Position numbers and translations under genes: made by a program
The notes under the pieces: model-generated
Databases searched by the model: none
The model's input: the letters and a program-made list of their open reading frames with translations, nothing else
What the model was told of the DNA's origin: nothing
Shown here: positions 1 through 64,000 of the stretch, one piece after another
How positions within the stretch are numbered: position 1 is the first letter of the stretch
How the letters are laid out: every line of letters starts with the position of its first letter
From: Thalassotalea nanhaiensis
GTDB taxonomy: Bacteria > Pseudomonadota > Gammaproteobacteria > Enterobacterales > Alteromonadaceae
Direction: 5' to 3'
Length of the DNA: 64,000 nucleotides
Assembly: GCF_031583575.1 (NCBI RefSeq)
Contig: NZ_CP134146.1
Coordinates: 186,001 to 250,000 of the forward strand

Positions 1-1541
1 AGCTATCTCTAAAAAAGTATTACCTAAAAGAGACAGGAATAAGTTTAGTTAAAACCTATGAACAATTTCTAAGGGATCATTTCGAGGATGAGCTCAGAGT
101 ATCAAATCTAGAAGGTCGCCCTCCTTATATTCCAACAATAAAACAGTTCAGATATTGGACAAATAAGCTTTTTTCTAAAGATGAAATTACTTTGAAAAGA
201 ACCTCTGAAAATGACTATTTAAGGAACAAAAGAGGAGTGTTAGGTAGCGTTATAGACAAAAGCTTTTTACCTGGTACCACCTTCGAAATAGACGCAACAG
301 TAGCTGATGTTCATATTGTTTCTGAATTTGGAACTCAATATGTGCTGGGTAGGCCGACAATCTACATGATAGCTGATAGAGCAAGTAGGATGATCGTTGG
401 TATGCATGTATCTCTTTTTCATGCATCTTGGAGAGCTGCCAGACAAGCGATTGCGAATTGTTTTATTGAAAAAACTCAATATTGTCGTGAATTTGGTGTG
501 AACATTTCATCTCCTGACTGGCCATGTTTTCATGTTCCGAGAAATTTGATGTGTGATAACGGCGAAATGATTGGTTTAAAGCCGAAAGATGTAGTAACGC
601 CAATGACTTCTTTGTTGTTTGGTCCGCCCTACCGACCTGAGACTAAAGGTGTTATTGAAAGAAGTTTTAAGATTATTAATGATGATAGCTTGCATGAACT
701 TTTAGGGAATACTCGTTTGGGGACGGTAATCAGAGGTCGAAGAGATCCAAGAAAAGATGCTTGTCACACACTTAAGGAAGTCACAACCATTATCATTAAG
801 TCAGTTCTAGAACATAATAGGAGCATTTTGAAAGAGCTTGGGTATTCGAGCTCGTTATTAGTTGAGAACGATTTAACTCCAACTCCCGCAAATTATTGGA
901 AGATTCATCTAGCTAAACAAAAACAAGATCTTAAATTAGCCAATGAAGATGAAGTCATTGCAGAAATTCTTCCACCAGCCGAAGTTAGTATGACTAGAAA
1001 TGGCATTGAGTTTAATGGTCTGTATTACTCATGCTCTGAAGTACTTGAAAAAAGCTTGGCTTCAATAGCTCGGACTAGTGGAAGGTGGAGGCTCGAAGCC
1101 AGAATAGATGAAAATACCACGAACTATATTTATGTAAAGCTAGAACCGAAAGGTAAGTTTTTACGTTGTGAACTTTTATCTCGTAGCCGGATGTTTGCTA
1201 ATAAGACAATGATTGATGCTGACTTTATGCAAGACTGGGTTGAAATTAAGAAAGAGTTAAACCCCGTTAGCATAGAGTCAATAGATGATATGAAACAGCG
1301 CAAGCAATCGAAGAAGGAGGCAAAAAAACGACTTAAGGCTAGTCCTAAAATACCATTTTCACAAAAACGAAAAAATATTAGGCAAAAAAGAAAAGATGAA
1401 CTTCTTAGTACAACTAATGTGATTACCTCTGATAACAGGTGTGAAGCAAAAGTTATAACACAGCAATCTACTGTTGCTGAGGTAGTAGCGCTGCCAATAG
1501 GTAGGGCTAGGAAAAATAGGAGTAGTAATGAAAACGATTAA
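1..1541 (+). CDS. tnsB: TnsB-like transposase, 5' end outside the window
   Basis: DDE transposase of a Tn7-like element; this subunit binds the transposon ends and joins them to target DNA. The frame is open from base 3, so the gene starts upstream; an internal TTG at 192 is not the real start. About 512 residues are visible, against roughly 700 for Tn7 TnsB. The retroviral-integrase core shows its acidic residues in order: Asp in FEIDATVAD (about 290), Asp in MCDNGEM (about 560) and Glu in KGVIERSFK (about 655). The C-terminal tail is Lys/Arg-rich, as expected of the part that contacts TnsC. It overlaps the next gene by 14 bp. A TnsA endonuclease gene, if present, would lie off the left edge. 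Family sure; exact Tn7-like subgroup not assigned. Confidence 0.88.
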   Translation, partial: LSLKKYYLKETGISLVKTYEQFLRDHFEDELRVSNLEGRPPYIPTIKQFRYWTNKLFSKDEITLKRTSENDYLRNKRGVLGSVIDKSFLPGTTFEIDATVADVHIVSEFGTQYVLGRPTIYMIADRASRMIVGMHVSLFHASWRAARQAIANCFIEKTQYCREFGVNISSPDWPCFHVPRNLMCDNGEMIGLKPKDVVTPMTSLLFGPPYRPETKGVIERSFKIINDDSLHELLGNTRLGTVIRGRRDPRKDACHTLKEVTTIIIKSVLEHNRSILKELGYSSSLLVENDLTPTPANYWKIHLAKQKQDLKLANEDEVIAEILPPAEVSMTRNGIEFNGLYYSCSEVLEKSLASIARTSGRWRLEARIDENTTNYIYVKLEPKGKFLRCELLSRSRMFANKTMIDADFMQDWVEIKKELNPVSIESIDDMKQRKQSKKEAKKRLKASPKIPFSQKRKNIRQKRKDELLSTTNVITSDNRCEAKVITQQSTVAEVVALPIGRARKNRSSNEND

Positions 1542-2946
1542 GGCGATATATAATGAAGCCATTCTACCTGAACATAAAGGTAACCCTTTAATTGAGGCTC
1601 TTCCTCCTAAATTACCTTGGCTAAATGTTATGGAGCTGTTTAGTCATTACCCTGACTATGCCGAAGAAATATCTGACCATCCTGATCCATTGGTTCGAGA
1701 TGAGTATTTGGTAAGGATAGACCGTTTAAGGCAACCTTTAACCGATTATCAGACATGCTTTAGGGCAATAGAAAGAAGTCTCAAAAATGGCTATTCTACA
1801 AAAAATCCATTAACACCTACTACTGCGCAATATTTGCATTATTTTGTCGATGAACAGCCAGAAATTGAGCCAGATTCAGGACGATTTACACCTAAAGGAG
1901 AGGGCCTTACTCTAATTGGAGAGAGTGGAATTGGGAAAACAACAATGCTAGAGCAAGTGTTGAGTTATTTTCCGAATGTCATTGTTCACGACGGCTATAA
2001 AGGTACTAATTTAGACTTTTCTAAACAAGTTGTGTGGGTAAAAGTTGACTGTCCTCAAAATTCTAGCGTAAGAGATCTTTGTGAAGAAATATTGTGGTCA
2101 TTAGATCTATCTCTTGATAGACCAAGAACTAGGCCAGAAAAATTAATTGGTTCGCTAATACGTCAAATTGAGCAGGTAATGAAAGCTAGTTTTTTGGGTA
2201 TGCTTGTCATCGATGAAATGCAAAATTTGACATTCAAGAAAACTAAAGGAGAAGATAATCTGCTCAAATTTTTGCACAGGCTTGTAAATAAACTTGGTAT
2301 CCCAATATTTTTTTGTGCGAATCCACCATTTAACCTCTCTTTAATCAAAGAGCTCAAAAATGCACGTCGTGCAGAAAGTTGCTACCACTATCACATGTCT
2401 CCTCTTTCTATTGATAGTGATTCTTGGAAAGTATTTATTCAACAACTGTGGAATTATCAATGGACAAACGTTTTTACTGAATTAACAGATGAACTGAATA
2501 AAAAGATTTTCGAATTATCTGTAGGAAATATTGACATGGCATGCCGCACGTTTAGGGAAGCTCAGAGATTACTTATTGGCAGTGTTGATGAACGTTTAAC
2601 TAAAGCCTCCCTTGAAGCAGGAAATGCAATCGCTTGTAGCCTGTCTCGACAAACACAACAGGTTATCGACTTAAAAACAGCAATTACTCTTCCTGTTGGC
2701 AAAAAACGAACTCAAAAAGTACAATCTAACAGTAATAGTATGAAAGTTGATAAAACGGGCGATGTTTCTAAACCACAGCACTCTGAATTTGCAGTCCAAA
2801 TTCAAGAGTTGATGGGCCTAGTCGATTTGTCTAACGAAATTGAAGATATGGATTTGATGCAACGCTCTAAAAATTTTGAAAGCCAAATGGAGTATTTAAG
2901 TCATGCGGGCGTCCTTTTGGAAGACCCCCTTTCTGAGTTTGGCTAA
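1528..2946 (+). CDS. tnsC: TnsC-like AAA+ transposition regulator
   Basis: ATP-dependent regulator that links the transposase to the target-selecting TniQ proteins. Walker A is GESGIGKTT (residues 131-139) and Walker B is MLVIDE (225-230), followed by the AAA+ core; this is the TniB/TnsC family arrangement. At 472 aa it is a little shorter than Tn7 TnsC (555 aa). The ATG at 1528 has an AGGAG ribosome site about 7 nt upstream, inside the end of tnsB, so the two are translationally coupled. The polar tail after residue 400 is probably the TniQ/TnsB contact region; that is inference. Confidence 0.88.
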   Translation: MKTIKAIYNEAILPEHKGNPLIEALPPKLPWLNVMELFSHYPDYAEEISDHPDPLVRDEYLVRIDRLRQPLTDYQTCFRAIERSLKNGYSTKNPLTPTTAQYLHYFVDEQPEIEPDSGRFTPKGEGLTLIGESGIGKTTMLEQVLSYFPNVIVHDGYKGTNLDFSKQVVWVKVDCPQNSSVRDLCEEILWSLDLSLDRPRTRPEKLIGSLIRQIEQVMKASFLGMLVIDEMQNLTFKKTKGEDNLLKFLHRLVNKLGIPIFFCANPPFNLSLIKELKNARRAESCYHYHMSPLSIDSDSWKVFIQQLWNYQWTNVFTELTDELNKKIFELSVGNIDMACRTFREAQRLLIGSVDERLTKASLEAGNAIACSLSRQTQQVIDLKTAITLPVGKKRTQKVQSNSNSMKVDKTGDVSKPQHSEFAVQIQELMGLVDLSNEIEDMDLMQRSKNFESQMEYLSHAGVLLEDPLSEFG

Positions 2947-2947
2947 A

Positions 2948-4312
2948 ATGTTAATTACTGAAGCTTTGCCTGGAGAAAGTCTCTATAGCCGTTATATAAG
3001 ACATATGACACTTTGGCATATGCCTGCGAAAGCATTTTTACAGACTTTAGTAGGAAATAACCGCGCTAGTATTCATCCTTATATCACTGTAGGTGCTACA
3101 AATGCGGCTGAGTTTTATAGTCAAAATTATAATAAAATTATTAGTGAGCAAACTCTTGCACCATTGTTTGTTCACTTTTCTCATAAACGTAAAAACAAAA
3201 TTTATAAATATTTGTTATTAAATGATTCAGGTAGGGCAATTCGGAACTGTCAGCTCCCTAATTTTAGAGAATCTGAAAAGCTTTCTCTAAAATACTGTCT
3301 TGTTTGTGTACACAATGATATTAAAAAATATGGTATTTCATATTGGCATATAGCCCATCAAGTACCAGGAATAAATTCATGCTATAAGCATCAAATATCA
3401 TTATTACATCTCTCACTTCCCTGTAGACCACATATTAAAATGGGATTACTGCCGAGTTTAATCGGAGATGCCAAAGCAAGTACAAAAGAAAGTTTTTTAC
3501 TTGCACGTTATGTATATAGTCGTTTACAGAATATTGTTAATATTGGCAGACCATACAATATTAATACGCTGCTAGAGAAGCTTCGTCGTACGGGGTTTAT
3601 AAGAGAAAACAATCGTGTTCTGAGAGCAGAGTTAACATATGAATGTTTTCATCTTAGTCGCAAATTACAACACTCAAGTGTAGGGTTACTCCCAAGGTCA
3701 GATACTGACTTTAACTACTTCTCATATTTGTTATGCAATCAACATCCACAACACCCATTTAAATACTTGTTTCTTGAGTTTTGGTTAACTTTTTTCTGCA
3801 AAACCAAAGTTAAACCTGTACTAGAAGTTACAGCAGTTGATAATACAAAACAGCAAACGATTTTAAAAAACAAGTACTTAGATTTACTTCGAGGAGGCTT
3901 ATCATTAGCAAAAATCAGCCAAAAAACAGGAAAAAGTAGATGTTATTTAAAACTCTTAGCATTGAAGAATAAGATTTCAATCAATATGAAGCCTAGATTG
4001 ATAACTACAGAGGTCGTGAAGGGGGTTCTGAAGATGGCCTATAAAGGTTTTCACCGGAAAGCTATAGCTAAACATTTTAAGATATCAACCGGTAGCATAT
4101 CCCAAATAATATCTGCTGAATCTGGATTAGTGCAAAGGAGAAGGCGGGCTAAATTTGAATCTCGAAGGCGAAAGTATAAAGCTCAAGTTTTAAAGTGGAT
4201 AGCATTAGAACCTTCTGATAGTAAAAAGTATATAAGAAAATATCTACCTTATGCTTATTCGTGGCTGTATCGTCATGAAAGGAAATGGTTGTACCAACAA
4301 CTTAACTTTTAA
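2948..4312 (+). CDS. tniQ: TniQ/TnsD-family target-site selector (first copy)
   Basis: Target-selection protein of a Tn7-like element. I place the start at ATG 2948, directly after the tnsC stop, because the protein then begins with the typical TniQ start (M-LITEALPGESLYSRYIR). An upstream in-frame ATG at 2903 would add 15 residues not typical of the family. A zinc-ribbon-like pattern C-x2-C ... YWHIAHQ ... C-x2-H (CLVC to SCYKH) occurs around residues 115-150. A C-terminal half with helix-turn-helix-like stretches (HRKAIAKHFKISTGSISQI) and a very basic tail fits a sequence-specific DNA binder such as TnsD. Length 454 aa against 508 for Tn7 TnsD. The attachment site it recognises is not visible. 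Confidence 0.82.
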   Translation: MLITEALPGESLYSRYIRHMTLWHMPAKAFLQTLVGNNRASIHPYITVGATNAAEFYSQNYNKIISEQTLAPLFVHFSHKRKNKIYKYLLLNDSGRAIRNCQLPNFRESEKLSLKYCLVCVHNDIKKYGISYWHIAHQVPGINSCYKHQISLLHLSLPCRPHIKMGLLPSLIGDAKASTKESFLLARYVYSRLQNIVNIGRPYNINTLLEKLRRTGFIRENNRVLRAELTYECFHLSRKLQHSSVGLLPRSDTDFNYFSYLLCNQHPQHPFKYLFLEFWLTFFCKTKVKPVLEVTAVDNTKQQTILKNKYLDLLRGGLSLAKISQKTGKSRCYLKLLALKNKISINMKPRLITTEVVKGVLKMAYKGFHRKAIAKHFKISTGSISQIISAESGLVQRRRRAKFESRRRKYKAQVLKWIALEPSDSKKYIRKYLPYAYSWLYRHERKWLYQQLNF

Positions 4313-4388
4313 CAGTTATTCTAGATTTCATATGTAATTTTAAATTTAATTTTATACTTGGACTCTTAACGAGCTGGATGATTCAGAA

Positions 4389-5510
4389 TTGCTAAAAATA
4401 CAAAAAGATGAATTAATACACAGTTTCATTTATCGAACCCAGAAAATAAATGGCATATTACAGTATCACAATATACTTACAGCAGTTGGGATGTGGCATG
4501 ATAAAATAGGTATTCTACCTGAAACTTTGAAAGTATACGGTACAATTGATGAGCCATCTATATTGAACAGTCTTCGTATAATTGGGATGGCAAATACACC
4601 TAAAAGATTGTTTGAATATCCATTTGGTTTTGCAAATGACTTACGCAACTTTTTATTTGGAAGGTCAATTAGAATGAAGAACTCTGCTGCTCACGGAATT
4701 CGAGTGACTTTTTGCCCTTGCTGTATAGAAAAAAATATTAAGAAGCTAGGCTTTGCATATTTCAAAATACACTGGTTTAACAATACTTATTGTACAGTGC
4801 ACCATTCCCCATTGTATGAACTAAAAACAAGCTTTTATTCTAGAGCTAAAGCAATTAAAGCCATCGACATAATATTGCGCGGTAAAATTCCACAGGATGC
4901 AAGCATTATTACTCAGCATAATGATTTGAAGGTAATACAACAGAATAATGTAAACAATCATTTCGCTGGATGCTTTACTAGAGAGTTAAATAAGAAGTTT
5001 CCATGGCCGGTTAATTTTGATGATAATTCTTGGGATATGTCATCGGATGAAATAGCTGAGATTCAAGATAACTTTGAATATTTACACAAACGCTACCCCT
5101 ATACTCTTGAAAGGATTTTTAAAAATAAAGCTAAAGTTATTGATGTATTGCTAGGGGTATTTAATAGAAATGCTATTAGTGGTAAGGTTATAAAACTTAG
5201 AAGCTCAAGCTGTCAAATTTGCACTAACTATAATTGTATTCTTAATCTGACGATTAAACGTCCAACCCCGTCTTCTCAGCTTGCAGACTTATGTACACAA
5301 AACCAGTTTGCTCTATTAGACTCACTCGGAGCCTCACCCAGATATAGAAATAAAAATCTAGAGGAAAAGGCTGCTCATATGTCGCTCGAAGATAAAATTA
5401 AAGTTGTAGGTACAAAAGGAGAAGAAAGGTTACAGCTTGAGAAAAAATGGTCAATCGAACTTGAAGAGAAATTTCTTTTTAGGGGATGGTTTGATGAGTC
5501 TCTAATGTAG
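4389..5510 (+). CDS. Second TniQ-family protein
   Basis: A second, different TniQ-like protein of 373 aa. It has the same zinc pattern as its neighbour (FCPCCIEKN ... FKIHWFNNTYCTVHH, about residues 108-141), with C-x2-C and C-x3-H spacing and the GFAYFKIHW core. It starts at TTG 4389; the frame has stops just upstream (4341, 4347) and no ATG near the family N-terminus, so a TTG start is the best choice. It lacks the basic C-terminal domain of the first copy. Two TniQ proteins in one Tn7-like operon usually mean two targeting routes; no cas genes are nearby, so a CRISPR-guided role has no support here. Confidence 0.75.
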   Translation: MLKIQKDELIHSFIYRTQKINGILQYHNILTAVGMWHDKIGILPETLKVYGTIDEPSILNSLRIIGMANTPKRLFEYPFGFANDLRNFLFGRSIRMKNSAAHGIRVTFCPCCIEKNIKKLGFAYFKIHWFNNTYCTVHHSPLYELKTSFYSRAKAIKAIDIILRGKIPQDASIITQHNDLKVIQQNNVNNHFAGCFTRELNKKFPWPVNFDDNSWDMSSDEIAEIQDNFEYLHKRYPYTLERIFKNKAKVIDVLLGVFNRNAISGKVIKLRSSSCQICTNYNCILNLTIKRPTPSSQLADLCTQNQFALLDSLGASPRYRNKNLEEKAAHMSLEDKIKVVGTKGEERLQLEKKWSIELEEKFLFRGWFDESLM

Positions 5511-6455
5511 TTATTTGATAAATAAGGTATTGATAGTTGTTGTTTGTAAGGGGGTAAACATTATCGAATTTCAAGTTCTATAGATTCTTTATACAATTCG
5601 TTGGAGATTGCCCCAATAGTCAGGGGCATTTCTGAATTCCAATCGACATCAGCCTCTCGCCGTACATTAAGTTTGCCTTATCAATTAGAAGTTGCGAGCT
5701 TTTTTACTCTACTTAAAGCTACGAAATTCACGACTTAGAAGATCGAAAGCGCGAACGTAATAAAAGCTCCCTGTATAAATAATCGCGAGAAGGATTATTG
5801 AACGAATTTTATGCACAGATGTACGTGATACGTAGCTTATATCTCTTTGGCGATTTTAGTAGATTCCTTGCAAAGCTGCATGAACATTACCTAACTTAGG
5901 TTCAATAGTTTGCAGTGTATAAGTAAAGCTCGCGGCTGAAAATCGTGGTTCACAAACAATGGTTTGACTCCCATGAGTCAGTAAATGATTTCCCTTGAAG
6001 TTAATTGTGGCTAACCAGGTGTGACTTGTTATATTACTTGGTTATAAATGAGCTGGTTGTAATATTCTAAAATCGGCATGCTCCAAGAAGGAGCTTACAA
6101 TCAAAAGAAATTTTACTAATGACATTCTTACATACATTATCATCCCGATTAAATCTGCTATGGTATTCGGCCTTTAACATATTTAAAAAATAGGCTTCCA
6201 TCTATAGCAAATTACAACACCAACAATGTAGCCCTGATAAAAATGACATCTACTTGACATTTAATTGACATTAATTGTTCGATAATCAATTGATTTTCAT
6301 AACAATTTACAAGTACCCTAAATCAAATGGATTTTGTTCTATATGCATGGTTTGCAATATATCTCTTTTTGATAAAAGTTTGATTGAATACTCTGAATAT
6401 GATCGAAGTTCGCTTCATTTGACTGATTTAAACTCATATTATAAAGGGTATTTAT
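5511..6455. other. Gene-free interval of about 945 bp
   Basis: No convincing gene on either strand. Small structures only: a GCCCC/GGGGC hairpin at about 5610-5628 that may end the tniQ transcript, a TGACT/AGTCA inverted repeat near 5965-5980, a GCTCC-aagaa-GGAGC hairpin near 6080-6095, and a three-fold 11-bp direct repeat at 6244-6276 listed separately. A minus-strand frame of about 35 codons starting GTG near 5821 is hydrophobic, but it has no further support. Confidence 0.6.
6244..6276. repeat. Three tandem 11-bp repeats starting TGACAT
   Basis: TGACAT begins at 6244, 6255 and 6266, an exact 11-bp period with AT-rich spacers (ctact, ttaat, taatt). An 11-bp spacing of direct half-sites is typical of PhoB/OmpR-type regulators, and on the minus strand the units read TGTCA, like a Pho box. 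It lies about 180 bp before the secreted peptidase gene. Transposase-binding sites or a transposon end are alternative readings. Confidence 0.5.
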
Positions 6456-7766
6456 ATGAACATCACGGCATCGTCGTCTATCACTTACGATAGTCGAACA
6501 TTGAGCTTTTACTCCCTCACCAGACAACTGTTTAAATACATTAATTCGTTTTATTTCATGGCTTTTTATTTTCTTTTGCTCTGCGCTACTTTTGCTGTAG
6601 AGGCGAGTAATAATAAGCTCAATGGCCTAAACCATAATCGTGTATTAGATGAATATATTGTCACATTTAACATCACAGATACCCAAGATATTAAAAGGTT
6701 AATAAAGAAATTCGGCGGTACATATAAAAAACAATTTCAATCTACGTCTGGTATTTATGTGCAAATTCCAGAGTCTAGCCTTGAAGACTTTAGCAAACAC
6801 GAAAGTGTAGAGCTAGTTGAGGCAAACCTAATAGTTGAAAAAGCAAGTTATGACTGGGGACTAGATCGATTAAATCAATCCACACCTGTTTTGGATGGCA
6901 ATGTGTCGACTACACTATCAGGCGATAACATTAGTGTTTATATGCTTGATACTGGTATTAACTTTGCTCATGAAGCGTTCAATGGTAATGCTACCCCCTT
7001 TTGGGATTATACCGGAGGCTCGGGCAGTGACTGTAATGGGCATGGCACTCATACAGCAGGAACTGTAAATAATGTAGTACCACTAAGTCAGCTATATTCT
7101 GTGAAAGTACTTGATTGTTCAGGTAATGCGCCATTGTCGACCGTTCTTTCAGGAATTGATGCAGTGCTATATACAGCGCCACCAGCTCAAATTACAGATG
7201 TTGTTTTTTTAGGGTTTATTAGTGCTAACAGTTCTTCCCTTGATAATGCGGTAACTAACTTAATTAGTGCCGGTTATGAAGTCGTCACAATGGCGGGGAA
7301 TTCTAATAATGATGCTTGTAACTTTTCACCAGCACACCTTTCCTATGTACGTACCATTGGCTCTTTAGGGAAAAATGATGTGCCTTCTGCATTTACAAAT
7401 TATGGCTCTTGCATTGATATGTCAGCCCCTGGTGAGGATATCTTATCAGCTGCTTATTTCGATAACAGTTTAGAAATCACAATGTCGGGCAGTTCAATGG
7501 CTGCAGCCTATATTACCGGAGTGCTCGCAGGCTATTTATCTCAAGGAATGACATGGGATAACTTGATGATGGATTCAATGGAGTTTCCATCATGCATGGG
7601 AGGGCCATGTAGAATCGTAGTGCTACAACAAAACAGCACACTACAGACTATTGATTATCAATATGATGCCAAAGGGCGCTTAAAGAATATTAAAAATAAT
7701 GAGAATAAAGATGTGACCTACAGTTATGACGATGCAGGTAATCGCACACAAGTTAAGGAGAACTAG
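6456..7766 (+). CDS. Secreted subtilisin-like (S8) protease with C-terminal YD repeats
   Basis: Subtilase of 436 aa. An N-terminal leader with a hydrophobic segment at residues 31-50 suggests export, with cleavage near AVEA-SNN. Residues about 62-128 resemble an inhibitor I9 propeptide. The catalytic triad is visible: Asp165 (YMLDTGIN), His196 (NGHGTHTAG) and Ser347 (SGSSMAA), with the oxyanion Asn282 (AGNSN). After the protease domain, residues 400-434 hold two RHS/YD repeats (YDAKGRLKNI and YDDAGNRTQV), which is unusual for a subtilase. ATG 6456 has an AAAGGG site at proper distance; ATG 6558, just before the hydrophobic segment, has none. Only 2 bp separate it from the RHS gene, so the two form an operon. 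A role in processing the RHS product is inference. Confidence 0.82.
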   Translation: MNITASSSITYDSRTLSFYSLTRQLFKYINSFYFMAFYFLLLCATFAVEASNNKLNGLNHNRVLDEYIVTFNITDTQDIKRLIKKFGGTYKKQFQSTSGIYVQIPESSLEDFSKHESVELVEANLIVEKASYDWGLDRLNQSTPVLDGNVSTTLSGDNISVYMLDTGINFAHEAFNGNATPFWDYTGGSGSDCNGHGTHTAGTVNNVVPLSQLYSVKVLDCSGNAPLSTVLSGIDAVLYTAPPAQITDVVFLGFISANSSSLDNAVTNLISAGYEVVTMAGNSNNDACNFSPAHLSYVRTIGSLGKNDVPSAFTNYGSCIDMSAPGEDILSAAYFDNSLEITMSGSSMAAAYITGVLAGYLSQGMTWDNLMMDSMEFPSCMGGPCRIVVLQQNSTLQTIDYQYDAKGRLKNIKNNENKDVTYSYDDAGNRTQVKEN

Positions 7767-7768
7767 GC

Positions 7769-10700
7769 ATGAAACAGTTAATTAACGCTTCTTGGCTACT
7801 ATTAGTCAGCGCTCTCACGGGCCAAACCTTTGCAGAAGAAGATAACGAGTATATTAAACCGCTAGAAATCGTGACTGATATTAACGGGGTCGATTTAAAC
7901 TCGGGCAAATATTACCCTCAATTTCCGGCTCTAAGTATCCCGGCTGCGCCTCGCTTATCGTTTCATACCATTCAAAAGTTTGAATCACGAGTTGATGGTA
8001 CATGGTCGGCCGGAGGGAATACCCGCATAGAATCGCATTCGGTTACGTTTGGTGGTAGTACCTCAGAGTTTTTTGAATGTATTGATGACGATTGTATTCC
8101 TGAACGAAACACAGGGTCTACCCTATTCGGTAATATGTCTGGTCCTTTCTTTCTATATACGCAAGGAAGTACAGGCGTAAAGGTAAAGTACAATGTAAAA
8201 GCCGGTATTTACCCGACTAATGGGGTTCACTACCCTAATGGCACATTTTACGCGAGTGAAATTACTTACCCGGACGGGGAAGTAATTTCCATAGATTATA
8301 CTCAAAACCCATCTAATTATGACCAACGACCGAATAAAGCAACGAGTAGCTTAGGCTATGAAATGGCGTTTACCTATCAATCGAATAGTAACGGCTCTCT
8401 TTGGGCGGTAATAAAGCGTGTAACTATTGCTAAGACAAGTGCACCGAGCGTTATTTTAGCGGAAAATAACTATTCTAGCTCTAATGGTACGGTAACAGAT
8501 GCTTTAGGAAGAACGTGGGATTATACCGGCTTTACGAATAGCTTATACCTACCAGAGCACGCGACTAATTTTAGTTATAAATTACCGTCTAATAGCGCTA
8601 ATAACATTTCTGTAAGCTCTGCATATTTACCTTATGATGATGAGACACACGCTAATTTTGTGACAAGCGTTACTCGTAATGGTGAAACGTATAATTACAG
8701 CTATACACCAACAAGCGGTATCCAATACGACCCGAAAAAACAATTTACTCAAATCGATATTACCGGGCCAGATAATTATCAGCGCACAATTAAATTAAAT
8801 GCGTCGAGTGGTAAAAGCAAAAGCGTACAAGTTGCCAGTGATACGGGCAGCTTAGGTAATGAAACGCTTTACGAATATAACCTTAATAAGCAGCTAGAGA
8901 AAATCACGTACCCAGAAGGTAATAGCGTCAATATTTATTATGATGGTAACGGTAATATCACCTCGAAACACGTTCATGCTAAACCGGGCTCTGGTCTTGC
9001 CTCTATCGTTACTACTGCTAATTATGATTTAAGTCTACCGGGTTTAAACGCCTTTAGACCGACCTATACGGTAGATGCAAATAACAACCGTACTGATTAT
9101 ACCTTTGATTCACTTCACGGCGGTATGCTCACCAAGCTAGAGCCAGCAGGTCAAAATGGCATGCGTAGATTAACAACCAATACTTATACCTCAATAGGTG
9201 GTTATGACCGGTTAACCAAAACCTCAATATGCAGTGGCTCAGAGTGTGGGACTAGCAAAGAGTTTATTACCGAATATACGTACTGGAATAATACTCACAT
9301 AGTCGAAACCGTTACCGAGCGAAACTACGGTAATACTCTGAATAAAACAACTACGTATACTTATGATGGTGCCGGAAATAAATTAAGTGAAGACGGTCCG
9401 TTATCCGGGTTAGATGATGCGACGTATTATCGCTATGATACTACGGGCAGAATGACTTGGGAAATATCACCGGTTAATCAACAAGGCGTTAGGGTCGCGA
9501 GTAAAACAACGTATCGAGACCAAGATAATCAACCGCTTAAGGTTGAGCAAGGGACACTTTCATCAAGTACAGACACGACCTTAGACGTTAATTTAACGAC
9601 AAATTACACCTATGACAGTAACGATATGCCGGTTAAAACAACGGTAAACTCTGATGCTGCTACGGAGTCTGTCACGCAAACCTCGTATACGCCTCGTAAC
9701 TTAGTCGATTGTCAGGTTATACGTATGAATCCGGCTATATTTGCCAGTTTACCAGGTTCAGCGTGTAGTTTAGGTACTGCCGGGACTTTTGGTAGTGACC
9801 GTATTACTAAAAATACTTATGATAACAATGGCCGAGTGACTAAAACTATTTCTGGGTATAATACGATTGATGAAGCAATTGATATTGAAATCGCCTATAC
9901 CGGCAATGGTCAAGCCGACTATAAAAAAGACGGTAACGGCAATTTAACGAATTATACCTATGATGGAGTTGATAGGTTAAGTCGTACAACCTTCCCGGAT
10001 AACACGTATGAGCTAAATACGTATGATACCAATGGAAATGTGGAAACCTTGCGTAAACGTGACGGAGTCGTCCTTACGCATACCTATGATGCGTTAAACT
10101 TAAAAACTCAAACGACAATCCCGAATGAATCTGCGCTTGTCTTTACCTATGATAATTTTGATAGACCTAAAACGTCTACTCGCGACTCTAGCGTTGTAAG
10201 TAATACCTATGATGATTTAGGGCGTTTGTTAACGTCTACCACCAATAATAAAACCCTAAGCTATTTATATGATGTTGCAGGTAGACGTATACGCCTAACG
10301 CATCCGGACGGATTCTACATAATCTATGATTATGACAGTTCAGGCGCATTAACCGCGATTAAAGAAAGTGGTACTAAAGAACTTGTAGGATATGATTATA
10401 ACGAGCTTGGTCAATTGGTGAGTATGACCCGTAACAATGGGGTTGTATCAACACTTGACCATGATGAATTAGGGCGTTTAACAGACTTTGCTCATGGGTC
10501 GATTAACGCGTCAAGTTTTAACTACAATCCGGCGAGTCAGATAACCTATCGAACTGCGAGTAATGCGAGTTTTCAAATATCTATCCCGAGTGTAGGAGAG
10601 CAAGCCTATACCCCGAATAACCTTAATCAATACACTAACGTTGCTGGTAATAGCCTAAGTTATGATTTGACCGGTAATTTGATTAATTACGATGGGTGGA

Positions 10701-11725
10701 CGTATGACTATAACGCGCATAATCGATTAATATCAGCCGATAAGACGGGAACGGATTTAGATTTAACTTACGACCCTACGGGACGCTTAGAGAGTTTTAC
10801 GTTAAACACTGTTAAAACCAATTTTTTATATGATGGTGACGAGCTTGTCGCGGAATATAACAGTAGCGGTACGTTAATCAATCGCTATGTTCATGGCGTA
10901 GGCGTAGACGACCCACTAGTGTGGTACATTGGCTCAGGCACAAGCGAAACCCGTTATTTACTCGCAAATGCACAAGGCTCAATCATAGCAGAAACCGATA
11001 GCAGTGGCAGTGTCGCAAACATTCATGGCTACAGCGCGTTCGGCGAGCCGGATAATGTCAGTGATGCGCGTTTTAGGTATACTGGTCAAATATTGTTGCC
11101 TGGTACAGAGCTTTATTACTACAAAGCACGGATTTATCATCCAAAACTAGGTCGGTTTATGCAAACAGACCCGATTGGTTACGATGATGGGATGAATTGG
11201 TATGCTTATGTTGGGAATGATCCGGTTAATAATGCTGACCCAACAGGGAAGTTTCTGATAGGTGCTGGAGTAGGATTTGCACTAGATTTGACTGTACAAT
11301 TGATAGCTAATGGTGGAGACATAACCAAAGTCGATCCAGTTCAGCTAGCGGGCGCGACTGCAATGGGAGCAATAGGTGCCGGTATTGGTGCTCAGATCGC
11401 AAAGGCATCTAATGCAATTTCAGCAGCAACAAATAGTACTAAATTAGGTAGTGCAGTGAATGTAACCGCAAATACCGTAGCAGGAGTTACAACGGAGGGA
11501 GCCGCATCGGCTGTTAAAATTACGGTTGATGCAGTTGCAGGGACTAATTACGGTGAAGGTACTTCAGATAAAGTTGTAGGCTCTATCGGTGGTAGTGCTC
11601 AGAACGCTGCTGTGAATGAAGTAGTAAGTCATGCTACAGGTCAATCAAAATTAGGACAAGTAGCTGAAATAGGTGTTAAAGCTGTTGCAGCTATTACAGG
11701 CGCTTTAAAAGATGAAAAAAAGTAA
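7769..11725 (+). CDS. Secreted RHS/YD-repeat protein with variable C-terminal tip
   Basis: RHS-family protein of 1318 aa, starting with a Sec-type signal peptide (cleavage near TFA-EED). It has an AAGGAG ribosome site in the end of the protease gene. YD repeats (xxYDxxGRL type) run from about residue 380 to 1060. The RHS-associated core ends with the usual signature: RYTGQ, YYYKARIYHPKLGRFMQTDP, NWYAYVGNDP and a final DPTG at about residue 1160. The last 157 residues are Gly/Ala-rich with hydrophobic stretches and match no toxin fold that I recognise. In this family the shell encloses a C-terminal toxin, and a small downstream gene gives immunity. The signal peptide, and the lack of a PAAR or VgrG-type N-terminus, argue against type VI delivery. 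Family sure; toxin activity inferred. Confidence 0.85.
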   Translation: MKQLINASWLLLVSALTGQTFAEEDNEYIKPLEIVTDINGVDLNSGKYYPQFPALSIPAAPRLSFHTIQKFESRVDGTWSAGGNTRIESHSVTFGGSTSEFFECIDDDCIPERNTGSTLFGNMSGPFFLYTQGSTGVKVKYNVKAGIYPTNGVHYPNGTFYASEITYPDGEVISIDYTQNPSNYDQRPNKATSSLGYEMAFTYQSNSNGSLWAVIKRVTIAKTSAPSVILAENNYSSSNGTVTDALGRTWDYTGFTNSLYLPEHATNFSYKLPSNSANNISVSSAYLPYDDETHANFVTSVTRNGETYNYSYTPTSGIQYDPKKQFTQIDITGPDNYQRTIKLNASSGKSKSVQVASDTGSLGNETLYEYNLNKQLEKITYPEGNSVNIYYDGNGNITSKHVHAKPGSGLASIVTTANYDLSLPGLNAFRPTYTVDANNNRTDYTFDSLHGGMLTKLEPAGQNGMRRLTTNTYTSIGGYDRLTKTSICSGSECGTSKEFITEYTYWNNTHIVETVTERNYGNTLNKTTTYTYDGAGNKLSEDGPLSGLDDATYYRYDTTGRMTWEISPVNQQGVRVASKTTYRDQDNQPLKVEQGTLSSSTDTTLDVNLTTNYTYDSNDMPVKTTVNSDAATESVTQTSYTPRNLVDCQVIRMNPAIFASLPGSACSLGTAGTFGSDRITKNTYDNNGRVTKTISGYNTIDEAIDIEIAYTGNGQADYKKDGNGNLTNYTYDGVDRLSRTTFPDNTYELNTYDTNGNVETLRKRDGVVLTHTYDALNLKTQTTIPNESALVFTYDNFDRPKTSTRDSSVVSNTYDDLGRLLTSTTNNKTLSYLYDVAGRRIRLTHPDGFYIIYDYDSSGALTAIKESGTKELVGYDYNELGQLVSMTRNNGVVSTLDHDELGRLTDFAHGSINASSFNYNPASQITYRTASNASFQISIPSVGEQAYTPNNLNQYTNVAGNSLSYDLTGNLINYDGWTYDYNAHNRLISADKTGTDLDLTYDPTGRLESFTLNTVKTNFLYDGDELVAEYNSSGTLINRYVHGVGVDDPLVWYIGSGTSETRYLLANAQGSIIAETDSSGSVANIHGYSAFGEPDNVSDARFRYTGQILLPGTELYYYKARIYHPKLGRFMQTDPIGYDDGMNWYAYVGNDPVNNADPTGKFLIGAGVGFALDLTVQLIANGGDITKVDPVQLAGATAMGAIGAGIGAQIAKASNAISAATNSTKLGSAVNVTANTVAGVTTEGAASAVKITVDAVAGTNYGEGTSDKVVGSIGGSAQNAAVNEVVSHATGQSKLGQVAEIGVKAVAAITGALKDEKK

Positions 11726-12017
11726 AATTAATTTAAAACTAATCTTAAGAAGATATTCATACTTCTCGACTTTTGTGCTGGTGGTGGCAATTGGCTCGTT
11801 TATATCTCATTTCACGCTAGAAGACTTTTCTTGGAAAGTCTTCATAATTAGTATCTCAGCTGTTATTGGTTGTGCTAGTGTCACCCTATTGCCAGTTGAT
11901 ATAATAAAAGCTAGAAAAGATCGAAGGATGTGTGAAAGGGTAAATCTTGATTTTGATAAATTTAGTATGATGAAAGAAGTGGATAAAGAAAGTATTAGGA
12001 AAGAATATTGTGAATAA
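11712..12017 (+). CDS. Small membrane protein, candidate immunity protein for the RHS tip
   Basis: 101 aa, overlapping the end of the RHS gene by 14 bp, the classic position for an immunity gene. A basic N-terminus is followed by two hydrophobic segments (about residues 17-35 and 42-60), then a charged cytoplasmic tail rich in Lys, Arg and Glu. No family recognised. A membrane-bound immunity protein would fit a hydrophobic, possibly membrane-acting toxin tip. Function inferred from position only. Confidence 0.6.
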   Translation: MKKSKINLKLILRRYSYFSTFVLVVAIGSFISHFTLEDFSWKVFIISISAVIGCASVTLLPVDIIKARKDRRMCERVNLDFDKFSMMKEVDKESIRKEYCE

Positions 12018-12031
12018 ACATAACTGATTAT

Positions 12032-12064
12032 TTTGAATCCAAAGCTTCGCTAGTCGGGGCTTTT
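12032..12064 (+). terminator. Terminator-like element T1, first copy
   Basis: A hairpin AAAGC...GGGGCTTT followed by T residues ends the RHS-immunity operon. The 33-bp element, beginning TTTTGAATCCAAAGC, recurs at 15683-15715 with two mismatches. Confidence 0.7.
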
Positions 12065-12157
12065 TATTAGCATAAAGAAGATTGATTCAATTGTATTTTT
12101 TAATGAAATAGAGATATATATACTGTCACTAAGAGCTATTAACTAAGTTCATTACAA

Positions 12158-14728
12158 ATGGAGTCGAATTTGAGCGATGTAAACAAAGGAATAATTGATT
12201 GGGTTAATGCCCAGCCGTACTGGGTGCAATTAGCAGTATCAAAGGTCTATGGGCAAACAGAGATTAAAAACGAGCTTATCGATGAACTGCTTGCTCTATT
12301 GAAAACGCCTGAAGGTCAATCAAAAGATACACAAGTCGATTTAACACCATTTTTTAAAAGCGCCTTTGATGATAATGGTGATATTCGTATTCATTCCATT
12401 GGAGAAATTGAAGGTATTGATGCGTTAGCACCTCGAACTCCACTTCCATTTGCACATAATTTATCGGTTATTTACGGTAATAACGGATCTGGTAAATCAG
12501 GGTACGCTCGAATTCTAAAAAAGTTGTGCGGCAAGCCAAATGCGGCAGAACTTCAACCAAACGTATTCAAAGAGTTACCTCAGAATAGACAATGTAAAGT
12601 CGAAGCTTCAATAAATGGTGATGATAAAACCTTCTTATGGCAGGCAAATGAAAATCCCGCTCAAGAACTTACCACAGTTGATGTTTTTGATAGTCAGACG
12701 GGTTTTTTCTATATAGATAAAGAGCAAGAAATTAATTATGTCCCAAACGAAGTGGCACTTTTCGAGCAATTAGTTTCTATTTATCAACAACTGCAACAAA
12801 AGCTTAAGGGAGAGTTAGGGGCTATAGGTTCTGTACTTCCCGCAAAGCCTGCTGATTATGGAGACACGAAATACATTAAGGGAATGTTTGAACGCTTAAA
12901 GCACGATACAGATATAAATACTGTAGAAGAATTCTATAAATTTTCAGTTGAAGATAAGGCCGCTTTGGTACAACTAGGTGAGCGATTATCAGCTTCGCCA
13001 ACTGACTTAGCAGTAAAGAAACAAAAGCGGAAAACTCAACTCGAAAATATACTTAATAATGTGATGAAGGCTGCCAAACATGTCTCTAATATTTCAGTTG
13101 AACGTATTAAACAGTTGGAACTAGACGCTAAGACAAAACGAGAAATAGCTCAGCAAGGTGCTAATGCAATTGTCACAGAAACAAGTTTTGATGGTTTTGG
13201 CACAGAAATATGGAAAGCTATGTGGGAAGCTGCGAGAAATTACTCTAAACGTAGTGCTTACCCTGAAGCTGAATATCCTTATGTAGAACAAGGTTCCAAA
13301 TGTGTTTTATGTGAACAAGAACTTGATGAGTCAGCAAGGAAACGGTTAGAAAAATTTGAAAGCTATGTTGCGGGTGAGCTTGAGTCGTCTGCTACGCTTG
13401 CAGAAACTGCTCTTAAGGATGTTTTGGATAAACTACCAACAAAACCAGAAGAGCAAACTATTGTAATGTCTCTTCAAGCCGCTCAATTGGATGAACGTGA
13501 ATGGCTTCCCATATTTAAAGGTGTTTGGGGGAATATTCAAGATGTCGTTTCCAATGCAAAGGATAAAGAGCGAGAAATACACAAATATTATGATCTTGCC
13601 CCCGACACTTTCAAACCCATTCAATCCATCATTGAGAGTTTAGAGCAAGAGGTAGAACAACATCAAAAAGATGCTGTGGAATTTGATAAAAATAACCTGA
13701 TTAATCACATTAACGAATTGAAGTCTAAAGAATGGGCTAGTAGCTATGTTGATGCTGTTAAAGATGAAATATCAAACCTTAAGGAGAAACAAAAAATTAG
13801 CGAGTGGCTTAAGTCAGTTAATACGGCAGCAGTTTCAAAAGAAGCTGGGCGAGTATCTGAAATCTTAGTAACTGAAGCGTTTGTTGACAGGTTCAACAAT
13901 GAGTTAATTCTCCTAGGTGCGTCAAAAGTAACGGTAGAACTTGTAAAGACTAGGCCAAAGCTTGGACGTGTTTATCATAAAGTTCAACTTCAAGGACTAA
14001 ATCATCAGCATAGTCGAAGTAAAGCAATGAGTGTTTTAAGTGAAGGTGAACAAAGAATAGTATCTTTGGCAGCATTTCTTGCTGATGTTGGAAGTAAACC
14101 TAATTCAGCTCCTTTTATTTTTGATGATCCTATATCGTCATTAGATCAAACCTATGAAGAGCACACTGCAAAGCGATTGGTTTCTTTGAGTGAAAATAGG
14201 CAAGTCATTGTGTTTACTCATAGGCTCAGTTTGCTAGGTCAATTGATTGACAATGGTAATGCTGAATGTCGATATATTAGAAGGGAGCCATGGGGGTGTG
14301 GTGAACATGGTGATATTCCACTTTTCGGTAAAAAGCCTGTTAATGCTGTTAAAGACCTTAAAAATAACAGGCTTAGCGTTGCAAGAAAAATGTATGATTC
14401 GCATGGATTTGATAACTACTATCCCTTGGCAAAAGCAATTTGTAGCGACTTTAGAATTCTTTTAGAAAGAATTGTTGAGACAGAACTTCTGGCTGATGTC
14501 ATCAAGAGACATAGGCGAGATATTCATACTAAAAATAAAATTAATTTACTGGCAAAAATTACGAAAGATGATTGCGAACTTATTGAAAAATTGATGAGTG
14601 ATTTTTCGTGTTTTGAGCATAGTCAATCAGACGAGTCTCCGGTAGAGATACCAGAGCCAGATATATTAGAAAGCTATTTGGATAGTATTATCATCTGGCA
14701 TGAAGCTTTTAAAACGAGAGTGCATTAA
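12158..14728 (+). CDS. RloC-like AAA ATPase with zinc hook
   Basis: 856-aa SMC/Rad50-type ATPase of the AAA_13 kind. Walker A is YGNNGSGKS (residues 106-114). A coiled-coil insertion carries a CxxC zinc hook (C382, C385). The ABC signature is LSEGEQ (628 region) and Walker B is FIFDD (653-657) with the D-loop SSLDQ. The C-terminal part has an R-x3-E (R766, E770) and a later His (about 821), reminiscent of the PrrC/RloC anticodon-nuclease triad but with wider spacing, so nuclease activity is uncertain. Such proteins are typically anti-phage abortive-infection factors. No restriction-modification genes are adjacent. ATG 12158 lacks a ribosome site; TTG 12170 has GGAG 6 nt upstream and may be the true start. 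Confidence 0.7.
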   Translation: MESNLSDVNKGIIDWVNAQPYWVQLAVSKVYGQTEIKNELIDELLALLKTPEGQSKDTQVDLTPFFKSAFDDNGDIRIHSIGEIEGIDALAPRTPLPFAHNLSVIYGNNGSGKSGYARILKKLCGKPNAAELQPNVFKELPQNRQCKVEASINGDDKTFLWQANENPAQELTTVDVFDSQTGFFYIDKEQEINYVPNEVALFEQLVSIYQQLQQKLKGELGAIGSVLPAKPADYGDTKYIKGMFERLKHDTDINTVEEFYKFSVEDKAALVQLGERLSASPTDLAVKKQKRKTQLENILNNVMKAAKHVSNISVERIKQLELDAKTKREIAQQGANAIVTETSFDGFGTEIWKAMWEAARNYSKRSAYPEAEYPYVEQGSKCVLCEQELDESARKRLEKFESYVAGELESSATLAETALKDVLDKLPTKPEEQTIVMSLQAAQLDEREWLPIFKGVWGNIQDVVSNAKDKEREIHKYYDLAPDTFKPIQSIIESLEQEVEQHQKDAVEFDKNNLINHINELKSKEWASSYVDAVKDEISNLKEKQKISEWLKSVNTAAVSKEAGRVSEILVTEAFVDRFNNELILLGASKVTVELVKTRPKLGRVYHKVQLQGLNHQHSRSKAMSVLSEGEQRIVSLAAFLADVGSKPNSAPFIFDDPISSLDQTYEEHTAKRLVSLSENRQVIVFTHRLSLLGQLIDNGNAECRYIRREPWGCGEHGDIPLFGKKPVNAVKDLKNNRLSVARKMYDSHGFDNYYPLAKAICSDFRILLERIVETELLADVIKRHRRDIHTKNKINLLAKITKDDCELIEKLMSDFSCFEHSQSDESPVEIPEPDILESYLDSIIIWHEAFKTRVH

Positions 14729-14760
14729 CCTTAAAATATGGCGCTAACTCCTAAAGTTTT

Positions 14761-14794
14761 CTCTCAATTTCAAAGCCAGCGGAAGCTGGTTTTG
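14761..14794 (+). terminator. Terminator element T2, first copy
   Basis: CCAGC-GGAA-GCTGG stem-loop followed by TTTTG, just after the ATPase gene. The 34-bp element recurs at 15744-15777 with two mismatches, one of which changes a stem C to T but keeps a T-G pair. Confidence 0.7.
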
Positions 14795-14861
14795 TCTTCT
14801 TAAGTAAAAATAAATCTTTTACCCACCATTAAAAGCTAGAACAACTTCGATTTTTTGAAGT

Positions 14862-14890
14862 GGTAAATTTATTTCGCAAAGGTGGTAAAA
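14862..14890. repeat. 29-bp element R, first copy
   Basis: Begins GGTAAATTTATTTCG and ends TGGTAAAA. It matches 15856-15884 at 27 of 29 positions and sits at a similar distance from T2 in both copies (101 and 112 bp). Function unknown. Confidence 0.65.
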
Positions 14891-15063
14891 CTTTTTCGCT
14901 GAGATGGAAAGGTTTTATCGGAAAGCTGGTAAAGTAGGTGCGGAATATACACATATAAGCAATAGTGTCAAAGTTACTTTAGAAATGATATGTTTTTTAG
15001 TGTATGGGTAGCTATTCTCATTTATCTTATTACTTATTTGTGGACAAAATCGGAATTGAATTT

Positions 15064-15270
15064 ATGAAAATATTAACGGATAAGCTTATTGTTGATGCTG
15101 TTAACTGCCTTTGGTGTGTTGATGCATGTCCTCCGACAACTGAGCGTGTAGTAAAAGAAATTCATCATTTTGATTTAAAGCGCGTCAGGGGGGCTTTAGA
15201 AAGGGCGGCTGAAAGAGGAAAACTTATATCATCTAATGGCTATTGGACGCCTACTAGAAAAGGGATTTAG
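15064..15270 (+). CDS. Small winged-helix-like protein
   Basis: 68 aa from ATG 15064, with GGA about 9 nt upstream. An alternative ATG at 15004 would add 20 residues but has no ribosome site. The pattern of two helices, a basic helix (RVRGALERAAERGKL) and a short wing (SSNGYWTPTRKG) resembles small winged-helix DNA-binding proteins. It contains three Cys (CLWC, DAC), possibly metal or redox ligands. No family recognised. Confidence 0.45.
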   Translation: MKILTDKLIVDAVNCLWCVDACPPTTERVVKEIHHFDLKRVRGALERAAERGKLISSNGYWTPTRKGI

Positions 15271-15278
15271 AACAAACC

Positions 15279-15341
15279 TTCTACGGGCAAATTATTTTGT
15301 AACTTTTAACTCTTACGGGCAAACTTTTTTGTCATTTCACA
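15279..15341. repeat. Pair of 23-bp direct repeats, candidate transposase-binding sites
   Basis: TACGGGCAAA occurs at 15282-15291 and 15314-15323, 32 bp apart. Read on the minus strand, two 23-bp units (around ACAAAA..A.TTTGCCCGTA) agree at 18 positions, and the outer one is preceded by TGTGAA. The layout (terminal TGT, then about 22-bp repeated sites) is what a Tn7-like end looks like. The partner end is outside the window, so this stays a candidate. Confidence 0.4.
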
Positions 15342-15455
15342 AGTCTCTGATTTAATAAGACCTGATGATAATCATAGTTATGTTTCTAGTGCTCCTTAAG
15401 TTTGGGTATCTGGCAGAATTGAATCTAAAAATTTAGATAAGTAACAGGAAACAGC

Positions 15456-15677
15456 ATGAAATTTAAAAAAAAGCAGCATAGAGATATATTTGAAGTTTTT
15501 AAGATGATCTTTGGTTTAATGTTTATTTTTTCCGCTATAAGAACAGGAATTAATATATCCAATGATGGATTTGAATATATTACTATAGGTAGCATTTTAT
15601 TAGGTCTACTGATCATGTTTATTGGTTCGCTTATTGCTTCTTGGGCGATTATTTATTTTGGTGATAAAGGAAATTAG
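15456..15677 (+). CDS. Small two-segment membrane protein, possible orphan immunity protein
   Basis: 73 aa with a Lys-rich N-terminus and two hydrophobic segments (about residues 17-34 and 43-66). The ribosome site is CAGGAAACAGC before ATG. No family recognised. Like the 101-aa protein beside the RHS gene, it is short, has two membrane segments and is followed by the same T1 terminator element. It may therefore be an older immunity gene left after its toxin tip was replaced; this is inference from layout. Confidence 0.55.
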   Translation: MKFKKKQHRDIFEVFKMIFGLMFIFSAIRTGINISNDGFEYITIGSILLGLLIMFIGSLIASWAIIYFGDKGN

Positions 15678-15682
15678 TATAT

Positions 15683-15715
15683 TTTTGAATCCAAAGCCTT
15701 GCTAGTCGGGGCTTT
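15683..15715 (+). terminator. Terminator-like element T1, second copy
   Basis: Agrees with 12032-12064 at 31 of 33 positions. It ends the 73-aa gene; the hairpin is AAAGCC...GGGCTTT, with a poorer T-run than in copy one. Confidence 0.65.
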
Positions 15716-15743
15716 GATTCAACCTCGCAATCAATAAAGTTTG

Positions 15744-15777
15744 CTCTCAATCTCAAAGTCAGCGGAAGCTGGTTTTG
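15744..15777 (+). terminator. Terminator element T2, second copy
   Basis: TCAGC-GGAA-GCTGG hairpin plus TTTTG, matching 14761-14794 at 32 of 34 positions. Confidence 0.65.
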
Positions 15778-15855
15778 CCGTTTTAACCGTTAATAAAAAA
15801 TCACCTTTCTAAAAACTGTTAATCAAATACTTCATCTTTGGTTTTTATCAGAGGA

Positions 15856-15884
15856 GGTAAATTTATTTCGTAAAGCTGGTAAAA
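15856..15884. repeat. 29-bp element R, second copy
   Basis: Matches 14862-14890 at 27 of 29 positions (GGTAAATTTATTTCG core). Confidence 0.65.
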
Positions 15885-16035
15885 GTCAATTAGCGCTATT
15901 TGCGCACAGCGTGTGTGCTTGCTACCCGAAAAGAACGATTATATATCCGAACATGCAAAGTTGGTTAATGAACTGTTAACATAAACGAAAACGGGACCTT
16001 TTAATCCTTATTTTCTGATCAGTTGACGTAAACCA

Positions 16036-18114
16036 ATGAAATTATTTCAAAAGCACAATAATAAAAACGTTCAAGTTAAAGGCGTTGCTAAAATCTCAAT
16101 AGTACTAGCTTTGTTGTACACGCTGGCAGGCAACGCTAGCGAAGTCGATACTACTATTGAGAGAATAACCATATCCAACTCACGTTCAGCACAAGTATTA
16201 AATGAGGTCCCTCGCGCTATTGAGTTGATAGACACTGAAGATATAGAACGTGTGCAAGTTGATCATATACAACAAGTACTCAATCAAGAGGCGGGGGTTT
16301 TTCTTAACCGTAACTCAGGACAAGAAATGTTATTAGCTATACGCTCACCTGTATTAACAGGGGCTGGTGCTTGTGGCAGCTTTTTAACATTGGAAAATGG
16401 TATTGCCCTGCGGCCCAATGGCTTTTGTAATGTTAATGAGCTGTTTGAAAGTCATTATGAAATGGCACAAAGAATAGAAATAATTAAAGGTCCTACGTCA
16501 GTATATTACGGTAGTAATGGTTTACATGGGGCTATTAATATTATTCAGCCAGCATCTTTAACACGATCACCATTTATTAAAGCAACATTTGGAGAATGGG
16601 ATTACAAACAATTATCTTTTTTAGCCAATAGCGATAATGTAGCTATCTCATCTTCATTATCACACGATGGCGGCTATCGAGATGATTCGGGATTTGATCA
16701 ACAAAAAGTTTCGTTAACACACCTTTATCAAGCTGATGAGTTTGATTTAGAAACCTTTATTACTGCAACCAATTTAAATCAAGAAACAGCTGGCTATATT
16801 GTTGGCAAAGATAGTTACAAAGATGAAGAAATACGGAAGTCGAACCCAAACCCTGAAGCTTATCGAGATGCAAGTGCGATTAGGCTCTCTCAACGGTATT
16901 CCTTTTCCAATGGTTTAGTTATTTCCCCTTTTGCCAGATATAGTGAAATGGAGTTTTTACAGCATTTTATTCCAGGTAAACCCGTAGAAAAAAACAAACA
17001 TCATAGCTTTGGATTACAGAGCCAATATCAAATTAAGCTTATGGATAACACCATAATAAACCTAGGTTTGGATGCCGAGTATGCAGAAATAGCGTTAGTT
17101 GAGGAGCAGTTTTCTCCAACCGAAGGCTCTGCATTTTTACAAGCCACAATACCTGTAGGAAAACATTATGATTACGAAGTTGAGGCTACAACCCTAGCGT
17201 CCTTTGTCAGTTTACAACATCCATTATCGAGTCAATGGCAAATTGATACTGGTATACGACTTGAATCCATTACTTTCGATTATCAAAACAAAATGAATAC
17301 AGGTAGGGTTGATGAACAAGGTAATACGTGTGGGTTTGGTGGATGTCGCTTTAATCGTCCTGAAAATAGTAAAGATGAATTTACTATTGCATCACCGAAA
17401 CTCGGGTTAATTTATAATAATGAAAGTTATTCTGGATACGTTAATGTCAGCCACGGTTTTAGAGCGCCACAAGCAACAGAGCTGTATCGATTACAACGAG
17501 AGCAAATGACGTCGGAATTAGAGGCTGAAGAATTAATTGCACTAGATGGTGGTTGGCAGACTTCATTCTCAGGAGCACAGCTAAATTTATCCGCTTACAA
17601 GTATGAAAAATCAAATGTTATTTTACGTGATAACGATTACTTTTATGTAAGTGATGGAGAAACTGAGCATACAGGTATTGAACTTTCTTTAGATGCCCCG
17701 TTATTAGATTCCATTAACTTAAAAAGCAATATTAGTTACAGTAAGCATCAATATAAAAATAACCCCAATTTAAGTGACCAAAATATCATTGATAATGATA
17801 TTGCTAATGCACCTAGATGGCTTGCTAATATATTTGCAAGCTATCAGCACACGCAGTGGCAATTTGAATTACATGGCCAGTTTGTTGGAAAGTACTATTT
17901 AAACGCAGAAAATACGTCGAAATACTCAGGCCACACCTTAGTGCATGCACGAGCAAAATACGAATACTTAACTGATTTAAGTTTCTTTTTTAATTTAGAA
18001 AATTTACTCGATACTGATTACGCCGAAAGAGCTAACTACACTAGCTTTACTCAAGAACGATACTTTCCTGGTATGCCAAGAAATATCAAATTTTCAGTGT
18101 ATTATAGTTTTTAG
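16036..18114 (+). CDS. TonB-dependent outer-membrane receptor
   Basis: 692-aa receptor: a signal peptide (hydrophobic to about residue 35), a plug domain (residues about 50-170, with RIEIIKGPTSVYYGSNGLHGAINII) and a beta-barrel ending in the aromatic outer-membrane signature (KFSVYYSF). The length and the Cys pair in the plug (GACGSF, GFCNV) resemble siderophore or vitamin receptors rather than the large polymer receptors later in the window, but the substrate cannot be told from sequence. It stands alone between the RHS-associated region and a minus-strand gene. Confidence 0.88.
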   Translation: MKLFQKHNNKNVQVKGVAKISIVLALLYTLAGNASEVDTTIERITISNSRSAQVLNEVPRAIELIDTEDIERVQVDHIQQVLNQEAGVFLNRNSGQEMLLAIRSPVLTGAGACGSFLTLENGIALRPNGFCNVNELFESHYEMAQRIEIIKGPTSVYYGSNGLHGAINIIQPASLTRSPFIKATFGEWDYKQLSFLANSDNVAISSSLSHDGGYRDDSGFDQQKVSLTHLYQADEFDLETFITATNLNQETAGYIVGKDSYKDEEIRKSNPNPEAYRDASAIRLSQRYSFSNGLVISPFARYSEMEFLQHFIPGKPVEKNKHHSFGLQSQYQIKLMDNTIINLGLDAEYAEIALVEEQFSPTEGSAFLQATIPVGKHYDYEVEATTLASFVSLQHPLSSQWQIDTGIRLESITFDYQNKMNTGRVDEQGNTCGFGGCRFNRPENSKDEFTIASPKLGLIYNNESYSGYVNVSHGFRAPQATELYRLQREQMTSELEAEELIALDGGWQTSFSGAQLNLSAYKYEKSNVILRDNDYFYVSDGETEHTGIELSLDAPLLDSINLKSNISYSKHQYKNNPNLSDQNIIDNDIANAPRWLANIFASYQHTQWQFELHGQFVGKYYLNAENTSKYSGHTLVHARAKYEYLTDLSFFFNLENLLDTDYAERANYTSFTQERYFPGMPRNIKFSVYYSF

Positions 18115-18268
18115 TAATGGCTACCCTTTTAATGAGCACGCATAATTTAAATGGAATCATTTCTAATTCAGCTAGGATTTATGTCTGCTGTGCGAAGCTT
18201 CTGGCTAAATTTACATGTAAGCGACATAACTAAATCATATCGCCTACATCATTTGTATGCCTGACTAG

Positions 18269-19102
18269 CTATATTCGTGGTAACCACATTCCTAATGAAG
18301 CAGCAACAATACCACCAGCCATTGCCAAGGTTAATAAGACAAGAGTAACAGACATGATTATCTTATGGTGATTGTTAGTGCTATCTGACGCTTTAAAGTA
18401 TAACTGTGCAACTGCCAATGGGATAAGGTACTGTGCAAAGCCTAAAAATGTTAAAAATGGGCCTTCAAATGTTTTTGGGTCAAACCCTACTGGTGCTTGA
18501 TGAATCATTAGCCAGAGCATTAAACCAATACGGAAAAACCACACTCCACCCATAACAATGAACAGTCTAATTGCCCAACGACGGTGTGTTTTTATATCCC
18601 TTTTGATAGCAAAATAAACGGCTAAGCTTGCAAATGCCATTATTAAAATCGCGTTTAAGCTAATACTGTATTTACCAATCTCACCACCCGCTACTCCACG
18701 AGTCCAGACCATAAATAGGCCGCCAATACTTAAAATAAGCGCTGTTAATATATAAATTCGACCATTAATACGGTGAAATTTCGGCGCAGATTTTCTAATT
18801 TGAGGGATAAGCTGTAATGGGCCACCAATTAAAACAACGAGGGCAAGAAGCAAATGCATACCGACGGCAATATTTCCTACGGTGTCTCCGGCTATATAGC
18901 CATGAGGCATGACTTTGTTCCACCGGGCAAAGTCACCGTCTAATGACGCTGAGCCGTAAAACATTGCCACATAAAAAGCGAATATCCACTGTCCGAACAC
19001 CGTTACTAAAAACCACAATTTAGCGCTGTGGCTTAGCCAATTATTGTTTGATGACTGGGCAAATAATTCGCTGCCGGCTGTTGTTATTGTTGTTTGAGTC
19101 AT
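18269..19102 (-). CDS. DUF2306 multi-pass membrane protein
   Basis: 277 aa from ATG 19102, which has AGGA 7 nt upstream; an upstream in-frame ATG would add 25 residues without a ribosome site. About seven hydrophobic segments. The FHRINGRIYIL and THRRWAIRLF motifs are the conserved His/Arg signatures of DUF2306 (cytochrome-b561-like predicted membrane proteins), which suggests haem or quinone binding. Function unknown. It lies downstream of norR on the same strand, behind a hairpin. Confidence 0.72.
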   Translation of the reverse strand: MTQTTITTAGSELFAQSSNNNWLSHSAKLWFLVTVFGQWIFAFYVAMFYGSASLDGDFARWNKVMPHGYIAGDTVGNIAVGMHLLLALVVLIGGPLQLIPQIRKSAPKFHRINGRIYILTALILSIGGLFMVWTRGVAGGEIGKYSISLNAILIMAFASLAVYFAIKRDIKTHRRWAIRLFIVMGGVWFFRIGLMLWLMIHQAPVGFDPKTFEGPFLTFLGFAQYLIPLAVAQLYFKASDSTNNHHKIIMSVTLVLLTLAMAGGIVAASLGMWLPRI

Positions 19103-19315
19103 TTTAAATCCTTGAAAATTTTCCAACGTAAAATTACGTTTATTATTTAGAAGGCTAATAAGCAAGTAATGCGCCAATAATAAAACCCTTAAAAAACAGT
19201 TAGATACAAGGGGTGGAATAATGAGGCAAATGAAGTAATGATTAATTGTTAGTCATTTAAGCCAATGAGGTGTTTATTTACTGAATAAATAAAATTAAAA
19301 AAGCACGAGAAAATA

Positions 19316-19336
19316 GAAGAGTTACTAGAACTCTTC
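19316..19336 (-). terminator. Likely norR terminator
   Basis: Perfect 8-bp stem GAAGAGTT/AACTCTTC with a 5-nt loop. Read on the minus strand, it is followed by a T-rich stretch (TATTTTC), 67 bp past the norR stop. Confidence 0.55.
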
Positions 19337-19402
19337 ATTTGAGCGAAGAACGAAATGATACATTAGGGCTTAACAGCGTATGGCAAATTGAATTCGAAAC
19401 AA

Positions 19403-20992
19403 TCATTTAACCGCTTTAATTACTTTTATGTTTAAGCGCTTAGCGGCTCTATTCAAGTTGCCTCTATCGGTAGACAAACGTCTGGCAGTTGCCGCCCAAT
19501 TGCCATTTTCTTCTGTTAATACTTTAGTTATCAGCCCGCGTTGAAAGTTTTCTGTGGCATCTCTTAGATTAATATTTTCTTTGTTTATTTTATCTGCAGC
19601 TGAGTTTAACGCTGTGTCGGATAAATTACTGAGCGGGTCTTTTTTTGATAAGCCGATTAAGCTTCCACAGTCTTGTTTTTCTATGTTTATTATTTTCGAA
19701 TTCCGTTGTCGAGCACTGGCTTTTAACGCCGCGCGACTGATCACATGCTCCAATTCTCGAACATTGCCAGGCCAGTCATAGTTATTCAAATAAGTAATCG
19801 CGTCTAGCGAAGCTTTTAATTGCGTAATGCCTAATTTGCGTCTGGTGTTTTCGATAAAGTAGCCTGCTAATAATACAATATCACCTTCGCGTTCACGTAG
19901 TGGTTCAACGGTTAACGGATATACACTTAGGCGATGATATAAATCGGCGCGAAAACGCCCAGCTTCAACTTCTGTTTCTAAGTTTCGGTTCGTCGCCGCG
20001 AATATGCGCACATCAACTTGTTCTACTTTATCCTGACCAACGGGTTGTATTTCATTGTTTTGAATTGCCCGAAGGATTTTACTTTGCGCACTTAGTGGTA
20101 GTTCACCTATTTCATCGAGAAATAAGGTTCCACCATCGGCAATTAAAAATTTACCGGCTCGATTTTGTTCAGCACCGGTAAATGCACCTTTGATATGGCC
20201 AAACAACTCACTTTCAATTAAATTTTCAGGAAGGGCGGCGCAATTTACATAGACCAAGGGTGCTGTTGCTCTATTGGATTGCTGATGCAGAGTTCTTGCT
20301 ACCAACTCCTTTCCCACGCCTGTTTCACCATAGATCAAAATATTAAAATCTGAGGGCGCAACTATTTTTATTTCATTCTTTAGTCGAGTTATGCTGCTGC
20401 TGTAGCCAATAATTTCACCACCGTCTCTTTTTAACGCTTCTTGGGTGAGTTCATTTACCACTTTTTGATTGTGTATTGCTTTGCTTTCCAATTGTTCAAT
20501 CATTAAGGCGGTATTAAGCGTATTAGCAGCAATGGAAGTGATCACATCTAACGTTCTACTCGGGATATTGTCGAATGCATGTGGGGTCAAACTGTCTATG
20601 GTAAGTAAACCTATCAACTCATTGTTGAAATACAACGGTAAACCCATGCACGCATGAACAGGCAAGTCACCTTCTCTATCGGCAAGAAGCCCATCATAAG
20701 GGTCGGGTAGGGTGCTGTCGGCTGAAAATCTTACCGGGGTGGCTGAATTACATAGTATGACAAATCTTGGATGTTCATTTATCAGAAATCGTCGGCCTAA
20801 GGTGTCTTTAGTTAACCCTTGTTGTGCAATGGGTTTCAATAAATCTTGATGAAAAGACAATAAAGCAACGGCATCGCAGGCGATGGTTTTTCTAACGGTA
20901 TCGAGTAAACGATCGAACCGGTCTTTCGAACTTAAGCTATTGGTTAAATCAATTGCGAGCTGCAGCAACGCATTTGAGGTTATTTCATTCAC
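19403..20992 (-). CDS. norR: NorR-type NO-sensing sigma-54 activator
   Basis: 529-aa enhancer-binding protein. An N-terminal GAF domain (residues about 20-165; a non-haem iron centre senses NO in the E. coli protein) is followed by an AAA+ domain with Walker A GETGVGKE and the sigma-54 contact motif GAFTGA. The C-terminal Fis-type helix-turn-helix ends [20 protein letters not shown], as in NorR. The start has AGGAG upstream. It is divergent from an NnrS-Hmp operon with a sigma-54 promoter between them, which fixes the assignment by context. Confidence 0.88.
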
Positions 20993-21030
20993 AGCAATCT
21001 CCTACAAAAGTTCACTAATGATACATGAGA

Positions 21031-21090
21031 GTCATAATGACATCAATTTAATGGTGTCAATATGACTCTTTTTAGCTTGGTGTTTTAAAC
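21031..21090 (+). promoter_or_regulatory. Candidate NorR enhancer sites (three GT-N7-AC)
   Basis: GTCATAATGAC at 21031-21041 and GTCAATATGAC at 21056-21066 both fit the GT-N7-AC palindrome known for NorR. A weaker GTGTTTTAAAC lies at 21080-21090. Centres are 25 and 24 bp apart, close to the three-site enhancer of E. coli norVW. Confidence 0.7.
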
Positions 21091-21120
21091 TAATTCAGTA
21101 AAAACAGTGTGTTATAAGGT

Positions 21121-21136
21121 TGGCACTGTGTTTGCA
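21121..21136 (+). promoter_or_regulatory. Sigma-54 promoter
   Basis: TGGCAC-TGTGT-TTGCA is a full match to the -24/-12 consensus. It lies 36 bp before the first gene of the NO operon and about 31 bp after the last candidate NorR site. Confidence 0.85.
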
Positions 21137-21171
21137 ATATAAAGAATATATAGCAAACACAGGAACAAAGC

Positions 21172-21444
21172 ATGTACTCACAATTTTATATCGCCAACCA
21201 ACTACCGCAAATCGACAATGCGTTGAATTTTCAAAAATGCTTAGTGGTGGGCAATTGGCTGATGCTGGCTTCTTTTTTAATTGTATCAATGTGCGTTGCA
21301 ATTACGTTTGGCTTTGAAGAAAGCTTTGGCATTCCTGCGCAAGTGTCAGCGCATATTGCCACTATCGTTTTTGCAGGACTTTTAAAAATTGGTTACGTAC
21401 TTCGTTGCGTTGCACTGCACGCATTTGGAGTGAAGGTTTTTTAA
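21172..21444 (+). CDS. Small membrane protein of the NO-response operon
   Basis: 90 aa with two hydrophobic segments (about residues 28-48 and 57-77), and a GGA ribosome site before ATG 21172. It is the first gene after the sigma-54 promoter and its stop abuts the nnrS start, so it belongs to the NorR regulon. No family name recognised. The conserved-looking His and Cys (HIATIVFAG, LRCVALHAFG) could be metal ligands; that is speculation. Confidence 0.7.
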   Translation: MYSQFYIANQLPQIDNALNFQKCLVVGNWLMLASFLIVSMCVAITFGFEESFGIPAQVSAHIATIVFAGLLKIGYVLRCVALHAFGVKVF

Positions 21445-22674
21445 ATGATTTCTATTAACGATCCTGAATTACAGCAGCTGCAAGCTGACGCTAACAGTCA
21501 ACACAGTACGTTTACCAAGATAACTAAGCATGCTTTGTTTGACTTGCCGTTTCGCTCATTTTTCTTGAGTGCGGTATTAGCCTCAATATTATCTCTTGGT
21601 ATTTGGTCGGCATATTTAAATGGCGAGATCAGCTTTTTAAGCGGGAGTTTGTCGCCAGCTGTATGGCATATACATGAGATGCTTTTCGCGTTTGGCGCAA
21701 CAATTGCGGTTGGCTTTATATTAACCGCGGTACAAACCTGGACCGGCCAAGCAAGTATAAAAGGCTTACCTGTTATCGGTTTATTGGTGCTGTGGTTATT
21801 GGTACGTATATGTTTATTCATAAACAGCAGTGAGTCTGTTTACTTAGGTGTAGTACTACAAGCAGTTTGGTGGCTAAGTGTTATAAGTGTGTTCGCAAAA
21901 TTAACGTTTGCGGCAAAAAATCGAAGAAATTATTTATTCATTCCTTTATTAAGCGTGCTAATGCTACTGAATTTAGGAATATTACTGTTTGATTTAAATG
22001 GTCGAGCTGACTTGTCATTGCATTTTGCTCGAACGGCAGTGCTAATGTTTGGTTTATTGATGGGCATCATGGGCGGTCGAGTTATCCCATTCTTTACTAG
22101 TGCAGGAACACGTACAAGCAAAATAACAACGCCAGTGTTTTTAACTCCTATGTTGTTAGTTACCTCTGTTGCGGGGATTAGCGTTTTCTTCATTGGTCAG
22201 TTTTATAGTTTACCTTTTACCCCAGCAGCTCTGATGATCGCAAGCGGCCTGTTACACATCATTCGCTTAACTTTTTGGCGAACTAGGTTAACCGTTAATA
22301 CGCCACTGCTATGGTCGCTGCATTTATCTTATTTTTGTTTAGGGCTTGGCCTAATTCTATTGGGCTCAAGTTATCTACAAACTCAACTTCAATTTAGTGA
22401 TGCTTTGCATTTATTGACTATAGGCGCGATGGCATTAATGATTTTTGCCATGATGAGCCGAGTATCGCTAGGCCATACCGGGCGAGCTTTACAAACACAT
22501 AAAGCCATTCCTATTAGCTTTATATTGGTTTTTGCTGCTGCTCTCGCACGAGTATTTTTACCATTATTAGAACAGTACCAACTTGCCTGGCATCTAAGCG
22601 CCATTTTGTGGATGGTTGCCGGCGTAATTTTTTTGGTTATTTATAGCCCTATTTTATCAACACCAAGATCTTAA
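21445..22674 (+). CDS. nnrS: NnrS-family haem-copper membrane protein
   Basis: 409 aa with about twelve membrane segments. It shows the NnrS hallmarks WHIHEMLFAFG near residue 75 and IMGGRVIPFFT near residue 210, with further His in the SLGHTGRAL region. NnrS protects against nitrosative stress, probably by limiting iron-NO complex formation. Its ATG directly follows the stop of the 90-aa gene, implying coupling. Position between that gene and hmp agrees with NorR control. Confidence 0.88.
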   Translation: MISINDPELQQLQADANSQHSTFTKITKHALFDLPFRSFFLSAVLASILSLGIWSAYLNGEISFLSGSLSPAVWHIHEMLFAFGATIAVGFILTAVQTWTGQASIKGLPVIGLLVLWLLVRICLFINSSESVYLGVVLQAVWWLSVISVFAKLTFAAKNRRNYLFIPLLSVLMLLNLGILLFDLNGRADLSLHFARTAVLMFGLLMGIMGGRVIPFFTSAGTRTSKITTPVFLTPMLLVTSVAGISVFFIGQFYSLPFTPAALMIASGLLHIIRLTFWRTRLTVNTPLLWSLHLSYFCLGLGLILLGSSYLQTQLQFSDALHLLTIGAMALMIFAMMSRVSLGHTGRALQTHKAIPISFILVFAAALARVFLPLLEQYQLAWHLSAILWMVAGVIFLVIYSPILSTPRS

Positions 22675-22713
22675 TTTATTAATATTTTACTACTTACAAA
22701 CTTTGGAGAATCC

Positions 22714-23895
22714 ATGTTAACAGACGCTCATATCGACATCATAAAAAGCACTATCCCATTACTAGAAAATGCAGGCTCAGCGCTTACTAATCATTTTTAT
22801 AAAAGAATGTTTTCTCAAAACCCTGAACTGCAAGATATTTTCAATATGTCGAATCAGCATACTGGCCGTCAACAAGTCGCCTTGTTTGAAGCAATAGCGG
22901 CGTATGCAAAAAACATAGATAACCTAGCCGCATTAACAACGGCTGTAGAGCGTATCGCGCAAAAACATACCAGCTTCAATATTCAGGCAAAGCATTATGA
23001 AATTGTTGGCATGCATTTAATTGAAACACTTCGTGAATTAGCAACAGAGGCATTTACACCTGACGTTGAAGAAGCTTGGACACAAGCGTATTTATTTCTA
23101 GCTCAAATTTTTATCTCGCGAGAAAGTGAGCTGTATAAATTACGTTCAGAAAGTTTCGGCGGTTGGGCCGGCACTCGAAAATTTATCGTTAAAGAGAAAA
23201 ACGTTGAGTCGGAACTAGTGACAAGTTTCGTTTTTGCGCCAGTCGATCAGCAACCGGTTATTGATTATGTGCCTGGCCAATATCTTGGTGTTGAGGTAAT
23301 GCCAACAGGCTCTAAATATAAAGAGATCCGTCAGTATTCATTGTCAACAGCGGCTAACGGCAAAACCTATCGTATATCCGTTAAACGAGAAGTTAATGGT
23401 GTACCTGGTGTAGTGTCAAATTACTTACATGATGGCCTAAATGTTGGTGATGAAGTTAATTTATATGCACCTGCTGGTGACTTTTACTTTGTTGATAGAA
23501 AAGCGCCTGTAGTGCTACTTTCTGCGGGCGTTGGTGTAACGCCTATGCAATCTATTCTAGAAACCTTAGCGGCAGACAAGTATTCGGAGCAGGTCCATTA
23601 CCTCCATGCCTGTGAAAACTCTAAGCAACACTCATTTGCACAACGAGTACAGCAGCTCACAACTGAAAATCCTTGGCAACAATATACTTGGTATCGCAGT
23701 GAAGAGAGTGACAGTGAACAGATTGGTCATGGTGTTATGGACTTTTCAACACGAGACTTGCCACTGAGTAACGGTGACTTTTACTTATGTGGTCCAATCC
23801 CATTTATGCAATTTGCTAAACAGCAATTACTTACTTTGGGAGTTAGCGAGGATAGAGTGCATTACGAGGTATTTGGTCCGCACGCTGCACTTTAG
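22714..23895 (+). CDS. hmp: Flavohaemoglobin, nitric oxide dioxygenase
   Basis: 393 aa, the usual Hmp length. The N-terminal globin holds distal Tyr (NHFYKRMF), Gln (NQHTGRQQ) and a proximal His (QKHTSFN). Next comes a ferredoxin-reductase module with the FAD motif RQYSLS and the NAD-binding part (SAGVGVTPMQ, YLCGPIPFM). It converts NO and O2 to nitrate with NAD(P)H in the cytoplasm. GGAG before the ATG; 39 bp after nnrS, so probably co-transcribed from the sigma-54 promoter. Confidence 0.95.
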   Translation: MLTDAHIDIIKSTIPLLENAGSALTNHFYKRMFSQNPELQDIFNMSNQHTGRQQVALFEAIAAYAKNIDNLAALTTAVERIAQKHTSFNIQAKHYEIVGMHLIETLRELATEAFTPDVEEAWTQAYLFLAQIFISRESELYKLRSESFGGWAGTRKFIVKEKNVESELVTSFVFAPVDQQPVIDYVPGQYLGVEVMPTGSKYKEIRQYSLSTAANGKTYRISVKREVNGVPGVVSNYLHDGLNVGDEVNLYAPAGDFYFVDRKAPVVLLSAGVGVTPMQSILETLAADKYSEQVHYLHACENSKQHSFAQRVQQLTTENPWQQYTWYRSEESDSEQIGHGVMDFSTRDLPLSNGDFYLCGPIPFMQFAKQQLLTLGVSEDRVHYEVFGPHAAL

Positions 23896-23922
23896 ACGTT
23901 ACGTTTTAGTAGCCTAAAACGA

Positions 23923-23955
23923 AAAATACCCTAGCAAATGTTAGGGTATTTTTTG
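23923..23955. terminator. Bidirectional terminator between hmp and the acylase gene
   Basis: Strong hairpin around ATACCCTA / TAGGGTAT with A-runs on one side and T-runs on the other, so it can serve both convergent genes. Confidence 0.85.
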
Positions 23956-23975
23956 TTTTTATTAAGTTTTAACTA

Positions 23976-26186
23976 CTATCGTTGTGACTCTTCACCAGGA
24001 TAATAACTGCGTTTTGCCGCTTTTTTTACATCTTCAAGATAGTAATGAACCGGTCGTAATTTGCCTTGTGAATAGAGTTCCGCTTGATCATTGAAATGTG
24101 GTGATGATGGATCGCCGCTTTGGCCTCCAGCAGTAATGGCTTTCGCTGTTACCTTGTCGCCAAATTCTACAACAGCAACAAAGCTGTTGCCGCGCGTCCC
24201 ATAAATTTTCTTGGTATTGTTGAACGTACGTTGACCATACGCTGCTAACGACCCCCAACGTGATGAAGCAAAGCCGACTGGATAACTAGGCTTTGAATCA
24301 TCAAATGGCTGCACAATATCACCGGTTAAACGCTGAAAGCGATTTATTTCGCCCCATGGTGTATCCCATTGGCCAAAATCGTTGCTGAGTTTATTAATAG
24401 CAACTTTTAAACTTTGTATACCGATATTACCGGCAACTTCTAACATGTACTGATCAAAGGTAATTCCACGAGCTTTGTAGTTTGCTAATCCCTGTTCATC
24501 AGCTAAAGCCTGTTCACGTAATTCTCGGCCCCAAAATATCGCCAGTGATGTTGCTTTGCTATCAACACTTGATTTTCTATCCCACGCTTTGAGCATATCG
24601 ATTTGCGCACTAAATTCAGCTTTGTCTTTATCAGTTAACGAATCATACTGAGTAAACAGCACCGGCAATAACGCGTCAAATGCAGCAAGGTGCGGGTCAT
24701 AAGCCGCGGTAATCAGACTATCAATGGTAAAATCTTTTTTATCTTTTAAGATTTGCACCGCATTAATGCCGCGATAATTTTCTGGAAAAGTTGCCATATA
24801 AGCTGGAAAATCTTCTTGCTTAGGGCTAGTTTCACCAATGACAGAATATGGCCAGTTATTGGTGTTTTGCAGCCAGCCAGTCGCCGGGTTTAAAATGCCA
24901 ACTGTTTCTTCAATACTGTGTAGTCCTTGCCACTGTGTTGCGGGGTTACTACCATCTACAGGTTTATTCCAATCAAAGCTTGTGTCGCGTTTAGGAATGA
25001 AATTTCCGTGAAAATACGCTATGTTGCCGCTATTGTCGGCGTAAACGGTATTGTTGGATGAGTTAGTATGAAAGCGCATGGTGTCTTTGTAGCTTTCATA
25101 GTCAGTTGTTTTAGTACGTAAGTAAGACTGTTGTAATGCTTTTACCGGCTCATTCATTAATTTAATGCTGATCCATTTATCATCATTGCCAGCAACAATT
25201 GGTCCATTATGAGTGTAAAAAGCGTTTACTTGCTTGGTTTTCATACCGGTTTCTGTTTTGTAGTGCAAATCAATTGCCTTTACTGTCAGCCCTTTTATTT
25301 CATCGCCATACCGGTAATAAGCACCTTCTACAATATCTTCTTCATACCAATCAATGGCATCAGCGCCGCTTGAGGTGTGCATCCAACCGGTGTTGCTATT
25401 AAAGCCCTGATAAATAAAGAACTGGCCCCAAGTTACTGCGCCGTAAGCATTTAAACCTTCTTCACTAATCATGTGCATTTCTGCGCGAAAGTAAAATGAC
25501 GTATGTGGGTTAATTAATAATAATGCATTACCTGAGGCACTGTTGGTTGGTGCAATGGCAAAACCGTTTGAGCCAGTCGGTTCTGCATGCGGGAAAGGCT
25601 TGTTCATCGCTAGATTCGCAGACATACTCTCACTATAAAAGTTTTCTAGATCAGCTAAATTCACCCTCTCGATATCGCCGCCGATAGAGCCCTCGGTAAA
25701 TGACAGAGCCATCCAAGGTTCAAAATGGGTGATCACTTTCGGTTTAACTTCAGGATGCTTGTACAAGTAGTAATTTAAGCCATCAGCAAACGCAACCATA
25801 AGTTTTTTCATTGGCTCAGGACTGATCTCAAACTGTTGTTTCAACTGTTCAGGATCGATGAACAACCTCATCCGTAAATCACGATAAAGAGCCGACTCTC
25901 CTTCGGCTTCGGCTAAGCGCCCCATGGCATTTAAATAATTTATTTCGATTCGGTTAAAGTCATCTTCAGCTTGCGCATACACCATTCCAAATACTGCATC
26001 TGCATCGGTTTTACCGTATACGTGCGGAATGCCCCACTCATCACGCATGATGGTAATTTTTTCGGCTTGGCTTTGCCAGCGTTCAAGGTTTGCTGGCTCG
26101 GTTCCAGTCGGTGCACAACCAGTTATAGATATGATTAAACTAAAAATGAAAACCGAGAGAGGCTTAAAATGACAAGACAGGGACAT
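23976..26186 (-). CDS. Penicillin-acylase-family Ntn hydrolase, lipoprotein
   Basis: 736 aa. N-terminal lipoprotein signal with Cys24 after ITG. The proenzyme should self-cleave before Ser206 (TG-SNGFAI), the nucleophile at the start of the beta chain. The alpha-chain motif WGIPHVYG and the beta-chain AVTWGQFFIYQG and HTSSGADAIDW fit the acyl-homoserine-lactone/cephalosporin acylase branch. Such enzymes hydrolyse amides of acylated amines; the substrate here is unknown. A membrane-anchored periplasmic or outer-membrane location is likely. Followed by a shared terminator with hmp. Confidence 0.85.
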   Translation of the reverse strand: MSLSCHFKPLSVFIFSLIISITGCAPTGTEPANLERWQSQAEKITIMRDEWGIPHVYGKTDADAVFGMVYAQAEDDFNRIEINYLNAMGRLAEAEGESALYRDLRMRLFIDPEQLKQQFEISPEPMKKLMVAFADGLNYYLYKHPEVKPKVITHFEPWMALSFTEGSIGGDIERVNLADLENFYSESMSANLAMNKPFPHAEPTGSNGFAIAPTNSASGNALLLINPHTSFYFRAEMHMISEEGLNAYGAVTWGQFFIYQGFNSNTGWMHTSSGADAIDWYEEDIVEGAYYRYGDEIKGLTVKAIDLHYKTETGMKTKQVNAFYTHNGPIVAGNDDKWISIKLMNEPVKALQQSYLRTKTTDYESYKDTMRFHTNSSNNTVYADNSGNIAYFHGNFIPKRDTSFDWNKPVDGSNPATQWQGLHSIEETVGILNPATGWLQNTNNWPYSVIGETSPKQEDFPAYMATFPENYRGINAVQILKDKKDFTIDSLITAAYDPHLAAFDALLPVLFTQYDSLTDKDKAEFSAQIDMLKAWDRKSSVDSKATSLAIFWGRELREQALADEQGLANYKARGITFDQYMLEVAGNIGIQSLKVAINKLSNDFGQWDTPWGEINRFQRLTGDIVQPFDDSKPSYPVGFASSRWGSLAAYGQRTFNNTKKIYGTRGNSFVAVVEFGDKVTAKAITAGGQSGDPSSPHFNDQAELYSQGKLRPVHYYLEDVKKAAKRSYYPGEESQR

Positions 26187-26320
26187 AGCAGGGTTTATCC
26201 TTAAATAAAGTATGGATTAAGACTAGCGACAATGTTTTTATTATTCAAGCTATGAGCGTAACAGGATCGTAAACGCAGTTAGAGAGTGCAGACTATATCT
26301 ATTGATAACCTATGTACAAT

Positions 26321-26346
26321 AAAGCCAGTCACAATGACTGGCTTTT
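26321..26346 (-). terminator. Terminator of the beta-lactamase-fold gene
   Basis: Perfect AAAGCCAGTCA / TGACTGGCTTT hairpin with a 3-nt loop. On the minus strand the T-run is interrupted; it sits 57 bp past the stop of the 952-aa gene. Confidence 0.75.
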
Positions 26347-26402
26347 AATTACGGCGTAACCTTAATAGCAATAATGGCGATTAAGGCGTGATTTGTTGAA
26401 CG

Positions 26403-29261
26403 TTAATTAGGTGGGCAAGTATTACTGATATTGGCAAACACATCATTAATCGTGCTCAAGAAACCAATACCACCGCCATCAGTTAACTGAGTGATAATTA
26501 CCTCTGGCAATATGATGGTTGTATGACCACCATAACCAGACATAATAGGCACCTGTGTACTTGCACCACACGCGCTCATATCACTTGCAGCACCAACATG
26601 GTAACGCCAAAAACCATTGTCGTAGTTAAAGTTTGAAAGTTGTGCATACAAGCCTTTACTAGCACCACTTAATACTTCATTTACCATAGTGGCATCTAAT
26701 AAATTACCCGTTGCGGCATCATCACGAATGTATTTTGATATTTTAACAACATCGTTTAACGTTACTGATAACCCATACCCACCCCATGCATCGAGTGTAT
26801 CGCTAGTACGTTGGATACCTCTAATGTAATGGCTTAAGCCTATAGCATCATAAATAGGAACCAATATGTCATTAAACGCTTCGGCATTTCCGCCCAATTT
26901 ATTGTTTGCAAATTTCGCTGCGGCATAGCTGACTAACTCAGTGTCCGTAGTGTGGTATACGTGATAGGTGCCCGGGGCAACTTTATGAGGCCAGCCCGTA
27001 CAAGAGAAGCTGCCTCTTGCGCTACGAGTAGTAGGGTCAAAGAAGCCATTCACAATGGCAGAGCTACCTTCATCTACTTCATAATTTGCCGAGGTGTAAT
27101 TGCCGGTTGCCATATCTAAAGCATGTTCAACAGTCACGCCATTCCAACGGCTATCACCAGAACATTCAGGCACTAAGTCGGCAATTAATTGGCTTTTAAA
27201 TCCTGGATACTGATGTTCCAACGCGGCAACTACCATAAAGGCATGCATCGATTTAGTGAACGAATAAACGCCTATCGTTTTGTCCATACAATATGGATGA
27301 GTACCATAACGCGTGGTACAGCCATCTGTGTAACTTACTCCATTTACAAGGACACTGTAGCCATTTAAATCAGCAGCATCGATAGCATAACCATAGTTTG
27401 CTAAATCAACTCCCGGATAATCTACCGCCAACTCAGAAAGTGACTTGGTAGGTAGCCAGTTTGCTTCTTCATTATTACGTTCATTAATCACTTGTGCAGA
27501 ATTAGTAACGGCATGAGCATTATAAGTACCCGATAAATTTCCGTAAAATTCGAATCCGTAAAAGATACAGGTTTCAGCAACGTTTTGAACATGCACATTT
27601 GAGATTGAACCGTCATCTTTAAACAAGAAAGTAGCTAAAGCATTATGTTCACAGTTAGTGTTATTTTGCTTGATCGTATAAGGGAATGCAGCGCGGGTAT
27701 AGCCATTGTCACCAGCTTCGTCCCATACTGCGCCAACACCAGCACTAATTGACCAGGCACCGCTACCAACAAAACCATGTCCTCTGTCTACTGGAATTAA
27801 TCGATTACCATCTTGCACAAATTCATAATCAAAGCCTGGCCAAGTGGTATAGCCGACAGGCAAGTCTCCAGTTACACCATAGTTTTTGCTAAATACCGGT
27901 GTGCCTGATATCACCAAATTACCGTTAAAGGTATTTGCTGTAGCACCAACTTTTGCTTGAGCAAAAGCTGCCGTTGAAAATGTTTGATTGGTATTACTCA
28001 TTAAATCTGCATAGGTTGCCTCTGCTCGTGGTACACCACCAGAGATAGGTTCAATTGATACATTATCGAAGAAACAATCATCGGAATTAATATTACCTGC
28101 CGCGCGAATACGTAATGACAAATTAGTATTATCAAAAGTACCGTTAGACGCCGAAAATGTGTGGGTTGTGCTATCATCCTGGCCATTTTCTAATAAACCA
28201 ACAGTTACCCAAGCACCAGTGCCTTGAGCTTCTGCAACACAGGTTTCTCCTGATTCTAAAGAGCTGGCAATCATATCTAAGGTAACAACAACATCAACTT
28301 CGTTGCTGGTGTCGATACTAACAGTTGCAGAACTGTCTAATGCCAAGTTTAATGCGTTAGAACCACCTTTGCTGACGATACCAAAATCGCCACTGCCAGC
28401 AATGGTCCAACCGTCATAACCGCTTTCAAAATCATCTGAAAACAATACGCCACCACCAGTACTTCCACTTGTTCCAGTACCTGATAATGCAACGGTGCTA
28501 TTTGGTTCATCACTATCATTGGAAGGAATGGTTAAGGTTGCGTTACTGGAGATTTCTGCCGTAGGACTATATTGTACTTCAATAGTACAGTTTGCAGATT
28601 CAGCAATGTCGGTATTGGAGCAGCTATCATTTAGCACGCTAAAAGGTGCAGTTAAACTACTAATCGTTCCAATTGATAACGTCGCGTTGCCATCATTAGT
28701 AACCGTTATAATTGTTGATGCCGTTGTGTCTACTGTTACATTGCCAAAACTTCCGTTGCCAGTAATGGTAATTTCAGCTTCAGGAGTAACACTTATGGCA
28801 TTACCACTGAGGGTAATATTGTCAAAATAACAGTAATCTTTAGTGCTATTGTTGGCGGCTCTCATTCGTAATACTAGGTTGGCATTGTCGGTTGCGCCTG
28901 CAGGGGACAACGTTTCTGTTGATGAGCTTGTTGTTGTGTTGCCTATCGTCACATAATTGTTGCCGTTATCTACGGAGACTTCTGAAAAACAACTGTCGCC
29001 CGATTCAAGGCCGGATGATGAATGATCAACGGCAACGACAATATCTTGCCATCCAACTGTTGATACTGTTTGGGTTATTGTTTTGCTTCTTGATAATCTT
29101 GCTTTGCTGCCATTAACCGTTGCTTTTCCTAAGCCTGATTGTGACCAGCCATTAAGGTTTCCGTCATTAAAGTTATCGCTAAACACCACCTCTGCAGAAG
29201 CGGTTGTCGAACACGCTGTTAGCAATAATGTTGCGAGCAGCATTTTACTCTTGTTATTCAT
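26403..29261 (-). CDS. Large secreted beta-lactamase-fold serine hydrolase with N-terminal beta domains
   Basis: 952 aa. Signal peptide ending TASA-EVV. Residues about 25-155 form a beta domain (FSDNFNDGNLNGW ... CYFDNITL); about 160-265 a choice-of-anchor/ASH-type domain (FGNVTVDTTAS ... GTGTSG); about 270-405 a second copy of the first domain (FSDDFESGYDGW ... CFFDNVSIEP). The C-terminal half is beta-lactamase-like, with the S-x2-K motif SFTK (Ser667). Conserved Cys pairs suggest disulphides outside the cytoplasm. Substrate unknown; the accessory domains suggest surface or polymer binding. Monocistronic. Confidence 0.75.
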   Translation of the reverse strand: MNNKSKMLLATLLLTACSTTASAEVVFSDNFNDGNLNGWSQSGLGKATVNGSKARLSRSKTITQTVSTVGWQDIVVAVDHSSSGLESGDSCFSEVSVDNGNNYVTIGNTTTSSSTETLSPAGATDNANLVLRMRAANNSTKDYCYFDNITLSGNAISVTPEAEITITGNGSFGNVTVDTTASTIITVTNDGNATLSIGTISSLTAPFSVLNDSCSNTDIAESANCTIEVQYSPTAEISSNATLTIPSNDSDEPNSTVALSGTGTSGSTGGGVLFSDDFESGYDGWTIAGSGDFGIVSKGGSNALNLALDSSATVSIDTSNEVDVVVTLDMIASSLESGETCVAEAQGTGAWVTVGLLENGQDDSTTHTFSASNGTFDNTNLSLRIRAAGNINSDDCFFDNVSIEPISGGVPRAEATYADLMSNTNQTFSTAAFAQAKVGATANTFNGNLVISGTPVFSKNYGVTGDLPVGYTTWPGFDYEFVQDGNRLIPVDRGHGFVGSGAWSISAGVGAVWDEAGDNGYTRAAFPYTIKQNNTNCEHNALATFLFKDDGSISNVHVQNVAETCIFYGFEFYGNLSGTYNAHAVTNSAQVINERNNEEANWLPTKSLSELAVDYPGVDLANYGYAIDAADLNGYSVLVNGVSYTDGCTTRYGTHPYCMDKTIGVYSFTKSMHAFMVVAALEHQYPGFKSQLIADLVPECSGDSRWNGVTVEHALDMATGNYTSANYEVDEGSSAIVNGFFDPTTRSARGSFSCTGWPHKVAPGTYHVYHTTDTELVSYAAAKFANNKLGGNAEAFNDILVPIYDAIGLSHYIRGIQRTSDTLDAWGGYGLSVTLNDVVKISKYIRDDAATGNLLDATMVNEVLSGASKGLYAQLSNFNYDNGFWRYHVGAASDMSACGASTQVPIMSGYGGHTTIILPEVIITQLTDGGGIGFLSTINDVFANISNTCPPN

Positions 29262-29609
29262 AATGTTTCCCGTAAATTTGTATTATTATTGGTTATGTAA
29301 ACAATTGAATTTTAGGCTCTTAAATATCGATTCCATCGAACAGCACATAGCTTCCTTATACTATTTTTTTTATTTTCAACAGAGCAAGCTAAATTGCATG
29401 ATCAGAAATAAATATAGCTATTTTTCAATGGCTTAGAGTTGTTTCATGATATTTAGCTGCGTTCATCCTATATTGGCTAAATAATAACCAGTAGTTCCAG
29501 TACGAGAGTTTAAATGGTGCCAGTTAGATTATTTTGTTTTAATTTTAAATTCTTGCAAGCCACTGATTTTCAATATAAGTTAATTCTAAATTGGCTGAAA
29601 TTACACGTT
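29262..29609. other. Divergent intergenic region upstream of the MocR gene
   Basis: No gene. Contains CCAGTA twice (29488-29493 and 29497-29502) near a GGTGCCAG, possibly related to the CTGG/CCAG repeats found upstream of the nitrilase and receptor genes and so a candidate autoregulatory site. Confidence 0.4.
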
Positions 29610-31421
29610 ATGATAAGTCGTTTAATCCATATAGAACCAAGTAAGAATGACAGTCTACAAAGTCAAATTCGCCAAAAGTTGGTGGAAGGAATTTTGGTAG
29701 GCTCATTTGCTGCGGGTACCAAGCTGCCGTCTTCGCGAAAGTTGGCTCAACAGTTGTCGGTTTCAAGAAATACTGTGGTTTTGGTTTATCAGGCCTTACT
29801 CGATGAAGGATATATTGAATCGCGGGAGCGAAGCGGTATTTATGTTAGTGAAAATGTCCATCAAGGCCGTGTTGAGACTTTTGAACAGCAAACGAGTTTT
29901 AATGCCAAAGCAGGAAATAACCAACATCGCTTTAAAGGTGCATTAGCCGTTACTAATGCTAAGTCTTGTCCGGCAAATTGGCGTAAGTTCCCTTATCCTT
30001 TTATTGATGGAAAATATGATAGTTCTCTTTATCCCGTAAAGGAATGGCGAGAAGCCAATAGCAAGGCAAATGCAACCAATGAAATATATCATTGGTCTGA
30101 ATTATATGGCGATGATGATGACCCAATGTTGCTTGATGAAATCAGAACAAAAATTTTGCCTCGCCGTGGTATTCAAGCAAGCCAAGATGAAATTTTAATA
30201 ACGGTGGGTACACAACAAGCCTTGCACCTTATTACTCAGTTATTTGTCGATAAAAACACCTCGGTAGCAGTTGAAGAGCCGGGTTATCCTGAAATGCGTG
30301 ACTTGTTATTGCATCAAGGGGCTAAGCCTACTTATCAACCGATAGACGATAAAGGCATGGTGGTTGATGACAATTTGGATAATTGCGATATTATTTACAC
30401 TACCCCAAGCCATCAAACCCCTACAAGTATTACGATGTCGATGGCTCGCCGTGATGAGTTACTCAGCAAAGCACAACAACAAGATTTATTGATTATTGAA
30501 GACGATTTTGAGTTTGAAAGTAACTTTCTTGGCCAACCACACCCAGCGTTAAGAAGCCTGGATGATGATAACCGCGTGGTGTATGTGTCTTGTTTGTCTA
30601 AAGTATTAGCCTCTGGTGTGCAAATTGGCTTTATTGTCGCTGATTCAGCAGTGATAATCGAATTGAAAAAAATACGTAAACTGGTGTTGCGCAACCCGCC
30701 ACTGAATAATCAACGCGCGGTCGCGTATTTTCTCTCTCTAGGCTATTACGACTCGTATATGATGCATTTGCATAAAGTATTTTTTGAACGTTGGCTGACC
30801 TTACGAGAAGCTTTAAATATATATTTACCAAACTGTATAGATACCGGCCCTATTCAGGGGGGAACAGCCTATTGGATCACCGGACCTAAACAACTTGATG
30901 GTGAATACCTACGCGAAAAAGCGGCTGAATTAGGTATTTTGATTGAACCGGTAAAGCGGTATTTTTCTTCCTCTAATGCTCCAGACAACTGCTTTAGGAT
31001 GGGCGTTACAAGTATTCCTAATGATAAAATTCGTGATGGGGTAAGTAAGCTTGCAGAGCTAATTCATCAACTAACAGGCGAATATGAAGAAAAGCTGACT
31101 AATGCAAAAGGACGCTTACTCGACCAGGAAGCATTGAAAAAACTGCTGCCTGATTCTGTTTTAGAATGCCAAATGGTTTATGGCGTACCTTGTACAATAG
31201 AGCTAAAGGCAAACGGCACAATGCTAGGGCGAACTGGCGGCGAAGATCAAGAGGTTGATAGAGGTCGTTGGTGGATAGAAAATGGCATGTATTATCGTCA
31301 GTGGAAACTTTGGGGCTACGGTGAGCTGAAAGGTTTTTATGTGATCATCGATGGTGAACAAATGAAATGGTTTGATCAACATTATCGCTTCGTCCGTGAG
31401 TTAGAAATAAAATCGAGTTAA
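29610..31421 (+). CDS. MocR-family regulator (GntR helix-turn-helix plus aminotransferase domain) with extra C-terminal domain
   Basis: 603 aa from ATG 29610; an upstream ATG at 29514 would add 32 residues ahead of the conserved start. Residues about 8-75 form a GntR-type winged helix (AGTKLPSSRKLAQQLSVSRNTV). Residues about 115-500 are a fold-type-I aminotransferase-like domain (TVGTQQALHLI, IYTTPSHQTPT, PLP-Lys region SCLSKVLASG). The last 90 or so residues (from LPDSVLECQM) form a domain not usual in MocR proteins, rich in Trp, Tyr and Gly. It probably senses a PLP-reactive amine or amino acid. It likely controls the nitrilase and receptor genes downstream. Confidence 0.85.
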   Translation: MISRLIHIEPSKNDSLQSQIRQKLVEGILVGSFAAGTKLPSSRKLAQQLSVSRNTVVLVYQALLDEGYIESRERSGIYVSENVHQGRVETFEQQTSFNAKAGNNQHRFKGALAVTNAKSCPANWRKFPYPFIDGKYDSSLYPVKEWREANSKANATNEIYHWSELYGDDDDPMLLDEIRTKILPRRGIQASQDEILITVGTQQALHLITQLFVDKNTSVAVEEPGYPEMRDLLLHQGAKPTYQPIDDKGMVVDDNLDNCDIIYTTPSHQTPTSITMSMARRDELLSKAQQQDLLIIEDDFEFESNFLGQPHPALRSLDDDNRVVYVSCLSKVLASGVQIGFIVADSAVIIELKKIRKLVLRNPPLNNQRAVAYFLSLGYYDSYMMHLHKVFFERWLTLREALNIYLPNCIDTGPIQGGTAYWITGPKQLDGEYLREKAAELGILIEPVKRYFSSSNAPDNCFRMGVTSIPNDKIRDGVSKLAELIHQLTGEYEEKLTNAKGRLLDQEALKKLLPDSVLECQMVYGVPCTIELKANGTMLGRTGGEDQEVDRGRWWIENGMYYRQWKLWGYGELKGFYVIIDGEQMKWFDQHYRFVRELEIKSS

Positions 31422-31440
31422 TAAGTCCCCCTTCATAAAA

Positions 31441-31472
31441 CTGGTACTATACATTGGTTTGATCTGGTACTA
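31441..31472 (+). promoter_or_regulatory. Candidate MocR operator: CTGGTACTA repeated at 23 bp
   Basis: CTGGTACTA at 31441-31449 and again at 31464-31472, 83 bp before the nitrilase gene. MocR proteins such as GabR bind spaced direct repeats. A matching pair with the same spacing lies before the next receptor gene. Confidence 0.6.
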
Positions 31473-31554
31473 ATGTAAAGCCAAAACTCTCTGTAGTTTA
31501 AATAAGCAACAATAATAACAATTTTTTTACAAGCTTATTTTTGAGAGTATTTTC

Positions 31555-32400
31555 ATGAGTCATTTTTCCATTGCTGGACTACAACTTTCTTTACCCTGCG
31601 GAGATAACCTAGAGGTTATCGGCACAGAAATAGTAAAAACTAAAAAGCGTTTTCCTTGGGTAGACATGATTGTTTTAAGTGAGCTTTGCAGCTTCGGCCC
31701 TGAAAAAAAATATGCCCAAACCTTACCTAATGATGCCGAGACATTTTATTGCCAATTAGCTAGAGAGAACAATGTTTGGCTAATACCTGGCAGCTTATAC
31801 GAGCAAACTTCTGAAGGTATTTATAATACCACGCCAGTTATTAACAATAACGGCGAAGTGGTTACCAGATATCGCAAGATATACCCATTTTATCCTTATG
31901 AATCAGATGTTAAAGAGGGAAATGAATTCGTCGTTTTTGATGTGCCGCAAGGGCGTATTGGCGTCGCTATTTGTTATGACTTATGGTTCCCTGAGGTCGC
32001 CAGAACGCTAACTTGTGAAGGTGCTGAAGTGTTAATTTATCCAACGCTAACCGGCACTATTGATCGCTCGATTGAGCTTATTATGGCGCAATCCACCGCT
32101 GCAACAAATCAATGTTATGTACTTGCTGTTAACGCTGCTGGCGGGCTTGGTAATGGTCAATCTATTGTCGTTGGGCCAGATGGAAAAGTGATTCATCAAG
32201 CTGGAGAGAATCCGGAATTATTCCCTGTTGAAATCGACTTCGATCGTGTTCGTCGTGACCGAGAACGGGGATTGCATGGATTAGGTCAGCCATTGAAAAG
32301 TTTTCGTGATAATTCTATTGATTATCCAATATATAAAAATAATTCGAATAAAAACAAAGAACTAAACAGTTTGGGTGAATTAATCATTCCAAAATCATAA
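31555..32400 (+). CDS. Carbon-nitrogen hydrolase (nitrilase superfamily)
   Basis: 281 aa. The Glu-Lys-Cys triad is visible: Glu in VLSELCSFG (about 42), Lys in RYRKIYPFYPYE (about 107) and Cys in GVAICYDLWFPE (about 141). It should hydrolyse an amide, or less likely a nitrile, in the cytoplasm. The Glu-Arg-Gly-rich end (RRDRERGLHGLGQPLKSFRD) is typical of aliphatic-amidase-like members. Its position between a MocR regulator and a TonB receptor suggests a catabolic amidase for an imported amine or amide. Confidence 0.88.
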   Translation: MSHFSIAGLQLSLPCGDNLEVIGTEIVKTKKRFPWVDMIVLSELCSFGPEKKYAQTLPNDAETFYCQLARENNVWLIPGSLYEQTSEGIYNTTPVINNNGEVVTRYRKIYPFYPYESDVKEGNEFVVFDVPQGRIGVAICYDLWFPEVARTLTCEGAEVLIYPTLTGTIDRSIELIMAQSTAATNQCYVLAVNAAGGLGNGQSIVVGPDGKVIHQAGENPELFPVEIDFDRVRRDRERGLHGLGQPLKSFRDNSIDYPIYKNNSNKNKELNSLGELIIPKS

Positions 32401-32422
32401 ATATAATAAGTTCTGTAGAGAA

Positions 32423-32454
32423 CTGGACCAATCATACCAGCCAATCTGGTACTA
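32423..32454 (+). promoter_or_regulatory. Second candidate MocR operator
   Basis: CTGGACCAA at 32423 and CTGGTACTA at 32446 are again exactly 23 bp apart. An ACCAG-N5-CTGGT inverted repeat overlaps the second unit. It lies 69 bp before the receptor start. Confidence 0.6.
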
Positions 32455-32522
32455 CTAGATTGCTACTGACTGGGATAATCTCAAAGCAGGCTAAAAAAAC
32501 AACAATAATCTGGAGCCATAAA

Positions 32523-35000
32523 ATGAAACGTACAACCTTTAATAAAACTGCATTATCAACGGCTGTTAGTGCCGCACTGGTAATGTCTATGCCTGCGTAT
32601 AGTGCCGAAGAAGCAGCAAATACTGATGCATCTGAAGACGCGAAAATTGAGCGAATTCAAGTAACCGCAACACACCGTAGTGTTGCGCAAGATGAATTAC
32701 CATTTAATATTTCATCTGTACTTGGTAGCGATATTGAGGGCAATAACATCTCAGATAGTGCTGAATTATTGCGTACTGTTGCGGGTATCACGTTAATTGA
32801 CCGAGGTCATCGTAACGGCGGTACCGCAAATAGTATGGTTGTTCGTGGAGTAAACGTAGATAGTGGTATATCTGGTGCAAACGTTGGTCAATCAACTGCG
32901 CCAACCGTATCTACTTATGTAGATAATACGCCAATTTTTGCAAACTTCATGTTAAAAGATATTGAGCGAGTTGAAGTACTACGTGGTCCACAGGGTACTT
33001 TATATGGCTCTGGTGCTTTGGGTGGTACAGTTCGTTATGTGATGAATAAACCCGATGCAGATCTTACCGAAGGTAGTTTTAAAGTAGATTTGAGCCAGAC
33101 TGATGGTAGTGATGGTCAAAATATTTCGTTTGATGGCATGTTTAATATGCCGATCACTGATAAATCTGCAGTAAGGGTTGCGGTAGGGCGTGTTGATAAC
33201 GACGGCTTTATTGATAATCCAAATTTATACCAACTTGATGATGCTGGCATTCCAGTAGTAAAAGCCGATGATGGTTCATGTAAGAGTGTTTCTGATGCTT
33301 CCTTAACGCCAGAAGAAGTCGTTTACAACGGTTCTTGTTATGAAAGCAAAGACGATGTTGATACCGTCGAAATTACTTATTTTAAAGTCGCTTTTGGCAT
33401 GGAAGTTACTGATAATATCGATTTATTACTAACTCATCATAACCAAAGTGATGAAGTTGGAGGTCGTCGTTCGGTAACTGAAGGCTCAGATTACTACGGT
33501 AATGAATATGGCGAATATGAAGATGGTATCGCTCTTGGTGAGTCATCTGAAAGAGATGTTGCACTTACCAGCTTAGAAGTAAATTTCGATCTAGGTTTTG
33601 CGACACTAACATCTAATACTTCTTTTTATGAGCATGATGGAAATGGCTGGCGCGACAACACTGGCTTGTGGGTAACAGGTCGAGATTGGTACAACGCCTG
33701 GTATCGTGGTAATCCTCGTCCTGCATCGCATGTAGAAGCAGGCTTTGATGAAGAAGCAACAGTACAAGAATTTAGACTAGTATCGAATAATGATGGTGAT
33801 GACAAATTTGATTGGATTATTGGTGCTTACTATATGGACCAAGAACGTCAAACCAACAACTTTAGTCACTTACGCGGTCTAGAAGAATACGGTGAAGCCT
33901 GTAATTTACTTCCTGATACTGCTGAGTGTTGGTCATGGTGGGTAGGTGCAGAAACTGACAAAGATTTAACTTACATTCGTGATGAAACCTTTGAAGATAA
34001 AGCACTTTATGGTGAATTAACTTATCATGTAACAGACAAGTTTAGTATCACAGGTGGCGCACGTTGGTTTGATAATACCTTAGAAAATGATACTGCAATT
34101 GATGCTTATTATGGTCAACCAAGAGTCGTACCTTCAGTACCATTCCCAACACAAGAAGAAGATGATGTTTTATTAAAACTGAACCTTGCGTATAACGTTT
34201 CTGATGAAATGATGACTTATGCAACGTACTCAGAAGGTTTCCGTCGCGGTGGTTCAAATGCCATTCCTACTGATGGACCGTTTGAAGAATTAAACCCTGA
34301 AACAGTAGAAACCTTTGCCAAAGATACCGTACAAAACTATGAAATTGGTGTTAAAGGTTTTTCAGATAGCATTTCTTACTCAGCTGATATTTACTTAGTG
34401 AAATGGGATGACCCACAGTTAAACACTGGTACTGCATGGTGGGGCTTTTTCATGGCACAAAATGGCTCAACAGCTGAAACTAAAGGTTTAGAGTTAGAAG
34501 CGAGTATTGCTTTAACCGACAGTTTAAATGCTCGTTTGGGATATGCCTATACTGAAGCAGAATTAACTGGCGATTTAATTCAACCGCAAAGTGAAACATT
34601 AATTGCTGAAGATGGTGCTCGATTACCAGGCGTTGCAGAAAATGTATTCTCAATTAACTTAACGCATACAACTGAAATAACCGATGATATTGAAATGATA
34701 AGTCGATTAACAGGTTACTATCAATCAGATACTGTAAACCATATTGATGAAGACAGTAGCATTTATGATGAATTTGATTCTTTCTCTATTTGGAATGCCT
34801 CTGTACAATTTTTACAAGGTAACTGGGGCTTATCGGTTTATGCGAAAAACCTAACCAACGAAGAAGGTGTTACGGGTAGTTACCCAGACACTTATGTTGG
34901 TAAAGATACCAATGTATTTGAAAATTACTACGGTAATACGTCAAAGAACTTTATCGCACAGCCTCGTACTATAGGTGCATCAGTGTCTTACAAGTTTTAA
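32523..35000 (+). CDS. TonB-dependent receptor of the MocR/nitrilase locus
   Basis: 825 aa from ATG 32523, preceded by GGAG; an in-frame start at 32460 would add 21 residues in front of the signal peptide. Signal peptide to about AYSA-EEA, TonB-box-like IERIQVTA, plug domain (RVEVLRGPQGTLYGSGALGG), large barrel ending IGASVSYKF. The plug and barrel style (RGPQGTLYG) is that of Alteromonadales/sphingomonad nutrient receptors. Substrate unknown; context suggests an amide- or amino-containing, possibly sulfated, compound. Confidence 0.9.
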   Translation: MKRTTFNKTALSTAVSAALVMSMPAYSAEEAANTDASEDAKIERIQVTATHRSVAQDELPFNISSVLGSDIEGNNISDSAELLRTVAGITLIDRGHRNGGTANSMVVRGVNVDSGISGANVGQSTAPTVSTYVDNTPIFANFMLKDIERVEVLRGPQGTLYGSGALGGTVRYVMNKPDADLTEGSFKVDLSQTDGSDGQNISFDGMFNMPITDKSAVRVAVGRVDNDGFIDNPNLYQLDDAGIPVVKADDGSCKSVSDASLTPEEVVYNGSCYESKDDVDTVEITYFKVAFGMEVTDNIDLLLTHHNQSDEVGGRRSVTEGSDYYGNEYGEYEDGIALGESSERDVALTSLEVNFDLGFATLTSNTSFYEHDGNGWRDNTGLWVTGRDWYNAWYRGNPRPASHVEAGFDEEATVQEFRLVSNNDGDDKFDWIIGAYYMDQERQTNNFSHLRGLEEYGEACNLLPDTAECWSWWVGAETDKDLTYIRDETFEDKALYGELTYHVTDKFSITGGARWFDNTLENDTAIDAYYGQPRVVPSVPFPTQEEDDVLLKLNLAYNVSDEMMTYATYSEGFRRGGSNAIPTDGPFEELNPETVETFAKDTVQNYEIGVKGFSDSISYSADIYLVKWDDPQLNTGTAWWGFFMAQNGSTAETKGLELEASIALTDSLNARLGYAYTEAELTGDLIQPQSETLIAEDGARLPGVAENVFSINLTHTTEITDDIEMISRLTGYYQSDTVNHIDEDSSIYDEFDSFSIWNASVQFLQGNWGLSVYAKNLTNEEGVTGSYPDTYVGKDTNVFENYYGNTSKNFIAQPRTIGASVSYKF

Positions 35001-35020
35001 TTTGAATTGATCTGTCGAAT

Positions 35021-35051
35021 GAAGCCATACCTAACATGTATGGCTTCTTTT
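35021..35051 (+). terminator. Terminator of the receptor gene
   Basis: GAAGCCATAC / GTATGGCTTC hairpin followed by TTTT. It runs straight into the dispersed repeat at 35052. Confidence 0.85.
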
Positions 35052-35138
35052 ACTTCAGGGACGAAGGAATGCCAACTTAACAGGGATGTTTTAAAGTTGG
35101 TTCACTTCAGGGACGAAGGAATGCCAACTTAACAGGGA
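35052..35138. repeat. Two tandem copies of a 35-bp repeat
   Basis: Identical 35-bp units (starting ACTTCAGGGACGAAGGAATG) at 35052-35086 and 35104-35138, period 52 bp. A shorter, diverged copy is at 54935-54955, again directly after a terminator. Downstream lies a CGCATCCATGCG palindrome and CAACTTCCATGTTG. It looks like an intergenic dispersed repeat of the genus. Confidence 0.75.
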
Positions 35139-35256
35139 CCGCTCACACGCATCCATGCGTTCGCGGCATATACAACTTCCATGTTGAAAATGTTATAAAG
35201 TTGGCTAACTTTTCTAGCAATAAGATAAGTGCTAGCCAGCGATCGGAGGAGGTATT

Positions 35257-36903
35257 ATGATAAATGAAAAAGTAAATTTTATGAATCAAGCAAATCAAAC
35301 CCAATCCGCCGAAAAGTTACTTAGCCAAGGCTGGAACTGTCTACGTAACCAACGCATTAACGATGCGATTAAAATAAGTCAGCAACTTAATAAATATCAT
35401 CCTAACAATGCTCAAGCATGGTACTTTACTGCGCAGGTAGCGTTAAAAATAGGTAATATTAGCGCGGCAAAGAAGTGTTTAAATAATGCTTGTAAAATTC
35501 AACCAAGCCATGCCAGTTTGAAAATTGCTTTGGCCAATGTATACCTCCGTGAGAATGATTTTGAGCAAATAAAGCTTATTATCAGCAATATAGAAAAATT
35601 ATCGTTAACGGCAACAGATCATAACCAAGTCGCAATGTTATGTTCTCAATTGAAACTGTCCAACCAAGCGATTGCTCATTATCAAAATGCAATTTCCTTA
35701 GAACCACAAAACCATGAGCATCACTACAGTTTGGCTGCTGTTTTACGCCATGCTGGTGAATTACAACAAGCTGAAGAACACTTAACTAAAGCCATCGAAT
35801 TACAGCCACTTGATATTGATGCACATACGTTAAGAGTCGACTTGAAAAAACAAACTGGTGAGCATAATTATGTTGATTCATTAAATGCATTGTTAACTAA
35901 GCAATTGTCAGCTCGTAAACAAGTTCAAGTGCAATTTGCCTTAGCTAAGTCTTATGAAGATATGGGTGAATGCAGCCAAGCGTTCAAACATTTGCAACTT
36001 GGCTCTAATTTGCGTCGTAAACATCTTGAATATAATGTTGAAAATGACATTGCAACGATGACACAAATTAGCCAAAGCTTTGATCAAAACTGGTGGCAAA
36101 AGTCTTCCAAGCACGTCCAAGAGCCAGATAATACTGACATTGTTCCAATATTTATATTAGGCATGCCGCGCACCGGTTCAACATTAACCGATCAAATTTT
36201 GACTGCCGGAGATAATGTTCATAGTGCCGGAGAGTTGAACGACTTTTCAAGGTTGTTAACCGAGCGAGTTAAGGCGACATATACTGGTGAGATTAAAAAC
36301 AAACTGCAATTTATTGCTGCTGCTGCAGACATTGATTTTGCGAAGTTGGGACAAGACTATTTACGTTCGGTAAAAACACAATTAGCTGATGTTGGTTTAG
36401 GGCAAAAGGTGCATTACTTCACCGATAAATTACCGCTTAATTTTCTTTATGTTGGCTTACTGAAAAAAGCATTACCCAATGCCAAAATTATTCATGTCAC
36501 TCGCGATCCTATGGATACCTGTTACGCAGTATTTAAAACCCTGTTTCAACAGGCGTATCCGTTTTCTTATGATCAAAAAGAGCTGGGTCAATATTTTATC
36601 GCTTATCAAAAGCTGATGAAGCATTGGCAACAGTGCGACAGTTTAAATATTCACACCGTAAGTTATGAAGATCTCGTAACCGACACCGAAAAAACTGCCG
36701 AGAAGTTGTACCAATTTTGTGGTTTACAATGGCAGTCGGAATTTGCCGATGTGCAAAATAATACAGCCAGTGTAAATACAGCCAGTGCTAGCCAAGTTAG
36801 ACAAGCCATTTATAAAAGTTCAGTGCAGAAATGGCGCAATTACGAACAGCAATTAGCCCCATTAAAACAAATATTAGAGCAAGCTGATATTCGTTGTGAC
36901 TAA
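35257..36903 (+). CDS. TPR-containing sulfotransferase
   Basis: 548 aa with a strong GGAGGAGG ribosome site before ATG 35257. Residues about 15-270 are tetratricopeptide repeats (several NAQAWY / NHEHHYSLAA-type units). Residues about 295-545 are a sulfotransferase domain with the 5'-phosphosulfate-binding loop GMPRTGSTL and the 3'-phosphate motif HVTRDPMDTCYAVF. It should transfer sulfate from PAPS to an unknown acceptor. No signal peptide, so cytoplasmic. TPR-sulfotransferases often sit beside TonB receptors in these bacteria. Confidence 0.88.
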   Translation: MINEKVNFMNQANQTQSAEKLLSQGWNCLRNQRINDAIKISQQLNKYHPNNAQAWYFTAQVALKIGNISAAKKCLNNACKIQPSHASLKIALANVYLRENDFEQIKLIISNIEKLSLTATDHNQVAMLCSQLKLSNQAIAHYQNAISLEPQNHEHHYSLAAVLRHAGELQQAEEHLTKAIELQPLDIDAHTLRVDLKKQTGEHNYVDSLNALLTKQLSARKQVQVQFALAKSYEDMGECSQAFKHLQLGSNLRRKHLEYNVENDIATMTQISQSFDQNWWQKSSKHVQEPDNTDIVPIFILGMPRTGSTLTDQILTAGDNVHSAGELNDFSRLLTERVKATYTGEIKNKLQFIAAAADIDFAKLGQDYLRSVKTQLADVGLGQKVHYFTDKLPLNFLYVGLLKKALPNAKIIHVTRDPMDTCYAVFKTLFQQAYPFSYDQKELGQYFIAYQKLMKHWQQCDSLNIHTVSYEDLVTDTEKTAEKLYQFCGLQWQSEFADVQNNTASVNTASASQVRQAIYKSSVQKWRNYEQQLAPLKQILEQADIRCD

Positions 36904-36950
36904 ACAATTTAGCCACAACTCATTTTTTACCAGCGCCCGCGGAGAGCAGT

Positions 36951-38144
36951 ATGACCGAAGAAGTATTAGAAACTAAACAACCCGCTAAAGGATTTTTTAA
37001 CGTGATGAAAGCAGCACCTAACAGCATGATCGCCAGAATTTTTTTAGCCTTTTTAACCACGGCGGGTATTTTCTATATCAACATTATGCCGGCGGTAGTA
37101 AATGGTTTAAAAGAAGGGCTTGGTTTTAGTACCCAGCAAGCGGGTTTTGTAAGCTCTGCCAATTTATACGGCGCCGCAATGGGCGCTTTACTCGCGGTCT
37201 TTATCATTAAAAAAATCAACTGGAAGCGATGGAGCTATAGCCTGTTAATTGCGTTAATCGCAATCGATTTATCCTGCTTAGTTATTGAATCGCCTAACTT
37301 GATGATAGCTGTTCGCGCATTACATGGCGTAACTGGTGGCTTATTAGTAGGTATAGGTTTTGGTATTATCTCCCGAACGTCGGAAGCTGATAAAACCTTT
37401 GGTTATTTATTATTTATTCAATGGGGTTTAGGTGGTTTAGGCATTATGTATTTGCCTGGTCTAGTACCTGAATACGGCACTGGCGCATTGTTTGTATCTC
37501 TGGTGGCGTTCACTGTCGTTACTTTATTCATGATGCCGTTTCTTAGTGAATATCCTATCGAAGATAAACCGGTTGAAAAGCAGTTAAACCCATCAGTAAA
37601 GCGCTTACCATTAATGTTAACCCTATTCGCTATATTCTTATTTCAAGGAGCAAACATGGGCTTGTTTGCTTACATCATTGGCTTAGGAAAAGTAGAGGGC
37701 CTTACCGTTGAATTTATGAGCCCGGTATTAGCCGTGGCAAGTTGGATTGCGTTAATAGGTTCGTTTTTAGTTATCCTGTTGGGCACTAAATTTGGTCGTA
37801 CTATCCCGGTGTTATCCGCCGTATTAATTACTGCCTTGTGTACCTGGTTATTACACTTTAGTGAAAGTGAAATGGTATATTTACTTACCAATGTATTTAT
37901 TGGCATCACTTGGGCATTTGTTTTGCCATATTTATTTGGTATTTGTTCTGAACTTGACCAAGCCGGTCAAATGGCTGCTATGGGCGGCTTTGCTTCAAAA
38001 ATGGGTTTAGCATCAGGACCTATGGTGGCGGCTTTACTATTAGGCGATGATAACTACGCAATGGTGATCAATATATCTGCAATCGCTTTGGTTGCCTGTG
38101 CTTTAGTTGCCTTTAAACCTGCAAGACTACTTGATACTAAATAA
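36951..38144 (+). CDS. MFS transporter
   Basis: 397 aa with about twelve hydrophobic segments and the MFS internal duplication. The first loop after TM2 has a short basic stretch (KKINWKR). ATG 36951 has GGAGAG upstream, 47 bp after the sulfotransferase stop, so possibly in the same transcript. Substrate not predictable; the position suggests inner-membrane uptake of the compound handled by the receptor and nitrilase. Confidence 0.82.
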   Translation: MTEEVLETKQPAKGFFNVMKAAPNSMIARIFLAFLTTAGIFYINIMPAVVNGLKEGLGFSTQQAGFVSSANLYGAAMGALLAVFIIKKINWKRWSYSLLIALIAIDLSCLVIESPNLMIAVRALHGVTGGLLVGIGFGIISRTSEADKTFGYLLFIQWGLGGLGIMYLPGLVPEYGTGALFVSLVAFTVVTLFMMPFLSEYPIEDKPVEKQLNPSVKRLPLMLTLFAIFLFQGANMGLFAYIIGLGKVEGLTVEFMSPVLAVASWIALIGSFLVILLGTKFGRTIPVLSAVLITALCTWLLHFSESEMVYLLTNVFIGITWAFVLPYLFGICSELDQAGQMAAMGGFASKMGLASGPMVAALLLGDDNYAMVINISAIALVACALVAFKPARLLDTK

Positions 38145-38167
38145 TCCTAGTTCTGGTTAAATACCCC

Positions 38168-38214
38168 CTTTAGTTCCATTAGCCAATGACTTAGTTTGGC
38201 TTATGGAACTAAAG
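38168..38214 (+). terminator. Long hairpin after the MFS gene
   Basis: CTTTAGTTCCAT.AGCCAA pairs with TTTGGCT.ATGGAACTAAAG around an 8-nt loop. It has no long T-run, so it may act as terminator or as mRNA-end stabiliser. Confidence 0.6.
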
Positions 38215-38276
38215 TGCCATTGAAGTATTTGGTACGCCTAGCCATTATTAATGAAAAAATGTAATTGGATTTTTTC

Positions 38277-39203
38277 ATGCCCTTATTCCTTAAGCTTTGT
38301 CTATTATCGTCATTATTTTCCCCCTATATAATTGCCAAACAGGCACCTGAGCCATTTGCAAATTTAACTACTTTTGGCAGCAACCCAGGAAATCTTAGCG
38401 CAAGTTTTATTACCAGCAGCAAAACGAGTGATAAGTTGGTGGTGTTATTGCATGGCTGCGTTCAAAACGGCGAACAATTTGCAGAGCAGAGCGGCTTTGT
38501 AGACTTAGCCGAAAAGCATCAATTTAACCTGCTGATCCCCCAACAAAGTGACCAGAATAATATTCAAGGCTGCTTTAATTGGTTTTCTCCACAGGATCAA
38601 CAACGTGATAAAGGTGAAGCATTATCATTGAAACAAATGATAGAGACGCTTAAAGAACAAACTCAAGTCACAAAAGTGTATATCGCCGGCCTGTCTGCTG
38701 GAGGGGCAATGGCAAGCGCGATGCTAATTAATTATCCCGATTTATTTGATGCAGGTGCGATTATTTCTGGCATTGCCTACCCTTGCGCTGACAATTTAAC
38801 CAAAGCAATTTCCTGCATGCGAAATGGTCCATCGCAAACCATTGAAGAGCTGGTGCAACAAGCAAAAGCTATTCAGCCTGAGCAAAAAGACTGGCCGCGA
38901 TTAGTTGTTTTCACTGGTGAGCAAGACAAGGTTGTTGCACCAATAAATGCAGAAAGCATCGCCCAGCAATGGCTGGGTTTAAGTGGAATTTCAACACCCC
39001 CACAACAATTTAAACATACAGGCTATCAACAGCAGCAATGGCGAAGCGATAGTGGGCTTTTAGCTGTTGAGATGTTTCTGATTGCTGATATGGGCCATGG
39101 TATTGCGATTAATAGCTCAATTGAAAGTGGCGGTTCAGAAGCACCTTTTCTGTTAAATGCACCATTATCTGCGGCCAATGAAATCATCAAATTTTGGTTT
39201 TAA
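38277..39203 (+). CDS. Secreted PHB-depolymerase/feruloyl-esterase-type hydrolase
   Basis: 308 aa from ATG 38277 (a TTG at 38265 is also in frame; neither has a good ribosome site). Signal peptide about residues 1-20. Esterase family of LpqC/PhaZ type: oxyanion LLHGC, lipase box GLSAGG with Ser130, Asp in FTGEQDKVV and His in MGHGIAI. Cys residues (GCFNWF, YPCA, SCMR) fit the disulphides of secreted members. Such enzymes cleave poly- or oligo-3-hydroxybutyrate, or feruloyl esters. The nearby 3-hydroxybutyrate dehydrogenase favours the first, but this is inference. Confidence 0.82.
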   Translation: MPLFLKLCLLSSLFSPYIIAKQAPEPFANLTTFGSNPGNLSASFITSSKTSDKLVVLLHGCVQNGEQFAEQSGFVDLAEKHQFNLLIPQQSDQNNIQGCFNWFSPQDQQRDKGEALSLKQMIETLKEQTQVTKVYIAGLSAGGAMASAMLINYPDLFDAGAIISGIAYPCADNLTKAISCMRNGPSQTIEELVQQAKAIQPEQKDWPRLVVFTGEQDKVVAPINAESIAQQWLGLSGISTPPQQFKHTGYQQQQWRSDSGLLAVEMFLIADMGHGIAINSSIESGGSEAPFLLNAPLSAANEIIKFWF

Positions 39204-39403
39204 AACTAGTTTCCAATAAATAATAATTAGAGGTATTTGTTAAATAAACGTTAAAATTCAATGGTGTAGAGCGTATACTACTATAGTACAAATTATTTTA
39301 TTTAAAAAGTGCGATAGAGTTTAAACCATAGAAGAAATTAACAAGCCATTAACGTTAACTGGTATCAATTTTTACAATAATAAAATACACAATGGGAATA
39401 ACT

Positions 39404-41686
39404 ATGGAACACGGCAAACACAAACTCAGCTACATGGCATTGGTTATTGCGACAGCATTAACAACTAATGTCGCTTTTGCACAAGACGATTCACAAGATT
39501 CAGATTCTGACGATTCTGGTCTTGAGCATATTGAAGTTACCGCTCGTAAAACGGTAGAGAATTTACAAGAGGTGCCGGTTGCCATAACGTCCATTGGTGC
39601 TGAGCAGTTAGCACAAAATGGAGTCAGTGTATTAACTGAACTGCAACAGTTTTCACCAAATACTACGTTACAAAAGAGTCGTGGTACCAACTCAACATTA
39701 ACGGCTTTTATTCGTGGTGTTGGTCAACAAGATCCATTGTGGGGTTATGAACCAGGCGTAGGAATTTATATTGATGATGTCTATATGGCGCGACCACAAG
39801 GTGCGGTATTAGATATTATCGATGTTGAGCGAGTTGAAGTGCTACGCGGTCCTCAAGGTACGCTTTATGGTAAAAATACCATTGGTGGTGCAGTTAAATA
39901 CATAACCAGAAAAATGACTGGCGATGCAGAATTTAAAGTTCAGGCAACGGTTGGTGATTATTCTCGTCAAGACTTTAAAGTTTCCGGGCAAATTCCATTA
40001 ATTGATGACAAATTATATTTAGGTTTTGCCGGTGCTAGCTTGCAACGTGATGGTTTTGGCGAATACATTACATCAGACCTAGATGGTCAAGACCGGGAAA
40101 ACTACAATAAAGACGTTTTCGCTGGTCGCTTAACGCTAGAGTACACGCCAACGGAAGATTTGTTCTTCCGACTCAACTACGATAAAACTGACGATGATTC
40201 GAACTCAAAAGGGGGCTATCGTTTAGTACCTAGTTTACTCACTGATGCACCAGTGCCAGATAGTGTTTATGACTCATATACCAGTATGCCAACTTGGAAT
40301 AAAGTTGAAACGGAAGGGGTTAGTCTTACCGTTTCTTATGACATCAACGATGCTTGGTCAGTAAAGTCGGTAACCGCATCTCGTGAGAGTTATTCACCTA
40401 CTAATATCGATTTCGACAACACCAGTTTACGCATTTTTGATGTACCTGCGATTTATGATGATGAGCAATTTTCACAAGAGTTCCAGTTAAATTATGCCTC
40501 TGATAACCTACAAGTCGTTTCTGGTTTGTATTATTTTGATGGTGAATCTTGTGGCCATTTTGATGCAATACTAGAAGTGTTGGGTAATGCCATTGGCTTA
40601 CCAGGTTTAACTCGTGAAGTAAGTGGCTGTAACAACAGTGAAACAACAGCAGCTTATGCACAAGGGTCGTATAGCTTTACCGATAAACTGTCGATGACTT
40701 TAGGGGCACGGTATACCACCGAAGAAAAAGAAGCCGTGGTAAAAAACGGTCTATTATTCTCTACAGAATATCCTGAGTCTGACTGGGTTCCTGGTTATGT
40801 TCGTGACGATGCTGCCATTGATGCTGCAATCCCAACTGTACTCGATGATTCTGAAGAGTGGTCACGATTTACCCCAAGAGTTGGCATTGAGTATCAATAC
40901 AGTAATGACATGATGCTATTTGCAAGTTATTCACAAGGTTTCAAATCGGGAACGTTTAACCCTAGGGCAACAACTGCTGAGCCTGCAGTAGATCCTGAAA
41001 TTGTTGATTCTTTTGAACTTGGCATGAAAAGCGAATGGAATAACACGCTCAGAGTAAATGCCACAGTGTTTATGCTTGATCATAAAGATCGCCAATATAT
41101 CAGTGTTGTACCTAATGATGACCCGGCAGTGCTAGATCAGCGCTTAGGCAATATAGGTGATTCAGAAGCAACGGGTGCTGAACTTGAAATACAGTATGCG
41201 GCAACAGATTCATTAAACTTTAATTTATCGGTTGGTGTAATAGATACTGAATTTAACGAAGTGCTGAGTTGGAACGGTAGTGGCTATGATGATATCTCGG
41301 ATGGCTTTACTGTAACAAACACACCTGAAACAACAGCTAACTTTGCCGTAAATTATAACCTCGATACCGATTTAGGTAGCTTTGTGTTTAACGGTAATTA
41401 CTACTACCGTGGTGAATATGACTTATCTGAACAAGGTAATTTATTGACTCAAGATGGCTATGGCTTAGTAAACTTAGGCATTAACTGGTACAGCAATGAT
41501 GGTAACTGGGAAGCTGGTTTACATATGAAAAACGTAACAGATGAAGAGTATTTAGTGGGTACTTATGCCTTTGTAACACCACAGGATGATGGCAGCTATC
41601 TACCAGGTTTAGGTGGAGACACTACGTTAATCGGTTACTATGGCGACCCGCAAACTATTGCATTTACGGTAGGCTATCAGTTCTAA
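39404..41686 (+). CDS. TonB-dependent receptor of the hydroxyalkanoate-like locus
   Basis: 760 aa from ATG 39404, preceded by GGGAATA; ATG 39392 is four codons upstream without a ribosome site. Signal peptide ends NVAFA-QDD, TonB-box-like LEHIEVTA, plug with RVEVLRGPQGTLYGKNTIGG, barrel ending IAFTVGYQF. The sequence type is that of large nutrient receptors. It lies between a secreted esterase and a two-component system, so uptake of the esterase's oligomeric products is a reasonable guess. Confidence 0.9.
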   Translation: MEHGKHKLSYMALVIATALTTNVAFAQDDSQDSDSDDSGLEHIEVTARKTVENLQEVPVAITSIGAEQLAQNGVSVLTELQQFSPNTTLQKSRGTNSTLTAFIRGVGQQDPLWGYEPGVGIYIDDVYMARPQGAVLDIIDVERVEVLRGPQGTLYGKNTIGGAVKYITRKMTGDAEFKVQATVGDYSRQDFKVSGQIPLIDDKLYLGFAGASLQRDGFGEYITSDLDGQDRENYNKDVFAGRLTLEYTPTEDLFFRLNYDKTDDDSNSKGGYRLVPSLLTDAPVPDSVYDSYTSMPTWNKVETEGVSLTVSYDINDAWSVKSVTASRESYSPTNIDFDNTSLRIFDVPAIYDDEQFSQEFQLNYASDNLQVVSGLYYFDGESCGHFDAILEVLGNAIGLPGLTREVSGCNNSETTAAYAQGSYSFTDKLSMTLGARYTTEEKEAVVKNGLLFSTEYPESDWVPGYVRDDAAIDAAIPTVLDDSEEWSRFTPRVGIEYQYSNDMMLFASYSQGFKSGTFNPRATTAEPAVDPEIVDSFELGMKSEWNNTLRVNATVFMLDHKDRQYISVVPNDDPAVLDQRLGNIGDSEATGAELEIQYAATDSLNFNLSVGVIDTEFNEVLSWNGSGYDDISDGFTVTNTPETTANFAVNYNLDTDLGSFVFNGNYYYRGEYDLSEQGNLLTQDGYGLVNLGINWYSNDGNWEAGLHMKNVTDEEYLVGTYAFVTPQDDGSYLPGLGGDTTLIGYYGDPQTIAFTVGYQF

Positions 41687-41724
41687 ATAGCGACATGACA
41701 AAGTAGAGAATACTACTTAGCAAT

Positions 41725-41755
41725 AAAGTGCTGGCTAATGTCGGCACTTTTTTTC
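41725..41755 (+). terminator. Terminator of the receptor gene
   Basis: AAAGTGC / GCACTTT stem with a 12-nt loop followed by a T7 run. Confidence 0.8.
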
Positions 41756-41792
41756 ATAATCAAATAAGCATAATAAAACTAAGAGGTTTCAC

Positions 41793-42467
41793 ATGATAGG
41801 TGCGCAAGTTGCAATAGCAGACGATCATCCGTTGTTTCGAGCCGCGTTAAAACAAGCCATTTTTGACTGTATCCCCAATGCAGGCATGCTGGAAGCGGAT
41901 AGTTTCACTGAATTACTTGCCCTAATTGAACAAAACCCCACGCTTGAAGTCATATTTTTAGATTTGCATATGCCTGGCAATGATGGTTTTACAGGCTTGA
42001 CCCAACTGGTTAATCATTACCCCGATTTGATTGTTATCATGGTTTCATCAGACAGTAATAGTGATAATATGCAAAAGGCAATTAACTTTGGCGCGTCAGC
42101 ATTTATTCCTAAATCGGCAGATTTAAGCACTATTGCTACGGCTATAGATTGTGTGTTGGATGGTAATGTTTGGTTACCAGACAATAATCAAGAAGGCGTT
42201 GATCAACAAGCTGCATTGAACCATCAAAAGCTGGCAAAACAGCTAGCAAGTTTAACACCACAGCAATATAACGTATTGGCACAAATTGCTGATGGCCAAC
42301 TTAACAAACAAATCGCCTACGATTTAAAAATTCAAGAAACAACGGTTAAGAAACATGTGTCGGCCATTTTAGAAAAATTACAGGTAAACAACCGGACCTT
42401 GGCCGGTTTAGCGTATCAAGAGTTAATGCATACTGCTGCAGAGAATGAGGCGATAGTAGAACATTAA
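41793..42467 (+). CDS. LuxR/NarL-type response regulator, CrbR-like
   Basis: 224 aa. Receiver domain with acidic pocket (IADDHPL), phospho-acceptor Asp in FLDLHMPG (about 57) and Lys in FIPKSA (about 105). The C-terminal LuxR helix-turn-helix (LTPQQYNVLAQIADGQLNKQIAYDL ... TTVKKHV) closely resembles CrbR/ErdR-type regulators. It is convergent with, and 16 bp from, an SSF hybrid kinase of the CrbS type, its likely partner. CrbSR controls acetate use in Vibrio; here the neighbours suggest a related short-chain acid regulon. Confidence 0.88.
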   Translation: MIGAQVAIADDHPLFRAALKQAIFDCIPNAGMLEADSFTELLALIEQNPTLEVIFLDLHMPGNDGFTGLTQLVNHYPDLIVIMVSSDSNSDNMQKAINFGASAFIPKSADLSTIATAIDCVLDGNVWLPDNNQEGVDQQAALNHQKLAKQLASLTPQQYNVLAQIADGQLNKQIAYDLKIQETTVKKHVSAILEKLQVNNRTLAGLAYQELMHTAAENEAIVEH

Positions 42468-42483
42468 CCGAGCATTAATTTAT

Positions 42484-45400
42484 TCAATCTATAGCAAATA
42501 TTAACTGTTTCATTAAACGTTTTAATGCCAACTCTTTAACCGGCTTTCTTAGAAAATAAAACTGTGCATCACTGGTATGTTGTCTTACTTGCTCAGAAGG
42601 ATCTGCTGAACATATCACACAAGGGATCTGCCATTGCTGTTGTTTAAACAGCTTTGCAATTAAGTCAACACCGTTGGCATTATCATCTAAATGATAATCG
42701 CCTAAAACTAATTGAGGTATTATAGAGCTCTCTTCCAGTTGGCTAAACATTGAAATTTCATCTCTTGCGGTAATCACCTGGCAGCCCCAATCTGTCAATA
42801 GTGATGACATGGCTGATAACGTTAAACTATCATTATCAATCAGTAATACAGAGGTACCATTAAAGCTTTTTGGTGATGAGTCTATGGCGATAATGTTGTG
42901 ATCAGGCATCAAATCTTCATCTGCTTCAGCCTTTGGTAAGTCGATGATAAAGCCAGTACCTTTACCGACAACAGATTTAACTGTAATGATAATGCCAAGC
43001 ATTACTGCCATACGTTTTGAAATAGCTAAACCCAAACCAAGCCCTGGGATGTCACGATTTTGCTCCAAGCGTTCAAACTCTTCAAAAATGCTCTGTTGCT
43101 TATCTGTTGGTATACCTGGACCGTTATCCCAAACTTCAATGCTTAAATGATGCGTTCGACGTCGCACGCCGAGCAAAATCCTACTTTTTACCCCCTCTCT
43201 TTGCCCACAATAATGTACTGCATTTGATAAGAAGTTTTGTAGTATACGCCTTAACATTCGCTTATCACTTTTTACAAAACCGCTACAGGGCTGATAATTA
43301 AAGTTAATGTTTGCTTGCTCGGCGAGTGCGGAAAATTCATTTTTTAATGGTGTTAATAACTCATCTATCGCAAAGTTGCTTTCGCTCAGTTTTTGCGGGC
43401 TGCTATCAAGTCGAGAAATTTCAACGAGATCAGATAGAAGTGTTTCGACAACATTGAGAGAATCACCAATTTGATTTGCTAATAACCTTAATTCATCTCC
43501 TTGCACTTTCTTCTTTAGCATTGAGGTGAATAGTGTCAGCGCATTAAAAGGCTGCATTAAATCATGACTTGCGGCGGCTAAGAAGCGAGTTTTACTGCTG
43601 TTAGCAGCTTCTGCCTCTGCTTTTGCGTTAAGTAATTCAGCGGTTCTATTTTCAACTCTTTTCTCTAACGTTTGATTCGCTTGTTGTAATGCTTTCTCTG
43701 CCTCTATGTGAGCGGTAATATCGGCAAAGGTGCTAACAAAGCCACCGCCAGGCATTGCTTGTCCTCTGATCTCTAATACAATGCCGCTTGGCATTACACG
43801 TTGAAAGTGATGGCTGCTACCGCTGCGCATATGTTCTAACCGTGTTTTAATTAACTGCTCTGCCTCATTGCCAACAATAACACCTTTGTCGATACTTAAC
43901 TGGAGCAACTGTTCTACCGGCATACCGGCTTTTATTACATGTTGTGGATACTCAAGTAATTCTATATAACGATTATTCCAGGCAACCAAGCGCATATCGG
44001 CATCGACTACGCTGATCCCTTGCTCAATGTTTTCAACCCCCGATTGTAATAATTCACGGTTAAACTCGAACATTTGGCTTGCTTCATCAACAATACTTAC
44101 CACATCTTCTAAAGGCATTTCCTGTCGACTCGAGGCGGCCTTCATCACCATACTGGTCGAAGCCGAACCAAGTACGCCAGATAGCTGTAAACGGGTATAT
44201 TCAACTAAATCTTCATTGTTTAAACCTGGGTTGTTGCTACGATATTGGCTAAGGTTTTGCGCTGCACTTTTATTGATGAAGCGTTGTAATAAGTTATAAA
44301 GATCATCTGTTGAAAGGTTACGCTCAAATTGACTTTGGCTTTTATTGACGAATACCTCCGCTTGTAGTTTTTCACCAACGCTGCGATGGGTAACCATAGA
44401 TATACTGATATAGCTGATTATGTTTAGTATTAAGGTATAAAATACGCCATGACTGGTGCTATCGAGAAACGATAAGCCAAATAGTGCAGTCGGCTTTAAC
44501 CAATCAATTGATAAAGGTCCATGATTAACCCAATTTGATTCAGGAAAAATTGTCGGTAAAAGGAGGGTGTATAGCCATACTGTAGAGCCAACAATTAAAC
44601 TAATTAATGCCGCTTTCGTCGTCGCTTTGCGCCAATAAAGCGCTCCTATTGTTGCCGGTGCTACTTGAGATAATAATACAAAGGACAGTAAGCCAATTGC
44701 GGCTAAATGATTTTGCTGATTAATAGAACGTTCAAAGGCAAATGCCAATAGCAATATTGTTGCAATAGCGAAGCGTCGCTGGTTGATTATTAGCCCTGAT
44801 AATTGCTCAGTTTGTTTTGAATTAAACAGTCGAAAACGTAAGGTGATAGGGTTTATTACTTCAGTAGAAATCATCGTACTTAATACAATAGCGGAAACAA
44901 TCACCATACTTGTTGCTGCAGCCAAACCTCCAATATATACGACGCCACCTAGCCATGCCTGTTGATAAAATAAAGGAATGGTGAGCACATATGTATCGGC
45001 ATCAACACTGCCGCCAGGAAAGGTTATTTGTCCAGCTAATGCTATTGGTAAGACAAAAAGATTGATCAAAATTAAATAGCCTGAGAACAACCAACGACCG
45101 CTTTTTAATTGCCGTTCAGTATGGTTTTCGATCATCATTAAGTGGAATTGCTGCGGTAATATAAAGATGGTAATTGCACCAAGCACCGCTTGCGAAATGC
45201 TTAAATAAATTGAGCTACCATTGACTATCTCAGCATTGCTCTGCATCTGGCTATGCTGGTTAAATAAATCTTCAAAGCCATTAAAAATGAAAAATGTGGC
45301 AAAAATTCCTACCGCGGTTAAGGCAAATAGTTTAACGATGGAGCTAAATGCAATAGCCAATACTAACCCTTGATTTTGTTTACTGGCGGCAAGTTGGCGA

Positions 45401-45927
45401 GTACCAAAAAAGATACTGAAAACGATAAGTACCAAGGTCACAATAAAGGTGGTACTGATCCCTGTTTGATAGTTACCGGTGAGTAAATCAAAGCTGTTTC
45501 CAATCGCTCGTAACTGTAAAGCGATATAGGGAATTGTGCCGATCAGGGCAATGATAGCGACAGTCGCAGCCACTTTGGGTGAGCGATCATATCGACAGGC
45601 AATAAAATCGGCAATAGAGGTTAAGTTTTGCTGTTTTATGATTTGTAGAATGCGCAGTAGCATTGGCCAGGCGAGTAGCAAACAAAGAATTGAGCCGATA
45701 TAAATTGGCGCTATCCAGGCACCTGTTGTCGCTGCCTGACCAACGGTGCCATAAAAAGCCCAAGTGGTACAACTTGCTCCTAAAGATAAGCTATAAATCC
45801 AGGGCTTACTAAACCACTGCTTTTTAGCCTTATTTTGCCCCCAGTAAGCGACGACAAACAGTAATGCTAAGTACGCTATAGAAATAAGGGTAATTAACCA
45901 CGCGTCTAAAGATAGCCAAACTAACAA
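42484..45927 (-). CDS. SSF-PAS-hybrid sensor histidine kinase, CrbS-like
   Basis: 1147 aa. Residues about 1-500 form a sodium/solute-symporter (SSF, PutP-like) domain with about 13 membrane segments. Then come a linker, a PAS domain (about 640-750), a coiled coil, HisKA with the phospho-His in ASHDLMQPFNAL, HATPase (NAVHYCG, DNGPGIP, GLGLGLAI) and a C-terminal receiver (LLIDNDSLT, Asp in VLGDYHLDD, Lys in LRKPV). This is the CrbS layout, coupling transport or binding of a carboxylate to signalling. It starts at TTG 45927 with GGGGA 8 nt upstream; no ATG is near. Confidence 0.88.
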   Translation of the reverse strand: MLVWLSLDAWLITLISIAYLALLFVVAYWGQNKAKKQWFSKPWIYSLSLGASCTTWAFYGTVGQAATTGAWIAPIYIGSILCLLLAWPMLLRILQIIKQQNLTSIADFIACRYDRSPKVAATVAIIALIGTIPYIALQLRAIGNSFDLLTGNYQTGISTTFIVTLVLIVFSIFFGTRQLAASKQNQGLVLAIAFSSIVKLFALTAVGIFATFFIFNGFEDLFNQHSQMQSNAEIVNGSSIYLSISQAVLGAITIFILPQQFHLMMIENHTERQLKSGRWLFSGYLILINLFVLPIALAGQITFPGGSVDADTYVLTIPLFYQQAWLGGVVYIGGLAAATSMVIVSAIVLSTMISTEVINPITLRFRLFNSKQTEQLSGLIINQRRFAIATILLLAFAFERSINQQNHLAAIGLLSFVLLSQVAPATIGALYWRKATTKAALISLIVGSTVWLYTLLLPTIFPESNWVNHGPLSIDWLKPTALFGLSFLDSTSHGVFYTLILNIISYISISMVTHRSVGEKLQAEVFVNKSQSQFERNLSTDDLYNLLQRFINKSAAQNLSQYRSNNPGLNNEDLVEYTRLQLSGVLGSASTSMVMKAASSRQEMPLEDVVSIVDEASQMFEFNRELLQSGVENIEQGISVVDADMRLVAWNNRYIELLEYPQHVIKAGMPVEQLLQLSIDKGVIVGNEAEQLIKTRLEHMRSGSSHHFQRVMPSGIVLEIRGQAMPGGGFVSTFADITAHIEAEKALQQANQTLEKRVENRTAELLNAKAEAEAANSSKTRFLAAASHDLMQPFNALTLFTSMLKKKVQGDELRLLANQIGDSLNVVETLLSDLVEISRLDSSPQKLSESNFAIDELLTPLKNEFSALAEQANINFNYQPCSGFVKSDKRMLRRILQNFLSNAVHYCGQREGVKSRILLGVRRRTHHLSIEVWDNGPGIPTDKQQSIFEEFERLEQNRDIPGLGLGLAISKRMAVMLGIIITVKSVVGKGTGFIIDLPKAEADEDLMPDHNIIAIDSSPKSFNGTSVLLIDNDSLTLSAMSSLLTDWGCQVITARDEISMFSQLEESSIIPQLVLGDYHLDDNANGVDLIAKLFKQQQWQIPCVICSADPSEQVRQHTSDAQFYFLRKPVKELALKRLMKQLIFAID

Positions 45928-46024
45928 AGGTAATTTCCCCGAAATAACATGTGTGCCATCGATTTTTATCGATGATTATAATTTTTATAAGCAGAATAAC
46001 ACGTCAGTACTTTACGAGTAGTGC

Positions 46025-46036
46025 ACTAAGGTAGTA
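46025..46036 (+). promoter_or_regulatory. Candidate regulator site ACTAAGGTAGTA
   Basis: Lies between the divergent kinase and MFS genes. A 10-of-12 match occurs on the minus strand at 51489-51500, upstream of the 3-hydroxybutyrate dehydrogenase gene. It may be a CrbR-like binding site. Confidence 0.35.
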
Positions 46037-46101
46037 CTTATTTCTATCGAGTCTTAAGGTACTCTGAACAGTAATTATTCTTTATTTTGAAATTAGCATA
46101 T

Positions 46102-47286
46102 ATGCAAATTAGTAACAAATATATCGTCGAAGGCATTGTTTTTATTAGCTATGTTTTATTTGCTATGGCTTGGGTAGGTGGAACTGCCAGTATGAGCCAA
46201 ATTATGCAGGCAATGCAGGTAGATAGTTTTGCTTCAGCGAGTTTTATCAGTGGTTCAGTAACCTTGGCAAAAATTGTCGGCACATTTATGGCTGCTTGGC
46301 TAGCGAGTAAATTAGGCATTAAATACGCATTTTTTATGGCATGCATCTTAACGGCTGTTGGTATCATTACTCCCTTTGCCGGTAATTATGAAGTTTTATT
46401 AGCAAGTCGGTTCTTAATGGGCTTGGGCGGGGCGTTAATGATAGTGTACTTTAACCCCATCGTAATGAATTGGTTTGATGCCCAGCAACGGCCAACCGTA
46501 AATGGTATAAATGCGGTCGCGTTTAATGTAGGTACCGCAATTATTTTGTGGACTATGCTGGATATTAACGAGGTGACTGGAGGATGGCAAAACAGCTTAT
46601 TAATATTCTCTATTGCCAGTTTAGTGCTAGCAATAACTTGGTTGTTTGTGCATTTTGAACCTACAAAAAGTTCAACTCCGGCGAGTACTGAAGATACTCA
46701 ACAAGCCGATGCTCATTATACGTATGTTGATGGCCTTAAGGATAAATTTAACTGGGCTTATGCATTTACTTATTCAGGTTTATTAGCCTTTTATATTTGT
46801 TTGTTTACCTTTTATCCGAAGGCAGGCATCAGTCAAAGTAAATGGGTGATTGGCTTTGGTATTGTCGGTACATTAGCAGGTATTATTTACAGTAAAAAAT
46901 TCCCGAATAGAGTGCCTGTCATTCGTTGGTCTGGTTTAATTATGGTGATCACTATTATTGGGCTGTCGTTTAGTACGTCAGAATTTGTGCAAACATTATC
47001 AGCAATTACCTTAGGCTTTTTTATTTTCTTCCCTGTTACAGCCTTAGTCACCTTACCGCATGAGTTACCAAAAATGACTCCGCAGAAAATTACCGTGGTC
47101 TTTAGTTTATTTTGGTCGATTAGCTATTTATTCTCGACCATAGTGTTATGGATATTTGGTAAAATGGTCGACGCCAATAATGGCGATTTTACTGTCGCAT
47201 TCATACTTATTACGTTGATCAGTAGTACGTTTTTCATTGGGAGTTTTTTCTTACCTGAAACCAATCAACCTAAGGAAACAGCATAA
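46102..47286 (+). CDS. MFS transporter
   Basis: 394 aa from ATG 46102 (an in-frame TTG at 46087 is less likely). Twelve predicted membrane segments; the first pair is followed by GSVTLAKIVGTF and a loop SKLGIKYAFF. It resembles the CynX/NimT and OxlT-like anion transporters more than sugar carriers. Its stop overlaps the next start (TAATG), so it forms an operon with an esterase, which suggests import of an ester or a small hydroxy acid. Confidence 0.84.
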   Translation: MQISNKYIVEGIVFISYVLFAMAWVGGTASMSQIMQAMQVDSFASASFISGSVTLAKIVGTFMAAWLASKLGIKYAFFMACILTAVGIITPFAGNYEVLLASRFLMGLGGALMIVYFNPIVMNWFDAQQRPTVNGINAVAFNVGTAIILWTMLDINEVTGGWQNSLLIFSIASLVLAITWLFVHFEPTKSSTPASTEDTQQADAHYTYVDGLKDKFNWAYAFTYSGLLAFYICLFTFYPKAGISQSKWVIGFGIVGTLAGIIYSKKFPNRVPVIRWSGLIMVITIIGLSFSTSEFVQTLSAITLGFFIFFPVTALVTLPHELPKMTPQKITVVFSLFWSISYLFSTIVLWIFGKMVDANNGDFTVAFILITLISSTFFIGSFFLPETNQPKETA

Positions 47287-48230
47287 TGAGAGGAGTGGTC
47301 TCGCCTAAACTGGAGGATTTTCTAGAACAAGTAAATGCCGCAATTGCTGAAGCAAAAGCTAACAATGTTACTTTTACGCCTATCCAAACTCGGATCAATT
47401 TAAATAATTTATCCGCGTTTATTCCATCAGGTCCACAACTTGCTCAGGTGAAAACTGAGCATTTACATGCGCAAGACCGAGATATTCCGGTAACAATATA
47501 CAACCCTGCACCAGAGCAAGAATTACCCGTACTTATTCATTACCATGGTGGTGGGCATATGTGCGGCAGCGTAGACTTGTATGATCCTATTAGCCGAAAT
47601 TTAGCAAGCATGTGCCAATGTATTGTTATTTGTGTTGAATATCGCCTAGCGCCTGAACACCCTTACCCTGCTGGCATTGATGATTGCCAACAAGTTCTTA
47701 TTCGCTATAAAGAATTATTAAAGGGTATGTCTTACAGTGATCAAGTCTATATTATTGGCGATAGTGCCGGTGGTGCTATCTGCACCACATTAGCTCAGCA
47801 AAGCTTAACCAATGCAGATATAAAAATTGATAAACAAATATTAATTTATCCCAGTGTCGATTACACCATGACTAGCCAGTCTATGCAGGAAAATGGTCAT
47901 GGTTTTTTACTCGAACAAGATAAGATTACGTGGTATTTCGAACAATACTTTCAAGAAAATTGTAATAACCATGAGTTTGTCAAAGCGGCATCACCTTTAC
48001 ATGGCAGTTTTAACAACTTTATGCCGTCCACATTACTGTTCACTGGTGGTTGTGATCCGCTAAAAGATGAAGGAATTGCGTATGGTAAAGCTCTCGAAAA
48101 TGCAGGTGTTGCGGTTGAATATGTGCATTTTGAAGGCATGATACATGCCTATATGTTATTGCATTCTTTAGTCGCAGAGGAATGCCAGAAAACTTACCAG
48201 TCGATAGCCAAATTTTTATCCACATCATAA
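47286..48230 (+). CDS. HSL-family alpha/beta hydrolase (esterase)
   Basis: 314 aa, no signal peptide, cytoplasmic. Oxyanion motif HGGGHMCG (about residue 82), nucleophile Ser in GDSAGG (about 160), Asp in GGCDPLKDEG (about 257) and His in MIHAYML (about 287). Hormone-sensitive-lipase family enzymes prefer short acyl esters. Coupled by a 1-bp overlap to the MFS transporter, so it may split imported short esters such as hydroxybutyrate dimers; this is inference. Confidence 0.88.
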   Translation: MRGVVSPKLEDFLEQVNAAIAEAKANNVTFTPIQTRINLNNLSAFIPSGPQLAQVKTEHLHAQDRDIPVTIYNPAPEQELPVLIHYHGGGHMCGSVDLYDPISRNLASMCQCIVICVEYRLAPEHPYPAGIDDCQQVLIRYKELLKGMSYSDQVYIIGDSAGGAICTTLAQQSLTNADIKIDKQILIYPSVDYTMTSQSMQENGHGFLLEQDKITWYFEQYFQENCNNHEFVKAASPLHGSFNNFMPSTLLFTGGCDPLKDEGIAYGKALENAGVAVEYVHFEGMIHAYMLLHSLVAEECQKTYQSIAKFLSTS

Positions 48231-48369
48231 TAGTACTTAAATGTTATATAGATTTGTTGCTTTACTTGCCTAGCCTAATCTGAATTTCTTTCTATACTTT
48301 ATTAACATTTATTACAAACTTGTCGGTTCCTTACAGGGCTACCAAGCCATTTAAAAATAAAGATAGTAT

Positions 48370-48927
48370 ATGAACAGGTTTATCCAATTAGTGTCGATTC
48401 CAATTTTAACCCTTTTATTATCCAGTAAAGCTTTTGCAAATGATCAGCACCAAATCAGCTATGGCAACGTGAAGTCGGTATTAATTACTACTGCCGATTC
48501 TGACATATTACAAAATACGATCATTGGCGGCGCGTTAGGAATGGCGATTGGTAATAACACCCAGGCAACTTTAGACGGTGCTGCAGCTGGGTTTGTTATC
48601 ACGTCTCTGATGGAGGGCGATAGAAGAGTATTTTTATACACAATAGAAGTAAATGAAGATATTAAGAAAATAGCCATGGAAGAGGGAGGCATTGGTGAAG
48701 GTAGATGTGTTGCTATCGAAACTGATAATGACCATACAAACGTAAGGGCGGTATCTTCTACTTTTTGCCTGCAAACAGATCATAAAGCTCTATCTGCTGA
48801 TGAAGTGATTGAGCAACAGCAAGCCCAAGCTCGACAATGTAAAGAGGCGAGAAAATCAGTGCTATCGGCAACTACAGATGCTGAAATTGATCATGCTATG
48901 GTAAAAGTGCGTGCTCTTTGTGAATAA
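48370..48927 (+). CDS. Exported protein with a glycine-zipper-like segment
   Basis: 185 aa. Signal peptide ends KAFA-NDQ. Residues about 54-78 (IIGGALGMAIGNN ... DGAAAGFVI) have the GxxxG spacing of glycine-zipper envelope proteins. A later domain has two Cys (GRCVAI, TFCLQ) and a third pair near the end (RQCKEA, RALCE). No family function known to me. Periplasmic or outer-membrane location is likely. Confidence 0.6.
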   Translation: MNRFIQLVSIPILTLLLSSKAFANDQHQISYGNVKSVLITTADSDILQNTIIGGALGMAIGNNTQATLDGAAAGFVITSLMEGDRRVFLYTIEVNEDIKKIAMEEGGIGEGRCVAIETDNDHTNVRAVSSTFCLQTDHKALSADEVIEQQQAQARQCKEARKSVLSATTDAEIDHAMVKVRALCE

Positions 48928-48980
48928 ACTTTAAATTATTTTACGCACAAGACTACCGCTTTAAAATTACAGGGAACATT

Positions 48981-49427
48981 ATGAAAAACTTATTTAAATC
49001 TATTGGCTTATTGCTGTTATCTATATCTTTACTTGCTTGTACTGGCACGGTTAGCTCCGTTGATAGCAAAGGAGAAGGCGCGGGGCATGTATACGTTATT
49101 TCAGAAGTGATTGCTAAGCGACTGATGATGGCGGCAATGAAATCAGAATTTAATCCGCAAGACATTAAGGAATTATCGTCACCTAAATTAGGTTATGGTT
49201 CAAAAGTGCAGTGGGGGGTAGATCAAGACACCATAGAGCTAACTGCGTTATTGGCACAAGGTACAGACAGTGCTGGAGAAACTGTGCAAGGTTATGTATT
49301 TTCAGCGGAACATTCTGGTACAGCACCAGCGGCTGGAAGCCCAACGATTGATCGATTACTTGCACATATTGTGAAAGATGCAGAAACATTAGGTAGCACG
49401 GCTAAATTCACAAAATTAATCGACTAA
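48981..49427 (+). CDS. Putative lipoprotein
   Basis: 148 aa with a lipoprotein signal (lipobox LLAC, Cys20). The remainder is soluble, with no recognised domain. It lies 1 bp before the next gene, so the two are probably co-transcribed. AGGGAA precedes the ATG. Confidence 0.65.
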   Translation: MKNLFKSIGLLLLSISLLACTGTVSSVDSKGEGAGHVYVISEVIAKRLMMAAMKSEFNPQDIKELSSPKLGYGSKVQWGVDQDTIELTALLAQGTDSAGETVQGYVFSAEHSGTAPAAGSPTIDRLLAHIVKDAETLGSTAKFTKLID

Positions 49428-49428
49428 A

Positions 49429-50553
49429 TTGAAAAAATTCATTGGGGCAATCAGTACGCCGCTTGCTTCTATTTTTGGCAGTGGCTTTTTAGTCATAGTG
49501 CCAATATTGGCAGGCGCGGTAGCATTCTACTCTGTTTATGCAATGTTCGTAGTCTGTATACTCGCGTTTATAGTGGGTGAAGTGATTCGCTATAACATCA
49601 AATATGTAGAGCCTAGTTTAGTTAACGCACCCGCTAAATCGACATTTCTTTTTCAACGAGTATCAGATCTCGCCTTAGTGCTGGCATACATCATTTCAGT
49701 GTGTTTGTACTTACACATTTTGTCGGCATTTGTATTAACCGCAATTGGTTATGATAGCCACTTAAATGAAGACATATTAACCACACTAATCGTTATTTGT
49801 ATCACTTTGATTGGATTGATCAAAGGGTTGAAACCATTAGAAAAACTTGAAACTTGGGCACTGTATGTAACATTATTGGTTATTGTTGTTTTGTGTGTAG
49901 CCTTGGCTGATTTTGACCTTTCTATTTGGCAACAGCAGTCTTCTTTTACCATGCCCACTTGGGTCGAACAGTCTACTTGGCAGGTGCTAACTATTCTTGC
50001 CGGTACATTAATTGTGGTGCAAGGATTTGAAACCAGTCGCTATTTAGGGCAGGAATACGATGCCAGTTTACGGATAAAAACGTCTCGTTGGTCTCAAATC
50101 ATATCTACACTGGTGTATATATGCTTTGTCGCCTTGGCTTTGCCTGTCGTTCATACTTTAAATGGTCAGTATAATGATCACAGTTTAATCGACTTAATTG
50201 CTACGGTATCAGTACTGTTGGTTACACCTTTGGTGTTAGCTGCTGCATTGAGTCAATTTTCTGCCGCTGTTGCCGACACTCTTGCTGCCTCTGGCAGTAT
50301 GGCTGAAATGAGTAAGGGAGTTTTAACACAGGCACATGGCTATATATTAGTCGGCATTGGTGCTATTGCATTAACTTGGTCGGTAGATACATTTGAAGTG
50401 ATTGCATTGGCATCTCGTTCTTTTGCTTTGTATTATTTTATTCAGTGCCTTGTTGCACTTTCTGTGGCGAGTAACCGTTACTGGAAATTAGCATTAGTTG
50501 TTCTGTCTGCTATTTTACTGTTTATCAGCTTGTTTGCTAAACCGGTAGGATAA
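49429..50553 (+). CDS. APC-superfamily-like membrane transporter
   Basis: 374 aa with about ten to eleven membrane segments. The first segment carries STPLASIFGSGFLVIVP, similar to the glycine-rich first helix of amino-acid/polyamine permeases, and VQGFETSRYLGQEY resembles the APC TM6 region. It starts at TTG 49429, one base after the lipoprotein stop; the next Met would remove the first helix, so TTG is favoured. Substrate unknown. Confidence 0.68.
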   Translation: MKKFIGAISTPLASIFGSGFLVIVPILAGAVAFYSVYAMFVVCILAFIVGEVIRYNIKYVEPSLVNAPAKSTFLFQRVSDLALVLAYIISVCLYLHILSAFVLTAIGYDSHLNEDILTTLIVICITLIGLIKGLKPLEKLETWALYVTLLVIVVLCVALADFDLSIWQQQSSFTMPTWVEQSTWQVLTILAGTLIVVQGFETSRYLGQEYDASLRIKTSRWSQIISTLVYICFVALALPVVHTLNGQYNDHSLIDLIATVSVLLVTPLVLAAALSQFSAAVADTLAASGSMAEMSKGVLTQAHGYILVGIGAIALTWSVDTFEVIALASRSFALYYFIQCLVALSVASNRYWKLALVVLSAILLFISLFAKPVG

Positions 50554-50641
50554 ACTAAACATCTGTTATTGAGTTATTGCGATTGTTTATTACTCAACCC
50601 GGTTCAACATCATTTGATTAACTCTTTAACATAAGAAATGA

Positions 50642-51427
50642 TTACTGAGCTGTCCAGGCGCCATCAATAGGTATTGATGAGCCAGTAATCGTACGGGCAG
50701 TATTACTGCATAAAAACAAAACTAATTCACCTACTTGCAATGGGTCAGTCATTTCCGGCAGTGCTTGTTTGGCAGTGATTAGTTTATGTTTTGCCTGTTC
50801 TACGGTTAATTTGTCATTACCAGCCATGGCATTTATTTGTTTGTTTATAAGAGGCGTGTCTACCCAACCAGGACAAATCGCATTAACAGTAATGCCATGT
50901 TCAGCACACTCTAATGCAGCTACCTTGGTTAACCCAATAATACCGTGCTTGGCAGCGCAATAAGCTGATTTATTAACTGAGGCAACTAAGCCATGCACGG
51001 AAGCAATGTTAACGATTCGGCCCCAGCGCTGCTCTCGCATTTTAGGTATAGATTTTTGCATGGTGTGAAACGCTGCGCTGAGATTGATTGCAACAATATC
51101 ATTCCATTTATTCGTTGGGTACGTCTCAATACTTTCGGTGTGCTGTATGCCGGCATTGTTGATCAGAATATCAATTGTTCCCATCTTCTCAATGGCTTTA
51201 TCCATAAAGGCAATTAACGCTGACTCATTTCTTAAGTCGGTATTATCAAATAGGGTTTCAATGCCATAATTTTGTTCAAATTGCTTGGCTAATTTATTAC
51301 CCTCATCATCGCTAGCTAAGCCATGCAATACTAGGTTTACGCCCTGTTCAGCAAGTACATGAGCCGTTGCTAATCCAATACCACTTGTGGAGCCGGTTAT
51401 TAATGAAACTTTGCCTGTTAACGTCAT
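50642..51427 (-). CDS. bdhA: 3-hydroxybutyrate dehydrogenase (SDR)
   Basis: 261 aa from ATG 51427. Short-chain dehydrogenase with the NAD-binding GSTSGIGLAT, NNAG, catalytic Ser in NIASVHG and Tyr-x3-Lys in YCAAK. VHGLVASVNKSAY and PGWVDTPLI are characteristic of D-3-hydroxybutyrate dehydrogenase, which oxidises 3-hydroxybutyrate to acetoacetate. It fits as the last step of a hydroxybutyrate oligomer pathway formed with the esterases and receptor upstream. Confidence 0.88.
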   Translation of the reverse strand: MTLTGKVSLITGSTSGIGLATAHVLAEQGVNLVLHGLASDDEGNKLAKQFEQNYGIETLFDNTDLRNESALIAFMDKAIEKMGTIDILINNAGIQHTESIETYPTNKWNDIVAINLSAAFHTMQKSIPKMREQRWGRIVNIASVHGLVASVNKSAYCAAKHGIIGLTKVAALECAEHGITVNAICPGWVDTPLINKQINAMAGNDKLTVEQAKHKLITAKQALPEMTDPLQVGELVLFLCSNTARTITGSSIPIDGAWTAQ

Positions 51428-51585
51428 CAATTTTTACCTTATTAAAATAAATAAGGTAAATTTTAACTAATAACTCACAAAAGGTATTTAGCACCTTAGT
51501 ACCACTAATAATTGACTGTTGTTTGGGGTAGAAAATGGGCAGTCAATAGTTAGTGTAGCGTTTACTTTACATGGAAAAATAACTG

Positions 51586-52032
51586 TTATAGCGGCGCATT
51601 ATCAAGCTTACTTAACAACTTAAGTAAGCTTTCCTTTTCTTTTTTTGTGAGATTAGCTGTGACTTGCTGTTCATGTTTTAATGCAATAGGCACAAGCTTT
51701 TGGTATATATCAACACCTTGTGCTGACAAGGATAATTCATGACTGCGTTGATCGTTGTCGTCTAAGTGTTTAATTATTAAGTCTTTTTCAATCAATCTTT
51801 TCACCGCTCGCGATACGGCTACTTTATCCATGGCTATGCGGTTTGTGATGCCTACAGCCGAAAGTTTAGTTTCTTCACCAAGCGCCGCTAAAATACGCCA
51901 CTCCTGCACGCTAATGCCATATTGTTTGCTATATTTAACTGCTAACGACTGGGAAATACGGTTGGCTAAGGCAGACAAGCGATAAGGTAAAAATTGTTGT
52001 AAAGATAAAGTGCCATCATTTGCTGAGGTCAT
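51586..52032 (-). CDS. MarR-family regulator of the tyrosine operon
   Basis: 148 aa winged-helix repressor: LSAVGITNRIAMDKVAVSRAVK forms the recognition helix region, with a DDNDQRSHELSLS wing. AGG precedes the start. Divergent from hppD, with a long palindrome in the 118-bp gap, so it likely controls both directions and may sense a tyrosine-pathway intermediate. Confidence 0.85.
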   Translation of the reverse strand: MTSANDGTLSLQQFLPYRLSALANRISQSLAVKYSKQYGISVQEWRILAALGEETKLSAVGITNRIAMDKVAVSRAVKRLIEKDLIIKHLDDNDQRSHELSLSAQGVDIYQKLVPIALKHEQQVTANLTKKEKESLLKLLSKLDNAPL

Positions 52033-52051
52033 AATACCTGCCTTGATTGTA

Positions 52052-52094
52052 ATTAGTTACGGATGCAACTAAAATAGTTTCATCTGTAACTAAT
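52052..52094. promoter_or_regulatory. MarR operator: 20-bp arms inverted around AAA
   Basis: Arms 52052-52071 and 52075-52094 are inverted copies agreeing at 18 of 20 positions (ATTAGTTAC.GATG.AACTA). Each arm holds its own TAGTT-N8-AACTA palindrome, so two MarR dimers could bind side by side. Confidence 0.75.
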
Positions 52095-52150
52095 CATAAC
52101 ATATAAATAAATACGAGCAACGCAAGGGTGCTTGTAGTAGCGGAGAGAAC

Positions 52151-53227
52151 ATGACTGATTTATTTGAAAACCCAATGGGCCTAGACGGCTTTGAATTTGT
52201 TGAATTTACTGCACCAGCGCGTGGCATTTTAGAGCCTGTATTTGAATCTATGGGTTTCACCCTGGTTGCCAAGCACAAATCAAAGCAAGTTGAATTATGG
52301 CGCCAAGGCGACATTAACTTAATCAGTAACTATGAGCCAAAGAGCCATGCAGATTACTATGCCCAAGAGCATGGTCCGTCAGCGTGTGGTATGGCATTTC
52401 GTGTTAAAGATGCTAAAGCAGCATACGCTCGTGCTATAGAACAAGGCGCACAACCTGTTGAAGTAACAACGGGTCCAATGGAATTACGTTTACCTGCAAT
52501 TAAAGGTATTGGTGGCGCTACTTTATATCTAATCGATAGATATGAAGGTACAAACACTATTTATGATATTGATTTTGACTGGATTGAAGGTGTTGACCGT
52601 CATCCTGAAGGTTGTGGTTTCCACACGTTAGATCACTTAACTCATAACGTTTACCGTGGTCGTATGGCTTACTGGGCTGAATACTACGAGAACTTATTCA
52701 ACTTCCGTGAAATCCGTTACTTCGATATCAAAGGTGAATACACAGGCTTAACATCGAAAGCGATGACAGCACCTGATGGAAAAATTCGTATTCCATTAAA
52801 CGAAGAAGCTGGTGGCGGTGGCCAAATTGAAGAATACCTAATGAAGTACAACGGTGAAGGTATTCAGCACATTGCATTTGCGTGTGATGACATTGTTGCT
52901 TGTTGGGACAAACTTAAAGCGCAAGGCATTAAGTTTATGACAGCTCCTCCAGGTACTTACTATGATATGTTGGAAGACCGTCTTCCAGGTCATGGTGAAC
53001 CAATCGATCAGTTACAACCACGCGGCATCTTAGTCGATGGTACAACTGGCGACGGTAAGCCACGTTTATTATTACAAATTTTCTCTGATACTTTACTAGG
53101 ACCAGTTTTCTTCGAGTTTATTCAACGTAAAGAAGATGAAGGTTTTGGTGAAGGTAACTTTAAAGCATTATTTGAATCAATTGAACGCGATCAAATTGAA
53201 CGTGGTGTAATTGGTAAAGACGCGTAA
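52151..53227 (+). CDS. hppD: 4-hydroxyphenylpyruvate dioxygenase
   Basis: 358 aa, the usual length. Converts 4-hydroxyphenylpyruvate to homogentisate. Two VOC modules; the iron ligands are His in LDHLTHNV, His in GIQHIAF and Glu in [15 protein letters not shown] and the C-terminal [11 protein letters not shown] are signature sequences. First gene of a three-gene operon under MarR control. Confidence 0.95.
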
Positions 53228-53236
53228 GAGGTAGTT

Positions 53237-53797
53237 ATGGCTATTAAACGTATTCATCATGTAGCGTATCGCTGCAATGATGCCAAAGAAACGGTAGAAT
53301 TTTACCGTGATATGTTAGGCATGGATTTTCAATTGGCAATTGCTGAAAATGAAGTACCATCAACTAAGGCACCAGACCCATACATGCATGTGTTTTTAGA
53401 TGCAGGTCAGGGCAATGTATTGGCGTTCTTTGAATTACCGAACTCTCCTAAAATGGGGCGTGATGTTAATACTCCTGAATGGGTACAGCATATTGCCTTT
53501 GAAGTAGAATCGATGGATGAGTTATTAGCAACTAAAACAAAGTTGGAAGACGCAGGTATTGAAGTACTGGGTCCGGTTAACCATACTATCTTTAAATCAA
53601 TTTACTTTTTTGATCCAAATGGTCATCGTATGGAGCTTGCCGCACAAACGGCTAAACCAGGTATGATGTCAGAATTAAAACGTGTTGCACCTGCCATGTT
53701 AGATGAATGGGCAATAACTAAAAAAGCACCAAATCATGCGGCATGGCTGCACAATGGTGCTGACTTTGATGAAAAAAGTTTTCTAGGTGATAAATAA
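53237..53797 (+). CDS. VOC-family (glyoxalase-like) protein of the tyrosine operon
   Basis: 186 aa, one VOC domain of two beta-alpha-beta modules: IHHVAYRCNDAKETVEFYRD at the start, FFELP, QHIAFEV and FFDPNGHRMELA. His and Glu in these places form the usual metal site. A C-terminal extension (DEWAITKKAPNHAAWLHNG) is unlike glyoxalase I. GAGGT precedes the ATG 9 bp after hppD, and the stop overlaps the next start (TAATG). Exact reaction unknown. Confidence 0.8.
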   Translation: MAIKRIHHVAYRCNDAKETVEFYRDMLGMDFQLAIAENEVPSTKAPDPYMHVFLDAGQGNVLAFFELPNSPKMGRDVNTPEWVQHIAFEVESMDELLATKTKLEDAGIEVLGPVNHTIFKSIYFFDPNGHRMELAAQTAKPGMMSELKRVAPAMLDEWAITKKAPNHAAWLHNGADFDEKSFLGDK

Positions 53798-54804
53798 TGA
53801 AATTAGCAAGTATTAAATCAGGTCGCGATGGCCAACTATATGTTGTAAACAGCGCTCTTACTAAAATGGTTAGTGCCACTGACATAGCTCCAACAATGCA
53901 AGCAGCATTAGACGATTGGGCAACAATTGAAGCGCAGTTAGAAGCACGTTTTGAAGCATTAGAATCAGGCGCCGTTGAAGGTGTTGAATTTGATCAAACA
54001 GCGTGTCACTCACCATTACCAAGAGCTTATCAATGGGCTGATGGTAGCGCTTATGTTAACCACGTTGAATTAGTACGCAAAGCGCGTAATGCTGAAATGC
54101 CAGCTACATTTTGGACTGATCCATTAATGTATCAAGGTGGTTCAGATACGTTTCTTGCACCACGCTCTCCAATCTTAATGCCACAAACTGATGGTTTCGG
54201 TATCGATTTTGAAGCCGAAGTTGCAGTAATTACTGGCGACGTACCTATGGGTGTTAGCAGTGATGATGCGCTTAACCACATTAAATTAGTAATGATAGTT
54301 AACGATGTATCATTACGTGGTTTAATTCCAGGCGAATTAGCGAAAGGCTTTGGTTTCTTCCAATCTAAACCTTCAAGTGCATTTAGCCCAGTATGTGTTA
54401 CGCCAAAAGAGTTAGGCAGTGCATGGAATAACGGTAAATTAGCGTTACCTCTATGTTCACGTTACAACAACGAATTATTTGGTAACCCTGATGCAGGTAT
54501 CGATATGACTTTCCACTTTGGTCAGTTAATCGCTCATGCAGCCAAAACTCGTCCATTAGCGGCGGGTACTGTAATTGGTTCAGGTACTGTGTCTAATAAG
54601 TTAAACGACGGTCCTGGTAAGCCAGTTACTGAAGGTGGTGTTGGTTACAGTTGTATTGCTGAAATCCGCATGATTGAAACGATTGAAAATGGTCAACCAA
54701 GCACACCGTTTATGAGCTTTGGTGACAATATTCAAATTGAAATGTTTGATGCAAATGGTCAATCTATCTTCGGTCAAATTAACCAAGATGTAGTTCAAGG
54801 CTAG
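53797..54804 (+). CDS. Fumarylacetoacetate hydrolase
   Basis: 335 aa FAH-family enzyme. FEAEVAVITGDV, FFQSKPSSAFSP and TVIGSGTVSN carry the metal-binding and catalytic residues. In context with hppD it should split fumarylacetoacetate (or the maleyl isomer) to fumarate and acetoacetate, the last step of tyrosine breakdown. Overlaps the VOC gene by 1 bp. Confidence 0.88.
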   Translation: MKLASIKSGRDGQLYVVNSALTKMVSATDIAPTMQAALDDWATIEAQLEARFEALESGAVEGVEFDQTACHSPLPRAYQWADGSAYVNHVELVRKARNAEMPATFWTDPLMYQGGSDTFLAPRSPILMPQTDGFGIDFEAEVAVITGDVPMGVSSDDALNHIKLVMIVNDVSLRGLIPGELAKGFGFFQSKPSSAFSPVCVTPKELGSAWNNGKLALPLCSRYNNELFGNPDAGIDMTFHFGQLIAHAAKTRPLAAGTVIGSGTVSNKLNDGPGKPVTEGGVGYSCIAEIRMIETIENGQPSTPFMSFGDNIQIEMFDANGQSIFGQINQDVVQG

Positions 54805-54897
54805 TTGTAGTAAAGAGTTCGGGGAAGTAGAAAAGCCTGTAAGGCAAAGCGCTAATCAATAAAAATTAAAATACAAAAATAATAAAGCGACCCATTT

Positions 54898-54934
54898 AAA
54901 AAGCCGTATTAACGATGTTAATACGGCTTTTTTT
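54898..54934. terminator. Strong bidirectional terminator
   Basis: AAAAGCCGTATTAA / TTAATACGGCTTTTTTT hairpin with a 5-nt loop ends the tyrosine operon. A diverged copy of the 35-bp repeat follows at once (54935-54955). Confidence 0.9.
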
Positions 54935-55008
54935 ACTTCAGGGAAGAAGTAATGCAAATCGCCACGGACGGCTTTAGATTTGTAACTTCAGAGTTCAACC
55001 CTTTAAAA

Positions 55009-56301
55009 TTAACCTAATGGAATTGGCATACCATTAATTAGTGCCTGACCATTGGCAAAGGTAAAATCAAACGTTACTTCAGTTTCATCAGTAACCAACA
55101 TGTTTTGCAAAATTAATGTTTCAATGTTTTGCTGCATGCCAATAGCATTGAAAAATGCCACCGGTGCTTTACCGTTAGCGTCAGCTTTAAGAGCCATTAC
55201 TATACTCATTGGATTATTGGCATCTAACAAGTCTTGATCAAACTCAATGTTTAACTGACTGTCGATTTCACCTTGCTCAGTCTGCATGCCAAATTTTTTA
55301 ATTTTAAGCTCTGGACCTGCGGCTAACAGCTTTGGTAATAATGCCTGAATTTCCATAGTCATCAGGTTTGGATCTTGCTGAGCGTTATTACTCATCAATA
55401 TATTTTGAAATTCTTGATAAACATCTAAGTCTAATTTATTGAAGCTGACCAAATAAGCGAAGTCTTTAAATTGTTGCCCAATTGCATTGATATTAGCTAC
55501 TTCAATATTTGCATCGGCGTACATTAAACCATCTTTTTCATGGCTGGTAGATAGTACGCTCAGGTTTTCCATGCTGACTTTTTCGGCGTCTGTCGGCCCT
55601 AAAACATCAAGACTGGCTAGGGTAAAGTTGCTATCGCCAACGGTAAGTGCGTTATAACTAAGTATGTCACCTCGTACCACTTGTTGATCTGCAGAGAACT
55701 GCATTTTACCAACGGATAAAATCTTTTCACTAAACTCGCTAAACTCCAGACCTTGCCACTCACCTGAAAACTGCAAATGACCATCTTTTGTCATTATCGA
55801 ATCCACGTTCATCGCATGAATATCAAAAGTACCTTCGTTTGTTGTTACTTGAAATGGTTTTAAATACATTGAAGATGTCATGGCGCCACTAAAACCAATT
55901 CGAACATAACTTTCCAGTTTATCTTTACTAAAGGTATGACTAAATTCTAACGGCTCAGTTTGGTTGTGAGCAATATCGAAGTCGTAACTAATATCGACTA
56001 AGCCCAAACCCAAACCATTAGATTGCCATAAAATTGGTCCATGTTGCATGGTTTGTTTTGACGTTAATGTGAATTGGAATGGCTCTACCTGAGTGTCAAT
56101 ATCTTGCGTAATCGTGGCAACAATATCGGCTGTTGAGTTAAACCAACCACGTTGATAATTTTCAATGCTTACTGTCGCATTCGGCAGGTTTTGCATTTTT
56201 GCTAGCATGCTTTCCATTTCTGTTTGAGCCAGTTTTCCGGAAAAGTACGGTGCAACCAACAAACCTGAAACAACAGCTGTTGCAATTAATCTCTTTTTCA
56301 A
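55009..56301 (-). CDS. DUF945 (YdgA-like) exported protein
   Basis: 430 aa. N-terminal signal or anchor (IATAVVSGLLVAPYFSG), then the DUF945 start (VSIENYQRGWFNSTADIVATI), with long beta-rich repeats of the AsmA-like lipid-transfer type. Conserved gammaproteobacterial envelope protein of unknown function. Monocistronic, divergent from the M20 peptidase. Confidence 0.82.
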   Translation of the reverse strand: MKKRLIATAVVSGLLVAPYFSGKLAQTEMESMLAKMQNLPNATVSIENYQRGWFNSTADIVATITQDIDTQVEPFQFTLTSKQTMQHGPILWQSNGLGLGLVDISYDFDIAHNQTEPLEFSHTFSKDKLESYVRIGFSGAMTSSMYLKPFQVTTNEGTFDIHAMNVDSIMTKDGHLQFSGEWQGLEFSEFSEKILSVGKMQFSADQQVVRGDILSYNALTVGDSNFTLASLDVLGPTDAEKVSMENLSVLSTSHEKDGLMYADANIEVANINAIGQQFKDFAYLVSFNKLDLDVYQEFQNILMSNNAQQDPNLMTMEIQALLPKLLAAGPELKIKKFGMQTEQGEIDSQLNIEFDQDLLDANNPMSIVMALKADANGKAPVAFFNAIGMQQNIETLILQNMLVTDETEVTFDFTFANGQALINGMPIPLG

Positions 56302-56446
56302 AGTAATTATCCTTTTAAAATTTTTTATTCTTATTAGTCTCCTAAAAACATCATATCAATTATTTCAACAGAAATAAGCTATTTTTGTGTTCTAATTCGT
56401 ATGTGTTAATGTTGATTAAATTTGTGTTAACTAATTGAGAATAATA

Positions 56447-57925
56447 ATGAAAACACTGGTTAAAATAGTAGGTGGTTTATTCGTAGTTGTTATCGCTGTT
56501 GGCTTATATAGAGCCAATACTTTATATACAGATAGCCAATATTACCCGTCGACTGAAACACAAAAAGTTACTGTGGATGTTAATAAAGCGGTAGATACAT
56601 TCTCCAAGGCTATTCAAATTGCTACGATATCCAACGATTACCCTGCTCCTGTAACACCAGAGCCTTTCTTGGCATTTCATCAGCACTTAATTGATAGTTT
56701 TCCTGCAGTGCACAGTTTCTCAAGTCGGGAGATTATTAATAATTACAGTCTTGTTTATAAGTTTGCAGGAACAGATGAAAGCTTAAAGCCGATTTTATAT
56801 ATGGGCCATATGGATGTTGTTCCCGTTGACCAAGACACCCTTGATAAATGGAGTCATGCACCATTTTCTGGAACAGTAGCAGATGGCAAAATTTGGGGGC
56901 GTGGTGCCATTGATGATAAATCTACGGTAATGGCATTAATGGAGGCAATGGAGTTAACGTTAAAGCAGGGTGTACCGCCCAAACGTACGCTTTATTTTGC
57001 CTTTGGTCATGATGAGGAAATTGGTGGCAGCCAAGGCGCTAAAAAAGTAGCCGAATACTTTCAACAACAAGGTGTAAGTTTTGAGTTTGTTCTTGATGAA
57101 GGTGGGTTAATTACTGAAGGTATGATCAATATAGTTGATCAACCATTAGCTATTATTGGCATTGCCGAAAAAGGCTTTATGAATATTCGCCTAATTGCCG
57201 AAAGGCCAGGCGGACACTCTTCAATGCCTCCTGAAAATACTGGCCCAGGAATTTTAGCCCAAGCGATCGTAAAATTAGAAGAAAACAAGTTTCCGGCAAC
57301 GGTAAAGTATACCAATATTACTTTTGATGCGGTTGGTAGTCATTCTGATTTAGGCACACGGTTTGTGATGGCAAATCAGTGGTTAACAGAACCATTAATT
57401 TTAGATCAAATGTTGAAAGAACAAAGAACCGCAGCTGGAGTTCGAACGACAACGGCAGTAACCATGCTAAAGGGCAGCAGTAAATCAAATATACTTCCGA
57501 CTAAAGCAAGTGCAGTGGCTAACTTTAGAATTTTACCGGGCGAGACAACCGATACTGTATTGGAATATGTAAAATCAGTAATTAATGATGACCGGATCAG
57601 CTATGAAGTGTTTATGGCCAATAACCCGTCAAAAGTATCAAGCACAGAGAGCCTCGGTTATAAATTGATCTCTCAAACTATACGAGAATTTGCTAACGAT
57701 GCGCTGGTTGCACCATATTTAGTAATGGGAGGTACAGATTCAAAATACTTTTATCCGCTAACTGACTCGGTATATCGATTTTTAATGATGCGTGTTACCC
57801 CAGAAACAATGAAAATTGTGCATGGTATCGATGAACATATCAGCATTGAAAATTACATTATGAGTATTCAGTATTTTCATGAGTTATTAAGAAAGTCGGC
57901 GTTTGATAACGAAGCGCCAAAATAA
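56447..57925 (+). CDS. M20 family peptidase (carboxypeptidase S-like)
   Basis: 492 aa from ATG 56447 (an in-frame TTG at 56435 is less likely). A single N-terminal membrane segment (residues 5-22). Di-zinc ligands: GHMDVVPV, GRGAIDDKS, HDEEIGG, LDEGG and the late GGTDSKYF; the dimerisation domain follows GGHSSMPP. It is membrane-anchored, presumably periplasmic, and should cleave small peptides or acyl-amino acids. Confidence 0.88.
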   Translation: MKTLVKIVGGLFVVVIAVGLYRANTLYTDSQYYPSTETQKVTVDVNKAVDTFSKAIQIATISNDYPAPVTPEPFLAFHQHLIDSFPAVHSFSSREIINNYSLVYKFAGTDESLKPILYMGHMDVVPVDQDTLDKWSHAPFSGTVADGKIWGRGAIDDKSTVMALMEAMELTLKQGVPPKRTLYFAFGHDEEIGGSQGAKKVAEYFQQQGVSFEFVLDEGGLITEGMINIVDQPLAIIGIAEKGFMNIRLIAERPGGHSSMPPENTGPGILAQAIVKLEENKFPATVKYTNITFDAVGSHSDLGTRFVMANQWLTEPLILDQMLKEQRTAAGVRTTTAVTMLKGSSKSNILPTKASAVANFRILPGETTDTVLEYVKSVINDDRISYEVFMANNPSKVSSTESLGYKLISQTIREFANDALVAPYLVMGGTDSKYFYPLTDSVYRFLMMRVTPETMKIVHGIDEHISIENYIMSIQYFHELLRKSAFDNEAPK

Positions 57926-57948
57926 ATAGTCGGTAAAAAATATAAAAG

Positions 57949-58146
57949 CTACTCTTCCACAAGGTAGCTTTTATAGCCCTTAATGCCAAAATAACGAATT
58001 GACTTTTTTTGAGTGATCTTTTTAGCAATTAAGGTTTCACCGCAGTATATTTTGACTACCTGTTTATCAGTATTGGTATCAACCTCATAGCTGTGTTTAC
58101 CATTAAGGCGCAAATTATCAAATTCGCTGCGCATGATTAATTTCAT
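57949..58146 (-). CDS. Small conserved-looking protein
   Basis: 65 aa from ATG 58146 with AGAGGTG upstream; a frame start 6 bp earlier is not ATG. Basic, beta-rich, no recognised domain. Its stop lies inside a hairpin (AAAAGCTAC / GTAGCTTTT, about 57946-57973) that may also terminate the M20 gene from the other side. Confidence 0.55.
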   Translation of the reverse strand: MKLIMRSEFDNLRLNGKHSYEVDTNTDKQVVKIYCGETLIAKKITQKKSIRYFGIKGYKSYLVEE

Positions 58147-58309
58147 TAACACCTCTATTGTATAGTCTGGTTAACAACAGCATATTCAATGCTTAACTTA
58201 ATGTCACCCTAGTTTGTATACTAATGCTTTTCTATAAGCTAAAGTACGTTTATAAAGTACTTAGCTGTTTTTTTTAAGTATCTGATTTAGATAATTATAA
58301 GGCAAAATT

Positions 58310-60376
58310 ATGAAATGGAAGTTTAGAAATAAATCGTTGAAAAATAATTTATTAATGCTAATTGGTTTAGCAATTACCGGTAGTATAAATGCTGCTGAAG
58401 TCGTTGATTATAAAGATGTCTTCGAACTTGAATATGCCGCTTCACCACAAGTTCACCCGAATAAAAAAACAGTCATTTATGAACGTCGTTCTATGGACAT
58501 TATGGGCGATAAAACTCGCAGCAGTTTATGGCAAGTGAACTTAGATGGTAGCAACCACCGTCCATTACTTTCAGGTAAAGAAAGTTTTCGCTCTCCTTCG
58601 TTTTCACCTGACGGTAAGCGATTAGCTTATACCTCAGCCCTTGATGGCTCAAATCAGCTGTATGTTCGCTGGTTAGACACTGGCCAAACAGCCAGAGTAA
58701 CTAATTTACAAAATTCTCCTGGTTCTATTGCTTGGTCCCCTGATGGTAAGCAAATTGCATTTTCAATGTTTACTCCAAGCAAAGGAAAATCACTATTTAA
58801 AGACATGCCTAAAAAGCCGAATGGCGCGACCTGGGCTGGCACTGCAACTTATATAGATACTACCAATTATCGTGAAGACGGCGGTGGTTATGTTGAGCCG
58901 GGTTATGGTCATATTTATGTAGTTCCAAGTGATGGTGGCAGCCCTAGACAAATTAGCTCAGGTAACTTCCATCATGGCGGTCCAATAAACTGGAGCAAAG
59001 ATGGGAAGCAAATTATTATCGATGCTGACAGACATGAAAACTGGCAACTAAGACCGAGAGAATCTGACGTTTACGCAATTAATGTTGCAGATGGAACCTT
59101 TACCCAACTAACTAGCCGCCAAGGTCCAGATAGACAACCATTAATCAGCCCTGATGGTAAACATATTGCTTACTTAGGCTTTGAGGATAAAAAATTAAGT
59201 AGTCAAAATGCACATTTAAGCGTGATGACTATTGATGGCAAAAATAGTGTAGATTTAACGCCAACACTTGATCGTTCAGTTGGTAATATTCAATGGAGCC
59301 AAGACAGTAAAGGTTTATATTTTTCATTTGATGATCATGGTCAGCAACAACTTGGCTTTGTCGATTTAACCGGCAAGTTAACTAAAATGAAAACCAAACT
59401 TGGTGGCCAGTCTCTAGGTAGACCATACACATCTGGTGACTATCAAGCGGTAGGTGATGGTAGAGTAGTGTTTACCCAAGGTAATCCAAATCGACCAGCC
59501 GATTTAGCGGTTGTTAATACCAAAGGTGAAGTGAAAAAATTGACCGCGTTAAATGAAGACTTATTTGCTCATAAAACCATGGCAAAAGTCAGAAGTTTAA
59601 CGGTTATTTCCAGTTTAGATGAAAAATCAATTGAAGCTTGGGTAGCATTGCCACCTAACTTTGACCCGGCAAAAAAATACCCACTGATCCTTGAAATTCA
59701 TGGCGGCCCACATGCTGCTTACGGTCCAAATTTTTCAATGGAAGTACAATTGATGGCAGCGCAAGGGTATGTCGTTGTTTGGTCTAACCCTCGCGGCAGT
59801 ACATCGTACGGTGAAGATTTTGCCAACTTGATTCACCATAACTACCCGTCGAATGACTATAACGATTTGATGGATGTAGTCGATGGTGTAATAGAAGAAG
59901 GTTACGTTGATCAAGAGCAATTATTTGTTACTGGTGGCTCAGGCGGCGGTACGTTAACAGCGTGGATTATTGGTAAAACAAATCGCTTTAAAGCTGCAGT
60001 TGTTGCTAAGCCGGTAATTAACTGGATGAGCTTTAGTTTAACCGCTGATGGGTATTCTTATTTTACTCAATATTGGATGCCTGGCATGCCTTGGGACAAT
60101 GCTGGTCATTTATGGGAGCATTCACCGCTTTCATTAGTCGGTAATGTGAAAACGCCAACTATGTTATTAACTGGCGAATTTGATTATCGTACGCCTATGA
60201 GTGAGACCGAGCAATATTACCAAGCACTGCAGCTACAACAGGTAGACTCGGCAATGGTAAAAATTAAAAAAGCTGGTCATGGCATCGCTAGAAGACCAAG
60301 CAACTTAATTCAAAAAATCGGTAATATTATGGCTTGGTTCGAAAAATATCGAGCTAAAGAAGTTAAATACAGATAA
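58310..60376 (+). CDS. Secreted S9 prolyl-oligopeptidase-family peptidase
   Basis: 688 aa. Signal peptide ends INA-AEV. N-terminal beta-propeller with repeated SPDGKxIAY/SWSPDGKQ units (about residues 40-410), then an alpha/beta hydrolase domain. Triad: Ser in GGSGGGT (about 546), Asp in GEFDYRTP (about 625) and His in AGHGIARR (about 660). It resembles the DPP IV/acylaminoacyl-peptidase branch and would act on oligopeptides in the periplasm. Confidence 0.9.
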   Translation: MKWKFRNKSLKNNLLMLIGLAITGSINAAEVVDYKDVFELEYAASPQVHPNKKTVIYERRSMDIMGDKTRSSLWQVNLDGSNHRPLLSGKESFRSPSFSPDGKRLAYTSALDGSNQLYVRWLDTGQTARVTNLQNSPGSIAWSPDGKQIAFSMFTPSKGKSLFKDMPKKPNGATWAGTATYIDTTNYREDGGGYVEPGYGHIYVVPSDGGSPRQISSGNFHHGGPINWSKDGKQIIIDADRHENWQLRPRESDVYAINVADGTFTQLTSRQGPDRQPLISPDGKHIAYLGFEDKKLSSQNAHLSVMTIDGKNSVDLTPTLDRSVGNIQWSQDSKGLYFSFDDHGQQQLGFVDLTGKLTKMKTKLGGQSLGRPYTSGDYQAVGDGRVVFTQGNPNRPADLAVVNTKGEVKKLTALNEDLFAHKTMAKVRSLTVISSLDEKSIEAWVALPPNFDPAKKYPLILEIHGGPHAAYGPNFSMEVQLMAAQGYVVVWSNPRGSTSYGEDFANLIHHNYPSNDYNDLMDVVDGVIEEGYVDQEQLFVTGGSGGGTLTAWIIGKTNRFKAAVVAKPVINWMSFSLTADGYSYFTQYWMPGMPWDNAGHLWEHSPLSLVGNVKTPTMLLTGEFDYRTPMSETEQYYQALQLQQVDSAMVKIKKAGHGIARRPSNLIQKIGNIMAWFEKYRAKEVKYR

Positions 60377-60454
60377 GTTATACCTAGTCTAATAACTAAC
60401 TGTTCATTTTTCCTCATGAAAAAGTAGAACATTTAATTAAAAGAATTGATATTT

Positions 60455-60478
60455 AAAGGGCGCTAAGCGTCCTTTTTT
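60455..60478 (+). terminator. Terminator of the S9 peptidase gene
   Basis: AAAGGGCGCT / AGCGTCCTTT hairpin (one G-T pair) with TTTTTT following. Confidence 0.85.
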
Positions 60479-60519
60479 GTTCATGGACTAACGATAAATT
60501 AAAATTGCCCAAAACGGCT

Positions 60520-60900
60520 CTAACTCGGCTTTGTATTTTGTCGCTTGATTTTACTGTCTTCGCTAAATGAACTTGGTAGTATTTCAACGCCAACCAAGCG
60601 GCTTAGTTTTATCATGACAGGGATGGTGATAGGAGCAAATGGTAATACCGCAAAAACGCCAAGGCCTAAGCCCTTTAGTAAGTCGATAAATTGTTTGTTG
60701 GCCGTTTGCATTTCTTCAGCTGATGCTTGTCGGCGAGTATACTTTTTGTATATCGCCAACATTTCTTTAGTTTCTGTCTTTTCTTGACCAAGCGCTACTT
60801 TCAACATGAGCATTTGTTGTTTAAAACGATAAACGCTGCGCCTTCTTTGGATGCGAATGACCCGAAAAGGCGCTTTGAAAATAAACACTCTAAGTTTCAT
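60520..60900 (-). CDS. LETM1-like protein
   Basis: 126 aa, strongly basic N-terminus (FRVIRIQRRRSVYRFK). One hydrophobic segment near residues 76-98 matches the LETM1-type pattern: FIDLLKGLGLG, VLPFAPITIPVMIKLS and a following LPSSF. LETM1 proteins are inner-membrane ion-homeostasis factors; the bacterial role is unknown. It lies 11 bp downstream of the cyclophilin gene on the same strand. Confidence 0.65.
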   Translation of the reverse strand: MKLRVFIFKAPFRVIRIQRRRSVYRFKQQMLMLKVALGQEKTETKEMLAIYKKYTRRQASAEEMQTANKQFIDLLKGLGLGVFAVLPFAPITIPVMIKLSRLVGVEILPSSFSEDSKIKRQNTKPS

Positions 60901-60911
60901 AAAAAGATCAA

Positions 60912-61691
60912 TTAACTACGGCGAAATAATCTAGCAATGAATAGTGCGCCAATAATTAAAAAGCTGCTGCTGCCTCCGCCGCTAGAATCATTATCTTCCG
61001 GTGGTGTAGGCATAGGTGCAGGATCTGTATTATCAAGTAAAGGTGGTAACTCTGGTTGGGTATCTTGATTTGGATCGGTAATCGTAATCGACTCTACTAC
61101 GACTAAATGTTCATTTGTGATGATTTCATCTTCAGGAGGTAGGCTAATTAATGGTGCTGAATCAAATGCTCCGCCTAATTGATATCTGTCTAATTTATTG
61201 ATTGCATCGATGATTTCTAAACCATTACCCGTAACCACACCAAATACCGTATAACCACCGTTGTCTTTATCTAGAGGGCTAGAATTATCAACCACATTGA
61301 AAAACCATTGATTAGTCGCACTATCTTCGTCACCAGCCTGTTTCGCCATAGCGATCGTGCCTGCAACATTAGAAAATACAGGTTCATTAACAACCGGATC
61401 AAAAGTGCTGGCAGTTTCAACTGTATCAGTCTCTAAATTGTATTGAAAACCACCACCTTGAATAACAAAATTAGGTACCGAACGATGAATAATTGTATTT
61501 TGATAAGTGCCAGCTTCAATATATTGAATGAAGTTGCTCACAGTTTTGGGAGTATGTTCATCCAATAGGTTGACTTCAATATCACCCATATTGGTTTTAA
61601 TTAAAACTACTGTTGCTTTTGCTGGTGCGCTTAACGCTAAAATGCCAACAACTAAAAATGTAAATAAGGAAAGGTTAACTTTTTTCATCAT
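60912..61691 (-). CDS. Secreted cyclophilin-type peptidyl-prolyl isomerase with GlyGly-CTERM
   Basis: 259 aa. Signal peptide ends APAKA-TVV. Cyclophilin domain residues about 28-205 with NFIQYIEAGTYQNTIIHR, FVIQGGG and TNQWFFNV. After a Pro/Asp-rich linker, the tail GGGSSSFLIIGALFIARLFRR is a GlyGly-CTERM sorting signal, cut by rhombosortase and leading to surface display through type II secretion. ATG 61691 or the adjacent ATG 61688 can serve as start. Confidence 0.88.
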   Translation of the reverse strand: MMKKVNLSLFTFLVVGILALSAPAKATVVLIKTNMGDIEVNLLDEHTPKTVSNFIQYIEAGTYQNTIIHRSVPNFVIQGGGFQYNLETDTVETASTFDPVVNEPVFSNVAGTIAMAKQAGDEDSATNQWFFNVVDNSSPLDKDNGGYTVFGVVTGNGLEIIDAINKLDRYQLGGAFDSAPLISLPPEDEIITNEHLVVVESITITDPNQDTQPELPPLLDNTDPAPMPTPPEDNDSSGGGSSSFLIIGALFIARLFRRS

Positions 61692-61895
61692 CTCTACTAC
61701 TTAAATTAAATGAAATTGCAGCTTAAACCATTTTTAACGCAAAGCAAGAGAATAGGGTTATTGTGCTAAAATAAACTAACTTTTATTTAATATTTTTGTA
61801 AATTCAGGCAAAAAGAGAGGGCGATGACAAGCAATCGGTTGGGGGGGTAATTACTTGCCATCATTTTGAAACTGGTTGTTTGGTAGAGAATATAG

Positions 61896-62975
61896 TTACT
61901 TCACCATAATTACGGTTAGCTCTAAATCGAGAACAACATCGCTGTGATACTTTTTCCTGCCATCTACAGTTTTCGTTAAAAACTCCATTTGTTCAGGACT
62001 ATTATTTTTAATGCCGAGCATGTTGATTTTTACTAACGCAACATCTTCTCTATCCGCAACATCAGTTATCTCTAAAATTGTGCTTTGAGCATAAATGGTG
62101 TCACCAGCAAAAGAAGGATTACAATGGCTACCACTGTGGATAGCACTTAACCATATGCCATTGCCTAAACCGTTATAACTTAGCGCACGACAAAGAGAAA
62201 TGATGTGCCCACCGTAAACTAACCGTTTACCATGATTGCTGTCGTTCATCATGTGCTGATCAAAATGCACACGCGCGTTATTTTGATAAAGTCTGGTCGC
62301 TAATGAGTGATCAGAGTCGTTAATGGTAATACCGTCACGATGAAAATAGGTATCGCCGACATTAAAATCTGATGCTTTAAGCTGCGAGTCACTGACAAAA
62401 TCTGGCCATTGTGAAAGGTTCAGTTGTGCAGGTATGATTTGCTCTGTTGAACTTATTTCACTGGCAAGTGTAGGCAGCTGCGGTGCAGGGCAACTAGTGC
62501 TGTGATCCTTTTTATGAACCATAACCCAACGTTTAAAACTTAATACGATATGGTCATCTTGATTTACCGCTGTTGAATGCACATAAACCACACCGGTTTT
62601 ACCATTTGAGTTCTCTTTTAGGCCAATTACTTCGCTAACCACCTTAATGGTATCGCCAGCAAAAGCAGGGCTTTTAAAGATAACTTCGGCATAACCAAGA
62701 TTAGCAACAGCATTTAATGATACGTCGTTGACGGTTTTACCAAAGGCAATATGAAACAGTAGAAAGTTGTCTACCGGCATTTGGGTAAAGCCAACGGCAT
62801 TAGCCACTGTTTTGGCGCAATGTAAGGCAAATCTAGACCCTGTTAACGCGGTATACAGTGTGCAATCAGCTTCAGTAATCGTGCGAGGTACACCATGAAC
62901 CAAAGGTTGACCGATAAAAAAATCTTCAAAATAAAGACCTTCTGGCGTGGGCAAATAATTTGTTGGTATTGTCAT
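61896..62975 (-). CDS. MaoC-family hydratase (mesaconyl/methylmalyl-CoA type)
   Basis: 359 aa made of two hot-dog MaoC domains (about residues 10-155 and 205-345). FEDFFIGQPLVHGVPRTITEAD and the second-half VYGGHIISLCRAL with INDSDHS resemble 2-methylfumaryl/mesaconyl-CoA hydratases. It should hydrate an enoyl-CoA or the reverse. Second complete gene of a minus-strand operon with a CitE-like lyase (32-bp gap). Confidence 0.8.
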   Translation of the reverse strand: MTIPTNYLPTPEGLYFEDFFIGQPLVHGVPRTITEADCTLYTALTGSRFALHCAKTVANAVGFTQMPVDNFLLFHIAFGKTVNDVSLNAVANLGYAEVIFKSPAFAGDTIKVVSEVIGLKENSNGKTGVVYVHSTAVNQDDHIVLSFKRWVMVHKKDHSTSCPAPQLPTLASEISSTEQIIPAQLNLSQWPDFVSDSQLKASDFNVGDTYFHRDGITINDSDHSLATRLYQNNARVHFDQHMMNDSNHGKRLVYGGHIISLCRALSYNGLGNGIWLSAIHSGSHCNPSFAGDTIYAQSTILEITDVADREDVALVKINMLGIKNNSPEQMEFLTKTVDGRKKYHSDVVLDLELTVIMVK

Positions 62976-63007
62976 TAAACGTCACTCTTTTTATTATTCA
63001 GCTGCAA

Positions 63008-63910
63008 TTAACCCAGGGTTAACTCACCTTGACCAATTTCATTCACTTTAGTGTATAAACAAATTACACGATTTGCCCATTGCTCTAAACATGGCTCAAT
63101 TAATCTATCGTCGATTACCGCAACACTTTGGCCATCAGCTTTAGCTTGTTCCATCGCTGAAATAATGCCTTTTGCTTTACGAATATCTTCGCCTTTTGGC
63201 GTTAACGCATCATTGGTATAAGTTAACTGTACTGGATGAATAACAGCTTTACCATCAAAGCCAAGATCGCGAGCTTGACGACAGCTGTATTCACAAGCAA
63301 CCACATCTTTTAAATTAAAGTGCGGGCCATCAATGATGCTTTTATTATGTGCTCTGGCAGCCAAAATACACATCGATAAATAAGTTAATAAACCTTGTCT
63401 ATCCAGTGTTACATTCACTCGTAATGAGTTGGCTAAATCGGTGGTGCCCATTACAATTGTTGTTAATCTGGGACTGGCAGCACAAATTTCTTCGGCGCGT
63501 AGCACGCCAAGTGGCGATTCAATATTAGCCATCACTAATTTATTTTCACCGTTAGCATTATCTAATGCGGCAATGGCTAGGTTTAACTCTTCACCGCTTT
63601 CAATGTCTGGAAACAGCACACCATCAATTTCAAGCTCTGCTATTGCGGCTAAATCGGCCTTTCCCCAAGGCGAATCAAGCTTATTTACACGAACAATTTT
63701 CTCCGAATAGCCAAAGTCGCTATTTTTTAATTGTTCAACTAATAATGCTCGTGCTTCTTCTTTACGAGAAGGAGGAACCGATTCTTGCAAATCAAAAATA
63801 ATTACATCAGCAGATAAGCTACGCGCTTTAGTAATGTACTGCTGTTGATGTGCCGGAACATATAATGCACTGCGTCTTGGTCGAAAGTTTTCTTGAGTTT
63901 TGCAGTTCAT
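63008..63910 (-). CDS. CitE-like CoA-ester lyase (HpcH/HpaI family)
   Basis: 300 aa TIM barrel. RRSALYVPAHQQQYITKA at the start, Mg ligand region FDLQESVPPSRK, Arg in IVRVNKLDS, Glu in NIESPLGVL and GTTDLANSL. It resembles malyl/methylmalyl/citramalyl-CoA lyases. With the MaoC hydratase it could interconvert mesaconyl-CoA, methylmalyl-CoA and its cleavage products. Start ATG 63910 lies 2 bp after the stop of the upstream gene, with GGAG within that gene's end. Confidence 0.85.
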   Translation of the reverse strand: MNCKTQENFRPRRSALYVPAHQQQYITKARSLSADVIIFDLQESVPPSRKEEARALLVEQLKNSDFGYSEKIVRVNKLDSPWGKADLAAIAELEIDGVLFPDIESGEELNLAIAALDNANGENKLVMANIESPLGVLRAEEICAASPRLTTIVMGTTDLANSLRVNVTLDRQGLLTYLSMCILAARAHNKSIIDGPHFNLKDVVACEYSCRQARDLGFDGKAVIHPVQLTYTNDALTPKGEDIRKAKGIISAMEQAKADGQSVAVIDDRLIEPCLEQWANRVICLYTKVNEIGQGELTLG

Positions 63911-63912
63911 AA

Positions 63913-64000
63913 TTAGGCTCCTTGGGTGGCCGGTTGTTTGTTTTGCTCGGCAAGTTCAGCCAACATTTGTTTACGTAATACTTTGCCATTTTTAGTGCGA
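63913..64000 (-). CDS. Acyl-CoA synthetase (AMP-forming), C-terminal end only
   Basis: The last 28 codons of a gene entering from the right edge. RTKNGKVLRKQM is the C-terminal signature of AMP-forming acyl-CoA synthetases; the Lys of NGK is the catalytic, acetylatable residue. It is the first gene of the operon with the lyase and hydratase, and probably activates the acid that they process. Confidence 0.8.
   Translation of the reverse strand, partial: RTKNGKVLRKQMLAELAEQNKQPATQGA

What the first reader, a model, noticed from the sequence alone, without database searches (positions are those of the whole stretch)
6456..11725. Subtilisin carrying YD repeats in an operon with a secreted RHS protein
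The protease ends in two YD repeats like those that build the RHS shell of its neighbour, and both proteins have signal peptides. The shared repeats may let the protease dock onto or join the RHS shell, and perhaps release the C-terminal toxin outside the cell. This is a possible contact or secreted toxin system without type VI parts.
Basis: partly seen in the sequence, partly recalled or inferred. Interest (0 to 1): 0.62.

Follow-up and report, generated by a model that had tools for sequence, protein, structure and literature searches.

The report
Protease fused to RHS-toxin companion module
A secreted protease next to a capsule-type bacterial toxin ends in a short two-repeat tag, and that same tag is the shared part of small secreted partner proteins encoded just before toxins of this class in other bacteria, which suggests a dedicated docking partner.

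Summary
Confirmed: an S8 protease ending in two YD repeats (6456-7766) lies 2 bp before a secreted RHS gene (7769-11725). No other S8-YD fusion turned up in the genomes searched. What recurs is the YD pair: related RHS genes in at least six families are preceded by a small secreted protein sharing only that ~40-aa pair; the rest is nothing, or FN3, Ig/cadherin, Calx-beta, lectin or tail-fibre-like sequence, or, here, a protease. In genomes not used for the profile, 15 of 19 judgeable RHS genes of this N-terminal class have it (14 by HMM alone), against 1 of 20 DUF6531-type RHS genes. The nearest S8 relative (41%, same genus) also directly precedes a secreted RHS gene, but that RHS is DUF6531-type and this protease has no YD pair. 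In six loci of the class the RHS capsule itself is encoded as two halves, each with its own apparent signal peptide, split at the same point. Best reading: YD pieces from separate secreted chains assemble in trans; the pair docks a swappable module on the capsule, perhaps as its N-terminal closure. The protease probably is not needed to free the toxin. The operon is cargo of an intact Tn7-like transposon. Docking, cleavage and toxicity are inferred.

The parts
6456..7766 (+). S8-YD gene: secreted subtilisin-like protease with C-terminal YD pair, 436 aa
   Evidence: ORF; Pfam; PDB homologues
6549..6605 (+). hydrophobic segment (residues 32-50), probable signal peptide core
   Evidence: hydropathy
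6921..7544 (+). Peptidase_S8 domain (residues 156-363); D165, H196, N282, S347
7656..7763 (+). YD pair (residues 401-436), homologous to the shared part of RHS companions
7755..7760 (+). Shine-Dalgarno-like AAGGAG for the RHS gene, inside the YD-pair coding end
   Evidence: sequence printed
7769..11725 (+). secreted RHS protein of polymorphic-toxin type, 1318 aa
7871..8770 (+). RHS N-terminal class domain (alignment A3), remote relative of DUF6531, beginning about a dozen residues after the presumed signal peptide
11030..11248 (+). Rhs_assc_core (residues 1088-1160), with DPIG-x19-DPTG
   Evidence: TIGR03696, 80 bits, cut-off 32.5; motif read
11243..11722 (+). variable C-terminus, Ala/Gly-rich, no family match; presumed toxin
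11712..12017 (+). 101-aa protein with two predicted membrane segments, overlapping the RHS gene by 14 bp; presumed immunity protein
12158..14728 (+). AAA_13 ATPase, candidate anti-phage family PDC-S06; transposon cargo, not part of the RHS operon
1..15341 (+). right-hand 15.3 kb of a complete 16,919-bp Tn7-like transposon; its left end lies about 1.6 kb outside the window (G000:C1:184423-201341)
   Evidence: 30-bp inverted ends with 2 mismatches, 5-bp target duplication AGTCT; TnsA N-domain and TniB; TnsD/TniQ at 2903-4312 above cut-off, TniQ at 4389-5510 below cut-off
15312..15346 (.). right inverted end (15312-15341) and target duplication AGTCT (15342-15346)

Best explanation
This is a secreted RHS toxin system made of more than one YD protein. 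The YD pair is a docking module for RHS capsules of one N-terminal class. SHOWN by sequence: the pair is the shared part of small secreted proteins encoded upstream of RHS genes of this class, mostly as the next gene, in a few loci up to about 1 kb away; what is attached to it varies (nothing, adhesin-like domains, or here a subtilisin); the RHS chain starts its capsule soon after the signal peptide, with no PAAR domain; in six loci the RHS capsule is itself encoded as two halves with separate apparent signal peptides, split at the same point. INFERRED: the chains leave by Sec and assemble in the periplasm through YD strands around the C-terminal toxin, which the RHS core cuts itself; the YD pair of S8-YD binds the capsule, most likely at its N-terminal end, as a cap in trans; the particle leaves by the type II system; at the target surface the attached module binds (adhesins) or, here, digests surface protein or the cap, and the toxin passes out.
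For: Companions; alignment of 33 of them (hand-picked; 2, L055b and L089b, are not directly before an RHS gene) with the common form Y-x-Y-D-A-x-G-R-L ... D-x-A-x-N-R. Linkage in new genomes 15 of 19 against 1 of 20 DUF6531-type controls; by the HMM criterion alone 14 of 19, Fisher p 1e-5. Natural contrast: G894 protease, 41% identical, directly upstream of a secreted DUF6531-type RHS, without YD pair. 0 of 20 other high-scoring S8 loci have a frame with two or more YD motifs nearby. Split RHS genes with a second signal peptide by eye in G686, G613, G591, G565, G744, G757. Attached parts above Pfam cut-off: fn3, Calx-beta, Big_9, Cadherin_4, B_lectin, GP38 tail-fibre adhesin. The N-terminal class aligns with DUF6531 from its first residues (hhalign 95.9%). 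Known Rhs capsules have an N-terminal closure: cork and seal, Ig-like plug, FN-plug, or another protein in Tc toxins (PMC8765631 passages; PMC8636562 passages). Two GspD matches above cut-off.
Against: No structure: both AlphaFold jobs, without an alignment, failed (mean pLDDT 39 and 31), so contact between pair and capsule is untested. Operon co-inheritance alone would give linkage, and the test genomes belong to one family. 4 of 19 judgeable relatives have no companion, among them L138, whose N-terminus resembles the window's. One of the 15, L129, was recognised by eye after the HMM missed it, and another, L132, is frameshifted; the controls were judged by HMM only. One DUF6531-type RHS also has a small YD protein (L180). 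The S8 fusion is a single case, and the stretch that aligns with the SLGG strand of this enzyme group reads FLGF (motif recalled; alignment), so protease activity is not assured.
Confidence: 0.53

Rival explanations
1. The S8 protease is a processing enzyme: it is tethered to the RHS capsule by the YD pair and cuts the RHS chain to mature it or release the toxin.
For: A related protease sits beside another secreted RHS gene. Sec/T2SS-type polymorphic toxins are listed with subtilisin processing domains, Ntox32 with Peptidase S8 and RHS, and Ntox38 with a mycosin (subtilisin)-like neighbour (PMC3482391 passages).
Against: The RHS core is intact, and Rhs proteins with it autocleave (PMC8765631 and PMC12704120 passages). 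None of 15 other companions scanned matches a protease family.
Confidence: 0.19
2. The companion is a folding or export helper for the RHS chain in the periplasm, and the attached domains, protease included, are passengers.
For: Minimal companions are signal peptide plus YD pair only (about 69-103 aa); the coding end carries the RHS ribosome site here. In Bcn-A of Xanthomonas, secreted RHS activity needs accessory ORFs (PMC7259588, abstract and passages).
Against: Adhesin-like and lectin domains recur on companions, which a mere helper would not need.
Confidence: 0.18
3. The YD pair is a recombination relic of an earlier RHS gene, and its attachment to the protease is an accident without function.
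For: RHS loci rearrange often (established knowledge); the S8-YD fusion is a single case; L132 holds a frameshifted companion.
Against: The 33 aligned examples share two units with a common motif, mostly directly after a signal peptide; DUF6531-type RHS genes, which also rearrange, have a small YD protein upstream in 1 of 20.
Confidence: 0.1

Closest known systems
Rhs effectors of the type VI system (RhsA, Rhs1, Tse5, RhsP)
   Same: YD shell, Rhs core with DPxG motifs, variable C-terminus, downstream immunity-like gene
   Different: Signal peptide in place of a PAAR region; no N-terminal seal seen in cis; separate YD-pair companion; TssK not found in the genome
Tc toxins TcB/TcC
   Same: A YD capsule completed by a second, separately encoded protein; six loci of this class likewise split the capsule in two genes
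   Different: Here each half has its own apparent signal peptide and a third protein brings two repeats; a TcA partner was not looked for
WapA of Gram-positive bacteria
   Same: Sec-exported RHS toxin without T6SS
   Different: WapA has its wall-binding part in cis; no YD-pair companion appears in the passages read (PMC12704120)
Bcn-A of Xanthomonas perforans
   Same: Gram-negative RHS bacteriocin, T2SS-dependent, with accessory ORFs and a membrane immunity protein
   Different: Accessory ORFs are not described as YD proteins in the passages read (PMC7259588)
Proteinase K/aqualysin subtilases (S8)
   Same: Catalytic residues and fold region 133-365
   Different: C-terminal YD pair; altered cleft strand
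Tn6230-type Tn7-like transposons (yhiN site)
   Same: TnsA, TniB-like TnsC, TniQ/TnsD proteins; insertion behind a TIGR00275 (YhiN-like) gene; 5-bp duplication
   Different: Cargo is a secreted RHS operon plus PDC-S06; no sequence comparison with Tn6230 was made

Membership tests
RHS polymorphic toxin | YD repeats | tested here: met
   RHS_repeat E 1.6e-25
RHS polymorphic toxin | Rhs-associated core before a variable C-terminus | tested here: met
   TIGR03696 80 bits, cut-off 32.5; of 9 C-termini scanned one is M23, one PT-HINT, one DUF2380, six without match
RHS polymorphic toxin | toxin activity and cognate immunity | not testable with these tools
   position and two membrane segments of the 101-aa protein only
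T6SS Rhs effector | T6SS in the genome / PAAR N-terminus | tested here: not met
   TssK family absent from own genome, one marker; no PAAR match in the RHS protein
DUF6531-type RHS | DUF6531 by Pfam | tested here: not met
   window RHS has no DUF6531 match; 2 of 13 members of the class do; remote relation by hhalign 95.9%
Peptidase S8 (subtilase) | family profile and Asp/His/Ser triad with oxyanion Asn | tested here: met
   Pfam 65.8 bits; alignment to 4dzt; positions
Peptidase S8 (subtilase) | proteolytic activity | not testable with these tools
   -
Tc toxin | TcA partner and TcB propeller | not tested
   -
Tn7-like transposon | TnsA/B/C/TniQ genes, TGT..ACA inverted ends, 5-bp duplication | tested here: met
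   TnsB gave no Pfam match in the stretch scanned and is assigned by position
Tn6230-type (yhiN att site) | insertion next to yhiN | tested here: met
   neighbour is TIGR00275 at 448.9 bits; att site of Tn6230 from PMC11406308 passages; relatedness of the transposases not tested

The most novel reading that the evidence does not exclude
Gram-negative bacteria have a class of Sec-secreted RHS toxins whose capsule is put together, closed and aimed in trans from separately secreted YD proteins: one or two capsule chains plus a protein that docks by a two-repeat YD clip and carries an interchangeable head (lectin, cadherin, FN3, tail-fibre-like, protease). The window shows an enzyme used as the head.
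Probability: 0.43. Interest if true: 0.8.

Novelty: new variant of a known kind. Interest (0 to 1): 0.61.

Why it matters
How RHS toxins without a type VI apparatus are closed, exported and aimed is, to my knowledge, largely open. A shared clip with interchangeable heads would give a direct handle on that question, would explain small 'RHS repeat' proteins that look like gene fragments, and could be tested with two genes in a laboratory strain.

Tried and rejected
Viral contigs gave no RHS relatives. The genome-contig scan gave one distant S8 locus, L006. Of plasmid RHS relatives, Asticcacaulis pASTEX02 was useful; Sphingomonas aerolata was listed but not analysed. The second RHS gene of the genome (L052) was considered as a partner of the protease and rejected: it is DUF6531-type, about 1 Mb away and has no companion. 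The YD scan around 41 S8 loci serves for YD tails only: its flanks were too short to show RHS genes, so wider regions were taken. Of the 20 regions, eight were dropped: L100-L106 are RHS pieces, several at contig ends; L097 holds a companion-like 299-aa secreted YD-pair protein, but its contig ends 548 bp later, so its neighbour cannot be seen. I first took the broken-looking RHS genes of L088, L089, L094 and L098 for frameshifts; the re-check shows a second gene with its own signal peptide, which I used; L096 and L196 still look like frameshifts, and the first half in L089 lies in two frames. Paper searches whose listings showed no description of a YD-pair companion or S8-YD pair; they cover open-licence full texts only. 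BRCT matches in the protease are below cut-off.

Full report
OBSERVATION. The protease is a proteinase K/aqualysin-type S8 enzyme (aqualysin-1 E 1.6e-51 over 133-365) with D165, H196, N282 and S347 in place, and its last 36 residues are two YD units (Pfam RHS_repeat above cut-off). The RHS protein has repeats and the Rhs-associated core and matches solved Rhs proteins, best RhsP-like 8h8b over residues 722-1169 (the name RhsP is recalled and in PMC12704120 passages). The genes are 2 bp apart and the RHS ribosome-binding sequence lies in the YD codons. A 101-aa protein with two membrane segments overlaps the RHS end.

WHAT THE YD TAIL IS. A search of 394 order genomes with the RHS N-terminus gave three places besides the own one, two of them strong (G255 49%, G051 45% identity; G038 weak, E 1.5e-8, fetched but not followed up). 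In both strong cases the gene just upstream encodes a 158- or 168-aa secreted protein whose one recognisable part is the same YD pair. The plasmid relative of Asticcacaulis shows it directly upstream of its RHS gene, plus a second such protein further off. A five-row profile of the pair, searched in 398 phylum genomes, has its nine best places in frames of 78-620 aa (the two best were training rows). Of 20 regions fetched, 12 hold companion-RHS arrangements: L087-L096, L098, L099. Minimal companions are a signal peptide plus the pair. Families with such a companion: those labelled f1 (window), f6, f7, f39, f41 and f63, and Asticcacaulis (Alphaproteobacteria).

TEST. A profile of 13 RHS N-termini (A3; all from companion-bearing loci, so results in the same genomes are circular) was searched in the same 398 genomes: 20 rows; the 14 with E up to 5e-10 are 13 genes, all with a companion. 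Of the other six rows, one (L115) has a companion and five lie inside long frames that run off the locus and were not judged. The fairer test used 159 genomes of one family rich in such genes: 26 rows, 5 from training genomes dropped, 21 new, from 15 genomes. Companion present in 15 (L127, L128, L129 by eye, L130, L132 frameshifted, L134-L137, L139, L140, L143, L144, L145, L147), absent in 4 (L131, L133, L138, L146), not judgeable in 2 (L141, L142). In L127, L128, L129 and L147 it lies several hundred to about a thousand bases further upstream. Control: 21 DUF6531-type places in 150 genomes, 20 judgeable (L182 ends too soon; the own gene read in L052): one small YD protein, L180, with frayed repeats. 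Fisher p is 2e-6 for 15 of 19 and 1e-5 for 14 of 19 by HMM alone; genomes of one family are not independent, so these p values are optimistic.

SPLIT CAPSULES. In six loci (G686 L089, G613 L094, G591 L098, G565 L088, G744 L145, G757 L141) the RHS frame ends at a shared place (a TCYxYD unit, then a PKG- or PRG-type end or, in two, PKA) and the next gene, overlapping or touching it, opens with what looks by eye like a signal peptide and goes on with YD repeats. Five of the six have a companion; L141 is cut at its start. So in this class YD chains secreted apart must meet outside the cytoplasm, if the genes are functional.

THE PROTEASE. S8 matches at E up to 1e-20 lie in 47 of 394 order genomes, own included; no listed place but the own one reaches beyond residue 382. 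In plasmids 206 records match, of which I saw the best 20. In the genus (15 genomes) the best relative is G894, 39% over 24-379, 41% over the shared part. It stands directly upstream of a secreted RHS gene in two frames, followed by a 92-aa membrane-like protein. That RHS is DUF6531-type; the protease ends in a tail without Pfam match, FN3-like by eye. Among 20 other high-scoring S8 places, taken with about 6 kb on each side where the contig allowed, none has a frame with two or more YD motifs. So protease plus RHS occurs twice, and the YD pair only where the RHS is of the companion class; that contrast rests on one pair of loci.

MECHANISM. Solved Rhs capsules are closed at the N-terminal end by a plug that differs between groups: cork plus seal peptide in RhsA, with the seal on the self-cleaved N-terminal piece (PMC8765631, passages); an Ig-like plug in Rhs1; another protein in Tc toxins (PMC8636562, passages). 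The class here begins at residues that align with the start of DUF6531, soon after the signal peptide, so no in-cis seal is apparent. A separate protein with two capsule-type repeats and an FN3, Ig, lectin or protease head would fill that gap. This step is inference. The genome has two GspD matches above cut-off and no TssK; Bcn-A of Xanthomonas, an RHS bacteriocin, lost activity without the type II secretin (PMC7259588, abstract and passages). The C-terminus here is Ala/Gly-rich and unassigned; G051 ends in an M23 peptidase domain and is followed by a gene whose product looks, by eye, like a lipoprotein.

MOBILITY. The operon is cargo of an intact Tn7-like transposon: inverted ends matching in 28 of 30 bp, TGT..ACA, duplication AGTCT on both sides, 16,919 bp, behind a TIGR00275 (YhiN-like) gene; yhiN is the known att site of Tn6230 (PMC11406308, passages). 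It also carries a PDC-S06 match.

LITERATURE. Papers were seen as search listings, abstracts or the passages named; none was read whole. The listings showed no description of the companion; subscription papers and preprints were not covered.

Noticed in passing
G000:C1:184423-201341 (window 1-15341): Complete Tn7-like transposon with two TniQ-type genes (the second below Pfam cut-off), 5-bp duplication AGTCT, behind a YhiN-like gene; cargo pairs a secreted RHS operon with a candidate anti-phage gene.
   Followed up: yes
L088, L089, L094, L098, L141, L145: RHS capsules encoded as two genes, each with an apparent signal peptide, split at the same homologous place.
   Followed up: partly
12158-14728: AAA_13 ATPase matching PADLOC candidate defence family PDC-S06 at E 8e-283.
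   Followed up: partly
15064-15270: Small ORF (about 68 aa) without Pfam match at the right end of the transposon.
   Followed up: no
L052 4292-9091: Second RHS gene of the genome, DUF6531-type, no companion.
   Followed up: partly
L145, L055, L090: Companion of L145 has a D-mannose-binding lectin domain; those of L055 and (below cut-off) L090 resemble phage tail-fibre adhesin GP38.
   Followed up: partly
L196 183-2469 and 11646-15707: By eye, the G894 protease-RHS locus lies between IS21-like genes and two integrase-like genes, so it too may be mobile.
   Followed up: no
L097 7668-8567: Companion-like secreted YD-pair protein with repeated Ig-like stretches and a C-terminal membrane segment, by eye; contig ends soon after.
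   Followed up: no
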